From: an uncultured Jannaschia sp.
GTDB lineage: Bacteria; Pseudomonadota; Alphaproteobacteria; Rhodobacterales; Rhodobacteraceae
Reading direction: 5' to 3'
Assembly (NCBI RefSeq): GCF_947503795.1
Contig: NZ_CANNEZ010000001.1
Location: forward strand, 673,001-737,000
Length of the DNA stretch: 64,000 nucleotides
Below the pieces are notes generated by a model. It worked only from the letters and a program-made list of their open reading frames with translations. It was not told where the DNA came from and ran no database searches. Shown here one piece after another: positions 1 to 64,000 of this stretch. Both the position numbers and the translations under genes were made by a program. Numbering within the stretch: position 1 is the stretch's first letter; every line of letters starts with the position of its first letter.

Positions 1-393
1 CTGACCTCCCGACCGCTCCGCGACGCGCAATTCGCGCGGATGGTGAAGCGGGCCTATGACGGGCGCTGCGCGATCTCCGGGCTGCGGCTGCGGAACGGTG
101 GCGGGCGCGCGGAGGTGCAGGCCGCGCATATCCGGCCCGTGGCCGACGGTGGGCCGGATGTGGTGCCGAACGGGCTGGCCCTTTCGGGGACGCTGCACTG
201 GATGTTCGACCGTGGCCTCGTCTCGGTGGCCGAAGATCACCGCATCCTCGTCAGCCACAACAAGGTCGACGCCGAGACGGCGCGTCGACTCTTTGCGCCG
301 GACATGAGGCTGCGCCTGCCCGCCGACCCCCGGATGCGGCCGCACCCCGACTACCTCGCCTATCACCGCGAGGAGGTGTTCGGCCGGGCGTGA
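1..393 (+). CDS. HNH endonuclease, 3' part only
   Basis: The reading frame is open from base 1 to the stop at 391-393, so this is the C-terminal part (about 130 codons) of a gene that starts outside the window. The segment CAISG, then AAHIRPV and NGLALSGTLHWMFDRG is the HNH (beta-beta-alpha metal) nuclease core: the AAHI histidine, the asparagine of NGLAL and the later histidine are in the expected order. Family members in Rhodobacterales are restriction-like HNH proteins of roughly 290 residues; what DNA they cut is not known to me. The internal ATG at 40 is unlikely to be the start because homology-like sequence (RDAQFARMV) continues upstream of it. Confidence 0.8.
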   Translation: MTSRPLRDAQFARMVKRAYDGRCAISGLRLRNGGGRAEVQAAHIRPVADGGPDVVPNGLALSGTLHWMFDRGLVSVAEDHRILVSHNKVDAETARRLFAPDMRLRLPADPRMRPHPDYLAYHREEVFGRA

Positions 394-449
394 TTGCCTG
401 CGGCCCCGGGCGCGCCTACCGTCCGCGGGAGCCCAACGGAGCCCGTGCC

Positions 450-1043
450 ATGCAGATCGACTATTACCTCGCGACCATCTCGCCCTTCACCTATCTTGCC
501 GGGACCGATCCCGCCGCGATCGCGGCAAGGCACGGCGCGACGCTCAACTACAAGCCGCTCGACATCATGGGGCTCTTCGCGCGCACGGGCGGGACGCCCC
601 CGAAGGACCGCCACGAGAACCGCAAGGCATATCGCCTGCAGGAGATCCGGCGCACGGCCGCGGCGCGCGACATGCCGATCAACCTGCACCCGGCGCATTG
701 GCCGACCAATCCCGCGCCGTCGTCCTACGCGCTCATCGCGGCGATGGCGGATGGCACCGGCGATGTGGCGGCCCTTCTGGCCGGGCTGACCCGTGCCTGC
801 TGGGCCGAGGAGCGCGACATCGCCGATGACGCGGTGATCGCCGACTGTCTCGCTGCGGCGGGCTTCGATCGGGCGCTCGCGTCGCGCGGGATGATGGCGG
901 GGGCCGAGCAATACGCGCGCAACCTCGAGGACGCGGTCGCCGCCGGGGCCTTCGGCGCGCCGTTCTTCATCGTCGGAGAGGAGCGGTTCTGGGGCGTGGA
1001 TCGTCTGGACCAGCTCGACGCGCATCTCGCCGCCACCGCGTGA
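450..1043 (+). CDS. 2-hydroxychromene-2-carboxylate isomerase-like (DsbA-fold) protein
   Basis: The 197-residue product begins MQIDYYLATISPFTYL and carries YKPLDIMGLF and GAFGAPFFIVGEERFWG. These are hallmarks of the thioredoxin-fold GST-kappa/2-hydroxychromene-2-carboxylate isomerase family, which acts on glutathione-linked aromatic catabolites. The ATG at 450 is preferred over an in-frame ATG at 390 because the conserved N-terminal strand starts here and a purine-rich AACGGAG lies upstream. The start of the next gene overlaps its stop (GTGA), so the two form an operon. The true substrate is unknown; many members in roseobacters have no naphthalene pathway around them. Confidence 0.82.
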   Translation: MQIDYYLATISPFTYLAGTDPAAIAARHGATLNYKPLDIMGLFARTGGTPPKDRHENRKAYRLQEIRRTAAARDMPINLHPAHWPTNPAPSSYALIAAMADGTGDVAALLAGLTRACWAEERDIADDAVIADCLAAAGFDRALASRGMMAGAEQYARNLEDAVAAGAFGAPFFIVGEERFWGVDRLDQLDAHLAATA

Positions 1044-1753
1044 GGGAGCCGATCCTCGCGCTTCACTGCATGCTGGCCTCGGGGGCGGCATGGCGCGGCG
1101 TGCGCGCGGCCCTGCCGGAGCGGATGATGATCTGCCCGGACCTGCCCGGCCACGGCGCGGACGGCTGGGACGGCACCGGCGCCTATATGGACGCGGCGCT
1201 GGAGGTGGCGCGGCGCGCCATGCCCGAGGGGGCCGTCGACGTGGTCGGCCATAGCTATGGCGGCTGCGTGGCCCTGCGGATGCTGGCCGAGGACTCCGGC
1301 CGCATCCGCAGCCTCACCCTGATCGAGCCGGTGATGTTCGCGGCCGCACCCGAGGCGGAGCGGCTTGCCCATGCGCGCGACATGGCCGGCTTTCACGCGG
1401 CACTGGATGCCGGCGCGCGCGAGGCGGCGGCCCGCCAGTTCACCGGCCTATGGGGCGACGGGCGCGCCTGGGACGCCCTGTCGGACCGCCAGCGCCTCTA
1501 CATCACGGAGCGCATTCACCTGATTGCCGCGTCTGGACCGGGGATCGTCGACGACATCCACGATATCCTCGACCGCCTCCCGACTGCACCGCCGCCCGTG
1601 ACGATCGTGACGCGTCAGGATCCGCCCCCGATCACCGACGGGATCGCACGCGGTCTTGCGGCCCAATTGCCCGGCGCGGTGGTCCGGCGGCTGGGCCATG
1701 GCCACATGATCCCGATGGAGATGCCGGCAGAGACGGCGGCGCTGCTGCGCTAA
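1040..1753 (+). CDS. alpha/beta hydrolase
   Basis: A 237-residue alpha/beta-fold hydrolase with a GTG start that overlaps the upstream stop by four bases. The oxyanion region LHCMLASG is near residues 8-15. The nucleophile elbow GHSYGG has Ser72, and the catalytic histidine is in LGHGHM (about 220-222). The acid is probably in the TRQDPPP loop. The substrate cannot be told from sequence; a small ester or acyl compound is likely. It is cotranscribed with the isomerase-like gene and is followed by a hairpin. Confidence 0.8.
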   Translation: MREPILALHCMLASGAAWRGVRAALPERMMICPDLPGHGADGWDGTGAYMDAALEVARRAMPEGAVDVVGHSYGGCVALRMLAEDSGRIRSLTLIEPVMFAAAPEAERLAHARDMAGFHAALDAGAREAAARQFTGLWGDGRAWDALSDRQRLYITERIHLIAASGPGIVDDIHDILDRLPTAPPPVTIVTRQDPPPITDGIARGLAAQLPGAVVRRLGHGHMIPMEMPAETAALLR

Positions 1754-1776
1754 CCTTGCCTGCCTGAAACGAACGA

Positions 1777-1800
1777 CGCCCCCGCCCGGAGGCGGGGGCG
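1777..1800 (+). terminator. GC-rich hairpin after the hydrolase gene
   Basis: CGCCCCCGCC at 1777-1786 pairs perfectly with GGCGGGGGCG at 1791-1800 around a CGGA loop. No T tract follows, so it may be only a weak intrinsic terminator or a 3'-end stabiliser. From 1801 to the SOS box at 2026 I see no gene, only a short palindrome at 1847-1860. Confidence 0.6.
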
Positions 1801-2025
1801 CTGTGACGATGAACCGCGGCGACCGTCCGGCATTCATTCCCGAGGACCTGTATGTACAGGTGGGCGCCAGGTAGCATGACCAGGGCCATACCAGAGCCAG
1901 CTCCCTCGGAATTGCTTAAGGCCACCGGAATTTAGCCGTGATGACAAGAAGCGCAGAAGCATCGTCCCGACAGCATCTAGGCCTCGCCGGCCCCTCGGAC
2001 AAGTCGGCGGACGGGCTGGACAGCA

Positions 2026-2040
2026 GTTCACCTTTCGTTC
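2026..2040 (+). promoter_or_regulatory. LexA (SOS) box upstream of mmcB
   Basis: GTTC at 2026-2029 and GTTC at 2037-2040 are separated by exactly seven bases. GTTC-N7-GTTC is the established LexA recognition sequence of Alphaproteobacteria. The box ends 11 bases before the ATG of mmcB, where bound LexA would block transcription. It also argues against the longer reading frame that would place the box inside the coding region. Confidence 0.8.
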
Positions 2041-2051
2041 ACGAAAGGGAC

Positions 2052-2510
2052 ATGTTGCTGCGCGAGACCCAGACCCCGCTCCAGCCCGGTCGCCTTCTGG
2101 CGCGGGGCGTGATGCGGCATCTGCGCGACCATGATTTCATGTGCCTCGAGGAGTTCGCGCCCGAGCGCGGCAAGCGCGTCGACGTGATGGCGCTGGGCCC
2201 CAAGGGCGAGGTCTGGGTGATCGAGTGCAAATCCTCGCGCGCCGACTTCACGAGCGATCTGAAGTGGCAGGGCTATCTGGAATGGGCCGATCGGTTCTTC
2301 TGGGCGGTGGACGGCGATTTCCCGACCGAGATCCTGCCCGATGAGACGGGTTTGATCCTTGCCGACGGGTTCGGCGCGGAGGTCGTGCGGACCCCGGAGG
2401 CAACCAAGCTGGCGGCCGCGCGGCGCAAGGCGCTGGTGCTGAAATTCGCGCGGTGTGCCGCCCAGCGGCTGCACTGGGCGCGCGATCCGATGCTGACGGC
2501 GGGGGGCTAG
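2052..2510 (+). CDS. mmcB: MmcB family DNA repair protein
   Basis: A 152-residue protein of the MmcB family. RVDVMALGPKGEVWVIECKS has the D...ExK spacing of a PD-(D/E)XK nuclease fold, with Asp, Glu and Lys present; the conserved DLKWQGYLEWADRFFWAVDG follows. Family members in Caulobacter belong to the LexA regulon and contribute to mitomycin C resistance. The frame is open further upstream (ATG at 1938), but that extension is low-complexity and would contain the SOS box, so the ATG at 2052 after GAAAGGGA is chosen. The gene ends four bases into the convergent DUF6324-like gene. Confidence 0.85.
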   Translation: MLLRETQTPLQPGRLLARGVMRHLRDHDFMCLEEFAPERGKRVDVMALGPKGEVWVIECKSSRADFTSDLKWQGYLEWADRFFWAVDGDFPTEILPDETGLILADGFGAEVVRTPEATKLAAARRKALVLKFARCAAQRLHWARDPMLTAGG

Positions 2511-2692
2511 CGGGCCTTCGCGACCATCGCGGCGGCGGCGCGGATCTCCTCGGCGATCTCCATCGCCTCGTCGGTGTCGAAATCCATCGAGATCTCGGTC
2601 CCGCCGCTTTCCACGAAGATGCGGACCATGCCCGTATCGGTCGGCCCGATCTGCAGGTTCGCTTCGGCGTCGCTCTGGTCGTTGATACCCAT
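2507..2692 (-). CDS. DUF6324-like small acidic protein
   Basis: A 61-residue acidic protein starting MGINDQSDAEANLQIGPTDT and continuing MVRIFVESGG, then a C-terminal helix rich in Ala and Glu (AMEIAEEIRAAAA). It resembles a small, conserved Rhodobacterales family of unknown function (I believe DUF6324). It has no signal peptide or membrane segment, so it is probably cytoplasmic. It converges with mmcB and overlaps it by four bases. Confidence 0.7.
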   Translation of the reverse strand: MGINDQSDAEANLQIGPTDTGMVRIFVESGGTEISMDFDTDEAMEIAEEIRAAAAMVAKAR

Positions 2693-2738
2693 GCCGAGCC
2701 TCTAGACGAGGCGGCGGGCGTCGCGCAAGCCTGCGCGC

Positions 2739-3221
2739 ATGGACGGAATCAGCCTTCGCGATCTCGAACCCGGCGATGCGGGTTGGGTGACGATGCGCCA
2801 TGGCGAGCTCTACTGGACGGACGAAGGCTACGACATCGCGTTCGAGGCGCTGGTGGCCGGTATCCTGTCGGAGTTCATCCGCGACCGCCGCCCGCCCGAG
2901 CGGGCATGGATCGCGACGGATGACGACGGGCGACGCGTGGGATGCGTATTCACGACGCGCCCGGCCGCCGACACCGCCAAGCTGCGCATGTTCCTCGTCG
3001 AGCCCGAGATGCGTGGAACGGGACTGGCGCAGCACCTTCTGGATACGCTGATCTCCCATGCCCGCGACACCGGTGCGGTGCGGGTCGTCCTCTGGACCCA
3101 CGAGAGCCACCGCGCGGCGGGAAAGCTCTATCGTCGCAACGGGTTCCGTCTTCTGGACGAGACGCCGGTGGTGGCCTTCGGGCAGCCCACGCTCGAGCAG
3201 AACTGGGTGCTGGACCTCTGA
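2739..3221 (+). CDS. GNAT family N-acetyltransferase
   Basis: A 160-residue GNAT-fold acetyltransferase. Motif A is LRMFLVEPEMRGTGLAQHLL (about residues 88-107), with the acetyl-CoA pyrophosphate loop RGTGLA; the later KLYRRNGFRLL is the typical motif B region. The N-terminal half, with MRHGELYWTDEGYD, resembles the acetyltransferase half of MarR-GNAT fusion proteins, but the MarR domain is absent here. The substrate (small amine, amino acid or peptide) cannot be assigned. The gene stands alone in front of tRNA-His. Confidence 0.82.
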   Translation: MDGISLRDLEPGDAGWVTMRHGELYWTDEGYDIAFEALVAGILSEFIRDRRPPERAWIATDDDGRRVGCVFTTRPAADTAKLRMFLVEPEMRGTGLAQHLLDTLISHARDTGAVRVVLWTHESHRAAGKLYRRNGFRLLDETPVVAFGQPTLEQNWVLDL

Positions 3222-3266
3222 CGGCGCAGGGCGCCGCGGACGTCGCGACGGGCGCGCGCTCCGGGC

Positions 3267-3295
3267 TTGCACGAGCGCCGAGGGAGCGTTATTGC
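3267..3295 (+). promoter_or_regulatory. Promoter of tRNA-His
   Basis: TTGCAC (3267-3272), a 17-base spacer and TATTGC (3290-3295) fit a sigma-70-type promoter. They lie 10 bases before the mature tRNA 5' end. The tRNA-Trp gene in this window has the same -35 hexamer and spacing. Confidence 0.65.
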
Positions 3296-3305
3296 CGCGC
3301 CCAGT

Positions 3306-3382
3306 GCCGCCGTAGCTCAGTTGGTTAGAGCGCCTGATTGTGGATCAGGAGGTCCCCCGTTCGAGCCGGGGCGGTGGTACCA
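3306..3382 (+). tRNA. tRNA-His (GTG anticodon), CCA encoded
   Basis: A 77-base cloverleaf. The acceptor strands are 3306-3312 and 3372-3378 (with two G-U pairs), the anticodon GTG is at 3340-3342 in a 7-base loop closed by CCTGA/TCAGG, the T arm is CCCCG/CGGGG, and CCA is at 3380-3382. The discriminator base at 3379 is A, not C, and the base before the acceptor stem (3305) is T, so there is no encoded G-1. This matches the atypical histidine identity set described in a group of Alphaproteobacteria. Confidence 0.96.
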
Positions 3383-3414
3383 CCTCTTTCCGATGCGCAC
3401 CGACACGCGACGCC

Positions 3415-4743
3415 TCAGGCGTCCGGCAGATGCGTCGCGAGGAGCTTCGCCACAGGAACGCGCGCCCGCAGCTTCGCCGCGATCAGAAACAGCCCCGCCA
3501 GCTTTCGTTGCAGGAACAGCGCGTCGATCGGCAGGGGCGGCGGGACGAACCCGCTCTCGCCCAGCGCGAGGCCCTCGGCGCGCAGCCGCTGCATGATGGC
3601 GCGATCGCCGAAATCGTAGGTTTCGCCCCGAAGCGGAGCGAACACCATCTCCATCATGACGCGGATGCGGGCAGCGTCGGCAGGCGCGGTCTCCGCGTCG
3701 TAGAAGCCGATCCGCCGGGCCACGGCATCGACCCGCTCCGCGTTGCCCGCCAGCCCCGCGCGCATCAGGTCGGCATAATCGGCGACGATGCCGGGTTGGA
3801 GGGCCCGCGTCGCCCCGAAATCCAGGAGGATCAGCCGATCCGCGGCCGCATTGTAGCGGTAATTGGCGAGGTTCGGGTCCGTCTGTATCAGCCCGAATTC
3901 GAAGAGCTCCCGCAGAAGAAGCGCGATGAGCCGCGTCGCGACCCGGTCGCGCGTCGTCTGGTCCGCCGTCTCGAGCGCGTCGAGCGGCGCCCCGTCGAGA
4001 TAGGTCATCGTCAGGATGCGCGGCGTACTCCACTCCGGGACGGGCGCAGGGATCGCAAAGGCCGCATCGCCCCGCAGCAGCGCCGCGAAGCGCGACATAT
4101 GCGCGGCCTCGGCGGCGTAGTCCGTCTCGGCATGGAGCTGCAACCGCGCCTCCTCGACATAGGGGGCGAGGTCGAAGCCCGCGGGCATCAGGCCCGACAT
4201 CTTCACAAGGGCCGCGACATTGGCCACGTCGCTGTCGATGCTTCGGGCGACGCCGGGATATTGGACCTTGACCGCGACACCGCGCCCGTCGGCCAAGCAG
4301 GCGCGGTGGACCTGACCGATGGAGGCGGCGGCGATGGGGAGCACGTCGAAGGACCGGAGCGTCTGAACCCAGCCGCGCGGCCATTCGGCGTCGAGGACGC
4401 GCTTGAGCTGCGCGGGCGGCATCGTGTCGGCCTCGGCCCGCAACCGGGCCATGATGGCCGCCATCTCGGGCGGCAGCAGTTCGCCCGCATCCATCGAGAT
4501 GAGTTGACCCATCTTCATCGCAGCACCGCGCATCCGCGCCAGCTCGTCGGTGATGCGTCTGAGATTGCCCGGCGTCAGGAGAAGATCGCGCGACGTCGGG
4601 CGCCGCCCCCGCGCAAGGTCCGCCGCCCCGCCCATCGCCATGTTGCCCGCGACCCCCGCGACCATGGCACCCAGCCGCGTCATACGCGACAGGCGACCGG
4701 CGGGCACGGGGACGGGGCGGCCGAAGGACGGGCGGTCGGGCAT
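3415..4743 (-). CDS. ABC1/AarF (UbiB-like) atypical kinase
   Basis: A 442-residue ABC1-family protein kinase-like protein. It has the family-specific KxGQ motif (MKMGQ, residues 76-80), the alanine-rich loop AAASIGQVHRA (138-148) in place of a glycine-rich loop, the ATP lysine K159 in VAVKVQYPG, the catalytic-loop region QTDPNLANY and the metal-binding DFGA. Members act in ubiquinone biosynthesis or membrane lipid/quinone handling. Whether this one is UbiB proper is uncertain because it lacks an obvious C-terminal membrane pair. A strong AGGAGG precedes the ATG. It lies 54 bases downstream of the aminotransferase gene and is probably in the same transcript. Confidence 0.85.
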   Translation of the reverse strand: MPDRPSFGRPVPVPAGRLSRMTRLGAMVAGVAGNMAMGGAADLARGRRPTSRDLLLTPGNLRRITDELARMRGAAMKMGQLISMDAGELLPPEMAAIMARLRAEADTMPPAQLKRVLDAEWPRGWVQTLRSFDVLPIAAASIGQVHRACLADGRGVAVKVQYPGVARSIDSDVANVAALVKMSGLMPAGFDLAPYVEEARLQLHAETDYAAEAAHMSRFAALLRGDAAFAIPAPVPEWSTPRILTMTYLDGAPLDALETADQTTRDRVATRLIALLLRELFEFGLIQTDPNLANYRYNAAADRLILLDFGATRALQPGIVADYADLMRAGLAGNAERVDAVARRIGFYDAETAPADAARIRVMMEMVFAPLRGETYDFGDRAIMQRLRAEGLALGESGFVPPPLPIDALFLQRKLAGLFLIAAKLRARVPVAKLLATHLPDA

Positions 4744-4797
4744 GGGGCCTCCTGCAGGATGCCCGTCAGCTAGGCCGCATGCCGGGCCGGGCGAGGT

Positions 4798-5982
4798 CTA
4801 TTGCAGGTCGGCGAACGCCGCCTGCATCCGCTCGACCGCCCGCACGACATTCGCCCGCGGCGTCGCGATGTTGAACCGCAGGAAGCTGTCGCCGCCCTTC
4901 CCGAAGGTCGGGCCATGGTTCACGGCGATCTTCGCGTCACGCTCGACCCGCGCGGTGAACTCCTCGCGCGCCATACCGGTGCCGGAGAAATCGACCCAGC
5001 TGAGATAGGTCGCCTCGAGCGGTACGGAAGCGACGCCGGGGATTGCCGCGATTCCCTCGTCGAACAGCGCCCGGTTGCCGTCGAGATAGACCATCAGGTC
5101 GTCCACCCAGGCCGCGCCTTCGGGCGAATAGGCCGCCTTGGCCATCACCAGACCGAACGAATTGGCCGAGATGCCCAGGCCCAGCATCCGGGCCGCGAAC
5201 TGCGCGCGCAGATGCGGATCGTGGACGATCACGTTGCCCGTATGGCCGCCGGACAGGTTGAAGGTCTTGTTGGTGGAACTCATCATCACAAGCCGGTCCG
5301 CGATCCCGTCGATCGCGGCCATCGGGATATGCGTCTGACCCGGATAGACGAGGTCGTGATGGATCTCGTCGGAGACGAGGATCAGGTCGTGGCGCTTGGC
5401 GAAGGCGGCGAAGCCCTCGAGCTCGGCGCGCGTCCAGACCCGGCCGTTGGGATTGTGCGGCGAACAGAGGATCATCATCTTCGCGCCCGTGCCCTCGACC
5501 TGCGCGTCCCAGGCATCGAAATCCGTCTCGTAGCGCCCATCCGCGAAGGGCATCTCGCATTCCACGACGACGCGCTCGGCCCCGCGGATCACGCGGGCGA
5601 AGGCGTGATAAACCGGCGTGAACAGGACCACCCCGTCGCCCGGATCGGTCCAGGTGTCGACGCAGAGCGCCGTGCCGTTGACAAGGCCGTGGGTCGTGAA
5701 GATGGCATCCGCGTCGATGCTCCATCCGTGACGTTCCCGCATCCACCAGCGGATCGCCTCGCGGTAGGGGCCGTCGTCGCCGTAATATCCGAGCACACCG
5801 TGATCGATCAGGTCGCGCACCGCGGCGGTGATGAAGTCGGGGACACGGAAATCCATGTCGGCGACCCACATGGCAATGCCATCCTCCGCCGGCACGCCGT
5901 AGATCTGCTCCATCTTGTCCCACTTCGTGCAGTTGGTGCCGCGACGATCGATGATCTCGTCGAACCGGGGGTCTGCATTCAT
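4798..5982 (-). CDS. MalY/PatB family aminotransferase (cystathionine beta-lyase type)
   Basis: A 394-residue fold-type I PLP enzyme. FDEIIDRRGTNCTKWD at the N terminus is the signature opening of the MalY/PatB group. The substrate-carboxylate/PLP motif is SPHNPNGR (174-181), VSDEIHHDL has Asp205, and SSTNKTFN contains the Schiff-base Lys239. Family members are C-S beta-lyases (cystathionine to homocysteine) or aminotransferases. The ATG at 5982 has AGGAG eight bases upstream; the 13-codon extension to 6021 lacks this and is rejected. Confidence 0.87.
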   Translation of the reverse strand: MNADPRFDEIIDRRGTNCTKWDKMEQIYGVPAEDGIAMWVADMDFRVPDFITAAVRDLIDHGVLGYYGDDGPYREAIRWWMRERHGWSIDADAIFTTHGLVNGTALCVDTWTDPGDGVVLFTPVYHAFARVIRGAERVVVECEMPFADGRYETDFDAWDAQVEGTGAKMMILCSPHNPNGRVWTRAELEGFAAFAKRHDLILVSDEIHHDLVYPGQTHIPMAAIDGIADRLVMMSSTNKTFNLSGGHTGNVIVHDPHLRAQFAARMLGLGISANSFGLVMAKAAYSPEGAAWVDDLMVYLDGNRALFDEGIAAIPGVASVPLEATYLSWVDFSGTGMAREEFTARVERDAKIAVNHGPTFGKGGDSFLRFNIATPRANVVRAVERMQAAFADLQ

Positions 5983-6328
5983 GTGAGGATCTCCTGGCGG
6001 GTTGCGGGGCAGATGTGCCACCGGGCCTCGCCGGTCGCAAGCCGATGATCGAAACCATGGCCTTGCGTTTCAAACGATTTTTCAGTTCGTCCGCGACCTT
6101 TGTACGTGCGAAGAACGCTGGCGGCTGGTTCTGCGAGCAAGCGCCCGCGACCTCTGGCTGTACCACCGGCTCGGTGCCGTCGGGTCCGACCCACGCCGAA
6201 GCTCACCGTCCATGCGGGCGGCCTTGTCGTCCGCCCTGCGCCCCGAGGTCGATATCGAAGCCTCCGGTCGACGGATCGACACCGCGTTCCGGTTGCGCGA
6301 CCGGGCCGCGCGGCCTACATCCGCCGAC
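5983..6328. other. Divergent intergenic region, no confident gene
   Basis: 346 bases between the divergent aminotransferase gene and the first deformylase gene. It contains the aminotransferase ribosome site (AGGAG on the minus strand) and a short AT-richer stretch around 6066-6110 that could hold promoters for either direction, but no hexamer pair is convincing. Open frames cross it on both strands, including a plus-strand extension of the deformylase frame; none shows a plausible ribosome site or recognisable protein. Confidence 0.5.
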
Positions 6329-6847
6329 GTGAAACGGCCTATCCTCCTCCACCCCGATCCGCGCCTGAAGAAGGTCGCCGAGCCGGTCCCCGACCTCTCG
6401 GACGCGCTCCGCGCGCTGGCCGACGATATGCTCGAGACGATGTACGATGCGCCGGGCATCGGGCTCGCCGCGCCGCAGGTGGGGCAGGGGGTGCGGTTGA
6501 TCGTGCTCGACTGCATCAAGGAGGAGGGCGAGGCGCCCCGTCCTCTCGTCATGTTCAATCCGAAGATCATCGCCGCCTCGGACGAGATGTCGTCCTACGA
6601 GGAAGGCTGCCTGTCGATCCCCGATCAATACGGCGAGGTCACGCGACCGTCCGAGGTGACCGTTAACTGGATCGACCGCGACGGCGCCGAGCGGTCCGAG
6701 GACATGGCCGGGCTCTGGTCGACCTGCGTCCAGCACGAGATCGATCATCTCGACGGGACGCTCTTCATCGACCACCTGAAGCCGCTGCGGCGTCAGATGA
6801 TCACCCGCAAGATGGTCAAGCTGAAGCGCGAGCTGGCCCGTGGCTGA
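6329..6847 (+). CDS. def: Peptide deformylase (complete active site)
   Basis: A 172-residue polypeptide deformylase, which removes the formyl group from nascent N-terminal formyl-methionine. All three motifs are intact: GIGLAAPQ (43-50), EEGCLSIP with the metal-ligand Cys94, and HEIDH with His136, Glu137 and His140. The likely start is GTG at 6329 (read as VKRPILLHPDPRL); the frame is open upstream to 6002, but that part has no family resemblance. This is the copy expected to do the housekeeping job, together with fmt downstream. Confidence 0.93.
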   Translation: MKRPILLHPDPRLKKVAEPVPDLSDALRALADDMLETMYDAPGIGLAAPQVGQGVRLIVLDCIKEEGEAPRPLVMFNPKIIAASDEMSSYEEGCLSIPDQYGEVTRPSEVTVNWIDRDGAERSEDMAGLWSTCVQHEIDHLDGTLFIDHLKPLRRQMITRKMVKLKRELARG

Positions 6848-7280
6848 GGTCTTCCGCCCCCGGACGCGCGCGCGGCTGGCGGATGGCGAGGTCTGGGGCG
6901 TGCCGGTGAAGATGCACTGGATCGACGCCGCGGGGCAGGACGCTCCTCCAGCGGGCCTTCTGGCCGATGCGTGGCGGGTGGTGGCGGACACGCTGCCCGA
7001 CGCGATGGCGATCGAGGGCGGGGCCGAGGGCGCGGCCTTCTGCATTCTCCATCGCGGCGAACAGGGCATCTGGCTGCTTATGGATTGGTGGGCGCATGCC
7101 GACATCCTCTGCCAGCGGCTTGCCCGCGCGGATGTCGGGGCGACGCTCTTCGAGAGCGTGGACGAGCGCCCGCTTCTCGCCTGCGTCTGGGAACTGGAGG
7201 TCATCGAGGCCGAGCGCCTCGCGTGGATCGAGCACATGATGCGACCCTCCCCCAACCTCGCCGCCTGGCGCGCGGCGTGA
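6840..7280 (+). CDS. Conserved unknown protein between deformylase genes
   Basis: A 146-residue product with GTG start, overlapping the first deformylase gene by eight bases and the second by four, so it is translationally coupled to both. I do not recognise the family. It is soluble, tryptophan-rich and acidic (for example MKMHWID-like opening and a WLLMDWWAHADIL stretch near the middle) and ends in a proline/alanine tail. Its fixed position inside the deformylase cluster suggests a role linked to translation or N-terminal processing, but this is inference from context only. The last stretch ERLAWIEHMMRPSPN is probably helical. Confidence 0.75.
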   Translation: MAEVFRPRTRARLADGEVWGVPVKMHWIDAAGQDAPPAGLLADAWRVVADTLPDAMAIEGGAEGAAFCILHRGEQGIWLLMDWWAHADILCQRLARADVGATLFESVDERPLLACVWELEVIEAERLAWIEHMMRPSPNLAAWRAA

Positions 7281-7726
7281 TCCTCGGGATTCGCCTGTAT
7301 CCCGATCCGGTTCTCGCCGAGATCTGCACGCCGGTGACGGGTGACGTCACGGGGCTGGCCCGCGACATGCTCGACACGATGTATGCCGCACCGGGGCGGG
7401 GCCTCGCGGGGCCGCAAATCGGCGTGACCGAACGCATCTTCGTCATGGACGCGACGTGGAAGGAGGGACTGCCCGATCCGCGTGTCTTCGTGAACCCGGT
7501 GATCACGGGAACCGAGGGCGAGCAGATAAACGAGGAGGGATGCCTCTCGATCCCCGACACGCCGCGACGTGTCCTGCGCCCCCGGCGCGTCGTGCTGGAA
7601 TTCGACGGCCCGGGCGGCATCCGTCGCGAGGAGGCGTTCGAGGGCTTCGCCGCCGCCTGCGTCGCGCACGAGATGGACCATCTCGACGGCATCCTGATCC
7701 TCGACCATCCCGAGGCTCCGGAATGA
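7277..7726 (+). CDS. Second peptide deformylase family protein
   Basis: A 149-residue deformylase homologue, shorter at the C terminus than the first copy (it stops soon after the HEMDHLDG helix). The metal and catalytic residues are kept: EEGCLSIP with Cys89, and HEMDH with His131, Glu132 and His135. Motif 1 is GRGLAGPQ instead of GxGLAAxQ, one substitution in the substrate pocket. It is therefore probably active, perhaps with altered peptide preference. It has a GTG start overlapping the preceding stop by four bases, and its own stop overlaps the ATG of the third copy (ATGA). Confidence 0.88.
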   Translation: MILGIRLYPDPVLAEICTPVTGDVTGLARDMLDTMYAAPGRGLAGPQIGVTERIFVMDATWKEGLPDPRVFVNPVITGTEGEQINEEGCLSIPDTPRRVLRPRRVVLEFDGPGGIRREEAFEGFAAACVAHEMDHLDGILILDHPEAPE

Positions 7727-8199
7727 GTGGCTTCGTCCCTTGGCCCGACCCTCGGCTGCGTACGAAAGCGGCCCCGGTCGGAACGGTCGATGACGAGGTG
7801 CGCGCGATCTGGCAGCGGATGCTCGATGCGATGTACGCGATGCCGGGCGTCGGGCTGGCCGCGCCGCAGATCGGCATCCTGCGGCGGATCGCCGTGGTCG
7901 ATGCGGGCGAGGGGCCGATCCGGCTGGCCGATCCGATCGTGCTCCATTCGAGCGTCGAGATGCGCGAGCACGACGAGGCCTCCCCGAACCTCCCCGGCGT
8001 GTCGGCCCGGGTGAAGCGGCCCCGCGCGGTCACCGTTACCTATCTCGACGAGACCGGCACGCGGGTCCGCCGCGATTTTGTGAAGCTGGAGGCGACGAGC
8101 GTGCAGCATCAGATCGACCACCTGGACGGTCGGATGTACTTCGACCGGCTCAGCCGGACGAAGCGCGACATGCTGCTTCGGAAGGCGCGCAAGGCGTGA
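7723..8199 (+). CDS. Degenerate peptide deformylase homologue, probably catalytically inactive
   Basis: A 158-residue full-length deformylase-fold protein. Motif 1, GVGLAAPQ (42-49), is perfect. At the place of EGCLS it reads EASPNLP, so the metal-ligand cysteine is Ser87. At the place of HEXDH it reads HQIDH, so the catalytic glutamate is Gln130. The two histidines (129, 133) remain. Loss of both the Cys ligand and the general base should abolish normal deformylation, yet the frame is intact and overlaps the second copy by four bases, so it looks maintained. It may bind peptides or regulate the active copies. Confidence 0.88.
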   Translation: MSGFVPWPDPRLRTKAAPVGTVDDEVRAIWQRMLDAMYAMPGVGLAAPQIGILRRIAVVDAGEGPIRLADPIVLHSSVEMREHDEASPNLPGVSARVKRPRAVTVTYLDETGTRVRRDFVKLEATSVQHQIDHLDGRMYFDRLSRTKRDMLLRKARKA

Positions 8200-8347
8200 C
8201 GGTCCTATGCGCCCACCGCCCGCTGCCATGCGCCCGCCGGCGGGTTCCGGCGCGTCCGCTGTCGCGCCCGCCCGCGGCAGGCCCGGCGCGCCCCGCCGGT
8301 CCCTCGCCCTACCTCGCCCCGACACCTGACTTCGGAGAGATCGCCGC

Positions 8348-9262
8348 ATGAGGATCGTGTTCATGGGCACACCGGATTTCGCCGTGCCGGTGCTGGACGC
8401 GCTGGCCGGGGCCGGGCACGAGATCGCCTGTGCCTACACCCAGCCGCCCCGTCCTGCCGGGCGCGGCAAGAAGGATCGACCCTCGCCGGTGCAGGTCCGG
8501 GCCGAGGCTCTGGGGATCGAGGTCCGCGCGCCGCGCTCGCTTCGGGACGAGGCCGCGCAGGCCGACTTCGCGGCCCTCGATGCCGATGTCGCGGTCGTCG
8601 TCGCCTACGGTCTAATCCTGCCGCAGCCCGTCCTCGACGCGCCGCGCCTCGGCTGCATCAACGTCCACGCCTCGCTCCTGCCGCGCTGGCGCGGGGCGGC
8701 GCCGATCCACCGCGCGATCATGGCGGGCGACGCGCGCACAGGCGTGTGCATCATGGCGATGGAGGCGGGGCTCGACACCGGGCCGGTCCTGATGCGCGAG
8801 GGCACCGACATCGCCCCCTCCGACACCAGCGGCGACCTGCACGAGCGTCTGGCGGAAATGGGCGCGCGGCTGGCCGTCGCGACCTTGCCGCAGATCGAAC
8901 GCCTTTCGCCCGTGATCCAGCCCGAGGACGGCGTCAGCTACGCCGCCAAGATCGACAAGTCCGAGGCCGCGCTCAACTGGAGCTGGGGCGCGGATGTCGT
9001 CCGCCGCCAGATCAACGGTCTGTCGCCCTTTCCCGGCGCCTACGTCACGCGCGACGGCGCGCGCCTGAAGCTGCTGCGCGCCGCACCCGCGCGCGCCGTG
9101 GCCGAACCGGGATGCGTGGCCGACGCGCCGGGCCTCGTGATCGGCACCGGCGACGGCGCGGTCGAACTGCTCGAGGTGCAACCGGCCGGGCGCGGCCCGG
9201 TTTCGGGCGCCGATTTCCGAAACGGCGCGCGGCTGGCACCCGGCGACCCGCTGGAGGGCTGA
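8348..9262 (+). CDS. fmt: Methionyl-tRNA formyltransferase
   Basis: A 304-residue enzyme that formylates the initiator Met-tRNA using 10-formyl-tetrahydrofolate. [16 protein letters not shown] is the typical opening. [20 protein letters not shown] carries the catalytic Asn/His and the SLLP signature, and [12 protein letters not shown] gives the conserved Asp. The C-terminal OB-like tRNA-binding domain follows from about residue 205. GGAGAG lies upstream of the ATG. It sits 148 bases after the deformylase cluster, in the same direction; formylase and deformylase are commonly linked. Confidence 0.96.
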
Positions 9263-9264
9263 GC

Positions 9265-9501
9265 ATGTTTCCCACCCTGATCGGAACCGTCGTGATCGCG
9301 GGCATCGTCGGCTACATCTCCGAACGCTCGGGTTTCACCCATAACGGCTACCTGCAGAGCATCATCATCTGCATCGGCGGCGCGTTCCTGATGTATTTCG
9401 TGACGCTGATGTTCGGGATCGGGTTCCGCTCCTCGGGGCTCAATGCCATCGCGGCGTCGATCGGCGCGCTGATCATCGTGCCCTTCCACTGGCGGCGCTG
9501 A
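9265..9501 (+). CDS. Small three-helix membrane protein, GlsB/YeaQ-like
   Basis: A 78-residue membrane protein starting two bases after the fmt stop (ATG at 9265, GGAGGG upstream). Three hydrophobic stretches (residues about 3-18, 30-50 and 57-73) with glycines in the helices resemble the transglycosylase-associated GlsB/YeaQ/YmgE stress membrane proteins, though the similarity is loose. It is probably cotranscribed with fmt. Confidence 0.65.
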   Translation: MFPTLIGTVVIAGIVGYISERSGFTHNGYLQSIIICIGGAFLMYFVTLMFGIGFRSSGLNAIAASIGALIIVPFHWRR

Positions 9502-9556
9502 CGCCCGCGCGACGCAGGGCTTTTCGCGCGTGCCCGCGCGTGATCCTCTGGCCGCC

Positions 9557-11116
9557 ATGGATCACGACGTCATCATCGTGGGCGCGGGCACGGCCGGCTG
9601 CCTTCTGGCCAACCGCCTGAGCGCCGATCCCGCCACCCGCGTCCTTCTGGTCGAGGCGGGCGGGCGCGACACCTACCCGTGGATCCACGTCCCGGCCGGG
9701 TATCTCTACACCATGAACAACCCGCGCACCGACTGGTGCCTCCGGACGGCGCCGGTGCCGGGGCTGGCCGGGCGCGCGCTGGCCTATCCGCGGGGCCGCG
9801 TCCTCGGCGGCTGCAGCAGCATCAACGGCATGATCTACATGCGCGGGCAGGCCGCCGACTGGGACGGTTGGGCGCAGGCCGGGCATCGCGGCTGGGGCTG
9901 GGACGACATGCTGCCCCACTTCAAGCGGCACGAAGCGCATGTCGACGGCGGCGACGAGATGCATGGCGGGACGGGCGAGCTGGCCATCGACCGCCAGCGG
10001 CTGCACTGGCCGATCCTCGACGCCGTGCGCGACGCGATGGTGGCCACAGGCGTGCCGGAGACGCGCGACTTCAATCGCGGCGACAACGAGGGCGTGGGCT
10101 ACTACCAGGTGACGCAGCGGGGCGGGCGCAGGCTTTCGGCGGCGGGCGCATTTCTCAAGCCCGCGCAGGGCCGTGCGAATCTCGCCATCTCGGTCGGCGC
10201 GCAGGTCGCGCGTGTGGTGATCGAGGGCGGCATCGCGCGCGGCATCGAACTCATGGACGGGCGGCGGATCGGGGCGGCCCGCGTGATCCTGAGCGCGGGG
10301 TCCATCGGCTCGCCGCACCTGCTGGAGCTTTCGGGCGTGGGGGACGGCGACCGGCTTCAGGCCCTCGGGATCGAGACGCGTCACCACAACCCGGCCGTCG
10401 GCGCCGAGTTGCAGGACCACCTCCAGATGCGACCGGTCTTTCGCGTCCGCGGCGCCGAGACGCTGAACGATCGCGCCGCGACGCTGATGGGCAAGGCGCG
10501 GATCGCGCTGGAATATGCGCTGCGGCGGCGCGGGCCGCTGTCGATGGCGCCCTCGCAGCTTGGCGCCTTCCTGCGGTCCGGCCCCGAGGTCGCGACGGCG
10601 GATCTGCAATACCACTTCCAGCCGCTCAGCCTCGAAGCCTTCGGCGAGGCCCTCGACCCGTTTCCCGCCGTCACCGCCAGCGTCTGCAACCTGCGGCCGC
10701 GGTCGCGCGGCCATGTCCGCGCCGTCAGCCCCGATCCCGCGACCCCGCCCGAGATCCAGCCGAACTACCTCGCCGACGAGGCCGACCGCATCGTCGCCAT
10801 GCGCGCGATGGAGCGGACCCGCGCCCTCTTCCGCGCAGCACCGCTGGCGCCGTTCCAGCCCGAAGAGGTCCGCCCCGGCGACGTCCATACCGAACGCGAG
10901 GCGCTTCTGACCGAGGTCGCGCGCAACGCGTCGAGCATCTTCCACCCCGTCGGCACCTGCGGCATGGGGCGCGTCGTCGACGACCGGCTGGCGGTGATCG
11001 GGGTCGGCGGGCTGCATGTCGTGGATGCCAGCGTCATGCCGTCGATCGTATCGGGCAACACCAACGCGCCGACCCTCGCCATCGCCGAAAAGGCCGCGGC
11101 GATGATGACGGCGTGA
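9557..11116 (+). CDS. GMC family oxidoreductase (choline dehydrogenase-like)
   Basis: A 519-residue flavoprotein. The FAD-binding Rossmann motif DVIIVGAGTAGC is at residues 4-15. The GMC signature 1 region RGRVLGGCSSINGMIYMRG is near 82-100, signature 2 is GSIGSPHLLELSG near 255, and the catalytic histidine lies in SSIFHPVGTCGMG, with VSGNTNAPTLAIAEKA at the end. Choline dehydrogenase and alcohol or sugar dehydrogenases all have this layout; without betB or betI nearby the substrate is open. The upstream ATG at 9530 is less likely because the FAD strand starts at DHDVIIVG. It converges with the cytochrome gene nine bases away. Confidence 0.85.
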   Translation: MDHDVIIVGAGTAGCLLANRLSADPATRVLLVEAGGRDTYPWIHVPAGYLYTMNNPRTDWCLRTAPVPGLAGRALAYPRGRVLGGCSSINGMIYMRGQAADWDGWAQAGHRGWGWDDMLPHFKRHEAHVDGGDEMHGGTGELAIDRQRLHWPILDAVRDAMVATGVPETRDFNRGDNEGVGYYQVTQRGGRRLSAAGAFLKPAQGRANLAISVGAQVARVVIEGGIARGIELMDGRRIGAARVILSAGSIGSPHLLELSGVGDGDRLQALGIETRHHNPAVGAELQDHLQMRPVFRVRGAETLNDRAATLMGKARIALEYALRRRGPLSMAPSQLGAFLRSGPEVATADLQYHFQPLSLEAFGEALDPFPAVTASVCNLRPRSRGHVRAVSPDPATPPEIQPNYLADEADRIVAMRAMERTRALFRAAPLAPFQPEEVRPGDVHTEREALLTEVARNASSIFHPVGTCGMGRVVDDRLAVIGVGGLHVVDASVMPSIVSGNTNAPTLAIAEKAAAMMTA

Positions 11117-11124
11117 GGACGCGG

Positions 11125-11595
11125 TCAGCGCTCGGTGTGGCGCGCGTCGATCTCGTCATGGGCGGCGATGATCTCGGCGGGCCAGGTCGACTTGATATAG
11201 GCAAGCGTCGCGGCGATCTCCTCGTCGGACAAGACGTCGCCGAAGCCTTGCATCGCGCTCCTGTAGCCGCCACCGACCAACTCCTCCGACCCAAGCCGCG
11301 TGATCGCAATCAACATCTCGGACGGATGGTGCCAGGTGTGACCGTTCTCGTCATGCGGGGGCGCGGGCAGAAGACCGTCCGCATCGCGAACGCGCCAGTC
11401 GGGTTGCCCTTCGAGGTCGGCGCCGTGGCAAGCGGCGCATTGCGCGTCGTAGATGACCTCTCCGCGCGCGACGACCTCCGGGTCGTCATACGCCAGCCGC
11501 GACCCCGCATCGACATCGGCCGGGACCGGGCGGAGCAGGAAGGCCGCGACCGCCGCGGCGGCGGCAAGGGCGATCAACAGAAGGCGGCGGGGCAT
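11125..11595 (-). CDS. Membrane-anchored c-type cytochrome
   Basis: A 156-residue cytochrome c. Residues about 4-22 form an N-terminal membrane anchor or signal ([17 protein letters not shown]). The haem site CAACH follows GEVIYDAQ, and the axial methionine is probably in [20 protein letters not shown]. It therefore faces the periplasm. The ATG at 11595 with GGAG seven bases upstream is preferred over the ATG at 11625. Its head-to-head end with the GMC gene suggests it may take electrons from that dehydrogenase, but this is only a neighbourhood argument. Confidence 0.85.
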
Positions 11596-11734
11596 GGCGA
11601 TCTCCGGGTCAGGTGCGCGGCGCATCGCAACCTTCCCGCAGGGGAGGGGAAGTCACGACACCGTGAGCGGTGCCCGTCGCTTTACCCGATGCCGCGCATT
11701 GCCTACATCCCGAAGGGACCGACGGAGCGCCGCG

Positions 11735-12685
11735 ATGAGTAAGCCCCCACTGACCCTCTACATGGCCGCGCCGCGCGGGTTCTGCGCGGGCGTCGACCGG
11801 GCCATCAAGATCGTCGAGATGGCGCTCGAGAAGTGGGGCGCGCCGGTCTATGTGCGCCACGAGATCGTGCACAACAAGTTCGTGGTCGACGGGTTGCGCG
11901 ACAAGGGCGCGGTCTTCGTCGAGGAGCTGGACGACTGCCCCCCCGACCGCCCCGTGATCTTCAGCGCGCATGGCGTGCCGAAGGCGGTTCCGGCCGAGGC
12001 CGCAGCGCGCGAGATGCTCTTCGTCGACGCGACCTGCCCCTTGGTCTCCAAGGTCCATATCGAGGCCGCGCGGCATTCCGAGGCGGGGCTCCAGATGGTG
12101 ATGATCGGCCATGCCGGCCATCCCGAAACCATCGGTACGATGGGCCAGTTGCCGCCGGGCGAGGTGCTGCTGGTCGAGACGCCCGAGGATGTCGCGACGC
12201 TCACGCCCCGCGATCCCGACCGGCTGGCCTTCATCACGCAGACGACGCTCTCGGTCGATGACACGGCCGAGGTCGTGGCCGCCCTCAAGGCCCGCTTCCC
12301 GGCGATCGTGGGTCCGCACAAGGAAGACATCTGCTACGCCACGACCAACCGGCAGGAGGCCGTGAAGGCCATGGCGCCCAAGGTCGACGCGATGCTGGTG
12401 GTCGGGGCCCCGAACTCCTCGAACTCAAAGCGGTTGGTCGAGGTCGGGGCGCGGGCAGGCTGCGGCTACGCGCAACTCGTGCAGCGGGCCTCCGACATCG
12501 ACTGGCGCGCACTCGACGGCATCGCATCGGTCGGCATCACCGCAGGCGCGAGTGCGCCCGAGATCCTCATCGAGGAAGTCGTGCAGGCCTTCCGCGACCG
12601 CTACGACGTCACCGAGGACCAGGTTGTCACCGCCGAAGAGAACGTCGAGTTCAAGGTGCCCCGCGTGCTGCGCCAGGCGGGCTGA
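11735..12685 (+). CDS. ispH: 4-hydroxy-3-methylbut-2-enyl diphosphate reductase
   Basis: A 316-residue iron-sulfur enzyme of the last step of the MEP isoprenoid pathway (HMBPP to IPP and DMAPP). Conserved parts are [13 protein letters not shown] (cluster Cys17), [21 protein letters not shown] with the second cysteine, the HAGHPE segment, and [14 protein letters not shown] plus TAGASAPE at the C terminus. The ATG at 11735 has GGAG upstream. The frame is open as far back as 11453, but that extension covers the promoter region and overlaps the start of the cytochrome gene in antisense. Confidence 0.96.
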
Positions 12686-12823
12686 GGGTCGGGCGCGCGG
12701 AGCCTCACGCGCACCTCGCCGAGCCGTGACGGAACGTGGTTTGAACGTGTGGGGCGGGTGCGACATCTTGTCTGGCAAGAGCTCTGGCATCCCGCCGGGC
12801 ACATCCCAGGAAAGGCACCTGCC

Positions 12824-12952
12824 ATGCCCTATTCGCTTTGCATCCCCGCGCTCCTTCTCGGCGCGCTGCTTCTGACCACCATCGCCGTCCCGACGGTCTC
12901 CGTCCTCGCCGGAGCGCAGGCCCCGGCCGTGCGCATCGACATGCTGATGTGA
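12824..12952 (+). CDS. Small 42-residue membrane/secreted peptide
   Basis: A short frame of 42 codons with a strong ribosome site (AGGAAAGG about eight bases before the ATG). The product MPYSLCIPALLLGALLLTTI... is one hydrophobic segment followed by a short tail ending in VRIDMLM. It could be a single-pass membrane peptide or a leader. I do not recognise it. The hairpin just after its stop supports a real transcript end. Confidence 0.45.
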   Translation: MPYSLCIPALLLGALLLTTIAVPTVSVLAGAQAPAVRIDMLM

Positions 12953-12960
12953 CGTCGTTC

Positions 12961-12991
12961 CCGGTTCTCGCCGCCCCCCGGCGGGGACCGG
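12961..12991. terminator. Convergent hairpin
   Basis: CCGGTTCTCGCCG (12961-12973) pairs with CGGCGGGGACCGG (12979-12991), 13 pairs with two G-U, around a C5 loop. It lies between the small plus-strand gene and the minus-strand secreted-protein gene and could serve both, although no T tract is present. Confidence 0.55.
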
Positions 12992-13006
12992 TAATGCCCG
13001 ACCCGC

Positions 13007-13252
13007 CTAGCGCTCGCAGGCGATGCCATCGCCGTCGCGATCCAGACGATACTCGTCCCAACCCACGACCCGGACCGGCCCACGGACGTAATAGGGCCCG
13101 TTCCCGCTGCCGCCGGCACAGTCGACATCGCTGACGCCCGCCGGCACGCAGACCAGCTCGTAGCTGCTGTGACAGGACTGCGCGACCGTGCCGCCGAGCG
13201 GGATCGCGGCGAAGATCGTGGCCACAGCCATGCGTGCGAAGTTCATATTCAT
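13007..13252 (-). CDS. Secreted Excalibur-like calcium-binding protein
   Basis: An 81-residue protein with an N-terminal signal peptide (to about residue 25, MAVATIFAAIPLGGTVAQS). The mature part has four cysteines and ends RLDRDGDGIACER, an Excalibur-type DxDxDGxxCE calcium motif as found in extracellular nuclease-like and envelope proteins. The start ATG sits at one end of the TTAA-N7-TTAA palindrome and has no clear Shine-Dalgarno; a second ATG two codons in (MNMN) is equally possible. Function unknown. Confidence 0.75.
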   Translation of the reverse strand: MNMNFARMAVATIFAAIPLGGTVAQSCHSSYELVCVPAGVSDVDCAGGSGNGPYYVRGPVRVVGWDEYRLDRDGDGIACER

Positions 13253-13266
13253 TAACGATTAGTTAA
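13252..13266. promoter_or_regulatory. CtrA-type box TTAA-N7-TTAA
   Basis: TTAA at 13252-13255 and TTAA at 13263-13266 are separated by seven bases, an exact match to the CtrA cell-cycle regulator consensus. The site overlaps the start codon of the Excalibur-like gene, and the flanks extend the symmetry (ATTAAC/GTTAAT). It lies in the divergent region towards the DUF3429 gene; 13268-13465 holds nothing else I can name. Confidence 0.55.
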
Positions 13267-13465
13267 TGGCGCGCGCGGGGCCAGAGAAGAGAGCCGTCGC
13301 GGATCGCTTGGAAACGAGCTGTTAACCATTTCCAGACGGTGCCGACGAGTTCACCCCGAAGAACCGCACCGCCAGAGGCCCGACTGCATCGCCCTGGATC
13401 GCGCTTACACCGCCGCGAACCGGCGCGGGGTTCCACGCCGCCGCGCCCCGTGGCATCCCGGCCCC

Positions 13466-13921
13466 ATGTTCGAAGCACCGATCCCCCGATCCGCCCTGAT
13501 CCTCGGCCTCGCCGGTCTGCTGCCGTTCTTCTGGGGCGTGGTCACGATGTTCGTCCCCGCCGCATACGCGCTGACCTACGAGTGGCTCGGCGGGCGGTTC
13601 GTGGCGCCGTTCGTTGGCCTGCAATACGGCACCATCATCCTGTCTTTCATGTCCGGCGTGCTCTGGGGCTTCGCGACCCGCGCCGAAGGGTCGGTCGCGG
13701 CCACGGGCTACGCGCTGTCGACGCTGCCCGCGCTTTGGGCGTTCTTCATGGTCGGCGGGGGTCCCGTCACGGCGGCCATCGCGCTGATCGCAGGGTTCGT
13801 CGGCCTCCTCGGGCTGGACTGGCTCTTCTGGAACCAGGGGCTCGCGCCGCGCTGGTGGATGGCGCTCCGGCTCCTTCTCACCACCGGGGTCGTGGCCTGC
13901 CTTCTGCCGGTGGCGCTGTGA
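13466..13921 (+). CDS. DUF3429 membrane protein
   Basis: A 151-residue integral membrane protein with about five hydrophobic helices and the typical PRSALILGLAGLLPFFWG opening, QYGTIILSFMSGVLWGFA centre and LDWLFWNQGLAPRWWMALR end of the DUF3429 family. Function unknown. Its stop overlaps the GTG of the methyltransferase gene by four bases. Confidence 0.85.
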   Translation: MFEAPIPRSALILGLAGLLPFFWGVVTMFVPAAYALTYEWLGGRFVAPFVGLQYGTIILSFMSGVLWGFATRAEGSVAATGYALSTLPALWAFFMVGGGPVTAAIALIAGFVGLLGLDWLFWNQGLAPRWWMALRLLLTTGVVACLLPVAL

Positions 13922-14505
13922 CCGACCGCGAAACCATCGCGGTCTACGACGCCAAGGCGGAGGCCTATGCCGATGCCTTCGGCGGCCCCGTGCCCCGCGA
14001 TCTCGAGGAATTCGCGCGCCACCTGCCGTCCGGCGGTCGCGTGCTCGACCTCGGATGCGGCCCCGGCGCGATGGCCGGATGGCTGGCTGACAAGGGTTTC
14101 GCGGTCGAGGCCTGGGACGCCTCCGCCGAGATGGTCGGCCGGGCAGGGCTTTGGCCCGGAGTCGAGGCGCGGCAAGCCAGCTTCTCGGACCTGATGGCCG
14201 ATGACGCCTTCGACGGCATCTGGGCGAGCTTTTCGCTGCTTCACGCCCGGCGCGCCGACCTGCCCGATCTGATCGCCCGCATCGCCCGCGCCTGCCGTCC
14301 AGGCGGCACCGTCTACGTCGCCATGAAGATCGGGACGGGCGAGGGGCGCGACGCTCTCGGGCGCTTCTACTCCTACGTCACGGAGCCCGAGCTGACCGGC
14401 TGGCTGACCGATGCGGGCCTGACCCTCGGGCCAGTGCGCACCGGCCGCGCCAAGGGTCTCGCCGGGACGCTCGACCGCTATATCACGGTGATCGCCCATG
14501 CCTGA
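13918..14505 (+). CDS. Class I SAM-dependent methyltransferase
   Basis: A 195-residue Rossmann-fold methyltransferase starting with GTG. Motif I is [16 protein letters not shown] (about residues 43-58), motif II lies in [11 protein letters not shown], and the post-II region is [28 protein letters not shown] near the N terminus is a common opening in small-molecule methyltransferases. The substrate is unknown. It is translationally coupled upstream (GTGA) and overlaps rnhA by eight bases. Confidence 0.85.
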
Positions 14506-14962
14506 TCTCTTCGCCTATACCGACGGCGCATGCTCGGGGAATCCGGGGCCGGGCGGCTGGGGCGCGATCCTGATCGCCCGCGACGGTGACAGGGTCGTCA
14601 AGGAGCGCGAGCTCAAGGGCGGCGAGGCCGACACGACGAACAACCGCATGGAGCTGATGGCCGCCATCGCGGTGCTCGAAGCTTTGTCGCGGCCTTCGAC
14701 CCTGACGGTCATCACCGACAGCGCCTATGTGAAGGGCGGGATCACCGGCTGGCTGCATGGCTGGAAGCGGAATGGCTGGAAGACCTCGACCCGGAAGCCC
14801 GTAAAGAACGAGGATCTGTGGCGCCGCCTGGACGAGGCGGCGGCGCGCCACGACGTGACCTGGGAATGGGTCAAGGGCCATGCCGGCCACCCCGAGAACG
14901 AGCGGGCCGACGCGCTGGCCCGCGCCGGAATGGCGCCGTTCAAGCCGGGACGTACGGGGTGA
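14498..14962 (+). CDS. rnhA: Ribonuclease HI
   Basis: A 154-residue RNase HI that cuts RNA in RNA-DNA hybrids (Okazaki primers, R-loops). It shows [16 protein letters not shown] with the first Asp, NNRMELMA with the Glu, [12 protein letters not shown] with the second Asp, the basic handle [13 protein letters not shown], and [15 protein letters not shown] with the last His and Asp. The start overlaps the methyltransferase gene. Confidence 0.96.
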
Positions 14963-15005
14963 GCGCGCGCCGGGCCCGCCTGGGCAGGGCAGGGGCGAGG
15001 TCCGC

Positions 15006-15629
15006 GTGACCGCGCTCATCGCTCTCGATCTCGCCTCTGTCCTCGTCTTCGCGATCACCGGCGCGCTGACGGCGGCGCGCGCCCAGCTCGACCCGATCGG
15101 CTTCATCTTCATCGCCTGCCTGACGGCGGTGGGCGGCGGCACGACCCGCGACCTGCTGCTCGGGCGGGATCCGGTCTTCTGGGTGGCCGACCCGCTGCCC
15201 GTCGCGACCGCCGGGGTCGCCGCGATGGCGGTCTTCTTCACGCATCACCTGCTGGTGTCGCGGCTGACGGTGCTGATCTGGCTCGACGCCGTGGCGCTCT
15301 CGGTGGCGGTCGCGGCGGGCGTCGGCGTGGCCCAGGGGCTCGGGCACCCGATCTGGACGCAGGTCGTGATGGGGATCGTCACGGGCTGCATGGGTGGGCT
15401 CTTGCGGGACGTGGTCTGCAACGTGCTGCCGCTGGTCCTCAAGCAGGGCGAACTCTACGTCACCGCGGCCTTGGCGGGCGGCGGCGCGGCGGTGGCGGCG
15501 CGCGAGCTTACCGGCTCGCCCATTGTGGGGCTCGCAGCCTGCGTCGCGGTGACCTTCGCGCTCCGTGCCGGGTCGATCCGCTTCGGCTGGCGTCTGCCCA
15601 GCTTTCGCGCGCGACCGCCGCGACCCTGA
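15006..15629 (+). CDS. TRIC/YicG-type cation channel family membrane protein
   Basis: A 207-residue membrane protein made of two repeats of three helices plus one. Each repeat has a glycine-rich signature: AVGGGTTRDLLLGRDPVFW (about residues 39-57) and GCMGGLLRDVVCNVLPLVL (about 124-142). This is the UPF0126/TRIC family of prokaryotic trimeric cation channels, probably potassium-permeable. The GTG start at 15006 has GAGG upstream. Confidence 0.88.
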   Translation: MTALIALDLASVLVFAITGALTAARAQLDPIGFIFIACLTAVGGGTTRDLLLGRDPVFWVADPLPVATAGVAAMAVFFTHHLLVSRLTVLIWLDAVALSVAVAAGVGVAQGLGHPIWTQVVMGIVTGCMGGLLRDVVCNVLPLVLKQGELYVTAALAGGGAAVAARELTGSPIVGLAACVAVTFALRAGSIRFGWRLPSFRARPPRP

Positions 15630-15647
15630 CGGCGAGGAGGGACCACA

Positions 15648-16208
15648 ATGACGTTGCACCTCGTCGCGCTGGGCGCCAACACGGGCGCGACACCCGCTGC
15701 CAACGCCCGCGTCCTCTTGCGCGCCGTGGGCCGGATCGGCAGGGCTGTCGCCCTGTCGCGGGCCTGGGCCACGCCCGCCTGGCCGCCCGGCGCGGGGCCC
15801 GATTTCGTCAACGCCGCCGCGGTGATCCACGCGCCGATCCCGGCCGCCGCGATGCTGGCGCGGCTGGCCCGCGTCGAGGCGCGGGCGGGCCGGGTCCGGG
15901 ACCGCCGCTGGGGGCCGCGCGTGCTCGACCTCGACCTCATTGCCTCGGGCCAGCTCGTGCGGCCCGACCCGGTCACGGTCCGGCACTGGATCGGGCTCGA
16001 CCCGGATGCGCAGGCCCGCGACGCGCCCGAGACGCTGATCCTGCCGCATCCGCGCCTGCAGGACCGCGCCTTCGTTCTGGGTCCCCTCGGCGATGTCGCG
16101 CCCGACTGGTGTCACCCGCTGACGGGGCGCAGCGTGGCGGCGATGTGGGCCGCGCTGCCGGGCCACGCGCGCGCTGCCGCCCGGCCGATGCCCTGGCCCG
16201 GAGTTTGA
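15648..16208 (+). CDS. folK: 2-amino-4-hydroxy-6-hydroxymethyldihydropteridine diphosphokinase
   Basis: A 186-residue HPPK of folate biosynthesis. It begins LHLVALGANTG and contains DFVNAAAVI and the signature RRWGPRVLDLDLIAS with the two metal-binding aspartates, then LPHPRLQDRAFVLGPL. A GAGGAGG lies just before the ATG. The middle is slightly longer than in E. coli HPPK. folP and folB are not beside it. Confidence 0.92.
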   Translation: MTLHLVALGANTGATPAANARVLLRAVGRIGRAVALSRAWATPAWPPGAGPDFVNAAAVIHAPIPAAAMLARLARVEARAGRVRDRRWGPRVLDLDLIASGQLVRPDPVTVRHWIGLDPDAQARDAPETLILPHPRLQDRAFVLGPLGDVAPDWCHPLTGRSVAAMWAALPGHARAAARPMPWPGV

Positions 16209-16231
16209 TGCGGCGACGGGGCCGCGGGGGC

Positions 16232-16260
16232 TTGCGGTTTTCCGAACATGCTCATAAGTC
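16232..16260 (+). promoter_or_regulatory. Promoter of rpoZ-rel
   Basis: TTGCGG (16232-16237), 17 bases, TAAGTC (16255-16260), followed 34 bases later by the rpoZ ATG. The spacing and first three -35 bases are ideal for a housekeeping promoter of this lineage. Confidence 0.6.
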
Positions 16261-16294
16261 AAGCCCTCTCCGATCCGCTTGAGAAGGTGCTGCC

Positions 16295-16648
16295 ATGGCC
16301 CGCGTTACCGTCGAAGACTGCGTCGACAAGGTTCCGAACCGCTTCGACCTCGTGATGCTCGCCGCGCATCGCGCCCGCGAGATCGCGACCGGCAGCCCGC
16401 TGACCGTGGACCGCGACAATGACAAGAACCCCGTCGTGGCCCTGCGCGAGATCGCCGAGGAGACGCAATCCGCCGAGGACCTGCGCGAGCGCCTGATCGA
16501 GTCGAATCAGACCCAGATCGAGGTCGACGAGCCGGAGGAGGAGAGCATGTCGCTGCTGATGGGCGTCGAGAAGGACGCCCCCGCTCAGGACGACATGTCC
16601 GAGGAGAAGCTGCTGCGCGCGCTGATGGAGGCGCAAGGCCAGCAATAA
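16295..16648 (+). CDS. rpoZ: RNA polymerase omega subunit
   Basis: A 117-residue omega subunit. [20 protein letters not shown] and the following AAHRAREI, then [14 protein letters not shown], are diagnostic. It supports beta-prime folding and, in proteobacteria, part of the ppGpp response. The C-terminal 50 residues are an acidic tail rich in Glu. It lies 19 bases before rel, the usual rpoZ-spoT/rel pairing. Confidence 0.96.
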
Positions 16649-16667
16649 CGACCGGGAGGCGCGCGCG

Positions 16668-18815
16668 ATGATCGAGGTCGAGGACCTGATCGCGCTGGTG
16701 CGCGCCTACAACCCCCGGACGGATACCGCCTTGATCCGCGCGGCCTATGATTACGGCCGCGAGATGCACGAGGGTCAGTTCCGACGCTCGGGCGAGCCCT
16801 ATTTCACCCATCCCGTCGAAGTCGCGAGCCTGCTGACCGAGCAGCGGCTCGACGATGCGACCATCGTGACCGCGCTGCTGCACGACACGATCGAGGACAC
16901 GCGCGCCTCCTATGCCGATGTCGCCGACCGGTTCGGCGACGAGATCGCCAAGCTCGTCAACGGCGTCACCAAGCTGACCGGGCTGGAGCTGACCTCGTCG
17001 GAAACGAAGCAGGCCGAGAACTTCCGCAAGCTTTTCATGGCGATGTCCGAGGACATGCGCGTGATCCTCGTCAAGCTGACCGACCGGCTGCACAACATGC
17101 GAACGATCCGGCACATGGAGCCGCACAAGCAGGCGCAGAAGGCCCACGAGACGATGGAGATCTATGCGCCGCTGGCCGGTCGCATGGGCATGCAATGGAT
17201 GCGCGAGGAGCTGGAGGACCTGGCCTTCGCCGTCCTCAATCCCGAGGCGCGGACCTCGATCCTGCGCCGCTTCGTCTCGCTCCAGAAGGAATCCGGCGAC
17301 GTCATCCGCCGCATCACCTCCGATATCGAGCTTGAGCTGGAACGCGCGGGGCTCGAGGCGAACGTCATGGGTCGCGCCAAGCGCCCGTTCTCGATCTGGC
17401 GCAAGATGGAGGAAAAGGAGATCGGCTTCAGCCGCCTCTCGGATATCTGGGGCTTCCGGATCGTCACCACCTCCGAGGGCGACTGCTATCGTGCGCTGGG
17501 CGCTGTCCACCAGCGCTGGCGTGCCGTACCGGGTCGCTTCAAGGACTATATCAGCCAGCCGAAATCGAACGGCTACCGCTCGATCCACACCACCGTGTCT
17601 GGCCGCGACGGCAAGCGGGTCGAGGTCCAGATCCGCACCCGCGAGATGCACGAGGTCGCCGAACGCGGCGTCGCGGCGCACTGGTCCTACCGCGACGGCG
17701 TGCGGGCCGAGAACCGCTTCGCCGTCGATCCCGCCGAATGGCTGGCGCATATGACCGAGCGGTTCGAGGAAGCCGCCGACCATGCCGAGTTCATGGAATC
17801 GGTGAAGCTCGAGATGTATACCGACCAGGTCTTCTGCTTCACGCCCAAGGGCGACGTCGTGAAGCTGCCGAAAGGCGCGACCCCGATCGACTTCGCCTAT
17901 GCCATCCACACGCGGATCGGTCACCGGACGGTGTCGGCGCGGGTCGACGGGATGCGGGTGCCGCTCTGGACCCGGTTGCGCAACGGCCAGTCTGTCGAGG
18001 TCATCACCGCCGAGGCCCAGAGCCCGCAGGCCACCTGGATCGACATCGCGGTCACGGGTCGTGCCAAGTCCGCGATCCGCCGTGCCCTCAAGGCCGAACG
18101 TCGTGGCGGGCATGTGCGGCTGGGGCGCGAGCTGGCCCGCGCGGCCTTCGCCCATGCCGGCAAGCGCCTGTCCGACAAGGCCACCGACACTGCGGCGCGC
18201 GCCATGGGCCACGAGGATGGCGAGGACCTGCTGGCGGCGATCGGCGCGTCGGAGGTCAGCGCGCGATCGATGATCGATGTCCTCTTCCCCGAACTGTCGC
18301 AGACCCGGCCCATCCCCGATGTCGGGCCCGAGAAGGCGATCGTCGGCCTCGACCCGCGTTCGCATTACGACCGCGCGCCCTGCTGCCAGCCGCTTCCGGG
18401 CGAGCGGATCGTCGGCATCACCAATCGTGGCCGGGGCGTCACCATCCATGCCATCGACTGTCCGCGCATGACCGAATTCGAGGACCAGACCGAGCGCTGG
18501 GTCGACATCCATTGGTCGCCCGGTCACCACGCGGCGCGCAATGCGGTGACGCTCGACATGACGATTTCGAACGATCCGGGCGTGCTGGGACGAATCTGCA
18601 CGTTGATTGCCGAGCAGAACGCCAATATCTCGGACCTGCGCTTCAAGGACCGCAAGCCCGACTTCTTCAGCCTGCTGATCGATGTCGAGGTCCGCGACAG
18701 CGAGCATCTGCATGCCGTCATCATGGCCTGCGACAGCGACAACGATGTGGCCCAGGTCCGGCGGCATCGCGCGCATTCGACCCGCCTGGCGACCGACAAG
18801 TCCGTCCCCGCCTGA
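16668..18815 (+). CDS. rel: Bifunctional (p)ppGpp synthetase/hydrolase
   Basis: A 715-residue RelA/SpoT homologue. The N-terminal HD hydrolase domain has YFTHPVEVA and LLHDTIEDT (intact HD metal site). The synthetase domain has DIWGFRIVTT, YISQPKSNGYRSIHTTV and the product-site EVQIRT. Then come TGS (VFCFTPKGDVVKLPKGATP, about 385-445), a helical/zinc-finger-like region with HYDRAPCCQPLPG, and a C-terminal ACT domain (about 625-700). Both activities look intact, as expected in an alphaproteobacterium with a single long RSH protein. Confidence 0.95.
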   Translation: MIEVEDLIALVRAYNPRTDTALIRAAYDYGREMHEGQFRRSGEPYFTHPVEVASLLTEQRLDDATIVTALLHDTIEDTRASYADVADRFGDEIAKLVNGVTKLTGLELTSSETKQAENFRKLFMAMSEDMRVILVKLTDRLHNMRTIRHMEPHKQAQKAHETMEIYAPLAGRMGMQWMREELEDLAFAVLNPEARTSILRRFVSLQKESGDVIRRITSDIELELERAGLEANVMGRAKRPFSIWRKMEEKEIGFSRLSDIWGFRIVTTSEGDCYRALGAVHQRWRAVPGRFKDYISQPKSNGYRSIHTTVSGRDGKRVEVQIRTREMHEVAERGVAAHWSYRDGVRAENRFAVDPAEWLAHMTERFEEAADHAEFMESVKLEMYTDQVFCFTPKGDVVKLPKGATPIDFAYAIHTRIGHRTVSARVDGMRVPLWTRLRNGQSVEVITAEAQSPQATWIDIAVTGRAKSAIRRALKAERRGGHVRLGRELARAAFAHAGKRLSDKATDTAARAMGHEDGEDLLAAIGASEVSARSMIDVLFPELSQTRPIPDVGPEKAIVGLDPRSHYDRAPCCQPLPGERIVGITNRGRGVTIHAIDCPRMTEFEDQTERWVDIHWSPGHHAARNAVTLDMTISNDPGVLGRICTLIAEQNANISDLRFKDRKPDFFSLLIDVEVRDSEHLHAVIMACDSDNDVAQVRRHRAHSTRLATDKSVPA

Positions 18816-18840
18816 GACCGAGGAGGCCGCGGAGAGCCCA

Positions 18841-19530
18841 GTGTTCAAGCGCCGTGACAGATTGCCGGTCTGGCAGACCGTTCTCCATGCGCTCTGGCCG
18901 CGGGGGGGATGGAAGCGGGCGGCGCTCTACGTCAAGCACCGGCTGCGCCGCCTGCCGGACACGCCGCGCAAGATCAGTCGGGGCATCATGGCGGGCGTCT
19001 TCACGACGTTCACACCGTTCTACGGGCTGCATTTCGTCGTGGCCGCGCTCGTGGCATTCATCCTGCGCGGCAACATCATGGCGGCGCTTCTGGGGACGTT
19101 CTTCGGCAATCCGCTGACCTATGTGCCGATCGGGGTGGTGTCGCTCAACCTGGGGCACTGGATGCTCGGAACCGAGATCCGGGGCGAGGTCGATGAGAAT
19201 ATCTTCGGAAAGTTCCTCCGCGCCGGCGAGGACTTCTTCTGGAACGCCTGGTACGCGCTGCGCGGAATCCCGGTCGACTGGACCGCGACGCAGATCTTCT
19301 GGAACGACATCTTCTTTCCGTGGCTCGTCGGCGGTCTGATCCCCGGCATCTTCACCGGCATCGCGGCCTATACGGTCAGCTTGCCGCTGATCGAAGCCTA
19401 TCAGCGCCGGCGGCGCGGCGCGTTGAAGAAGAAGCTCGACGAAATCCGCCGCAAAGCCGCTGCCCGCGCCGCCGAGAAGGCCGCCGCCAAGGGCGCCAAG
19501 GGCGAAAAGCCGGGGCAGGGCGCTTCCTGA
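18841..19530 (+). CDS. DUF2062 membrane protein
   Basis: A 229-residue membrane protein with a GTG start and GGAGA upstream. The DUF2062 core [20 protein letters not shown] and [18 protein letters not shown] is followed by two further hydrophobic segments and a charged, lysine/alanine-rich C-terminal tail (about 185-229) predicted to be a cytoplasmic helix. Function unknown. It is 25 bases after rel and likely cotranscribed. Confidence 0.85.
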
Positions 19531-19609
19531 GACGGGGGCTGCGAGCGCGCGGGCCCCTTTCCCCTCGCGCCGCGCCCGCTATGGTCCGGTGCAAAGACCG
19601 GAGACGCCC

Positions 19610-20353
19610 ATGCCCCCCCTTCGCCTCGGCATAAATATCGACCACGTCGCCACGGTGCGGAACGCGCGGGGCGGCGACAACCCGGACCCGGTGCGCGCCG
19701 CCCGCATGGCCGAGGCGGCCGGGGCCGACGGCATCACGGCGCATCTGCGCGAGGATCGGAGACATATCCGCGACGCCGACATGGCCGGCATCCGCGCCGC
19801 GATCGGCATCCCGCTCAACTTCGAGATGGCCGCCACCGACGAGATGGCGCGCATCGCGACCGAGACCCGGCCCCACGCGATCTGCCTCGTCCCCGAGAAG
19901 CGCGAGGAGCGGACCACCGAAGGCGGGCTCGAGGTGGCGGGCGACGCGACCCATCTGACCGCCTATATCGCGCCCCTGGCCGAGTTCGCGCGCGTCTCGC
20001 TTTTCGTGGCCGCCGATCCGCGCCAGATCGAGGCCAGCGCCCAAGTCGGCGCCGCCGTGGTCGAACTCCATACCGGCGCCTATGCGGATGCCGTGGCCGA
20101 GGGCGCCCATGACGTCGCCGCCGCCGAGCTGGAGCGTCTGACCGCCGCCGCGGCACAGGCCCACGACCTCGGGCTCGAGGTCCATGCCGGGCACGGGCTG
20201 ACCTATGACAACGTCGCCCCGATCGCCGCCATCCCCGAGGTGGTCGAGCTGAACATCGGGCATTTCCTGATGGGCGAGGCGATGTTCGTCGGCCTGCCCG
20301 CCGCCATCGCCGAGATGCGCCGCCTGATGGACCTCGCGCGGGGCGCGGCATGA
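19610..20353 (+). CDS. pdxJ: Pyridoxine 5'-phosphate synthase
   Basis: A 247-residue TIM-barrel enzyme that condenses 3-amino-2-oxopropyl phosphate with deoxyxylulose phosphate. It contains [47 protein letters not shown] and [12 protein letters not shown]. The ATG at 19610 after GGAGA is used; a frame from 19589 exists but adds only MQRPETP. It overlaps the next gene by four bases, and acpS follows two genes on, the common pdxJ-acpS grouping. Confidence 0.95.
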
Positions 20354-20775
20354 GGGCGGGCGTCCTTGGCGGGCTCGTCGCGCTGGCCCTGATCGCCCCG
20401 CCCGCCGCCGCACAGGTGGTGGGCGATTGCGACAGCTGGATCGCCAGCGCCCGCAACGTCGTCTGGGACGACGCCACGCGGACCTTCGCGAATGGCGCCA
20501 TCCGGCTGGTCCTGCTCGACACGACCGAACCCGCCGCCGCGGCCTTCCACATCATGGTGACCTTCCCGCCGCCGGACGACCCGTTCCTCGACTGTCGCCT
20601 CGTCTCGGCAGGCGAGGGTCTCGGCTTCACCAGCCTCTCGCTGGAGCGGGCGCACGCGACCTACGATCCCGCGCGCGGCCTGACGGTCGAGGTCCCCGGA
20701 CTGACCTACGAGGGCGACGCGCTCCTCGTGACCTTCACTGTCAATCAGGCCGCCGGCACCGTGACCGTACCATGA
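20350..20775 (+). CDS. Secreted protein of unknown function
   Basis: A 141-residue protein with a clear signal peptide (residues 1-21, ending PAAAQ) and two cysteines in the mature part (GDCDSW and LDCRLVS). The remainder is beta-rich. I do not recognise the family. It overlaps pdxJ and the LysE-family gene by four bases each, so it is embedded in the pdxJ-acpS operon. Confidence 0.75.
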
Positions 20776-21365
20776 CCGCGATCCTTCTGGCCTTCGCGCT
20801 CGTCACCTACGCTCCCGGTCCCGCCAATCTTGCCGTTTCCGTGCTCGCCATGGGGCAGGGGACGCGCCCGGCGATCCGCATGGCGTTGGGGCTGGCGCTC
20901 GGACTGGCCGCCTGGGGCGTTGCGGCGGCGCTGGGTCTCGGCGCAATTCTCGCGGCCTCCGAAGTGGCGATGACCGCCCTGCGGCTTGCGGGCGGCGCGA
21001 TCCTCCTCTGGCTCGCGTGGTGCGGCCTTCGTGGCGCGCGTGGCCCTGCCGCGGCGCCCGCGGCGATCCGCGCGCCGCTTCGCACGGGTCTTCTGCTCAA
21101 CCTCTCGAACCCGAAGGCCGTGCTCGCGTGGCTCGCGGCGCTTGCCGTCGGGCTCGATGCCTCGGCGGGCGCGGGCCCGCTGGTCCTCGCGACCGTGGCC
21201 TGCGCGGCGATCGGTCTTTCGAATTATCTCTTCTGGGCGCTCCTGATGTCGCACGATATTCCCCGCCGTCTCTACGCCCGCGCCCGCCGGGGCATCGAGA
21301 CGGGCGTGGCGCTGATCTTCGGCGCGGCCGGGGCCGAACTGATCCGGCAGGGGGTCACGCGATGA
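20772..21365 (+). CDS. LysE-family-like amino acid exporter
   Basis: A 197-residue inner membrane protein of about six helices. It has the family opening [13 protein letters not shown] (usually TPGPN) and the middle [17 protein letters not shown], which is the LysE/RhtB NPK motif. Likely exports a small amino acid or derivative; the substrate is unknown. ATGA overlaps on both sides tie it to the neighbours. Confidence 0.8.
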
Positions 21366-21763
21366 TCCTCGGGATCGGCACCGACCTCGCCAATATCGAG
21401 CGCATTCAGGGCGTGCTGGACCGCTTCGGCGACCGCTTTCGCAACCGCGTCTTCACCGCGACCGAGCAGCGCAAAGCCGAAGGGCGCAAGGACGTGGCCG
21501 GCACCTATGCCAAGCGCTGGGCCGCCAAGGAGGCGTGCTCCAAGGCGCTGGGCACCGGCCTGCGGATGGGGATCGCGTGGAAGGACATGCACGTCACCAA
21601 CCTGCGCACCGGCCAGCCCGTGATGCAGGTCACGGGCTGGGCCGCCGAGCGGCTGGAGCGGATGACACCTGACGGCTACGAGGCGGTAATCCACGTCTCG
21701 CTGACCGACGACCACCCCTGGGCGCAGGCCTTCGTGGTGATCGAGGCGCGCCCCTACGCCTGA
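21362..21763 (+). CDS. acpS: Holo-[acyl-carrier-protein] synthase
   Basis: A 133-residue AcpS that transfers 4'-phosphopantetheine from CoA to acyl carrier protein. It has [15 protein letters not shown] with the metal-binding Asp8, and [16 protein letters not shown] with the catalytic Glu/Lys. The C-terminal strand is AFVVIEARP. It is the last gene of the pdxJ-acpS overlap chain; lepB starts 79 bases on. Confidence 0.95.
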
Positions 21764-21842
21764 TCCGTCGCGTTCACGCTGCGGCCCGGTTGACATCCCA
21801 CGGCCCCGAAGGCACCCCCGAAGCCATTCGGAGGAACGCGCG

Positions 21843-22631
21843 ATGGCAGCCAAGGCAGAGAAGAAGGAAGGCATCCTCGAGACGGTCAAGACCGTGCTCT
21901 GGGCGCTGGTGATCGCGGGGGTCTTCCGTACGCTCTTCTTCCAGCCGTTCTGGATTCCATCGGGCTCGATGAAGGATACGTTGCTGATCGGCGACTTCCT
22001 CTTCGTCAACAAGATGGCCTACGGCTATTCGCGCCATTCCTGCCCGTTCTCGATGTGCCCGATCTCGGGACGCATTCTTGGCTCCGAGCCGCAGCGTGGC
22101 GACGTCATCGTCTTCCGCCATCCGGTCAACGGCACCGATTTCATCAAGCGGCTGATCGGCCTGCCCGGCGACACCGTCCAGATGCGCGACGGCGCGCTCT
22201 GGCTGAACGGCGCGCCGGTTCCGACCGCGCCGGTCGAGCCCTTCATCGAGATCAAGGCCCCGCAAGGGCCGCAGCGCCTGACGCCGCGCTGCGCCAACGA
22301 GCCGGTGGGCCTGGGTGGCGACTGCATCAAGGCGCGCGCCCTCGAGAGCCTGCCCGGCGCCGACGAGGCGCATCCGATCCTCGATATCGGCACCAGCCAG
22401 ACCGACACCACGCCCGTCTTCACCGTCCCCGAGGGGCAGTATTTCTTCATGGGTGACAACCGCGACAACTCGCGGGACAGCCGTGTGCCCCGCTCGGTCG
22501 GCGGCGTCGGCTTCGTCCCCTACGAGAACCTGATCGGTCGCGCGGATCGGGTGATCTTCTCATCGGCGGGCTCGCGGATGCTGTTCTTCTGGACGTGGCG
22601 GATGGACCGCTTCTTCGAGAAGATCGTGTGA
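21843..22631 (+). CDS. lepB: Signal peptidase I
   Basis: A 262-residue type I signal peptidase. One N-terminal membrane helix (about residues 16-35) is followed by [18 protein letters not shown] with the nucleophile Ser42, and by [15 protein letters not shown] with the general-base lysine; box E is [19 protein letters not shown] precedes the ATG. A consensus TTGACA occurs at 21790-21795, but no good -10 follows it. It heads the common lepB-rnc-era order. Confidence 0.95.
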
Positions 22632-22698
22632 CCGCCGTGGTGGCCTCGGTCGCCGCGCGCTCTGTGGGGCTGCCGGACCTCGGCAGGACGGTCGCGCC

Positions 22699-23379
22699 GT
22701 GAAGCTGTCGCGCGATCTCGCCGCGTTTCAGGACCGGCTCGGATACGCGTTCACCGACCGCGAACTCCTCATCCGTGCGATGACCCATGCCTCCTTCGGC
22801 TCCGAGACGCGACCCGACAACCAGCGGCTGGAATTCCTCGGGGATCGGGTGCTCGGGCTCGTGATGGCCGAGGCGGTGATGGCCCAGGACGACACCGCGG
22901 CCGAGGGCCAGCTTGCGCCGCGCTTCAACGCGCTTGTCCGCAAGGAAACCTGCGCCGAGATGGCGCGCACCATCGATCTGGGTGCGGTCCTCAAGCTGGG
23001 CAAGTCCGAACAAGTCACTGGCGGGCGGCGCAAGCTGGCGCTTCTGGGCGACGGGATGGAAGCGCTGATCGCCGCGATCTATCTCGACGGCGGACTGGCC
23101 GCGGCGCGCGAGGTGATCCTGCGCCTCTGGGGCGACCGCGTGGCCACCGTCGAGGATGACGCCCGCGACCCGAAGACCACGCTGCAGGAATGGGCGCAGG
23201 CGCGCGGCATGGCCCCGCCCGATTACGAGGTCGTGGATCGCACCGGGCCCGATCACGCCCCGGTCTTCCGCATCCGTGCCGTGCTGGAAGACGGTCAGGC
23301 CGCCGAGGGCGAGGCCACGGCCAAGCGCGCGGCCGAACAGGACGCCGCGCGCCACCTGCTCGCGACGCTGAAGGACTGA
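22699..23379 (+). CDS. rnc: Ribonuclease III
   Basis: A 226-residue double-strand-specific RNase. The catalytic domain has the signature [17 protein letters not shown] and a second acidic helix in [15 protein letters not shown]. The double-stranded-RNA-binding domain runs from about residue 150 ([11 protein letters not shown]) to the end ([11 protein letters not shown]). The GTG start at 22699 is supported by the start of family homology ([15 protein letters not shown]). It processes rRNA and structured mRNAs such as ribosomal/rpo transcripts. Confidence 0.95.
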
Positions 23380-23419
23380 AGGCGCGGTCCCCGTTCCATT
23401 CGGCGCGCAGGCGGCCTAC

Positions 23420-24349
23420 ATGGCCCCCATGACAGATCAGACCAAACGCGCGGGCTTCATCGCCCTCATCGGCGAGCCGAATGCCGGCAAGTCCACGCTT
23501 CTCAACCGGATGGTGGGGGCGAAGGTCTCCATCGTGACCCACAAGGTCCAGACGACCCGCGCGCGTATCCGCGGAGTCGCGATGGAGGGCGCGGCCCAGC
23601 TCGTCTTCGTCGACACGCCCGGCCTCTTCCGGCCGCGCCGCCGTCTCGACCGGGCGATGGTGGCCGCCGCGTGGTCGGGTGCGGCCGATGCCGATGTTGT
23701 CGTCCTCCTGATCGAGGCGCATCGCGGCCTGACCGAAGGCGTCGAGGCCATCCTTGCGGGCCTCGAGGCGCGCGCGCCCGACGCGCCGGTCCTCCTGGCG
23801 GTCAACAAGATCGACCGGGTCCAGGCCGAGGTGCTGCTGGCGCTGACCCAGAAGATGAACGACCGCTATCCCTTCGCGGGCACCTTCCTCATCTCCGCCG
23901 AAAAAGGGCACGGGGTCGCGGACCTCCGCGCCGACCTCGCCGAGCTCGTCCCCGAGGGGCCGTGGTTCTACCCCGAAGACCAGATCGCCGATGCGCCGCT
24001 GCGCTCTATCGCGGCCGAGATCACGCGCGAGAAGCTGACCCTCCGCCTCCACCAAGAGCTGCCCTACCAGCTCACCGTCGAGACCGAGGGCTGGGAGGAT
24101 CGGCCAGACGGCTCCACCCGGATCGACCAGGTGATCTATGTCGTGCGCGACGGGCACAAGGGCATCGTGCTGGGCAACAAGGGCGAGACGACCAAGGCCG
24201 TCGGCAAGGCGTCCCGGCTCGAGCTGGAGGAATTCCTCGGCCACCGCGTCCACCTCTTTCTGCAGGTCAAGGTCCGGCCCAACTGGCTCGACGAGGCCGA
24301 GCGCTTCGACGCGATGGGTCTCGACTTCAAGGATGGCGGCACCGCGTGA
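23420..24349 (+). CDS. era: GTPase Era
   Basis: A 309-residue (or 306 from the second ATG at 23429) GTPase of 16S rRNA maturation. G1 is GEPNAGKST, G3 is DTPGLF, G4 is NKID, and the C-terminal KH domain contains the VVRDGHKGIVLGNKGETTK loop. The rnc-era pairing is standard and the gap is 40 bases. There is no strong ribosome site before either ATG. Confidence 0.95.
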   Translation: MAPMTDQTKRAGFIALIGEPNAGKSTLLNRMVGAKVSIVTHKVQTTRARIRGVAMEGAAQLVFVDTPGLFRPRRRLDRAMVAAAWSGAADADVVVLLIEAHRGLTEGVEAILAGLEARAPDAPVLLAVNKIDRVQAEVLLALTQKMNDRYPFAGTFLISAEKGHGVADLRADLAELVPEGPWFYPEDQIADAPLRSIAAEITREKLTLRLHQELPYQLTVETEGWEDRPDGSTRIDQVIYVVRDGHKGIVLGNKGETTKAVGKASRLELEEFLGHRVHLFLQVKVRPNWLDEAERFDAMGLDFKDGGTA

Positions 24350-24461
24350 CGGCGCGTCGCATATCCGGTGGGCCGGCTCCCGAGGGGGTGCCATCGATGT
24401 TCGTCAAATATGCCGGGGGGCGCGGGGGGCTGGCCCCCCGCCGCGCCGCCGCGCGCCGTCC

Positions 24462-24794
24462 GTGACCCCGCGCCTCACCGCCGCCTTTTGGGTCGCCGCC
24501 TATCGCAAGCGGCTGGACCTGCACGGCATCCCCTGCTTTGTCACGCGGCATGGCGACGACAGTTCGGGCTCGGTGCTCGTCAAGCTCAACACGCTGGACG
24601 GGCGGGCCTCGGTCCATCAGCGCAGCTTCGACCTGATGACGGGGAACCGCGCGTGGATCGTCCTCGCCGAGGGGGCCGAGGCCGAATGCGACGCCGCCTG
24701 CGCGCGCCAGGTCGGCTTCGACCCCGACCTCTGGGTGCTGGAGGTCGAGGACCGGGCCGGGCGGCACATGCTCGATGCCGAGGGCATGGGCTGA
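24462..24794 (+). CDS. DUF1491 protein
   Basis: A 110-residue protein beginning TPRLTAAFWVAAYRKRL, with SVLVKLNTLDG, NRAWIVL and DLWVLEVEDRAGRHML, matching DUF1491, a small alphaproteobacterial family of unknown function. The GTG at 24462 is used because the frame upstream encodes a low-complexity GC artefact. It is followed by recO with a TGATG overlap, an order frequent in this lineage. Confidence 0.82.
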   Translation: MTPRLTAAFWVAAYRKRLDLHGIPCFVTRHGDDSSGSVLVKLNTLDGRASVHQRSFDLMTGNRAWIVLAEGAEAECDAACARQVGFDPDLWVLEVEDRAGRHMLDAEGMG

Positions 24795-25513
24795 TGGAAT
24801 GGCGCGACGAAGGCATCGTCCTCGCCGCGCGCCCCCATGGCGAGACGGCGGTGATCCTCGAGCTGTTCACCCGCGCCCACGGCCGCCATCTGGGCGTCGT
24901 GCATGGCGGCGTGTCGCGGCGGAAGGCGCCGATGCTGCAACCGGGCAACCAGCTCGACGCCGTCTGGCGCGCCCGGCTCGACACCCATATTGGCACCTGG
25001 ACGGTTGAGCCGACCCGCGCCCGCGCGGCCGCGATCCTGACCGATCCGCTGCGCCTGTCCGCCCTGACATCGGCCTGCGCGCTCTGCGCCTTCGTGCTGC
25101 CCGAACGCGAGGCGTTGCCCGACTTTCAGGCCCGCACCGAAGCGCTCTGCGACGCGATCGCGGACGGCGAAGGATGGCTGCGCGATTACGTCTTCTGGGA
25201 AATGGCGCTGCTCGACATCTCGGGCTTCCGCCTCGATCTGTCGGCCTGTGCGGCCGGCGGCGGAGCGAACGATCTCGCCTATGTCAGCCCCAGGTCGGGC
25301 CGGGCAGTCAGCCGGGCAGGGGCGGGCGAATGGGCCGACCGCCTGTTGCCGCTGCCCGAGATGATGATCGGTGGCATGGCGAGCCTCGACGGCGTGCGCG
25401 CGGCGCTGGACGTCACGGGGCATTTCCTCGCGCAGCGGCTGGCACCGTCGCTGGGCGAGAAGCCCCTGCCGCCGGCGCGTGCCCGCTTTCTCGACGCGCT
25501 GACCCGCGCCTGA
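24794..25513 (+). CDS. recO: DNA repair protein RecO
   Basis: A 239-residue recombination mediator that loads RecA at gaps together with RecR. The N-terminal OB fold opens MEWRDEGIVLAARPHGETAV and continues to GGVSRRKAPMLQPGNQL. The helical C-terminal domain holds the CALCAF segment and the LLDISGFRLDLSACAAGG stretch where zinc cysteines are usually found, here reduced. ATG overlaps the DUF1491 stop. Confidence 0.92.
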   Translation: MEWRDEGIVLAARPHGETAVILELFTRAHGRHLGVVHGGVSRRKAPMLQPGNQLDAVWRARLDTHIGTWTVEPTRARAAAILTDPLRLSALTSACALCAFVLPEREALPDFQARTEALCDAIADGEGWLRDYVFWEMALLDISGFRLDLSACAAGGGANDLAYVSPRSGRAVSRAGAGEWADRLLPLPEMMIGGMASLDGVRAALDVTGHFLAQRLAPSLGEKPLPPARARFLDALTRA

Positions 25514-25518
25514 CCGCG

Positions 25519-25899
25519 CTACTCCGCCTCGAACGCCGCCAAGAGCCCGTCCTCCCCCGAGAGAAGCAGCACGTCGCCCGCCACCTCGACCAGCGTGGCC
25601 GCCCGGAGCATGGCGAAATAGGCCGCCTCGATCTCGAGGTCGGCACAGGCGCGCCGCGTCGCCGCGATCTCGCCGATCTCGATCCACGGATAGGCGATCC
25701 CCTGGGACGCGCGAAAGCCGTTGCACGGCCCGTCGCCGGTCACGACGCCCTCTTCGGGAAAGCGCAGCGTGGCGCGGGCCGACGGATCGACGCCACCCAT
25801 CTCGACCAGCACATAGGTCGCGGACCGGTCGGCATAGCCCGAGATCGTCTCGTCCGGGCAAAGCCCGATCGGAACACCGAAGGCAAGAAAGCACAGCAT
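25519..25899 (-). CDS. META (HslJ-like) domain protein
   Basis: A 126-residue protein with a hydrophobic N terminus (MLCFLAFGVPIGL, probable signal or lipoprotein-like leader with a Cys at 14). The C-terminal half has the META/HslJ pattern: GPCNGFRASQG, IAATRRACADLEIEAAYFAML and LLLSGEDGLLAAFE. Such proteins are envelope-associated, with unclear function. It converges with recO five bases away. Confidence 0.72.
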   Translation of the reverse strand: MLCFLAFGVPIGLCPDETISGYADRSATYVLVEMGGVDPSARATLRFPEEGVVTGDGPCNGFRASQGIAYPWIEIGEIAATRRACADLEIEAAYFAMLRAATLVEVAGDVLLLSGEDGLLAAFEAE

Positions 25900-26005
25900 G
25901 GGCGTTATCTAGCGGAACGGCACGCGCACGCCCATGACGGGCCAATCACGGCTGCGTCAGGGCAGGGCGCGGAGGCGGGCATCCACCGGGCGCCCGCCGA
26001 AGTTC

Positions 26006-27697
26006 CTAGGCCAGCAATCGGCGGGCGATGACCTGCGCCTGGATCTCCGCGGCGCCCTCGAAGATATTCAGGATGCGGGCGTCGCAGAGAAGGCGGCTGA
26101 TCGGATATTCCAGCGCGAACCCGTTGCCGCCGTGGATCTGCAGGCCATTATCGGCTGCCGCCCAGGCCGTCCGCGCGCCCAGAAGCTTCGCCATCCCGGC
26201 CTCGATGTCGCAGCGCCGGTCGGCATCCTTCTCGGCGGCCGAATAATAGGTGAGCTGCCGCGTCACCATGATCTCCACCGCCATCATCGCCAGCTTGTCG
26301 GATACGCGCGGGAAGGCGATCAGCGGCTTGCCGAACTGGTTGCGCGTCTCGGCGTAGGCGAGTGCGGCGTCCAGCGCCGCCTGCGCCACGCCGATGGCCC
26401 GCGCAGCCGTCTGGATGCGCGCGCTCTCGAAGGTCTGCATAAGCTGCTTGAAGCCGTTCCCCTCGGCCTCGCCCAGCAGGTTGGCGCCATCGACGCGGAA
26501 ATCGTCGAAATTGACCGTGTATTCCTTCATTCCGCGATAGCCGAGCACCTCGATCTCGCCACCCGAAATGCCCGGATCCTGCCACGGGGCGTCGTCGGTG
26601 CCCGGCGTCTTCTCGGCGAGGAACATCGACAGGCCGCGGTAGTCGTCGGTGCCCGGAACGGTGCGCGCCAGCACCGTCATCACGTGGGTTCGCGCGGCGT
26701 GGGTGATCCAGGTCTTGTTGCCGTTCAGCACCCAGTCGTCCCCGTCGCGCACCGCCTTGGTGCGCAGGCTGCCGAGGTCGGAGCCGGTATTCGGCTCGGT
26801 GAAGACGGCCGTGGGCAGCGTCTCGCCCGAGGCCAGCTTCGGCAACCAATGCGCCTTCTGCGCGTCCGTGCCGCCCGCCAGCACCAGTTCGGCCGCGATC
26901 TCGGAGCGGGTCCCAAGGGAGCCCACGCCGATATAGCCGCGCGACAGCTCCTCCGAGACGACGCACATCGCGGCCTTCGGCAGGCCCAGCCCGCCGAACT
27001 CCTCGGGGATGGTCAGTCCGAACACGCCCATCTCGGCCATCTCCTCGATGACCTCCATCGGGATCAGCTCGTCCCTGAGGTGCCAGTCATGGGCATGGGG
27101 GGCGACCCGGTCCTGCGACCAGCGGCGGAACTGGTCGCGGATCATCTCCAGCTCGTCGTCGAGGCCGGTCGCCCCGAAGGTCGCGTTCGCCGTCCCGTCG
27201 CGCATGAGGGCCACGAGACGGGCGCGCGCGGCGGGGCTGTTCGCTGCGGTGCAGAGCGTTTCGACGGCCGGTGTGACCCAGCCGTCGCGCGCCTCGGCGC
27301 CGAGGCCCAGGTCGCCCAGCCGGACGATTTCGCCCTGACTCATAGGCAAGCCACCCCGGATCTGCGCGAGGTACTCGCCGAACGCGATCTGCAGAAGCAG
27401 CCGCTCCATCTCATCCAGCGTCCCCGCCGCATCCAGCCGGTCGGCCCACTGCTGCATCTGCCGCAACGCCTGCCCATAGGTCGCGAGCCACGCAAATCCG
27501 TGGGTCGCGGCCTGTTCGGCCTCGAGCCGCGCGGGGTCGATCCGGCCATCGACCGTGACCCGCTCCGCGACCGCGATCCGGGCCAACGCCACCAGCGCCT
27601 CGACCGCCGCGGCACCCTCGGATGTCAGGGCGAGCAGGTCGGGCAGCAGCACGGGGTCGGCGGCATCAAGGGGCATGGTCTGGCCATCATGGGGCAT
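26006..27697 (-). CDS. mcd: (2S)-methylsuccinyl-CoA dehydrogenase
   Basis: A 563-residue acyl-CoA dehydrogenase with an extra N-terminal domain of about 160 residues (for example ATHGFAWLATYGQALRQMQ and YLAQIRGGLPMSQGEIVRLG), the layout of the flavoenzyme of the ethylmalonyl-CoA pathway that oxidises methylsuccinyl-CoA to mesaconyl-CoA. The dehydrogenase part has FTEPNTGSDLGSLRT, GNKTWITHAARTH and IHGGNGFALEYPISRLL. Electrons should go to EtfAB, encoded 11 kb away. ATG at 27697 with GGAG upstream is preferred to an ATG at 27772. Confidence 0.87.
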   Translation of the reverse strand: MPHDGQTMPLDAADPVLLPDLLALTSEGAAAVEALVALARIAVAERVTVDGRIDPARLEAEQAATHGFAWLATYGQALRQMQQWADRLDAAGTLDEMERLLLQIAFGEYLAQIRGGLPMSQGEIVRLGDLGLGAEARDGWVTPAVETLCTAANSPAARARLVALMRDGTANATFGATGLDDELEMIRDQFRRWSQDRVAPHAHDWHLRDELIPMEVIEEMAEMGVFGLTIPEEFGGLGLPKAAMCVVSEELSRGYIGVGSLGTRSEIAAELVLAGGTDAQKAHWLPKLASGETLPTAVFTEPNTGSDLGSLRTKAVRDGDDWVLNGNKTWITHAARTHVMTVLARTVPGTDDYRGLSMFLAEKTPGTDDAPWQDPGISGGEIEVLGYRGMKEYTVNFDDFRVDGANLLGEAEGNGFKQLMQTFESARIQTAARAIGVAQAALDAALAYAETRNQFGKPLIAFPRVSDKLAMMAVEIMVTRQLTYYSAAEKDADRRCDIEAGMAKLLGARTAWAAADNGLQIHGGNGFALEYPISRLLCDARILNIFEGAAEIQAQVIARRLLA

Positions 27698-27743
27698 GGG
27701 GATCTCCGCCGCGCAGGGAATCTTTTGTTTGCAGTTGCAGCGT

Positions 27744-27772
27744 AACTTAATTCCAGCGCGGAACGCCATCAA
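27744..27772 (-). promoter_or_regulatory. Probable promoter of mcd
   Basis: Read on the minus strand: TTGATG (27772-27767), 17 bases, TAAGTT (27749-27744). The start of transcription would fall near 27737, within a TGCAAC-TGCAAA direct repeat (27730-27742), a plausible operator. On the plus strand the same intergenic region has an AT-rich AATAATATG at 27775-27783 that may serve the TauE-type gene. Confidence 0.5.
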
Positions 27773-27833
27773 GGAATAATATGTCTAGCTGTCGGCGCTG
27801 GCGACGGCGCGTGCGGCGGCGTAGAGGAAAGGC

Positions 27834-28592
27834 ATGGACGCCCTCACGCCCTTCCTCTGGACCATCGCCGTGGCGATCGCCTTCGGGGCGGGGCTCATCA
27901 AGGGCTCGATCGGGTTCGCCCTGCCGCTCGTGATGGTATCGGGCCTCTCGACCTTCCTCGATCCGCGGCTGGCGCTGGCCGGGCTGATCCTGCCGGTCCT
28001 CCTGACGAACGGAATGCAGGTGCTGCGCGCGGGTCTCGCGCCCGCTCTCGAGGCGACGCGGCACCATTGGCGCTATGTGCTGATGGTGGTGCTGGCGATC
28101 CTGATCGCGGGGCAGGCGGTGACCCTGATCCCCCGACAGGTCTTCTACTTCGTGCTCGGCATTCCGGTGGTGATCCTCTCGATCGTGCAACTGGCCGGAT
28201 GGGTCCTGACGATCCCGCCCGCGCGGCGCGTGGCGGCGGAGTGGGGCGTCGGGCTGATCTCGGGGACACTGGGGGGCCTCGTGGGGACATGGGGGCCCAC
28301 GACCGTGCTCTACCTCATGGCGATAGAGACGCCGAAGGCCCGCCAGATGGTTGTGCAGGGCGTCATCTACGGCATCGGGTCCATCGCGCTTCTGGCGGCG
28401 CACCTGGCCTCGGGCGTGCTCAACAGCCGGACGATCTGGTTCTCGGTGGCGATGCTGGTCCCGGCCGTGATCGGCATGGCGCTGGGCTTCCGGATCTCGG
28501 ACCGGATGGATCAGGCGCGCTTTCGCAAGGTGACGCTCGTGGTGCTGGTGGTCGCGGGGCTGAATCTGATCCGCAAGGGGTTCGGGTTCTGA
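27834..28592 (+). CDS. TauE/SafE family sulfite/anion exporter
   Basis: A 252-residue membrane protein with about eight helices. Two glycine-rich half-repeats are visible: AFGAGLIKGSIGFALPLVMV near the N terminus and LISGTLGGLVGTWGPTTVLY near residue 140, as in the TauE/SafE (DUF81) family. Substrates in the family include sulfite, sulfoacetate and other organic anions; none can be assigned here. It is divergent from mcd. Confidence 0.87.
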   Translation: MDALTPFLWTIAVAIAFGAGLIKGSIGFALPLVMVSGLSTFLDPRLALAGLILPVLLTNGMQVLRAGLAPALEATRHHWRYVLMVVLAILIAGQAVTLIPRQVFYFVLGIPVVILSIVQLAGWVLTIPPARRVAAEWGVGLISGTLGGLVGTWGPTTVLYLMAIETPKARQMVVQGVIYGIGSIALLAAHLASGVLNSRTIWFSVAMLVPAVIGMALGFRISDRMDQARFRKVTLVVLVVAGLNLIRKGFGF

Positions 28593-28595
28593 CCG

Positions 28596-29114
28596 TCAGG
28601 ACATGAACTGGAAGCAGACCTGTTCGACCGGACCGCGCGCGCCCTCGTCGGTCACCTCGAACGGCACCGATACGACCGGCACGCCATCGATCTCGATCGC
28701 GAAGGTCCAGGGGCCGGTGACCTTCTCGTAGTCATGCTCGAAGGTGAAGAGGTTGAGGTTCGTCGTCCCCGCGACGATCGTGTCGGTCCACTCCTCGCGC
28801 TCGACCCCGCGCGGCCCCATCGGCGGATGCGTCACGACAACGGTGACCACCTGTGTCAACGCGCCGTCCTTCAACGCCGTGCGGAACCCGAAGCTCAAAT
28901 CGTCCATCGTCGGCACGCGCCGCGCGTTCAGGTCGAAAGCGGTGCCGTACTCGATCTGTCGGATGACGCCCGCCTCGGTGCCCGGCGCTTCGATCAACTC
29001 GCCGGTGGTGATGCGGGGGCAGACGATCCCCGCCTCGACGAGGCGGACCTGTGCCGCCGCGGCCGAGCCCGAAAGGGCCAGCGCGGCGGCAGCTGCGATC
29101 ACCCGATGGCGCAT
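28596..29114 (-). CDS. DUF3859 secreted protein
   Basis: A 172-residue protein with a signal peptide (to about residue 21, GSAAAAQ) and a beta-sandwich-like mature domain with two cysteines (VCPRI and VCFQF). [10 protein letters not shown] and [10 protein letters not shown] fit the DUF3859 family, of unknown periplasmic role. Its start lies 16 bases inside the 3' end of pckA, so it is probably translated from the pckA transcript. Confidence 0.8.
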
Positions 29115-30694
29115 GCCGCGACGTCGTCATCGATATGGGCGACATACTGGCCGAAATTCTCGGCGAACATCTCGACCAGCTTGCCGGCCTGCATGTCGTA
29201 GGCGTCCGCATCAGCCCAGGTTCCGCGCGGGTCCAGCAGGGCCGCGTCGACGCCGGGACAGGCGACCGGAACCTCGAAGCCGAAATTCGGATCGCGGCGA
29301 AACTCGCCCTGCGCCAGCGTGCCGTCCAGCGCCGCCGTCAGAAGCGCGCGGGTCGCCTTGATCGGCATCCGGTTGCCTGTGCCATAGGCGCCGCCCGTCC
29401 AGCCGGTGTTCACAAGCCAGCAATCGGAGCCATGGGACGCGATCTTGGCCTGCAGGAGCTTGCCGTAGACCTCGGGCCGGCGTGGCATGAAGGGCGCGCC
29501 GAAGCAGGTCGAGAAGGTGGGCTCGGGCTCCGTCACGCCGCGTTCGGTGCCCGCGACCTTGGACGTGAAGCCCGACAGGAAGTGATACATCGCCTGCGCC
29601 GGCGTCAGGCGCGCGATCGGGGGCAGCACGCCGAACGCGTCGCAGGTCAGCATGACGACATTGCGCGGATGGCCCCCCAGTGCCGTGTCGGAGGCGTTGG
29701 AGATGTAGTCCAGTGGGTAGGCGCAGCGCATGTTGGCCGTCAGGCTGTCGTCCTCGAAATCCAGCGCGAACGTGTCGGGGTCGAAGACCATGTTCTCGAT
29801 CACCGTGCCGAAGCGGGTCGTCGTGTCGTAGATCTCCGGCTCGGCCGCGCGGCTGAGATTGATCGTCTTGGCGTAGCACCCGCCCTCGAAGTTGAAGATG
29901 CCGGTCTCCGACCAGCCATGCTCGTCATCGCCGATCAGCGTCCGGTCCGGCGCGGCCGAGAGCGTCGTCTTGCCCGTGCCGGACAGACCGAAGAACACCG
30001 CGGAGTTGTCGGGGTCGCCCGTCGCGTGGTTGGCCGAGCAATGCATCGGCATGACGCCCTTCTCGGGCAGGATGTAGTTCAGGAGCGTGAAGACCGACTT
30101 CTTGTTCTCGCCCGCGTATTCCGTGCCCGCGATCAGGATTTCCTTGGCGTCGAGGTTCATCGCGATGACGACCTCGCTCCGGCAGCCGTGGCGGGCGGGG
30201 TCGGCCTTGAAGGACGGGCAGTTGATGACGGTGTAGTCCGGCACGAACCCGGCAAGCTCCGAAGCATCGGGGCGACGCAGAAGATGGCGGATGAAGAGAT
30301 TGTGCCACGCCAGTTCAGTGACCACGCGCACGTCCAGCCGATGCGCCGGGTCAGCCCCGGCATAGAGGTCCTGCACGAAGTAATCGCGCCCCTTCATATG
30401 CGCCAGCATGTCGGCCCGCAGCGCGGCAAACCCGTCCTCCGACATCTCGGCGTTGCAATCCCACCAGATCGTGTCGGCCGTGCCGGGCGTCCGGACGATA
30501 TGTTTATCCTTGGGCGAGCGACCGGTGAACGTGCCCGTCGTCACAAGGAACGAGCCGCCCTGGCCCAGCGTGCCCTCGTCGCGGGCGAGGGCCTCCTGAA
30601 TGATCGCGGGCTCCAGCAGGTTGTAATAGACGCGCCCGAGCCCCGTGATGCCGTGGGCCTCAAGCGTATGCTCGGGATTGACGCGCTGGGTCAT
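29099..30694 (-). CDS. pckA: Phosphoenolpyruvate carboxykinase (ATP)
   Basis: A 531-residue gluconeogenic enzyme converting oxaloacetate and ATP to PEP. It has TGRSPKDKH, the FIRHLL region, HCSANHATG, the P-loop [11 protein letters not shown], the metal-binding LIGDDEHGW and CYAKTINLS. The ATG at 30694 has GGAGGAG upstream; the 26-codon extension is rejected. In Agrobacterium pckA is a known target of ChvG/ChvI, whose genes lie divergently beside it here. Confidence 0.96.
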
Positions 30695-30863
30695 GGTCCT
30701 GCTCCTCCCGAACCCGTGTCGGATGACCGCGCGGCATGAACGCAACCGGTCGGGGACGGGTTCCTCGGCCATCCCCTAGCATCGACGGCCCGAGGGGGGC
30801 AGTGGTCGTTAGCGCAACCATCTCATCCGATAGCGTAAACATGCCGCGCCGGCGCTCGGCGGT

Positions 30864-30878
30864 TTAACGCTGCCTTAA
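30864..30878. promoter_or_regulatory. CtrA-type box TTAA-N7-TTAA
   Basis: TTAA at 30864-30867 and TTAA at 30875-30878 with exactly seven bases between. It lies 125 bases upstream of chvI and 170 upstream of pckA. It is the second exact match in this GC-rich window. Confidence 0.55.
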
Positions 30879-30903
30879 TTGCACGAGGGCCACAGTCGTG
30901 CCT

Positions 30904-30921
30904 GCGAATCGGGTGATTCGC
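30904..30921. repeat. Inverted repeat, candidate operator
   Basis: GCGAATC (30904-30910) and GATTCGC (30915-30921) are perfect inverted arms around GGGT. It sits about 80 bases before chvI, between the CtrA-type box and the presumed chvI promoter. Confidence 0.5.
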
Positions 30922-31002
30922 GAAAACCCTTGATTCTGTCGGCCCTATGGGGAGAGTTGGAAAAAAACACGGCAGTATAACAGGCAAAATGAGGATATTG
31001 GC

Positions 31003-31704
31003 ATGTCGCGGATCGCGCTCGTCGACGACGACAGGAATATCCTGACGTCCGTTTCCATGACTCTGGAGGCCGAAGGCTTCGAGGTCGAAACCTACAATGA
31101 TGGCCAGTCGGCGCTTGACGCCTTCTCGAAGGAATTGCCCGATCTGGGCGTCTTCGACATCAAGATGCCCCGCATGGACGGCATGGACCTGCTGCAGCGG
31201 TTGCGCCAGAAATCCAGCGTGCCGGTGATCTTCCTGACCTCCAAGGATGACGAGATCGACGAGGTACTCGGCCTGCGCATGGGGGCCGACGACTACGTCC
31301 GCAAGCCCTTCTCCCAGCGCCTGTTGGTCGAGCGGATCCGCGCGATCCTGCGCCGCCAGGAGGCGATCGCCTCCGACGAGACGGACACGCCCGAAGATAC
31401 GCAGGTCATGCAGCGCGGCGAGCTGACGATGGATCCGCTGCGTCACGCGGTGAAGTGGAAGGGCAACGACGTCACCCTGACCGTGACCGAGTTCCTGCTG
31501 CTGCAGGCGCTCGCCCAGCGGCCCGGCTTCGTCAAGTCGCGCGACCAGCTGATGGACGTCGCCTACGATGACCAGGTCTATGTCGACGACCGCACCATCG
31601 ACAGCCACATCAAGCGCCTCCGCAAGAAGATGCGTACGGCGGACGCGGAGTTCTCGGCGATCGAGACGCTCTACGGTATCGGCTACCGCTACAACGAAGA
31701 ATAG
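31003..31704 (+). CDS. chvI: DNA-binding response regulator ChvI
   Basis: A 233-residue OmpR-type regulator. The receiver domain has the acidic pair VDDDRN, the phosphorylation site Asp52 in [11 protein letters not shown], the Thr/Ser in FLTSKDD and the Lys in VRKPFS. The winged-helix domain runs from about residue 130 to [14 protein letters not shown]. ChvI homologues control envelope, acid response and carbon metabolism genes in Alphaproteobacteria. GAGGA seven bases before the ATG. chvG follows after 14 bases. Confidence 0.94.
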
Positions 31705-31718
31705 GGCGGGGCGCGCGC

Positions 31719-33452
31719 GTGGCCTCGGTGACCGATATGGACATGGCGCCCACGCCGACCCGTCGCACGAAGCGTCGCGGCGACAGCGAGGTCGTGCTCG
31801 GCGAGGACTGGGAACGTCCCGAGGGCACGGTCGAAGCCGAACTGTCCGAAGCGCGCGAGCGGCGGGGTCTCTTCTCGCTCGACCGCTCGCCGCTGGCGCG
31901 CAAGATCATCCTCTTCAACCTCCTCGCGATCCTGATGCTGGTTGCGGGGGTCCTCCTCCTGAACCCGTCCCGCGACAGTCTGGTGGTCCAGCGCGAGCAG
32001 GGACTGGTGACCGAGGCGCGGCTCATCGCCGACGTGCTCGAAGCGTCTCTTCCCGCGGGCGCACCGGTCAACTTCGCCGCCGGCGACGGGGTTGACGTGC
32101 CTGCGTTGCTCGGCGCGATCGAACTGCCGCGCGGGGTCGAGGTCCATGTCTTCGACCAGTCGGGCGCCCTGATCGCGCAAGCCATCGGAAGCACACCGGC
32201 TGAGGCCGTCGCGGGCCTCAATGCCCCCGCCGAGAAGACCACCATCATCACCAACGCGCTCAACGCCGTCTGGGAGGCGCTGTCGGCTGTCTTCAGCCGC
32301 ACCGGGGGCGACCCGCCCAGCCCGGTCGACGTCGCGCGCGCCATGGTCTCCGAACTCGGGGCCGGGCAGACCGCGATCCGCGGCTATGCCGGCGAGGCGG
32401 GGCAGCTCTATACGGTGGCCACGCCCATCGCTTCGGCCTCCGCGGCCATGGGCACGATCGCCGTGACCACCCGCGCGGGTGAGATCGACGCCCTTGTCCG
32501 GGTCGAGCGCGAGCAGCTTCTCCAGATGTTCGTGATCGCGCTTCTGGTGTCGATCGTCCTCAGCCTCGTGCTGGCCTCGACCATCGCCAACCCGCTTTCG
32601 GACCTGTCGGCCGCCGCCGAACTGGGTCGCGACCGTCATGCCCGCAAGATGTCGCCCCAGCGGGTCCGCATCCCCGACCTCACCGCACGCCCCGACGAGA
32701 TCGGGCGCCTGTCGGGCGCGCTGCGCGGCATGGTCGCCGCACTTTACGACCGGATCGACTCGAACGAACAATTCGCCGCCGACGTCGCCCACGAGATCAA
32801 GAACCCGCTGGCCAGCCTACGCTCCGCCGTCGGCACCATGCGGCTGGCCAAGACCGACGATCAGCGCACGCGCCTGCTCGAGGTGATCGAACACGACGTG
32901 CGCCGCCTCGACCGGCTCGTCTCAGACATCTCCAACGCCTCCCGCCTCGACAGCGAGCTCGTCAAGGAGGAGGAAGAGCCCTTCGACCTCGTCAAGATGA
33001 TCACCAACCTGACCGTTTATCACGGGCAGGAGGCCGAGGCCGAGGGCATCGACTTCATCACCGACCTCCCGAAGGAGCCGATCGTCATCATGGGCCTCGA
33101 GGCCCGGCTGGCGCAGGTTTTCGTCAACCTCGTCACAAACGCGCTCTCGTTCTGCGAGGAGGGCGATGCCGTTCGCGTCTGGATGCGTCGCCGCGACAAC
33201 CGCGTCCTCGTCGTGGTCGAGGATACCGGCCCCGGCATCCCCGAGGCGGCACTGACGAAGGTCTTCAACCGCTTCTACTCCGAGCGTCCCGTCAAGCAGT
33301 TCGGCAACCATTCCGGCCTCGGCCTCGCCATCTCCAAGCAGATCGTGGAAGCCCATGGCGGCGTCATCTGGGCCGAGAACATCCGCCCGACCGACATGGA
33401 CCTGACCTCCGAGCCGCTGGGCGCCCGCTTCGTGGTCGGCCTGCCGGTCTGA
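31719..33452 (+). CDS. chvG: Sensor histidine kinase ChvG
   Basis: A 577-residue sensor kinase. A charged N-terminal cytoplasmic segment is followed by a first membrane helix (about 63-85), a periplasmic domain of about 180 residues, a second helix (about 266-290), HAMP, then the H box VAHEIKNPLASL with His358. The ATPase domain has NLVTNALSF, EDTGPGIPE and SGLGLAISKQ. The start is uncertain: GTG at 31719, GTG at 31728 or ATG at 31737. It phosphorylates ChvI. Confidence 0.93.
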   Translation: MASVTDMDMAPTPTRRTKRRGDSEVVLGEDWERPEGTVEAELSEARERRGLFSLDRSPLARKIILFNLLAILMLVAGVLLLNPSRDSLVVQREQGLVTEARLIADVLEASLPAGAPVNFAAGDGVDVPALLGAIELPRGVEVHVFDQSGALIAQAIGSTPAEAVAGLNAPAEKTTIITNALNAVWEALSAVFSRTGGDPPSPVDVARAMVSELGAGQTAIRGYAGEAGQLYTVATPIASASAAMGTIAVTTRAGEIDALVRVEREQLLQMFVIALLVSIVLSLVLASTIANPLSDLSAAAELGRDRHARKMSPQRVRIPDLTARPDEIGRLSGALRGMVAALYDRIDSNEQFAADVAHEIKNPLASLRSAVGTMRLAKTDDQRTRLLEVIEHDVRRLDRLVSDISNASRLDSELVKEEEEPFDLVKMITNLTVYHGQEAEAEGIDFITDLPKEPIVIMGLEARLAQVFVNLVTNALSFCEEGDAVRVWMRRRDNRVLVVVEDTGPGIPEAALTKVFNRFYSERPVKQFGNHSGLGLAISKQIVEAHGGVIWAENIRPTDMDLTSEPLGARFVVGLPV

Positions 33453-33470
33453 TCGCGCCGGGGGCCGCGC

Positions 33471-33917
33471 ATGTCGTCCCCGCCCGCCGAACTCCCCCGC
33501 CTGTCGCCCGCCCCGGACGGCGCGCTCTCGGTGCATGGCAGCGCCGTGCGGATCGGGGCCCGCGGCCTTCTGATCCTCGGGCCCGCCGGGGCCGGGAAGT
33601 CCGGGCTCGCCGCGGGCCTCATCGCGCTCGGGGCCACGCTGATCGCAGACGATTTGACGCTGATCCTGCCCGGCGGCGGCGCCCCGATCCTGCGCGCGCC
33701 CGCCCGCGCGCCTGTCCGGCTGGAGCTGCGCGGGCTCGGCCTCGTCTCGCCGCCGACCTCCCGCGAGGCACCGTTCGCTGCCGCACTCCTCCTCGCGCCC
33801 TCGCGCGCCCGATTGCCCGAACCCGACACCTGGCCGGTCCACGGGGTCGAGATCCCGCTCCTTCGGCATCCGGCCCAGCCGGACCTCGCCGCGAAGATGC
33901 ATCTATGGCTCAGCTGA
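33471..33917 (+). CDS. hprK: Short HPr kinase/phosphorylase
   Basis: A 148-residue protein that lacks the N-terminal domain of the Gram-positive enzyme, the usual alphaproteobacterial form. It has the P-loop GPAGAGKS (37-44), ADDLTLI and the family signature LELRGLGLV. It should phosphorylate HPr on Ser46, encoded four genes on. It is 18 bases after chvG, a conserved arrangement. Confidence 0.9.
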   Translation: MSSPPAELPRLSPAPDGALSVHGSAVRIGARGLLILGPAGAGKSGLAAGLIALGATLIADDLTLILPGGGAPILRAPARAPVRLELRGLGLVSPPTSREAPFAAALLLAPSRARLPEPDTWPVHGVEIPLLRHPAQPDLAAKMHLWLS

Positions 33918-34005
33918 TCACGCCCGCGCGACATCCTGTCGGCCTGCCTTACATTCGCCCACGGCACCTCCTAGATTCCGGGCCGATCGTCCTTCGAAGG
34001 TTGCC

Positions 34006-34926
34006 ATGACCCGCGCCGACCGCCCCATCGACATCGTTCTCGTCACCGGTCCCTCCGGCGCCGGGCGTACGACGGCGCTCAACGTGCTCGAGGATGCGGG
34101 CTTCGAGGTGGTCGACAACCTCCCGCTCGACATGATGCGGATGCTCGCGGGGCCGGACCGCGCGGCACCGCTGGCGCTCGGGCTCGGGGTGCGCAACGCG
34201 GGCTTCTCGCTGGGCGCGGTCGAGGCGCTCGCGACCGACCTGCGCGCCGATCCGCGGTTCCACGTCCAGCTCGTCTACCTTCAGAGCGACCGCGAGACCC
34301 TCGTCGCCCGCTACTCCGAGACCCGCCGCCGCCACCCCCTCTCGCCGCGCGAGGATGCGGAACTGGGTGTCGCCCGCGAACTGGAGCTGCTGGCCGCCCT
34401 CGCCGAAAGCGCGGATCTCGTGATCGACACCGCCGGGATGAACGTCCACGATCTGCGGGCCGAGATGACCCGCCGGTTCGATGGCGATACCGGGACGCTC
34501 TCGGTCTCGATCCAGTCCTTCAGCTACAAGCGCGGGCTGCCGCGGGGCCTCGACCTCGCCTTCGACGTCCGCTTTCTCGCCAATCCGCACTGGGTGCCGG
34601 GTCTGCGCGATGGCACCGGCCGCGACGCGGACGTGCGCGCCCATGTCACCGCCGACCCGCATTTCGACGGGTTCGATCGTCGTGTTCGCGACCTGGTGGA
34701 GTTCCTTCTGCCGCGCTACCGCGACGAGGGCCGGGCCCATCTGTCGATCGGATTCGGGTGCACCGGGGGCCAGCATCGTTCGGTCGCCGTTACGGAAATG
34801 CTGGCCGACGCCCTTGCGGCGGATGGATGGCAGGTGTCTAAACGCCATCGGGAATTGGATCGCCGGGCAGCGGCGGCCATCGGCACGGGGTCGCGCAACG
34901 CGGCCCTTGGGGGAACCGCCGCATGA
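34006..34926 (+). CDS. rapZ: RapZ family P-loop nucleotide-binding protein
   Basis: A 306-residue RapZ (YvcJ) homologue. The Walker A region is GPSGAGRTT (15-23), where the usual lysine is arginine, a variant I believe is common in this lineage. The C-terminal domain has SFSYKRGLPRGLDLAFDVRF and IGFGCTGGQHRSVAVTE, with the conserved cysteine. In E. coli it guides RNase E to a glucosamine-pathway sRNA; that sRNA is not known in Alphaproteobacteria, so the role here is open. It overlaps the EIIA gene by four bases. Confidence 0.92.
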   Translation: MTRADRPIDIVLVTGPSGAGRTTALNVLEDAGFEVVDNLPLDMMRMLAGPDRAAPLALGLGVRNAGFSLGAVEALATDLRADPRFHVQLVYLQSDRETLVARYSETRRRHPLSPREDAELGVARELELLAALAESADLVIDTAGMNVHDLRAEMTRRFDGDTGTLSVSIQSFSYKRGLPRGLDLAFDVRFLANPHWVPGLRDGTGRDADVRAHVTADPHFDGFDRRVRDLVEFLLPRYRDEGRAHLSIGFGCTGGQHRSVAVTEMLADALAADGWQVSKRHRELDRRAAAAIGTGSRNAALGGTAA

Positions 34927-35315
34927 TCGGCATCGTCATCGTGGCCCATGGGGGTCTCGCCGAGGAGTATCGCCGCGCGGTCGAGCATGTGATCGGCCCG
35001 CAAGACGGCGTGCGCTCCATCGCGGTCGGCGCGACCTGCGACCGCGCCAGCAAGGAAGCCGAGATCTGCGACGCCGCCGACGCGGTCGATGTGGGCGATG
35101 GCGTGGTGGTGGTGACCGACATCTTCGGCGGCTCGCCCTCGAACCTGTCGATGAATGCCTGCGCCCCCGCGGACCGCGTCATCTTCTACGGGGCGAACCT
35201 GCCCGCGCTGATCAAGCTGGCCCGCAGCCGGGCCCGTCCGCTGGCCGAGGCCGTGGCGTTGGCCAAGGCCGCCGGAACGCGCTACATGGACGTCGCCCAA
35301 GGCCCTGTCGCCTGA
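34923..35315 (+). CDS. PTS EIIA component, mannose/fructose class
   Basis: A 130-residue EIIA of the mannose family. The phosphorylated residue is His9 in MIGIVIVAHGGLAEEY, and VVVVTDIFGGSPSNLSMN is the second signature. There is no EIIB or EIIC gene around it, so it is likely regulatory rather than part of a sugar transporter. It is followed by ptsH after 22 bases. Confidence 0.92.
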   Translation: MIGIVIVAHGGLAEEYRRAVEHVIGPQDGVRSIAVGATCDRASKEAEICDAADAVDVGDGVVVVTDIFGGSPSNLSMNACAPADRVIFYGANLPALIKLARSRARPLAEAVALAKAAGTRYMDVAQGPVA

Positions 35316-35337
35316 GATCGGGGCACGGGGAGAACGG

Positions 35338-35607
35338 ATGCCGACGCGGAACCTGGATATCGTGAACGAGAAGGGCCTGCACGCGCGCGCCTCCGCAAAG
35401 TTCGTCGAAACCGTCGAGCGGTTCGATGCCCGCGCGACCGTACGTCGTGACGGGCTGGAGGCCGCGGGCGACAGCATCATGGGCCTTTTGATGCTGGCCG
35501 CCGCGCGCGGCACCTCGATCGAGGTCGAGACCGGTGGCGCCGATGCCGTCCCCCTGATGGATGCGCTTGCGGAACTGGTGGCCGACCGGTTCGGAGAGGG
35601 GATGTGA
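35338..35607 (+). CDS. ptsH: HPr phosphocarrier protein
   Basis: An 89-residue HPr. His15 lies in NEKGLHARASAKFV and is the EI-dependent site. Ser46 lies in GDSIMGLLML and is the expected HPr kinase site; both are present, consistent with hprK upstream. Its stop overlaps the GTG of the acyltransferase gene. Confidence 0.95.
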   Translation: MPTRNLDIVNEKGLHARASAKFVETVERFDARATVRRDGLEAAGDSIMGLLMLAAARGTSIEVETGGADAVPLMDALAELVADRFGEGM

Positions 35608-36482
35608 GCGACGCGGCCTTCCTGCGACGCGCACCCGCCACCACCAATACCGCCGATCCCGACTACAAGCCCTATGATCGCGGCAAGCTGAGCTATGCGG
35701 CGACCTTCACCGATCCGCGCCGCGCCGCCGCGATTCGAGTGCTGGAATGGCTGACGGGCAAGGCGCGGCTGCTCTATCTGATCCGCAAGTTCGAGCGCGA
35801 GGGCGTCGAGGAGGGGCCGGCCTTCTTCAGCCACGCGCTGCGGGTGATGGGGATCCGCGTCGACACACCGCCCGAACAGATCGCCCGCATCCCCCCGCGC
35901 GGGCCCTGCGTCCTGGTGGCGAACCATCCGCACGGGCTGGTCGACGGTATGGTGCTGGCCGAGCTGATCGGCCGCGTCAGGTCGGATTTCAAGATCCTGA
36001 CCCGCAGCCTGCTGACCGGCGTCCCCGAGATCGCCGACCACATGATCGCCGTCCCGTTCCAGCACGAGCCGGACGCGCGCGAGCGCAATCTCGCGATGCG
36101 GCAGGCGGCGATGGAGCACCTGCAGGCCGGCGGCATGGTCGTGCTGTTTCCATCGGGCGGCGTCGCGGCCTCCGAGACGTGGTTCGGCCCGGCGATTGAG
36201 GCCGACTGGAATCCCTTCACGGCCAAGATGATCCGACGTTCCGGCGCGACGATCCTGCCGGTGCATTTCGAGGGTCGGAACTCGCGCGCCTACCAGATCG
36301 CCAATCTCGTCTCGCCGACGTTGCGCCAGGGGCTCTTGCTGCACGAGGTGGTGCACGCGCTCAACCGGCCGCAGATGCCGGTCATCGGCACGCCGATCGG
36401 CCCCGAAGAATGGCAATCCCGCTCGGGGAATGCGACGGAATTCATGGCGTGGCTGCGCGCGCGGACGCTGTCCTTGCGCTGA
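35604..36482 (+). CDS. PlsC-like lysophospholipid acyltransferase
   Basis: A 292-residue protein with an acyltransferase domain. The catalytic region is VLVANHPHGLVDGMVLAEL (about residues 103-121), a variant NHPxG..DG version of the HX4D motif seen in hemolysin-like acyltransferases, and the later FPSGGVA matches the glycerophosphate-binding EGxRS position. GTG start overlaps the HPr stop, so it belongs to the PTS transcript. It probably acylates a lysolipid or ornithine lipid precursor; the substrate is not certain. Confidence 0.82.
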   Translation: MSDAAFLRRAPATTNTADPDYKPYDRGKLSYAATFTDPRRAAAIRVLEWLTGKARLLYLIRKFEREGVEEGPAFFSHALRVMGIRVDTPPEQIARIPPRGPCVLVANHPHGLVDGMVLAELIGRVRSDFKILTRSLLTGVPEIADHMIAVPFQHEPDARERNLAMRQAAMEHLQAGGMVVLFPSGGVAASETWFGPAIEADWNPFTAKMIRRSGATILPVHFEGRNSRAYQIANLVSPTLRQGLLLHEVVHALNRPQMPVIGTPIGPEEWQSRSGNATEFMAWLRARTLSLR

Positions 36483-36485
36483 GGA

Positions 36486-37364
36486 TCAGCGGGTGGGAAC
36501 AGGCTCGCCCTCGCCGCGATAATCGTAGAAACCGCGCTGCGACTTTCGGCCCAGCCACCCGGCCTCGACGTATTTCACCAAGAGTGGGCAGGGGCGGTAT
36601 TTCGTATCGGCCAGCCCGTCATGCAGGACGTTCATGATCGCGAGGCAGGTGTCGAGCCCGATGAAATCCGCCAGCGCGAGCGGTCCCATCGGATGGTTCG
36701 CCCCGAGCTTGAGCGACGTGTCGATCGAGGTCACGGTACCGACCCCCTCATAGAGCGTGTAGACCGCCTCGTTGATCATCGGCATCAGGATGCGGTTGAC
36801 GATGAAGGCCGGAAAATCCTCGGCCGTGGCGGCCGTCTTTTCCAGCCGGTCGACCACGCCGCGACAGGCCTGGTACGTCTCCTCGTCGGTGGCGATGCCG
36901 CGGATCAGCTCGACCAGCTGCATCACCGGGACCGGGTTCATGAAGTGGAAGCCCATGAACTTCTCGGGCCGATCGGTCCGGCTGGCGAGCCGCGTGATCG
37001 AGATCGACGAGGTGTTCGAGGTCAGGATCGTGTTCGGCTTCAGATGCGGCAGCAGGTCCTCGAAGATCGCCTGCTTGACCGTTTCGCGCTCGGTCGCGGC
37101 CTCGATCACGAGGTCGGTGCCGCCCGCGTCCGCCAGCGTCATCGTCGCGCGGATGCGCCCCATTGCCGCGTCCCGCTCGGCCTGCGCGATCTTCTCGCGC
37201 GAGACCTGGCGGTCCATGTTGGCGGCGATCAGCGCGGTGGCCGCGTCGAGCGCGTCCTGGCTGACATCGGTCAGCACCACGTCGTAGCCCGCGAGCGCGC
37301 AGACATGGGCGATTCCGTTGCCCATCTGGCCGGCACCCACGATGCCGATACTGCCGATCTCCAT
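36486..37364 (-). CDS. 3-hydroxybutyryl-CoA dehydrogenase
   Basis: A 292-residue NAD-dependent 3-hydroxyacyl-CoA dehydrogenase. N-terminal Rossmann fold IGSIGIVGAGQMGNGIAHV; the catalytic region has SNTSSISITRLA, FMGFHFMNPVPVMQLVE (His/Glu dyad) and FIVNRILMPMINEAVY; the C-terminal domain has KLGANHPMGPLALADFIGLD. Likely interconverts acetoacetyl-CoA and (S)-3-hydroxybutyryl-CoA. The ATG at 37364 follows GGAG. It converges with the acyltransferase gene four bases away. Confidence 0.93.
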   Translation of the reverse strand: MEIGSIGIVGAGQMGNGIAHVCALAGYDVVLTDVSQDALDAATALIAANMDRQVSREKIAQAERDAAMGRIRATMTLADAGGTDLVIEAATERETVKQAIFEDLLPHLKPNTILTSNTSSISITRLASRTDRPEKFMGFHFMNPVPVMQLVELIRGIATDEETYQACRGVVDRLEKTAATAEDFPAFIVNRILMPMINEAVYTLYEGVGTVTSIDTSLKLGANHPMGPLALADFIGLDTCLAIMNVLHDGLADTKYRPCPLLVKYVEAGWLGRKSQRGFYDYRGEGEPVPTR

Positions 37365-37528
37365 GACGCTCTCCGATGCCGTTCGCGGCGACAATAGCAG
37401 CGGCGCGAGGGGGCACAAGCGAGCCGGCGACCCTGACAATTCGCCACGAATACGCGGTTCAACCAATCGGTAAGGACGGGCTGCGACGCTTGGGATCGAC
37501 ACTCCGAATCGACCGATGGGACCGGGCT

Positions 37529-38347
37529 ATGAGCTTTCACGCGCGCGAGCCGGCGCTCGATTACTATCCGTGCCGCTATGGGCGGTGCCGGATCACGTTC
37601 CGTGGCCCCCGCGCCGCGCTTCGCCCGCCCTATACCGTCGTCGTGGGCGGGGCCGAGACCTTCGGCAGATATGTCGAGGACCCGTTCACCGAGCAGTTGG
37701 CCGAACGAACGGGCCGTCGGATCATCAACCTGGGCATCCTGAACGCGGGCATCGACGCGTTCCTCAGGGACGACGCGCTGATGGAGATCATTCGCGGGGC
37801 CGAAACGGTAGTCGTGCAGGTGATGGGCGCGCATAACCTGTCGAACCGGTTCTATACCGTGCATCCCCGGCGGAACGACCGGTTCCTGCGGCATTCCATG
37901 GCGCTGGCCAGCCTCTTTCCCGAGGTCGATTTCAGCGATTACGCTTTCACCCGACACATGCTGGCCGGTCTGCGCGCCGCGCGACCCGAGGCATTCTCCC
38001 TCGTGGTGCAGGAGTTGCGGGCCGCCTGGACGGCGCGCACCCGGCTCTTCCTGTCGCACATCCCGGGCTGCAAGATCATGCTCTGGATCGAGAATTCCGG
38101 CCGGACGACCTTCGGACCCGAGCCGCCTTTCGTCGATATCGACATGTTGCAGGCCATCGAGGGCGAGATCGACAAGTTCGTGCACTGCGATGTCGGCGAC
38201 GACATGACCGATGCGGGCCTCGACGAGATGGTCTTCCCAGATGGCGAGCGGGCAGGGGCCGAGATGATGCTGCGCCCCGAGGCCCATGCCCGGATCGCGC
38301 GTCACCTGTCCCGCGCCGTCGGCATGCGCAGCGGCATCGCCGCGTGA
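37529..38347 (+). CDS. DUF6473 protein
   Basis: A 272-residue protein starting MSFHAREPALDYYPCRYG, with the typical VVVGGAETFGRYVEDPF, GRRIINLGILNAGIDAFL and QVMGAHNLSNRFYTVHPRRNDRF. This matches DUF6473, which has an SGNH-hydrolase-like feel (GGxET and NxG..NAG motifs), common in roseobacters and linked to polysaccharide or sulfotransferase genes; the function is unproven. An open frame extends upstream to 37376, but the ATG at 37529 opens the conserved region. Confidence 0.8.
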   Translation: MSFHAREPALDYYPCRYGRCRITFRGPRAALRPPYTVVVGGAETFGRYVEDPFTEQLAERTGRRIINLGILNAGIDAFLRDDALMEIIRGAETVVVQVMGAHNLSNRFYTVHPRRNDRFLRHSMALASLFPEVDFSDYAFTRHMLAGLRAARPEAFSLVVQELRAAWTARTRLFLSHIPGCKIMLWIENSGRTTFGPEPPFVDIDMLQAIEGEIDKFVHCDVGDDMTDAGLDEMVFPDGERAGAEMMLRPEAHARIARHLSRAVGMRSGIAA

Positions 38348-38362
38348 TGGTACGCGCGAATG

Positions 38363-38394
38363 AAAACGCGCGGCCCCGGTGACCGGAGCCGCGC
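38363..38394 (-). terminator. Terminator of etfBA, facing DUF6473
   Basis: Stem 38368-38379 with 38383-38394 (12 positions, one mismatch) around a three-base loop. On the minus strand it is followed by T4 (38366-38363), so it terminates the etfBA transcript; the stem may also stop the convergent DUF6473 transcript. Confidence 0.75.
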
Positions 38395-38418
38395 GCGAAG
38401 ATCGTCACGTTGCGAGCG

Positions 38419-39345
38419 TCAGAGCTTTTCGGTCAGCTCCGGCACCGCGGTGAAGAGATCGGCGACGAGGCCGTAATCGGCGACCTGGAAGATCGGCGCT
38501 TCCTCGTCCTTGTTGATCGCGACGATCACCTTCGAGTCCTTCATCCCCGCGAGGTGCTGGATCGCCCCCGAGATGCCGACCGCGACGTAGAGATCGGGGG
38601 CCACGACCTTACCGGTCTGCCCGACCTGCCAGTCGTTGGGCGCATAGCCCGAGTCGACCGCCGCGCGGGACGCGCCGACGGCGGCGCCCAGCTTGTCGGC
38701 CAGCTTCTCGATCATCGCGAAGTCCTCTTCCGAGCCAACGCCGCGCCCGCCCGAGACGACGATGCCCGCCGAGGTCAGTTCCGGCCGGTCGCTTTCGGCC
38801 AGCTTGTCCTCGACCCATTCCGACAGGCCCGGATCGGCGGCCGCCGACACCGTTTCGACCGGGGCCGATCCGCCGTCGCCGGCCAGATCGAAGGTCGAGG
38901 TGCGGATGGTCATCACCTTGACCGGATCGGACGACTTGATGGTCTGGATCGCGTTGCCGGCGTAGATCGGACGCTCGAACGTGTCGGCATCGACCACGGC
39001 GGTGACGTCCGACATGATCATCACGTCCAGCAGCGCCGCGACGCGGGGCATCACGTTCTTGGCGTCCGTCGTCGAGGGCGCCAGGATATGGCTGTAATCG
39101 CCCGCGAGCGACACGATCAGCGCGGCCGTCGGCTCGGCCAGGCGGTGACCCAGCGACGGATCCTCGGCCACGAGCACCTTCGACACGCCATCGAGCTTGG
39201 CCGCAGCCTCGCCCGCCGCAGAGGCCGACGCCCCGGCGCAGAGCACCGTCACGTCGCCCAGCGCCTTGGCCGCGGTCAGCGCCTTGGAGGTCGCATCGAC
39301 GGCCAGCTCGCCATCCGTCACTTCACCGATCAGAAGAACCGCCAT
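38419..39345 (-). CDS. etfA: Electron transfer flavoprotein alpha subunit
   Basis: A 308-residue ETF alpha subunit that holds FAD. The C-terminal FAD domain has [31 protein letters not shown] and [19 protein letters not shown]. It accepts electrons from acyl-CoA dehydrogenases, including probably Mcd in this window, and passes them to ETF-ubiquinone oxidoreductase. The ATG overlaps the etfB stop by one base (TGATG). Confidence 0.95.
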
Positions 39346-40103
39346 CAGACCGCCCCCGCTTCCTTGAGTTTCGCCACCAGCTCGTCGACATCCTTGACCA
39401 TCTCGCCCGCCTTGCGGGTCTCCGGCTCGGAGGTTTTCACGATCTCGAGCCGCGGGGCGATATCGACGCCGTAATCGGCGGGCGTCTTCTCATCCAGCGG
39501 CTTCTTCTTGGCCTTCATGATATTCGGCAGCGACGCGTAGCGCGGCTCGTTCAGGCGCAGGTCGACGGTCACGATCGCGGGCATCTTCACCTTGATCGTC
39601 TGCAGACCGCCATCGACCTCGCGGGTGACCAGCGCCTGATCGCCCTCGATCTTGACCTCGGAGGCGAAGGTCGCCTGGCTCCAGCCGGTCAGCGCGGCCA
39701 GCATCTGGCCCGTCGCGTTCATGTCGTTGTCGATCGCCTGCTTGCCGGCCAGCACGAGGCCCGGCTGCTCCTCGTCGATCACGGCCTTGAGGATCTTGGC
39801 GACGGCCAACGGTTCGATATCCTGGTGGACGTCGTCGGTCGCAATCACGAGGATCGCGCGGTCCGCGCCCATCGCCAGCGCCGTGCGCAACGTTTCCTGG
39901 TTTTGCTTGACGCCGATCGAGACGGCCACGACCTCCTCGGCGGCGCCGGCCTCCTTGAGGCGGATCGCCTCCTCGACGGCGATTTCGTCGAAGGGGTTCA
40001 TGGACATCTTGACGTTGGCGAGGTCCACGCCCGACCCGTCGGCCTTCACGCGCACCTTCACGTTGTAGTCGATGACCCGTTTGACGGGCACGAGGATTTT
40101 CAT
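39345..40103 (-). CDS. etfB: Electron transfer flavoprotein beta subunit
   Basis: A 252-residue ETF beta subunit (AMP-binding). It begins [19 protein letters not shown] and has the ETF beta signature region [20 protein letters not shown] followed by [29 protein letters not shown] lies seven bases before the ATG and can pair with an upstream CTCCC. It is translationally coupled to etfA. Confidence 0.95.
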
Positions 40104-40109
40104 GGCTCA

Positions 40110-40137
40110 CTCCCTGAGACGCAGTTTCGAGGGAGTA
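40110..40137 (-). promoter_or_regulatory. Hairpin enclosing the etfB ribosome binding site
   Basis: In the etfB mRNA the 7-base arms ACTCCCT (40137-40131) and AGGGAGT (40116-40110) are perfectly complementary and enclose a 14-base loop. The downstream arm is the etfB Shine-Dalgarno itself, so folding would hide it. Confidence 0.5.
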
Positions 40138-40191
40138 GTTAGCGCAGGGTCAGGCGGGGCGACAGGCGGAAAACGACCCTGTGCGACGGAG

Positions 40192-40218
40192 TGACGTACC
40201 GTTCTGACGTGAACGTCA
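40192..40218. repeat. TGACGT half-sites upstream of etfBA
   Basis: TGACGT occurs at 40192-40197 and 40205-40210, and its complement ACGTCA at 40213-40218; the last two form an inverted repeat around GA. The array overlaps the 3' end of the glycosyltransferase gene and lies about 90 bases before etfB, a position suited to a repressor or activator of etfBA. Confidence 0.4.
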
Positions 40219-41079
40219 CGCCGCCTCGGACGGAACAGCCGCGCGCGCCAGATCGTCCATCTCGGGTGTTCCGATCAGGCCGTGGCGCCGTCCCAGCGTG
40301 TCAAGAAGCGTGCCCTCGGGCGGAATTCCGGCATATTCCTTCAGCAGGCGGTCGCGGATGCGGCGCCCGTAGAAATGGATCGACATCGTCTCGTTCGTGC
40401 AGGCGCGCAGCGTGACGCGGGCCCGCTTGAAGATGCGCCGCCGCTCCGGGTAGCTCAGCGGATAGAGCGTCACGGCATCCATCGCGTGCTCCAGCTCGCC
40501 GGTCATCCGCAGGATCCATGTGATCGCGTTCGGCCCCCACGCGCCCCACGGGTATTCTGCGACATGGATCGGCTCGCCGTCGCGTGCGGCGCGGCACGCC
40601 TGGTCGAGGAATTTCGGCGGCATCCAAGGCAGGATCGCGAACTCGTCCTCGGTCCAGGCGAGAAGCTCCTTCAGGGTCTCGGATTCAGGCGGCAATCCCA
40701 GCACGCCATTCGCCACCAGCCGTTTCTTCTCGTCTCCGAAGGCCACGAACCAGCCGTCGCGCGGCACGAAGGGGCGCAGGCAATAGGCGTCGGTATCGGC
40801 CCAGATGATGCCGGGACGCTTGGACAGCAGGTGATAGCGAAAGCGATCCGCGAAGGGGGCGGGCGACTGGGTGCGCGCGTGGGTGGTGATCGTCTGGGGT
40901 TGCTCGAGGATGTCGGCGGCGTCTCCGGTCTCGACGCCGTCGGGCACGCCCTCGACAGGCCCGTAGCTGAAGAGGATCGTCCGGTGGCCCGCATCGACGA
41001 AGGATTTCAGGCACAACCGCTCGACCAGCGACAAGGGATCGCCCGTCCAGAAGCTGGCGATGACGGGAAGGTCGGACAT
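40216..41079 (-). CDS. Glycosyltransferase (DXD sugar-transferase type)
   Basis: A 287-residue protein resembling GT32/capsular glycosyltransferases. SDLPVIASFWTGDPLSLVERLCL is split here as ASFWTGDPLSL and CLKSFVDAGH; the nucleotide-sugar/metal motif is WADTDAYCLRPF with Asp95 and Asp97; WGAWGPNAITWIL and HFYGRRIRDRLL follow. The product is unknown, perhaps an exopolysaccharide or lipid-linked glycan. GGAG seven bases before the ATG at 41079 decides the start against the frame opening at 41283. It lies between etfBA and the adenosyltransferase without obvious functional link. Confidence 0.78.
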   Translation of the reverse strand: MSDLPVIASFWTGDPLSLVERLCLKSFVDAGHRTILFSYGPVEGVPDGVETGDAADILEQPQTITTHARTQSPAPFADRFRYHLLSKRPGIIWADTDAYCLRPFVPRDGWFVAFGDEKKRLVANGVLGLPPESETLKELLAWTEDEFAILPWMPPKFLDQACRAARDGEPIHVAEYPWGAWGPNAITWILRMTGELEHAMDAVTLYPLSYPERRRIFKRARVTLRACTNETMSIHFYGRRIRDRLLKEYAGIPPEGTLLDTLGRRHGLIGTPEMDDLARAAVPSEAA

Positions 41080-41233
41080 GGCGCGGCTCCGTTCGATTCG
41101 GGCGGTCGGTCGGGGCGCCCCTGCGGCGCGACTGGTGCCATCCGAATGGGGCATCATTCGGGCGGCATGCCATTGGCGCCGAACTGGAAACGATCCTACC
41201 CCGCGGCGTTCGATCTGTCCAAACGAAGGCTTG

Positions 41234-41806
41234 TCACCGATTGGCGCCGGGCACCCAGAGGACATCCGCCCGCCCGTCGTCATTGGCGATGCGCGATGCG
41301 ACGAAGAACCAGTCCGAAAGGCGGTTGAGATACTTCACCGCCGCCGCGTTCACATCGTCCGTTTCGGCCAGTGCGACGCAGAGCCGTTCGGCCCGCCGCG
41401 TCACCGTGCGGCAGAGATGCAGATGCGCCGCCAAGGGCGACCCGCCCGGCAGCACGAAGCTCCGCAACGGCTCGAGCGCATCGTTCATCGCGTCGATCTC
41501 GGCCTCCAGCCGGTCGATCTGCGCGGGCAGCATCCGCAGCGGCGGATACTCGGCCTCCGTGTCCTTCGCCATGTCCGGGCGGCAGAGATCGGCCCCGAGA
41601 TCGAACATGTCGTTCTGGATCATGGCCAGGCGTTCGGCCATGTCGGCCTCGGCATGGAGGCGGGCCATTCCGATCGTGGCATTGGCCTCGTCGACGGTGC
41701 CGTAGGCCTCGACGCGGGCAGAGGTCTTCGGGACGCGGCTGCCATCGCCGAGCGCGGTGGTCCCTGCATCGCCGGTGCGGGTGTAGATCTTCGACAATAC
41801 GACCAT
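41234..41806 (-). CDS. Cob(I)alamin adenosyltransferase, PduO type
   Basis: A 190-residue ATP:cob(I)alamin adenosyltransferase making adenosylcobalamin. It has the ATP-binding IYTRTGDAGTTALGDG (7-22), the RTVTRRAERLCVAL helix and YLNRLSDWFFVASRI. Adenosylcobalamin is the cofactor of ethylmalonyl-CoA and methylmalonyl-CoA mutases, fitting the mcd gene in this window. It starts four bases after the small membrane protein gene. Confidence 0.92.
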   Translation of the reverse strand: MVVLSKIYTRTGDAGTTALGDGSRVPKTSARVEAYGTVDEANATIGMARLHAEADMAERLAMIQNDMFDLGADLCRPDMAKDTEAEYPPLRMLPAQIDRLEAEIDAMNDALEPLRSFVLPGGSPLAAHLHLCRTVTRRAERLCVALAETDDVNAAAVKYLNRLSDWFFVASRIANDDGRADVLWVPGANR

Positions 41807-41810
41807 CGTG

Positions 41811-42014
41811 TTAGCCCCTCGACCTGATCCAGACGAACCCGAGCAACAGCATCACCGCGACGAACTGGGCGATGATGCGCCAGCGCATCAGGCGATTGGC
41901 GTGCTTGCGGTTGAACTCGCCGCCCTTGGCGAAGCCGCCGACACCGACGAGCAGGATCAGCAGCACCACGAGGCAGGCGCCTGCCACGACATAGAACAGG
42001 GGGTCGTCTCTCAT
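41811..42014 (-). CDS. HIG1-like twin-helix small membrane protein
   Basis: A 67-residue protein with two membrane helices (about 6-28 and 46-63) separated by the polar loop KGGEFNRKHANRLMRWRII. This is the bacterial HIG1-domain pattern, associated in mitochondria and alphaproteobacteria with respiratory supercomplexes. Paired with a PduO-type gene in many Rhodobacterales. Confidence 0.82.
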   Translation of the reverse strand: MRDDPLFYVVAGACLVVLLILLVGVGGFAKGGEFNRKHANRLMRWRIIAQFVAVMLLLGFVWIRSRG

Positions 42015-42058
42015 CAGGGGGTCCTTCCGGCGGTTGCCCCGTCACCTAGCGGCGCGGG

Positions 42059-42880
42059 TCAGGATTTCGACAGGATTCGGTCCATCATCCGCGTCGGCAG
42101 CAGCCGCTTGGCCGCGCCGCCCAGATGGGTCGGCACCGTGACGTAGTAGCGGGCGCGGGGGCGGGGGGCCTCGACCGCATGGATGAGCTTGGCGGTCACG
42201 GCCGAGGGCGGCATCTCCCAGCGATCGGGCGTCTTATCCTCGAAACGGGCCAGCAGGCGCTCGTATTGGGCGCGATGCGGCGAGGCGCGCCAGTCGATCC
42301 AGCGCTCGAACTGGCGGCGCCCGTTGATGCGGAACCGCGAGGTGATGGGACCGGGCTCGATCAGCGAGACCTCGATGCCAGTGCCCGCCAATTCCAGCCG
42401 CAGGGTATCCGTCAGACCCTCCAGCGCGAACTTGGTCGCATTGTAGGCGCCGCGCCACGGGGCCGCGGCGAAGCCGAGGACGCTGGAACATTGCACGATG
42501 CGCCCCGCGCCCGCGGCGCGCATCACGGGCAGCACGCGGCGCGTCAGGTCGTGCCAGCCGAAGAGATTGGCCTCGAAAATCGCGCGCAGGGCGTCGACCG
42601 GCAAATCCTCGAGCAGGCCGGGGATCGCGTAGGCGCCGTTGTTGTAGAGCGCGTCCAGCCGGCCGCCCGTCGCGTCCAGCACCTCGGCCAGCCCGGAGGC
42701 GATACTGTCGCCGTCTTCGTAGTCGATCCGAGGGCTGATGAGGCCCTCGGACTGAAGGCGCGCACAATCCTCGGCCTTGCGGCAGGACGCGAAAACGGTC
42801 CAGCCACGCGCCTTGAGGTTATGGGCCGCGTCATGGCCGATCCCAGAAGAGCAGCCGGTGATGAGGATTGAGCGCGTCAT
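42059..42880 (-). CDS. Short-chain dehydrogenase/reductase
   Basis: A 273-residue classical SDR. Cofactor motif TGCSSGIG (8-15), NNGAYA (80-85), catalytic Ser132/133 in QCSSVLGF, and Tyr146/Lys150 in YNATK. The C terminus (YYVTVPTHLGGAAKRLLP) is slightly hydrophobic. Substrate unknown. ATG at 42880 opens the Rossmann strand directly; the longer frame from 42916 is not preferred. Confidence 0.87.
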   Translation of the reverse strand: MTRSILITGCSSGIGHDAAHNLKARGWTVFASCRKAEDCARLQSEGLISPRIDYEDGDSIASGLAEVLDATGGRLDALYNNGAYAIPGLLEDLPVDALRAIFEANLFGWHDLTRRVLPVMRAAGAGRIVQCSSVLGFAAAPWRGAYNATKFALEGLTDTLRLELAGTGIEVSLIEPGPITSRFRINGRRQFERWIDWRASPHRAQYERLLARFEDKTPDRWEMPPSAVTAKLIHAVEAPRPRARYYVTVPTHLGGAAKRLLPTRMMDRILSKS

Positions 42881-42984
42881 GGGCGACGGGCTAGGCGCAT
42901 CGCGGGGCGATGACAATCGCCGCCATCACGAAAGAGGCGCGCCGGTGTGGCACGCCCCCTCCGGGTTCGGTCCTGTGGTCTGGG

Positions 42985-43524
42985 TCAGGCCGGGTCGAGG
43001 AAGCGCGATGCCATCCAGCCGGTCTGGCCCGTGGCGACGTCGCGGATCTGCTGCCAGCCGTTCTGCGGTGCCCCGAGCGGCTCGGTCAGGGTGCCCTGCG
43101 GCAGGCTGTCGACGACGCGGTTCCCGGTCGAGGGACCGGCGCGCATGTTCACACGGCTGCCATTGACTACCAGCATCCCGGCCTCGGCCTGGGGTGCTGC
43201 CTCGGCGGAGGCGGTGAGGGCGGCGGGCTGCAGCAGGTTCACGACGACCGGCTCGCCGATCAGGCGGGGGGCCGAGAAGATGGGGTTCGGCGCGGGTGCC
43301 GAGGCGGCGATCACGGCGGCATCGGGCACGACGGAGTCGTTGCGCGTGACGGCCGGCTCGGAGGAGGCGTTGGTCAGGATCACGGGGCGATCGTAGTTGG
43401 CGGCGGCCATGACGACGGGCGTCGCGGCCTCTGCCTCGGCGGCGGCCATGCCATCGGTCGGCTGGCCCCAGATCACGAATCCCGCATAGAGGGCCGCGGC
43501 AAGAGTAAACGTAAGCTTCAACAT
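42985..43524 (-). CDS. SH3-domain envelope protein
   Basis: A 179-residue protein with an N-terminal signal/anchor (residues 1-20, LTFTLAAALYAGFVIWG), a low-complexity Ala/Pro/Val linker and a C-terminal bacterial SH3 domain (about 118-179; NGSRVNMRAGPSTGNRVV and TGWMASRFLDPA). Such domains usually bind peptidoglycan peptides. ATG at 43524 with GGGGA nine bases upstream. It is divergent from parC. Confidence 0.8.
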   Translation of the reverse strand: MLKLTFTLAAALYAGFVIWGQPTDGMAAAEAEAATPVVMAAANYDRPVILTNASSEPAVTRNDSVVPDAAVIAASAPAPNPIFSAPRLIGEPVVVNLLQPAALTASAEAAPQAEAGMLVVNGSRVNMRAGPSTGNRVVDSLPQGTLTEPLGAPQNGWQQIRDVATGQTGWMASRFLDPA

Positions 43525-43540
43525 AATTGGCAGTCCCCAT

Positions 43541-43558
43541 TGGGAATTTGCATTCCCA
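43541..43558. repeat. Inverted repeat before the SH3 gene
   Basis: TGGGAAT (43541-43547) and ATTCCCA (43552-43558) around TTGC, perfect. It lies 17 bases upstream of the SH3 start and 118 upstream of parC; either an operator or a 5'-UTR hairpin. Confidence 0.4.
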
Positions 43559-43675
43559 CACACAACGGTCGTCCCTGGCAGGGGGTTCCCGTCAACCGCA
43601 CGATAACACGGATTTCCTCGATCCCTTAGTCCCGAGTTCTTGTGTGCCCGAGTCCCCAAAGATACATCATCGTCC

Positions 43676-45985
<2,310 letters not shown>

Positions 45986-45991
45986 AACCGA

Positions 45992-47212
45992 ATGGGCGTC
46001 GCGACCCTCGACACCTTGCGCGGCGACGTCGCGGGGACGCGGGGCGCGCTGCTCTGGCTGGTGCTGAAGACCACGATGCTCAGCGTCCTGACGCTCGGCC
46101 TATACTCATTCTGGTCGCGCACGCGGGTGCGCCGCTGGCTCTGGTCCTCGCTTCGCGTGGGCGGCGCGCCGCTGGAATATGCAGGCCAGCCGCTGGAGAA
46201 GCTGATGGGCTTCGTGATCGCCGCCGTCATCGTCGCGACTTATCTGGGCGTGATCGTCATGCTCCTGATCTTCGCCTCGCTGACGCTGTTCGAGGGCGTC
46301 GCCGCGGGCGGCGTCGCGGCGTTCCTCCTGCTGCTGCCGGTCTACTGGTTCGCCCAGTATCGCGGCATGCGCTACCTTTTGAACCACACCCGCTGGCGGG
46401 GCCTGTCCTTTGCGATGGTGCCCGGCGCCTACGGCTATGCATGGCGCGCGGTGGCGTGGTCGGCGGCGACGGTGCTCAGCCTCGGGATCGCGCTGCCATG
46501 GCGCACGCACCGCCTCTGGGCCTACCGGGTCGCACGGGCGAGCTTCGGCGACACCCGCTTCGCCCTCGCCACCACGGCCGGGCCGCTCGTCCGGGTCTGG
46601 CTGCCCGTCTGGGTAGGGCTCTGGCTGCTGGTCGGCGGGACGGCGGCCTTCGGATACGCTCTCTCCGACGGCGGCTCCGACGAGGAAGCGCTCGTCGGCT
46701 TCGTCCTGCTTTCGGCCCTCCCGGTGGCGGGCCTCGCCGCGCTTCTCTGGCTGCGCTGGCGCGTGCGCTCCTTCGAGATCCTCGCCTCCGCCATCCGCTT
46801 CGGCGAGAGCGCCACGCTGTCGGTCCGCCCGACCGTCCGCCGCATTTTCCGCATCCACCTTTTGGGTTGGATCGTCGTGGCCCTCCTCCTCCTCGCCCTC
46901 CTCTTTGCGCTGGGGCTCGCGCTGGGCCTCTTCGCGGTTGGCTGGCTGGCCAATATTCCCACCGACGGTGCCTTCGCCGAGCCGTCGCCCTACGCGCTCG
47001 CGGCGCTGGGGGTGCTGCTCTACCTGACGCTCTTCCTGATGCGCGGCGCTCTCCGCACGGCCTTCGTGACCTTCCCGCTGATTGCCCATGTCGGCGACAC
47101 GCTGGTCGTCACGGGCGCCACGGCGGTCAACGCGACCGGGGCGGGCGAGCGCCAGCACATGGCCGATGCCGATGGCTTCGCGAACCTCTTCGACATGGGG
47201 TCCGGCATATGA
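45992..47212 (+). CDS. DUF898 (YjgN-like) membrane protein
   Basis: A 406-residue integral membrane protein with about eight to ten helices. The repeated segment types LGLYSFWSRTRVRRWLWSSL and IALPWRTHRLWAYRVARASF are characteristic of DUF898/YjgN proteins, of unknown function. It starts six bases after parC and overlaps the M48 protease gene by four bases, so these two are an operon as often seen in the family. Confidence 0.85.
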   Translation: MGVATLDTLRGDVAGTRGALLWLVLKTTMLSVLTLGLYSFWSRTRVRRWLWSSLRVGGAPLEYAGQPLEKLMGFVIAAVIVATYLGVIVMLLIFASLTLFEGVAAGGVAAFLLLLPVYWFAQYRGMRYLLNHTRWRGLSFAMVPGAYGYAWRAVAWSAATVLSLGIALPWRTHRLWAYRVARASFGDTRFALATTAGPLVRVWLPVWVGLWLLVGGTAAFGYALSDGGSDEEALVGFVLLSALPVAGLAALLWLRWRVRSFEILASAIRFGESATLSVRPTVRRIFRIHLLGWIVVALLLLALLFALGLALGLFAVGWLANIPTDGAFAEPSPYALAALGVLLYLTLFLMRGALRTAFVTFPLIAHVGDTLVVTGATAVNATGAGERQHMADADGFANLFDMGSGI

Positions 47213-48303
47213 GCGACGCCGCCTTCGCCGACTATTTCGACGGCACCCGCGCGCTCCGCCAGCGGGCGGAGATCCGGGTCTGGCAAGGCGATCTCCATAT
47301 CGCGCTGCCCGATGGCGAGGCCGTGATCTGGCCCAGCGCCGCGATCCGGCAGCTTCGCGACCAGCCCGGCGGCGGGCTGACGGCCTATGGGCGCACCGGG
47401 GGCGACGATCGTCTGGTCGCCGAGGCCGCGGCCGCCGCCCTGATCGATGCGCAGGCCCCCTCGGCCGCGCGGGGGCTGCCGGGGCCACCGCTCGCGATCC
47501 GCGCGGCGGCCGTTCTCGTCGCCGGATGCGCGGCCATCGCGGCTCTGATCTGGATCGTCCTGCCCGCGCTCGCCTCGATCCTCGCCGAGGTGATGGACCC
47601 CGAGGCCGAGGTCGCGCTGGGCGAGCTGCATTTCGAGCAGACGCGCGTGATGTTCGGCGGTGCCACGCCCCTCGCGATCTGCGACGCGCCCGCAGGGCAG
47701 GCCGCGCTGGAGGCCATGGTTGCCCGCGTCGGAGCGGATCTCGATCTTCCCTATCCGATCGTCGCGACCGTGCTCGACGACCGCGAAGACCCGATCCTGA
47801 ACGCCTATGCCGTGGCCGGCGGGCGCGTCACGTTCTTCCATTCCATGATCGTCGCGGCCGAACATCCCGACGAGATCGCCGCCGTCCTCGCCCACGAGAT
47901 CGGCCATGTCGTCCACGACGATCCGGTGCGCGGGATGCTGCAACAGCTCTCGGGTCTGGCGGTGATTTCCGTGCTGCTGGGCGACATCACCGGCGGCGGG
48001 CTTCTGTCGGGCGCGACCAGCGGCGCGATCTTCGCGGGCTATTCGCGGGACGCCGAGACGCGGGCCGACATCTTCGCCGCGCGCCAGCTTCGCGCGCAGG
48101 GCCTGCCGCCCTCGGCACTCGGCCGGATGTTCGAGCGGCTGCGCGAGCGTTACGGCGATGTCGACGGCTTCGCGAGCCATTTCGCCAGCCACCCCCAACT
48201 GGCCGAGCGCATCCTCGCCGCCTCCGGTGCGGGCGATCCGCCCCCTGGCGCGCCGTCGCTCGCCCCCAAGGAATGGTCCGATCTCAAGGCGATCTGCCGG
48301 TGA
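47209..48303 (+). CDS. M48 family metalloprotease, membrane-anchored
   Basis: A 364-residue peptidase. One membrane helix (about 97-122) is followed by the protease domain with LAHEIGHVVHDDP, where H229-E230-I231-G232-H233 is the zinc motif, and the third ligand probably in RDAETRADIFAA. ASHFASHPQLAERI near the end is typical for Oma1/BepA-like M48 proteins. The active site therefore faces the periplasm if the N terminus is cytoplasmic. It is coupled to the DUF898 gene. Confidence 0.9.
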   Translation: MSDAAFADYFDGTRALRQRAEIRVWQGDLHIALPDGEAVIWPSAAIRQLRDQPGGGLTAYGRTGGDDRLVAEAAAAALIDAQAPSAARGLPGPPLAIRAAAVLVAGCAAIAALIWIVLPALASILAEVMDPEAEVALGELHFEQTRVMFGGATPLAICDAPAGQAALEAMVARVGADLDLPYPIVATVLDDREDPILNAYAVAGGRVTFFHSMIVAAEHPDEIAAVLAHEIGHVVHDDPVRGMLQQLSGLAVISVLLGDITGGGLLSGATSGAIFAGYSRDAETRADIFAARQLRAQGLPPSALGRMFERLRERYGDVDGFASHFASHPQLAERILAASGAGDPPPGAPSLAPKEWSDLKAICR

Positions 48304-48364
48304 AACTTGCCCCCGGCCGGACGCCCCGCTACGCAAGATGCGATATCGCCGCCAAGGGGTTCCC

Positions 48365-48910
48365 ATGACCACAGATCTCAGCCGCCGCGCATTCGCGGGG
48401 CTCGCGCTCGGCGGGCTGGCCGGGTGCGCCGCCTCGGACCCCCTGACCGAAGCCCCTCGCGACATGGGGGATTTCCGGCTGGGCCTGACGATCGTCGTGG
48501 CCGACAAGGTCAAGAAGATCCCGCCCTCCCGCGACGCCACGAAAGAGGCGCTGATCGCCGCGATGACCGCCGAGATCGACCGCCGCTTCCGGCGCTACGA
48601 CGGCGCGCGCGAATACCACATCGCGGTCGCCATCGACGGCTACGCGCTGGCGCCGCCGGGCATCCCGATCGTGCTGACGCCGAAATCGATCATGGTCGTC
48701 ACCGCGAACCTCTGGACTGCCGATCCGCAGGAGAAGATCCGCGGCCCCGAACAGCTCACCACCTTCGAGGGGGCCGACACGCTCCTGCTCGGCTCCGGCC
48801 TCGTGAAAAGCGCCGACGAACAGCTCGCCACCCTGGCCCGCAACATGTCGGGCAAGATCCAGGCCTGGCTCCTGCGCGAGCCCGAGACCTTCGGCCTGCC
48901 GCCGCGCTGA
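48365..48910 (+). CDS. Lipoprotein of unknown function
   Basis: A 181-residue protein with a twin-arginine-like start (MTTDLSRRAFAGLALGG) and a lipobox LAGC at about residue 21, so it is probably exported and lipidated. The mature part is a single mixed domain with no recognised motif; LTTFEGADTLLLGSGL and MSGKIQAWLL stand near the end. It is the third gene after parC in the same direction, 61 bases behind the protease. Confidence 0.75.
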   Translation: MTTDLSRRAFAGLALGGLAGCAASDPLTEAPRDMGDFRLGLTIVVADKVKKIPPSRDATKEALIAAMTAEIDRRFRRYDGAREYHIAVAIDGYALAPPGIPIVLTPKSIMVVTANLWTADPQEKIRGPEQLTTFEGADTLLLGSGLVKSADEQLATLARNMSGKIQAWLLREPETFGLPPR

Positions 48911-48927
48911 CCGGAGCCAACCGGGCC

Positions 48928-48956
48928 TTGCCTTTCGCACGGCCCACGGCTAGACG
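48928..48956 (+). promoter_or_regulatory. Promoter of tuf
   Basis: TTGCCT (48928-48933), 17 bases, TAGACG (48951-48956), leaving an untranslated leader of about 50 bases before the tuf ATG. The -35 is good and the -10 moderate. Confidence 0.55.
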
Positions 48957-49014
48957 GCCCGCGATGTAATCAGGGGGTCCGCCACATCGGCCCCGACAAG
49001 CGCAGGGGCCCCTC

Positions 49015-50190
49015 ATGGCGAAGGCAAAATTCGAACGCACGAAACCGCATGTGAACATCGGCACGATCGGTCACGTTGACCACGGCAAGACGACGCTGAC
49101 GGCTGCGATCACGAAGTATTTCGGCGACTTCAAGGCGTATGACCAGATCGACGGCGCGCCCGAGGAGAAGGCCCGCGGGATCACGATCTCGACGGCGCAT
49201 GTCGAGTACGAGACCGAGAACCGCCACTACGCGCATGTCGACTGCCCGGGCCACGCGGACTACGTCAAGAACATGATCACGGGGGCCGCCCAGATGGACG
49301 GCGCGATCCTCGTGGTGAACGCGGCCGACGGCCCGATGCCGCAGACGCGCGAGCACATCCTGCTCGGTCGCCAGGTCGGCATCCCGACCATGGTCGTCTA
49401 CATGAACAAGGTTGACCAGGTCGACGACGAGGAGCTCCTGGAGCTCGTCGAGATGGAGATCCGCGAGCTTCTGTCGAGCTACGAGTATCCCGGCGACGAC
49501 ATCCCGGTCATCCCGGGCTCGGCGCTGGCGGCGATGGAAGGCCGCGACGAGGAGATCGGCGAGCAGTCGATCCGCAAGCTGATGGCGGCGGTGGACGAGT
49601 TCATCCCGACGCCCGAGCGCGCCGTGGACCAGCCGTTCCTGATGCCGGTCGAGGACGTGTTCTCGATCTCGGGTCGCGGCACGGTCGTGACGGGTCGCGT
49701 CGAGCGCGGCGTGATCAATGTCGGCGACGAGATCGAGATCGTGGGCATCCGGGACACCAAGAAGACGACCTGCACGGGCGTCGAGATGTTCCGCAAGCTG
49801 CTGGATCGCGGCGAGGCGGGCGACAACATCGGCGCGCTGCTGCGCGGCGTGGATCGGGACGGCGTCGAGCGGGGCCAGGTGCTCTGCAAGCCGGGCTCGG
49901 TGAAGCCGCACACGAAGTTCGAGGCCGAGGCCTACATCCTGACCAAGGACGAAGGCGGGCGCCACACGCCGTTCTTCGCCAACTACCGCCCGCAGTTCTA
50001 CTTCCGGACGACGGACGTGACGGGGACGGTGCAGCTGGCCGAGGGCACGGAGATGGTGATGCCGGGCGACAACGTGTCGTTCGGGGTCGAGCTGATCGCG
50101 CCGATCGCGATGGAGCAGGGCCTGCGCTTCGCGATCCGCGAAGGCGGCCGCACGGTGGGTGCGGGCGTGGTCTCGAAGATCACCGACTGA
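49015..50190 (+). CDS. tuf: Elongation factor Tu
   Basis: A 391-residue EF-Tu. G1 is [10 protein letters not shown]2 includes [14 protein letters not shown]3 is DCPGHADY, and G4 here reads MNKVD. Domains 2 and 3 follow with the usual [12 protein letters not shown] and FFRTTDVTG. In Rhodobacterales there are usually two near-identical tuf copies; this one lies upstream of tRNA-Trp-secE-nusG, the other is normally in the str operon, outside the window. It has its own promoter and hairpin. Confidence 0.97.
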
Positions 50191-50230
50191 TCGCGGGGGC
50201 CCTTCGGGGCCGACCGCCACGGACACGGCG

Positions 50231-50256
50231 CAAGGGCTCCCCTCGGGGGGCCCTTG
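50231..50256 (+). terminator. Terminator of tuf
   Basis: CAAGGGCTCCC (50231-50241) pairs with GGGGGCCCTTG (50246-50256), 11 pairs with one G-U, around CTCG. A short TTGCGT follows. From 50260 to 50360 I see no gene. Confidence 0.7.
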
Positions 50257-50361
50257 TTGCGTGAGGGGCACCCCCGCGACCCGCCCGCATCAAGGGCCCG
50301 CCCCAGCGAGGCCCTGCGGACGGCGGCCGGATCGCGCCGCGGCGAGGCCGAACCCCGCCAC

Positions 50362-50394
50362 GAAAGAGGGCCGCCCCCGGAAGGCGCGGCCCTC
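50362..50394 (-). terminator. Terminator of secreted paralogue 1
   Basis: GAGGGCCGC (50366-50374) and GCGGCCCTC (50386-50394) form a 9-bp stem with an 11-base loop. On the minus strand it is followed by TTTCG, downstream of the 50458-50721 gene. Confidence 0.65.
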
Positions 50395-50457
50395 GATGCG
50401 GGCGAGGTCGTGGGATCGCCGATGGGACGGCCCGGATCGGGCCGCCCGTCTGCGGGA

Positions 50458-50721
50458 TCAGTTGTTGCGGATGATGGCCTCGATCTGGCCCTTCTTCTGC
50501 GAGTCCGCGTCGCTGCTGTCGACGATGGCCTTGATGGTCGCGATCTGGCCGAGGGTCAGATCGTCGCCCATCGAGGACGGGTCGATGCCGAGGCGCTCGA
50601 GATCGCTCATCAGCGCGGTTTGCAGCATGTTGAAGCCCTGGCTGGCGTGGCCGTCGGCGAGGGCGGCGCCCCCGGCGGACAGGGCGATGAGGACGGCGGC
50701 TGCGGTCATCTTGAGGTTCAT
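50458..50721 (-). CDS. Small secreted protein, paralogue 1
   Basis: An 87-residue protein with a signal peptide (1-23, ending ALA/DGHA) and a mature part of about 63 residues predicted to be all helical. The core GFNMLQTALMSDLERLGI and DLTLGQIATIKAIV, then KKGQIEAIIRN, is shared with the neighbouring gene at 50972-51238. No cysteines in the mature part. I do not recognise the family. GGAGAG seven bases before the ATG at 50721 sets the start. It has its own terminator. Confidence 0.8.
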   Translation of the reverse strand: MNLKMTAAAVLIALSAGGAALADGHASQGFNMLQTALMSDLERLGIDPSSMGDDLTLGQIATIKAIVDSSDADSQKKGQIEAIIRNN

Positions 50722-50920
50722 GTCTTCTCTCCGATGTGTTCGGTGCGACGTCGGCCGGGTCATCCGACCGCTCGTCCCGGACCAGATGCCGCGCCGCCCG
50801 ATCACGTGTCCCCAGACGAACCCGTGAGATCATGCGTCCGTGACTTGACCGTGACGCCGCCTTCGACGCAGGCGCGCGCCTACCCCATTGGCCGCCGACG
50901 CGGAGCCGCGACGGCCAACG

Positions 50921-50947
50921 AAAAAGGGCGACGCTTGCGCGCCGCCC
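50921..50947 (-). terminator. Terminator of secreted paralogue 2
   Basis: On the minus strand GGGCG-G-CGC / GCG-T-CGCCC closes a GCAA tetraloop and is followed by T5 (50925-50921), a textbook intrinsic terminator. The region between it and the start of paralogue 1 (50722-50920) holds no gene. Confidence 0.85.
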
Positions 50948-50971
50948 CCAAATCTCGGTCGGAAGATCCGA

Positions 50972-51238
50972 TCAGTTGGCGATGATCGCCTCGATCTGAC
51001 CCTTCTGCTGGGCTTCGGCGCCGTCACCTTCCACGATCTCCTTGATCGCGGCGATCTGACCGAGGGTCAGGTCGTTCAGGGCGTCGGTCGGGATGCCCAT
51101 GCGCTCGAAATCGCTCATCAGAGCGGTCTGCAGCATGTTGAAGCCTTCGCCCATCGTGGCGTGGGCGTCGGCCATGGCGGCGGAGGCGCCAAAGGTCAGG
51201 GCGGTGGCGGTGACGAGGGCGGTAAGCGTGCGGTTCAT
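50972..51238 (-). CDS. Small secreted protein, paralogue 2
   Basis: An 88-residue protein with a signal peptide (1-24, ending AMADAHA). The mature sequence GFNMLQTALMSDFERMGI, DLTLGQIAAIKEIV and QQKGQIEAIIAN aligns along its whole length with the gene at 50458-50721, so the two arose by tandem duplication. Mature protein is acidic and helical, without cysteine. Ribosome site AAGGAG seven bases before the ATG. Unknown function, probably periplasmic. Confidence 0.82.
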   Translation of the reverse strand: MNRTLTALVTATALTFGASAAMADAHATMGEGFNMLQTALMSDFERMGIPTDALNDLTLGQIAAIKEIVEGDGAEAQQKGQIEAIIAN

Positions 51239-51419
51239 TGGTGTGCTCCTTAGGGGCAGTGGTCATAGAAAACACGGCGTGGTTGTCGTCGCGTCGGCAA
51301 TACAACGGGGTCCCGATCCAAAGGTTCCGGCCCGTTGCAACATTTTCTTGCCAGCGAATTGCCGTCGCGTCGAGTCGTTGGCCGGGCGACGGCGGCGCCA
51401 TCCCGCCCGCGCTTCCCCC

Positions 51420-51448
51420 TTGCACCCGTCGCGGCTGGGCCATATGCC
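51420..51448 (+). promoter_or_regulatory. Promoter of tRNA-Trp (and perhaps secE-nusG)
   Basis: TTGCAC (51420-51425), 17 bases, TATGCC (51443-51448), 13 bases before the tRNA. Nearly the same as the tRNA-His promoter. The region 51239-51419 upstream has only the leader of paralogue 2 and no gene. Confidence 0.65.
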
Positions 51449-51461
51449 CTGTCGCGCCTGC

Positions 51462-51537
51462 AGGGGTATAGCTCAGTTGGTAGAGCAGCGGATTCCAAAT
51501 CCGCAGGTCTCGGGTTCGAATCCTGATGCCCCTGCCA
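51462..51537 (+). tRNA. tRNA-Trp (CCA anticodon), CCA encoded
   Basis: A 76-base cloverleaf: acceptor AGGGGTA with TGCCCCT (one G-U), D arm with GCTCAGTTGGTAGAGC, anticodon CCA at 51495-51497 in a stem GCGGA/TCCGC, T arm with TTCGAAT, discriminator G and CCA at 51535-51537. The position before secE is the classical bacterial arrangement. Confidence 0.97.
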
Positions 51538-51622
51538 GGCCCGCGAACCGCGACCGCCGACCGGCTTGCGCCGCCGGACCCCGGCGCCTATCTCCGGCAG
51601 GACCGATCCCGAGAGGCACGAC

Positions 51623-51817
51623 ATGGCCACCACCAACCCCATGCAGTTCATCCAGCAGACGCGGGCCGAGATCGGCAAGATCACGTGGCCGACACGCCGC
51701 GAGGTCCTGCTGACGACGGTGATGGTCTTCCTGCTGGCGATCCTGGCGGCGACCTTCTTCTTCTTCGTCGACTTCCTGATCCGGACGGGCCTGACGACGC
51801 TCTTGGGCGCATTCTGA
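51623..51817 (+). CDS. secE: Preprotein translocase subunit SecE
   Basis: A 64-residue short SecE with one membrane helix (about 30-50) preceded by the amphipathic QQTRAEIGKITWPTRREVL, the conserved cytoplasmic part that clamps SecY. ATG at 51623 after GAGAGG. It follows tRNA-Trp and precedes nusG. Confidence 0.95.
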   Translation: MATTNPMQFIQQTRAEIGKITWPTRREVLLTTVMVFLLAILAATFFFFVDFLIRTGLTTLLGAF

Positions 51818-51897
51818 CTGCGCGCCCGCCCGCGCGGCCCGCGACCCTTGAATCCCGCCGGAGCGGGGGGTAGAGGGACCGGACTTCGAACCGGGCG

Positions 51898-51922
51898 GCG
51901 CGCATTGATTCGTGATGCGCGC
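51898..51922 (+). terminator. Hairpin between secE and nusG
   Basis: GCGCGCAT (51898-51905) and ATGCGCGC (51915-51922) around a 9-base loop, followed by a T-rich TGTTTGACGTTTT. It may end part of the secE transcripts; a TTGACG at 51926-51931 just behind could be the -35 of a nusG promoter, but no clear -10 follows. Confidence 0.5.
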
Positions 51923-51996
51923 TGTTTGACGTTTTGAGGCCGGTCGCCACGCGCGGTCGGACGATATTTTTAGAGACGAGCGAGGACGACCGGCAG

Positions 51997-52530
51997 ATGG
52001 CGAAGCGATGGTATTCGGTCAGCGTGCTGTCCAACTTCGAGAAGCGCGTCGCGGAGCAGATCCGCACCGCGGTCGAGGAGCAGAACCTCGAGGACCAGAT
52101 CGAAGAGGTGCTGGTCCCGACCGAAGAGGTGCTGGAGGTCCGTCGCGGCAAGAAGGTGACCTCCGAGCGGCGCTTCATGCCCGGCTACGTGCTGGTGCGG
52201 ATGGAGATGTCGGACGAGGGCTATCACCTGGTCAACTCGATCAACCGCGTCACCGGCTTCCTCGGGCCGCAGGGTCGGCCGATGCCGATGCGCGATGCCG
52301 AGGTGAACCAGATCCTCAACCGCGTGCAGGAAGGCGAGGAGGCCCCACGGTCGCTCATCACCTTCGACGTGGGCGAGGACGTGAACGTGACCGACGGTCC
52401 GTTCGAGGGCTTCGCAGGCCAGGTCGAGGAGGTGGACGACGAAGCCCAGCTTCTCAAGGTCTCGGTCTCGATCTTCGGCCGGGCCACCCCGGTCGAGCTG
52501 AAATTCACGCAGGTCTCCAAGGCCGCGTGA
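51997..52530 (+). CDS. nusG: Transcription termination/antitermination factor NusG
   Basis: A 177-residue NusG. The NGN domain begins [20 protein letters not shown] and contains [13 protein letters not shown] and [11 protein letters not shown]; the C-terminal KOW domain has [20 protein letters not shown]. It couples RNA polymerase with Rho or the ribosome. ATG at 51997; the frame is open further upstream without homology. Confidence 0.96.
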
Positions 52531-52537
52531 TAAACGG

Positions 52538-52556
52538 CCCCCGCGCCACGCGGGGG
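52538..52556 (+). terminator. Hairpin after nusG
   Basis: CCCCCGCG (52538-52545) pairs with CGCGGGGG (52549-52556) around CCA, then TCTCGG. It separates nusG from rplK, probably as a partial terminator or attenuator in the L11 leader. Confidence 0.65.
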
Positions 52557-52664
52557 TCTCGGACGTGGGAGGCGACGGGCGATACGCCCCGGACCGAACC
52601 ACGGCAAAGCGCCCTTCGGGGCATGTAGGGCGGGCCTGGTCCCGCCGCCGAAAAGGAGAGACGC

Positions 52665-53114
52665 ATGGCGAAGAAACTCGTCGGCACCATGAAGCTGCAG
52701 ATCCCTGCAGGTCAGGCCAATCCGTCGCCGCCCGTGGGCCCCGCCCTCGGTCAGCGCGGCATCAACATCATGGAATTCTGCAAGGCGTTCAACGCCAAGA
52801 CGCAGGAGATGGAGCAGGGCGCCCCGTGCCCCACGGTGATCTCGTATTACCAGGACAAGTCCTTCACCATGGATATCAAGACGCCGCCCGCGTCCTATTA
52901 TCTCAAGAAGGCCGCTGGCCTGAAGCCCGTGGGCAAGCGCAACCGTCCGCGCGGCGCCGAGACGCCGGGCCGCGAGACAATTGCCTCCGTCACCGTCAAG
53001 CAGGTGCGCGAGATCGCGGAAGCGAAGATGAAGGATCTGTCGGCGAATGACGTCGATCAGGCGATGAAGATCATCGTGGGCTCGGCGAAGTCCATGGGCA
53101 TCGAGGTGAAGTGA
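52665..53114 (+). CDS. rplK: 50S ribosomal protein L11
   Basis: A 149-residue L11. [20 protein letters not shown] is the flexible N-terminal proline switch; the C-terminal RNA-binding domain has [16 protein letters not shown] and the end ARS-like [21 protein letters not shown] lies before the ATG. It shares one base with rplA (TGATG). Confidence 0.97.
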
Positions 53115-53824
53115 TGGCAAAGCTCGGAAAGCGCGCAAAGGCCGCCCGCGAGGCATTCGCCGGCAAGGAAAACGTATCCATCGACGAGGCCGTGAGCCTC
53201 GTGAAGGGCAATGCCAAGACGAAGTTCGACGAGACCGTCGAGATCGCGATGAACCTCGGGGTCGACCCGCGGCACGCCGACCAGATGGTCCGCGGCGTCG
53301 TGGCGCTCCCGAACGGGACCGGCAAGGACGTCCGCGTCGCCGTCTTCGCCCGCGGCCCCAAGGCCGAGGAGGCCGAGGCCGCCGGTGCCGACATCGTCGG
53401 TGCCGAGGACCTGATGGAGACGGTGCAGTCGGGCAAGATCGACTTCGACCGCTGCATTGCCACGCCCGACATGATGCCCATCTTGGGTCGTCTGGGCAAG
53501 GTTCTGGGCCCCCGGAACCTGATGCCGAACCCCAAGGTCGGGACGGTGACGATGGACGTGGCCCAGGCCGTCAAGGACGCCAAGGGCGGCCAGGTCCAGT
53601 TCAAGGCCGAGAAGAACGGCGTCGTCCACGCGGGCGTCGGCAAGGCCTCCTTCGACGAGGCCAAGCTGAAGGAGAACGTCATGGCGTTCGTCGACGCGGT
53701 CTCCAAGGCCAAGCCGACGGGGGCCAAGGGCTCCTACCTCAAGAAGATCTCGCTCAGCTCGACGATGGGGCCGGGCGTGTCGGTCAGCGTCGAGAGCGCG
53801 ACGGGCAACGATCCGGCCGCCTGA
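53114..53824 (+). CDS. rplA: 50S ribosomal protein L1
   Basis: A 236-residue L1. It has [39 protein letters not shown], the signature [20 protein letters not shown] and [12 protein letters not shown]1 binds its own mRNA in the rplKA leader in many bacteria. The ATG at 53114 is used rather than the GTG one codon upstream. Confidence 0.97.
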
Positions 53825-53853
53825 TCGCGGCGCGACCCTATCGGAACCGGTGG

Positions 53854-53880
53854 AACGGCGGGGCAGGATGCCCCGCCGTT
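53854..53880 (+). terminator. Terminator of rplKA
   Basis: AACGGCGGGGCA (53854-53865) pairs with TGCCCCGCCGTT (53869-53880), 12 perfect pairs with a GGA loop, followed by a single T and later GTTTG. It ends the rplKA unit. Confidence 0.8.
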
Positions 53881-54202
53881 TCGCGTTTGCGGCATGGATC
53901 GGGCGGGCGCGATGCCGCAGCTGCGAGGATTTGCCCTTTCCATTCGGGCGCGATCATCCTAAGAGGCCCCCCGACGACCCGGACGGATTGCTTCGCCCGG
54001 GTCGTTGATTCGTCCGAGACGGTGGGTGGCTTCGGCCGTAAGTCCTGCCCGAGACGGGAAAAGACATTCCGGCCCCGATTTCCGGGACCCTGGGCTGCGC
54101 TGACCCGTAAGGACTTCTTGTCGTGCATTCGCGCGACGAAAGAGAGCCGGGGGGGTCCGCCCCTCCATCGTGGGGTTTCCCCGCGAGACTTGGAGAAGAA
54201 CT
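53881..54202 (+). other. rplJL leader region
   Basis: 322 bases without a gene. TTGCCC at 53931-53936 with a weak CATCCT at 53955-53960 may be the rplJL promoter. The rest is a long leader that can fold into several GC-rich hairpins (for example GACCCGG/CCGGGTC in 53977-54004); in most bacteria this region contains the L10(L12)4 binding structure that represses rplJL. The ribosome site GGAGAAG precedes the GTG start of rplJ. Confidence 0.55.
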
Positions 54203-54715
54203 GTGGATAGAGCCCAGAAAGAGAAAGTGGTCGAGGAACTCGGCCAGATCTTCGAAAGCTCTGGCGTCGTGGTGGTCAGCCGCTACGAGGGCATGACAGT
54301 CGCCGAGATGCAGGACCTTCGCTCGCAAATGCGCGAAGCGGGTGGTTCGGTTCGCGTCGCCAAGAACAAGCTCGCCAAGATCGCCCTTGAGGGGAAGGCT
54401 GCCAGCAGCATTTCCGACTTCCTCACGGGCATGACCGTACTCGCCTATTCCGAGGACCCCGTGGCTGCGGCCAAGGTCATCGACGCGTATGCCAAGGACA
54501 ACTCCAAGCTGGAGATCCTGGGCGGCGCGATGGGTGAGAACGCTCTGGACGTCGAAGGTGTGAAAGCCGTCGCGAAGATGCCCAGCCGCGAGGAGCTCAT
54601 CGCTTCCATCGTGGGCTGCATCGGCGCGCCTGCCTCGAACATCGCCGGCGCCATCGGCGCGCCTGCTTCGAACATCGCGAGCATCCTGTCGACCATCGAG
54701 GAGAAGGCCGCCTGA
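54203..54715 (+). CDS. rplJ: 50S ribosomal protein L10
   Basis: A 170-residue L10 with GTG start. It has [31 protein letters not shown] and the [16 protein letters not shown] region. The C-terminal helix that carries the L7/L12 dimers contains two copies of IGAPASNIA, 11 residues apart (140-148 and 151-159). L10 together with L12 forms the stalk and regulates its own operon. Confidence 0.96.
54620..54678 (+). repeat. 33-bp-period direct repeat inside rplJ
   Basis: Two 26-base units at 54620-54645 and 54653-54678 differ at one base only and are in frame with an 11-codon period. They encode the repeated IGAPASNIA in the L12-binding helix of L10. Confidence 0.8.
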
Positions 54716-54793
54716 GGCCCATCCCGTCATCCCTCGTCGTGGTCTTGAACGACACGGCACCGGAACACATCTAAACGAACTGGAAATCGAACA

Positions 54794-55174
54794 ATGGCTG
54801 ATCTGAAAAAACTCGCCGAAGACATCGTGGGCCTGACCCTTCTGGAAGCCCAGGAACTGAAGACCATCCTCAAGGACGAATACGGCATCGAGCCCGCCGC
54901 CGGTGGCGCGGTCATGATGGCCGGTCCCGCGGGCGACGCCGGTGGCGCCGCCGCCGAGGAGCAGACCGAATTCGACGTCATCCTGAAGTCGGCCGGCGCC
55001 TCCAAGATTAACGTGATCAAGGAAGTCCGCGGCATCACGGGTCTGGGTCTGAAGGAAGCCAAGGATCTGGTCGAAGCCGGCGGCAAGGCCGTCAAGGAAG
55101 GCGTCGACAAGGCCGAGGCCGAAGACATCAAGGCCAAGCTGGAAGCGGCTGGCGCCGAAGTCGAACTGAAGTAA
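54794..55174 (+). CDS. rplL: 50S ribosomal protein L7/L12
   Basis: A 126-residue L7/L12. The N-terminal dimerisation domain ([19 protein letters not shown]) is followed by an Ala/Gly hinge and the C-terminal factor-binding domain with [20 protein letters not shown] and [21 protein letters not shown]. Present in several copies on the ribosome stalk. Confidence 0.97.
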
Positions 55175-55208
55175 GGCGGGGACAACCCGCCTGACGGGCG
55201 CCGGTCGC

Positions 55209-55312
55209 GCGGGGATCTCCCCGCCGCCCCGTCCGAGAGCGAACGACACGGGTGGTCCCGCCGCATGCGGGGCCACCCCTTCCTGTCCCGGCAAGCCCCT
55301 TTTCGGGGGCTT
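55209..55312 (+). other. Hairpins between rplL and rpoB
   Basis: The 281-base gap between rplL and rpoB has two clear stem-loops: GCGGGG/CCCCGC at 55209-55224 with an ATCT loop, and AAGCCCC/GGGGCTT at 55293-55312 with a TTTTCG loop. Neither has a T tract. The position is that of the attenuator and RNase III processing region known in E. coli, which lowers rpoBC expression relative to rplJL. Confidence 0.55.
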
Positions 55313-55455
55313 TCCAGGTCAGGAGGCGGAAACGGGGGCGCGTCCGTGGGACGATGCGCCAGATGGTTTCCCCTCGCACGACCCTTCGCTGGCCCACGGC
55401 GTCCGCAGCCCCGACGGACGCCCGTGCGCGCGAAACCGAGAGAAAGAGACCATCC

Positions 55456-59595
<4,140 letters not shown>

Positions 59596-59604
59596 TCGCG
59601 CGGC

Positions 59605-59659
59605 GGTGCGTGCCGAGCACGCACCCTACGCCCGGTAGGGTGCGTGGTTTCCACGCACC
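59605..59659. repeat. Composite palindrome between rpoB and rpoC
   Basis: Three overlapping perfect palindromes: A, GGTGCGTG/CACGCACC (59605-59612 with 59618-59625); B, CACGCACCCTAC/GTAGGGTGCGTG (59618-59629 with 59635-59646); C, GGTGCGTGG/CCACGCACC (59639-59647 with 59651-59659). A plus C and B exclude each other. The GTAGGGTGCGTGG..CCACGCACC unit looks like a dispersed repeat. Confidence 0.75.
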
Positions 59660-59698
59660 GCTCCTCTTCCAACGCACCCTTTTCACAAAGGTATCAAG

Positions 59699-63937
<4,239 letters not shown>

Positions 63938-63965
63938 TCCCCGGCCGCATGGCAAGAAGAAATAC

Positions 63966-63994
63966 CCCCGCCGGAGCGATCCGGCGGGGTTTTT
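63966..63994 (+). terminator. Terminator of rpoBC
   Basis: CCCCGCCGGA (63966-63975) pairs perfectly with TCCGGCGGGG (63980-63989) around a GCGA tetraloop and is followed by T5 (63990-63994). It closes the rpoBC unit, so genes beyond the window probably have their own promoter. Confidence 0.93.
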
Positions 63995-64000
63995 CGTCCG

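Follow-up and report, generated by a model that had tools for sequence, protein, structure and literature searches.

The window, i.e., the whole 64,000-nucleotide stretch analyzed here, carries on its forward strand a cluster of genes encoding three members of the peptide deformylase (PDF) family, which are all the copies found by a genome search and each of which matches PF01327. The first gene, def1 (6329–6847), encodes a canonical deformylase of 172 aa with the motifs GIGLAAPQ, EEGCLSIP, and HEIDH. Between def1 and def2 an uncharacterized open reading frame of 146 aa (6840–7280; no Pfam or NCBIfam match at E 0.001) is wedged by overlaps; its relatives were found at only two other loci among 291, one from the same genus (69%) and one from Palleronia aestuarii (52%). 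The second paralogue, def2 (7277–7726), starts with GTG, overlaps the upstream frame by 4 bp, and encodes a protein with both the Cys and the Glu and without a C-terminal helix. The third gene, def3 (7723–8199), is an intact frame from ATG at 7723 to TGA at 8199. The first-pass annotation had placed this deformylase homologue of 158 aa and its frame correctly, and the four-base overlap which it reported with copy 2 is present as ATGA (7723–7726), in which the def2 stop (TGA, 7724–7726) and the def3 start are joined. It also called the gene full length; the frame is indeed intact, but the C-terminus of the Def3 protein is shorter than that of Def1. Downstream lies fmt (8348–9262), a frequent neighbor of def3 recognized from its sequence and context, which we take to encode methionyl-tRNA formyltransferase.

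Membership of Def3 in the deformylase family is clear from its match to PF01327 (E 2.5e-37; 128.3 bits, cut-off 22.8). Motif I, GVGLAAPQ (residues 42–49; 7846–7869), conforms to the GxGxAAxQ of active peptide deformylases (EC 3.5.1.88). Motif II (residues 84–91; 7972–7995) reads DEASPNLP and aligns with EEGCLSIP of copy 1, which places Ser87 (codon TCC, 7981–7983) at the metal Cys; instead of EGCLS, Def3 proteins read E-A/G-S-P-N/C. Motif III, QHQIDHLDG (residues 128–136; 8104–8130), keeps both His and contains HQIDH in place of HEXXH, so Gln130 (CAG, 8110–8112) aligns with the catalytic Glu of HEIDH in copy 1. Both substitutions had been proposed in the earlier annotation, and both hold. Its further statement that GVGLAAPQ and both His are unchanged is right for the His pair and for the pattern GxGLAAPQ, but copy 1 itself reads GIGLAAPQ and copy 2 GRGLAGPQ. 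Beyond that annotation, three linked changes were found in the active site: Pro88 for Leu, Asn89 for Ser, and Ser126 for the second Cys (Cys129 in E. coli). The window Def3 passes NCBIfam TIGR00079, an equivalog model named “peptide deformylase” (114.1 against a cut-off of 103.95), which suggests that automatic annotation will give such proteins this name; its equivalog status is questionable because the catalytic residues are missing. The protein stays below the cut-offs of NF001159 (119.8 vs. 125) and NF009484 (124.6 vs. 190). The C-terminal α-helix predicted at residues 145–157 (8155–8193) agrees with type 1B, and the substituted motifs II and III agree with type 3, which a passage of PMC5591237 defines by changes in conserved motifs, the trees described below having contained no type 3 references.

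Chance does not explain the substitutions in the window, as the homologues that were read show these residues again. Among 203 distinct Def3 proteins scoring above 200 bits, G42, G44, Q49, E85, S87, P88, S126, H129, Q130, D132, and H133 are identical in every one, and site 89 carries Asn in 192 of them and Cys in the other 11. An identical invariance is seen in the 138 proteins kept under loci from similarity searches free of motifs; the other 65, kept under loci from the motif-pattern scan, are a biased sample because the scan uses motif patterns (each protein was assigned by the locus it was kept under, and a few genomes may enter twice, since some are present under both a code and a name). 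Proteins matching fewer than 91 model positions were excluded from this reading. No orthologue with an intact EGCLS or HEXDH was found among the 203 Def3 proteins, nor among the 138 motif-free ones. Other family proteins at the same loci carry the Cys in 369 of 371 cases, and the two exceptions are an eroding Def3 (L264) and a contig-cut one (L266), both below 200 bits and outside the 203. As regards frameshifts and decay, no internal stop was found in the Def3 places listed in the family search, nor in the 20 of the genus; “1 TGA” in two profile-search rows (the window and G058) arises where the match extends past the frame end, and the frame at L257 is open to its end. The L264 protein (genome G224, 187 bits) has kept Ser87 and Gln130, but positions 42 and 132 have become Ser and Asn, respectively, and many conserved residues are altered (e.g., SQHQANH) without a stop; this may be a sign that selection is relaxed in one lineage.

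Selection was also followed at the codon level. In 187 coding sequences, including those from motif-scan loci, codon 87 is AGC in 120, TCG in 35, AGT in 17, TCC in 8, TCT in 4, and TCA in 3; since all six Ser codons occur there, the Ser87 codon keeps changing silently. Six Ser codons also occur at site 126 in the same set. Pooled dN/dS was 0.238 for def1 (21 pairs), 0.257 for def3 (23), 0.310 for fmt (23), and 0.380 for def2 (10), and each of the 23 def3 pairs stayed below 0.6. These values come from 23 independent close pairs with Fmt dS of 0.08–0.6, calculated by NG86 with GC bias ignored, and some def3 dS are near 1; an earlier pass on distant pairs was set aside as near saturation. The codon-level selection is clear: def3 is under purifying selection and its substitutions are not a product of recent decay. 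The earlier view of the gene as selected rather than decaying is thus upheld by the invariance in 203 of 203 proteins, by dN/dS, and by the lack of stops among the listed places. Mean pairwise identity was 0.69 in the first 109 Def3 proteins and 0.68 in the Def1 set.

Def3 is widespread in its family, taken here as Rhodobacteraceae in the wide sense. A protein search of 295 genera of the family gave matches in 287. By hand count, approximately 250 genera have Def3 (judged from scores, with contig-cut copies and the one eroding copy included), 37 have other deformylases only, and 8 more have no match; def3 is therefore dispensable, being lost or absent in 37 (+8) of the 295 sampled genera. In the genus sample Def3 was present in 20 of 20 genomes, and the closest named relatives of the window protein are from an uncultured Jannaschia (79%) and J. 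rubra (75%). Named carriers belong to Rhodobacterales save one odd case and some general labels. The odd one is a contig titled Nocardioides marinus DP1N28-1 (L204), an actinobacterial name, with a def3 match of 66% identity, and it is probably mislabelled. Outside the family, no Def3 was found in a class sample of 385 genomes, 5 of them in the family (best outside match 182 bits vs. 275–296 inside), nor above 200 bits in a phylum sample of 249 genomes, where the best outside score among the matches listed (E 1e-45 or better) was 178.1 bits and the 14 listed family genomes all carry Def3; both sets are samples and not whole collections. All of the 25 outside loci read from the class sample (L127–L151) carry Cys and Glu. 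Among viral contigs, 91 stretches matched a motif and none encodes a relative.

In a tree of 90 proteins, Def3 forms one group (SH-aLRT 99) on a stem of 0.81 changes per column, and with midpoint rooting it groups with alphaproteobacterial PDFs and Def1, not with Def2. Removal of the three motifs leaves Def3 as a single clade (bootstrap 100/SH-aLRT 99); Def1, one group in the 90-protein tree (93), is recovered in only 14% of bootstrap trees without the motif columns. A profile built from non-motif columns placed 185 untrained Ser87 proteins all above 369 Cys proteins (medians 223 vs. 107 bits). The lowest Ser87 protein scored 134.1 and the highest Cys protein 133.9 bits, and this 0.2-bit gap is so slight because the bottom three places among the Ser87 rows are taken by two divergent Def3 and by the eroding copy. 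On a combined Def1 and Fmt tree (111 loci with and 23 without Def3, 21 outgroup rows; a quick tree with long-branch warnings), the presence of Def3 needs approximately 12 changes, and well supported branches force at least 5 of these. The deepest ingroup branch of this tree includes one Def3 carrier, L258. Def3 was probably gained before the ancestor of the family and then repeatedly lost; the change count alone cannot separate gain from loss, and the early-origin reading leans largely on that single deep carrier.

The gene order of the cluster is conserved. Of 246 family loci (the count after removal of known repeats), 108 are arranged def1-def2-def3-fmt, 99 def1-def3-fmt, 21 def1-fmt, and 18 in other or cut arrangements. 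At 115 of 131 def2-def3 junctions the two genes overlap by exactly 4 bp, and at loci without def2 the overlap of def1 and def3 is 4 bp in 44 of 101; in these counts starts were set by a script rule, outgroup loci are included, and some genomes are counted twice. As def1 is the constant neighbor and def2 is often missing, def3 goes with def1 and fmt rather than with def2.

The AlphaFold2 model of Def3 (pLDDT 95.1) has the deformylase fold. In a structure search with this model, all 50 listed chains were PDFs with Z of 24.1–26.2, and the top row, tied with other PDFs, was the E. coli enzyme with actinonin (1lru_C; Z 26.2, rmsd 1.3, 157 residues aligned). At nine positions Def3 and Def1 are each fixed for a different residue (at least 93% and at least 85%, n = 202 Def3, with L264, L266, and L256, which contains X, dropped): W30, M40, S87, P88, N89, L90, S126, Q130, and L151. 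All of these except W30 and L151 lie in or beside the active-site motifs. The groove glycines G42 and G44 are present in 202 of 202 Def3 proteins, and in a plant deformylase the backbone at or beside the motif I glycines holds the ligand, as described in a part of PMC3101196. The predicted C-terminal helix of Def3 matches the ribosome-binding helix of the E. coli enzyme, which binds the tunnel exit through it and competes with methionine aminopeptidase (PMC8712518, in part). Six ribosome-contact residues are given for E. coli PDF in section 12 of PMC12690207 (L149, K150, R153, K157, K160, and R163). At the positions of K150, K157, and K160, Lys or Arg is found in 202 of 202 Def3 proteins and is lost in most Def2. 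At the other three positions of Def3, L149 is Leu in 32 of 202, R163 is Lys or Arg in 38, and R153 is Met in 184 and Arg in 7, Def1 also having mostly Met there.

Taken together, the substitutions are the same in every intact relative that was read and thus a deformylase-shaped, probably non-cutting protein seems to be preserved; Def3 is very probably a selected protein that is not a deformylase. The mechanism that we propose in full, which we hold to be plausible though somewhat short of probable, is that Def3 imitates a deformylase without hydrolyzing; it would dock at the ribosome and bind or cover nascent chains that carry formyl-Met. Def3 is an old deformylase paralogue, probably predating the last common ancestor of the family, in which the metal Cys, the neighboring Leu, the catalytic Glu, and the second active-site Cys were replaced once and then frozen. 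The predicted fold, the glycine motif for peptide binding, Gln49, Glu85, the two metal His, and the basic C-terminal helix have been retained. Like Def1, it might dock at the tunnel exit of the ribosome and bind or cover the formyl-methionine end of nascent chains, leaving the formyl group on. By covering these ends uncut it would gate Def1, whose access to some chains, together with that of methionine aminopeptidase, would be delayed or gated. Homology, invariance, purifying selection, gene order, and the predicted fold are what the data show, whereas inactivity, docking, formyl-Met binding, and the gating role are inferred. Against inactivity, the invariance of the His pair could indicate that a metal is still bound and that part of the chemistry is preserved; against docking, the basic helix could have other partners, and only three of the six contact positions are kept.

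On a further reading, Def3 would be a natural ribosome-bound substrate trap, a dedicated reader of N-terminal formyl-methionine holding the formyl group on chosen nascent chains. Replacement of Glu by Gln in HEXXH gives substrate traps, and the HQXXH trap mutants of metalloproteases share with Def3 this change in the same motif. The mutants are a laboratory change, whereas the change in Def3 is evolutionarily fixed and joined to the loss of the metal Cys. We consider this trap reading rather unlikely; if it is true, a bacterium would possess a regulated step that separates deformylation from the removal of methionine. Deformylation of N-termini is generally regarded as constitutive, and a conserved Cys/Glu-less homologue in the def-fmt cluster of a large family suggests that deformylation may be regulated or read. 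Purple-bacterial light-harvesting polypeptides keep formyl-Met, and the idea that Def3 might protect it there was considered and rejected: PF00556 is found in 17 of 37 Def3-less genomes, and in 13 of the 33 with a completeness of 90% or more and a contamination of 5% or less, so genomes can have these genes without Def3.

The first of the other explanations, which we consider unlikely, is that Def3 still hydrolyzes. It would do so through a Ser/His/His site or another metal, or by using Ser87 otherwise, as a weak deformylase for special conditions or as an amidase of another substrate. An example of such a condition is oxidative stress, as both active-site Cys are gone. His129, Asp132, and His133 are invariant in all 203 proteins, which is more than a metal-free scaffold seems to need. 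The cysteine loss extends beyond the metal site, too, since 0–1 Cys is found in 120 of 138 Def3 and 3–4 in 221 of 232 Def1. The metal Cys, the neighboring Leu, and the catalytic Glu changed together, however, with no intermediate among the 574 family sequences. Leu91 of the E. coli enzyme supplies a backbone NH to the formyl group, and Pro88 of Def3 presumably removes this NH that binds the formyl oxygen, which also counts against hydrolysis. The same applies to the changed motif II Cys, as the metal ligands of PDF are this Cys and the two motif III His (PMC5591237, in the part concerned). According to passages of PMC12690207, stress roles have been proposed for motif-changed type 3 PDFs, and some PDFs with altered motifs are active, e.g., that of T. 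brucei.

The second explanation is that Def3 serves as a regulatory subunit of Def1 or Def2, i.e., a heteromer in which a dead half tunes the active half. This would fit the common cluster and the 4-bp overlaps with def2 or, where def2 is missing, with def1. However, def2 is absent from 99 of the 246 loci, and the fixed changes point to the active site and not to a new surface, save W30 and L151. A search for Def1-Def3 co-evolution found no excess of loosened Def1 columns in Def3-less genomes, with 5 against 9 in the (longer) Fmt control (23 Def3-less vs. 111 Def3-bearing loci). Such a subunit role seems distinctly improbable. The first-pass annotation had suggested a peptide-binding or subunit-modulating pseudoenzyme; the invariance and dN/dS agree with its selected, substituted paralogue, while copy 2 is unlikely to be a special partner of Def3 because the 99 loci are def1-def3-fmt without def2.

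Very improbable, in turn, is a decoy role, in which Def3 would take up natural deformylase inhibitors and thereby shield Def1. According to a passage of PMC12690207, natural PDF inhibitors probably occur more widely than is known, and the groove glycines are kept. Actinonin, though, grips the metal via its hydroxamate, as a part of PMC3101196 describes, while Def3 has lost the metal Cys, and presence in most sampled genera is broader than expected of a resistance gene. That Def3 is a decaying, functionless duplicate, as its absence from several lineages, the eroding L264 copy, and def2 or def3 fragments with stops in one genome (G157) might suggest, is scarcely credible given the residues that are invariant across 203 sequences, the dN/dS values under 0.6 in 23 of 23 pairs, the single clade, and no stops among the listed Def3 places.

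When compared to known systems, Def3 is close to the type 1B enzyme E. coli Def (1lru), with which it shares the whole fold at 34% identity, motif I, the two metal His, and the predicted C-terminal helix with Lys or Arg at three ribosome-contact sites. It differs in Cys90 to Ser, Leu91 to Pro, Ser92 to Asn, Cys129 to Ser, and Glu133 to Gln; its C-terminal tail is shorter and the three other contact sites are mostly lost. The second PDF copies of S. aureus and S. pneumoniae are reported, in the parts of PMC12690207 and PMC5591237 that concern them, as inactive or weak “type 3” proteins. Like Def3, they are motif-changed accessory paralogues beside another deformylase. By their descriptions, Def3 is set apart from them by the C-terminal helix and by one family-wide fixed signature, and it groups with alphaproteobacterial PDFs and Def1 rather than with Def2 in the midpoint-rooted tree. 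Section 7 of PMC12690207 reports PDF gene clusters in 98.1% of Rhodobacterales reference species and three genes in 62.5%, and these are evidently the same loci as def1-(def2)-def3-fmt. The loss of Cys and Glu in one cluster member is not described in sections 7, 12, and 16 or in further passages of that survey, and the passages of PMC3024229 name B. subtilis deformylases only. Inactive deformylase copies and the Rhodobacterales clustering were thus known; no description of the conserved Cys/Glu-less lineage was found in open-license literature. The lineage bears on the question why Rhodobacterales cluster their deformylase genes, the rationale for which is called elusive in a passage of the 2025 survey (PMC12690207).

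It is also worth noticing how Def2 behaves. It evolves fastest in the cluster (dN/dS 0.38, 10 pairs), and the ribosome-contact positions are lost in most of 114 Def2 proteins. In 55 of 55 Def2 proteins assigned by BLAST, an Arg (GRGLA) stands where the E. coli enzyme has Ile44, an S1′ residue; 12 loci centered on other genes, with genomes already counted, were left out of this count. In the 90-protein tree and in the fixed-difference and contact analyses, the Def2 rows were picked by the GRG motif, and the motif is therefore no result there. Def2 is perhaps an accessory deformylase with another pocket. In one Def2 (L244), Lys replaces the catalytic Glu (HKLDH), which adds one further, isolated candidate for a copy without activity.
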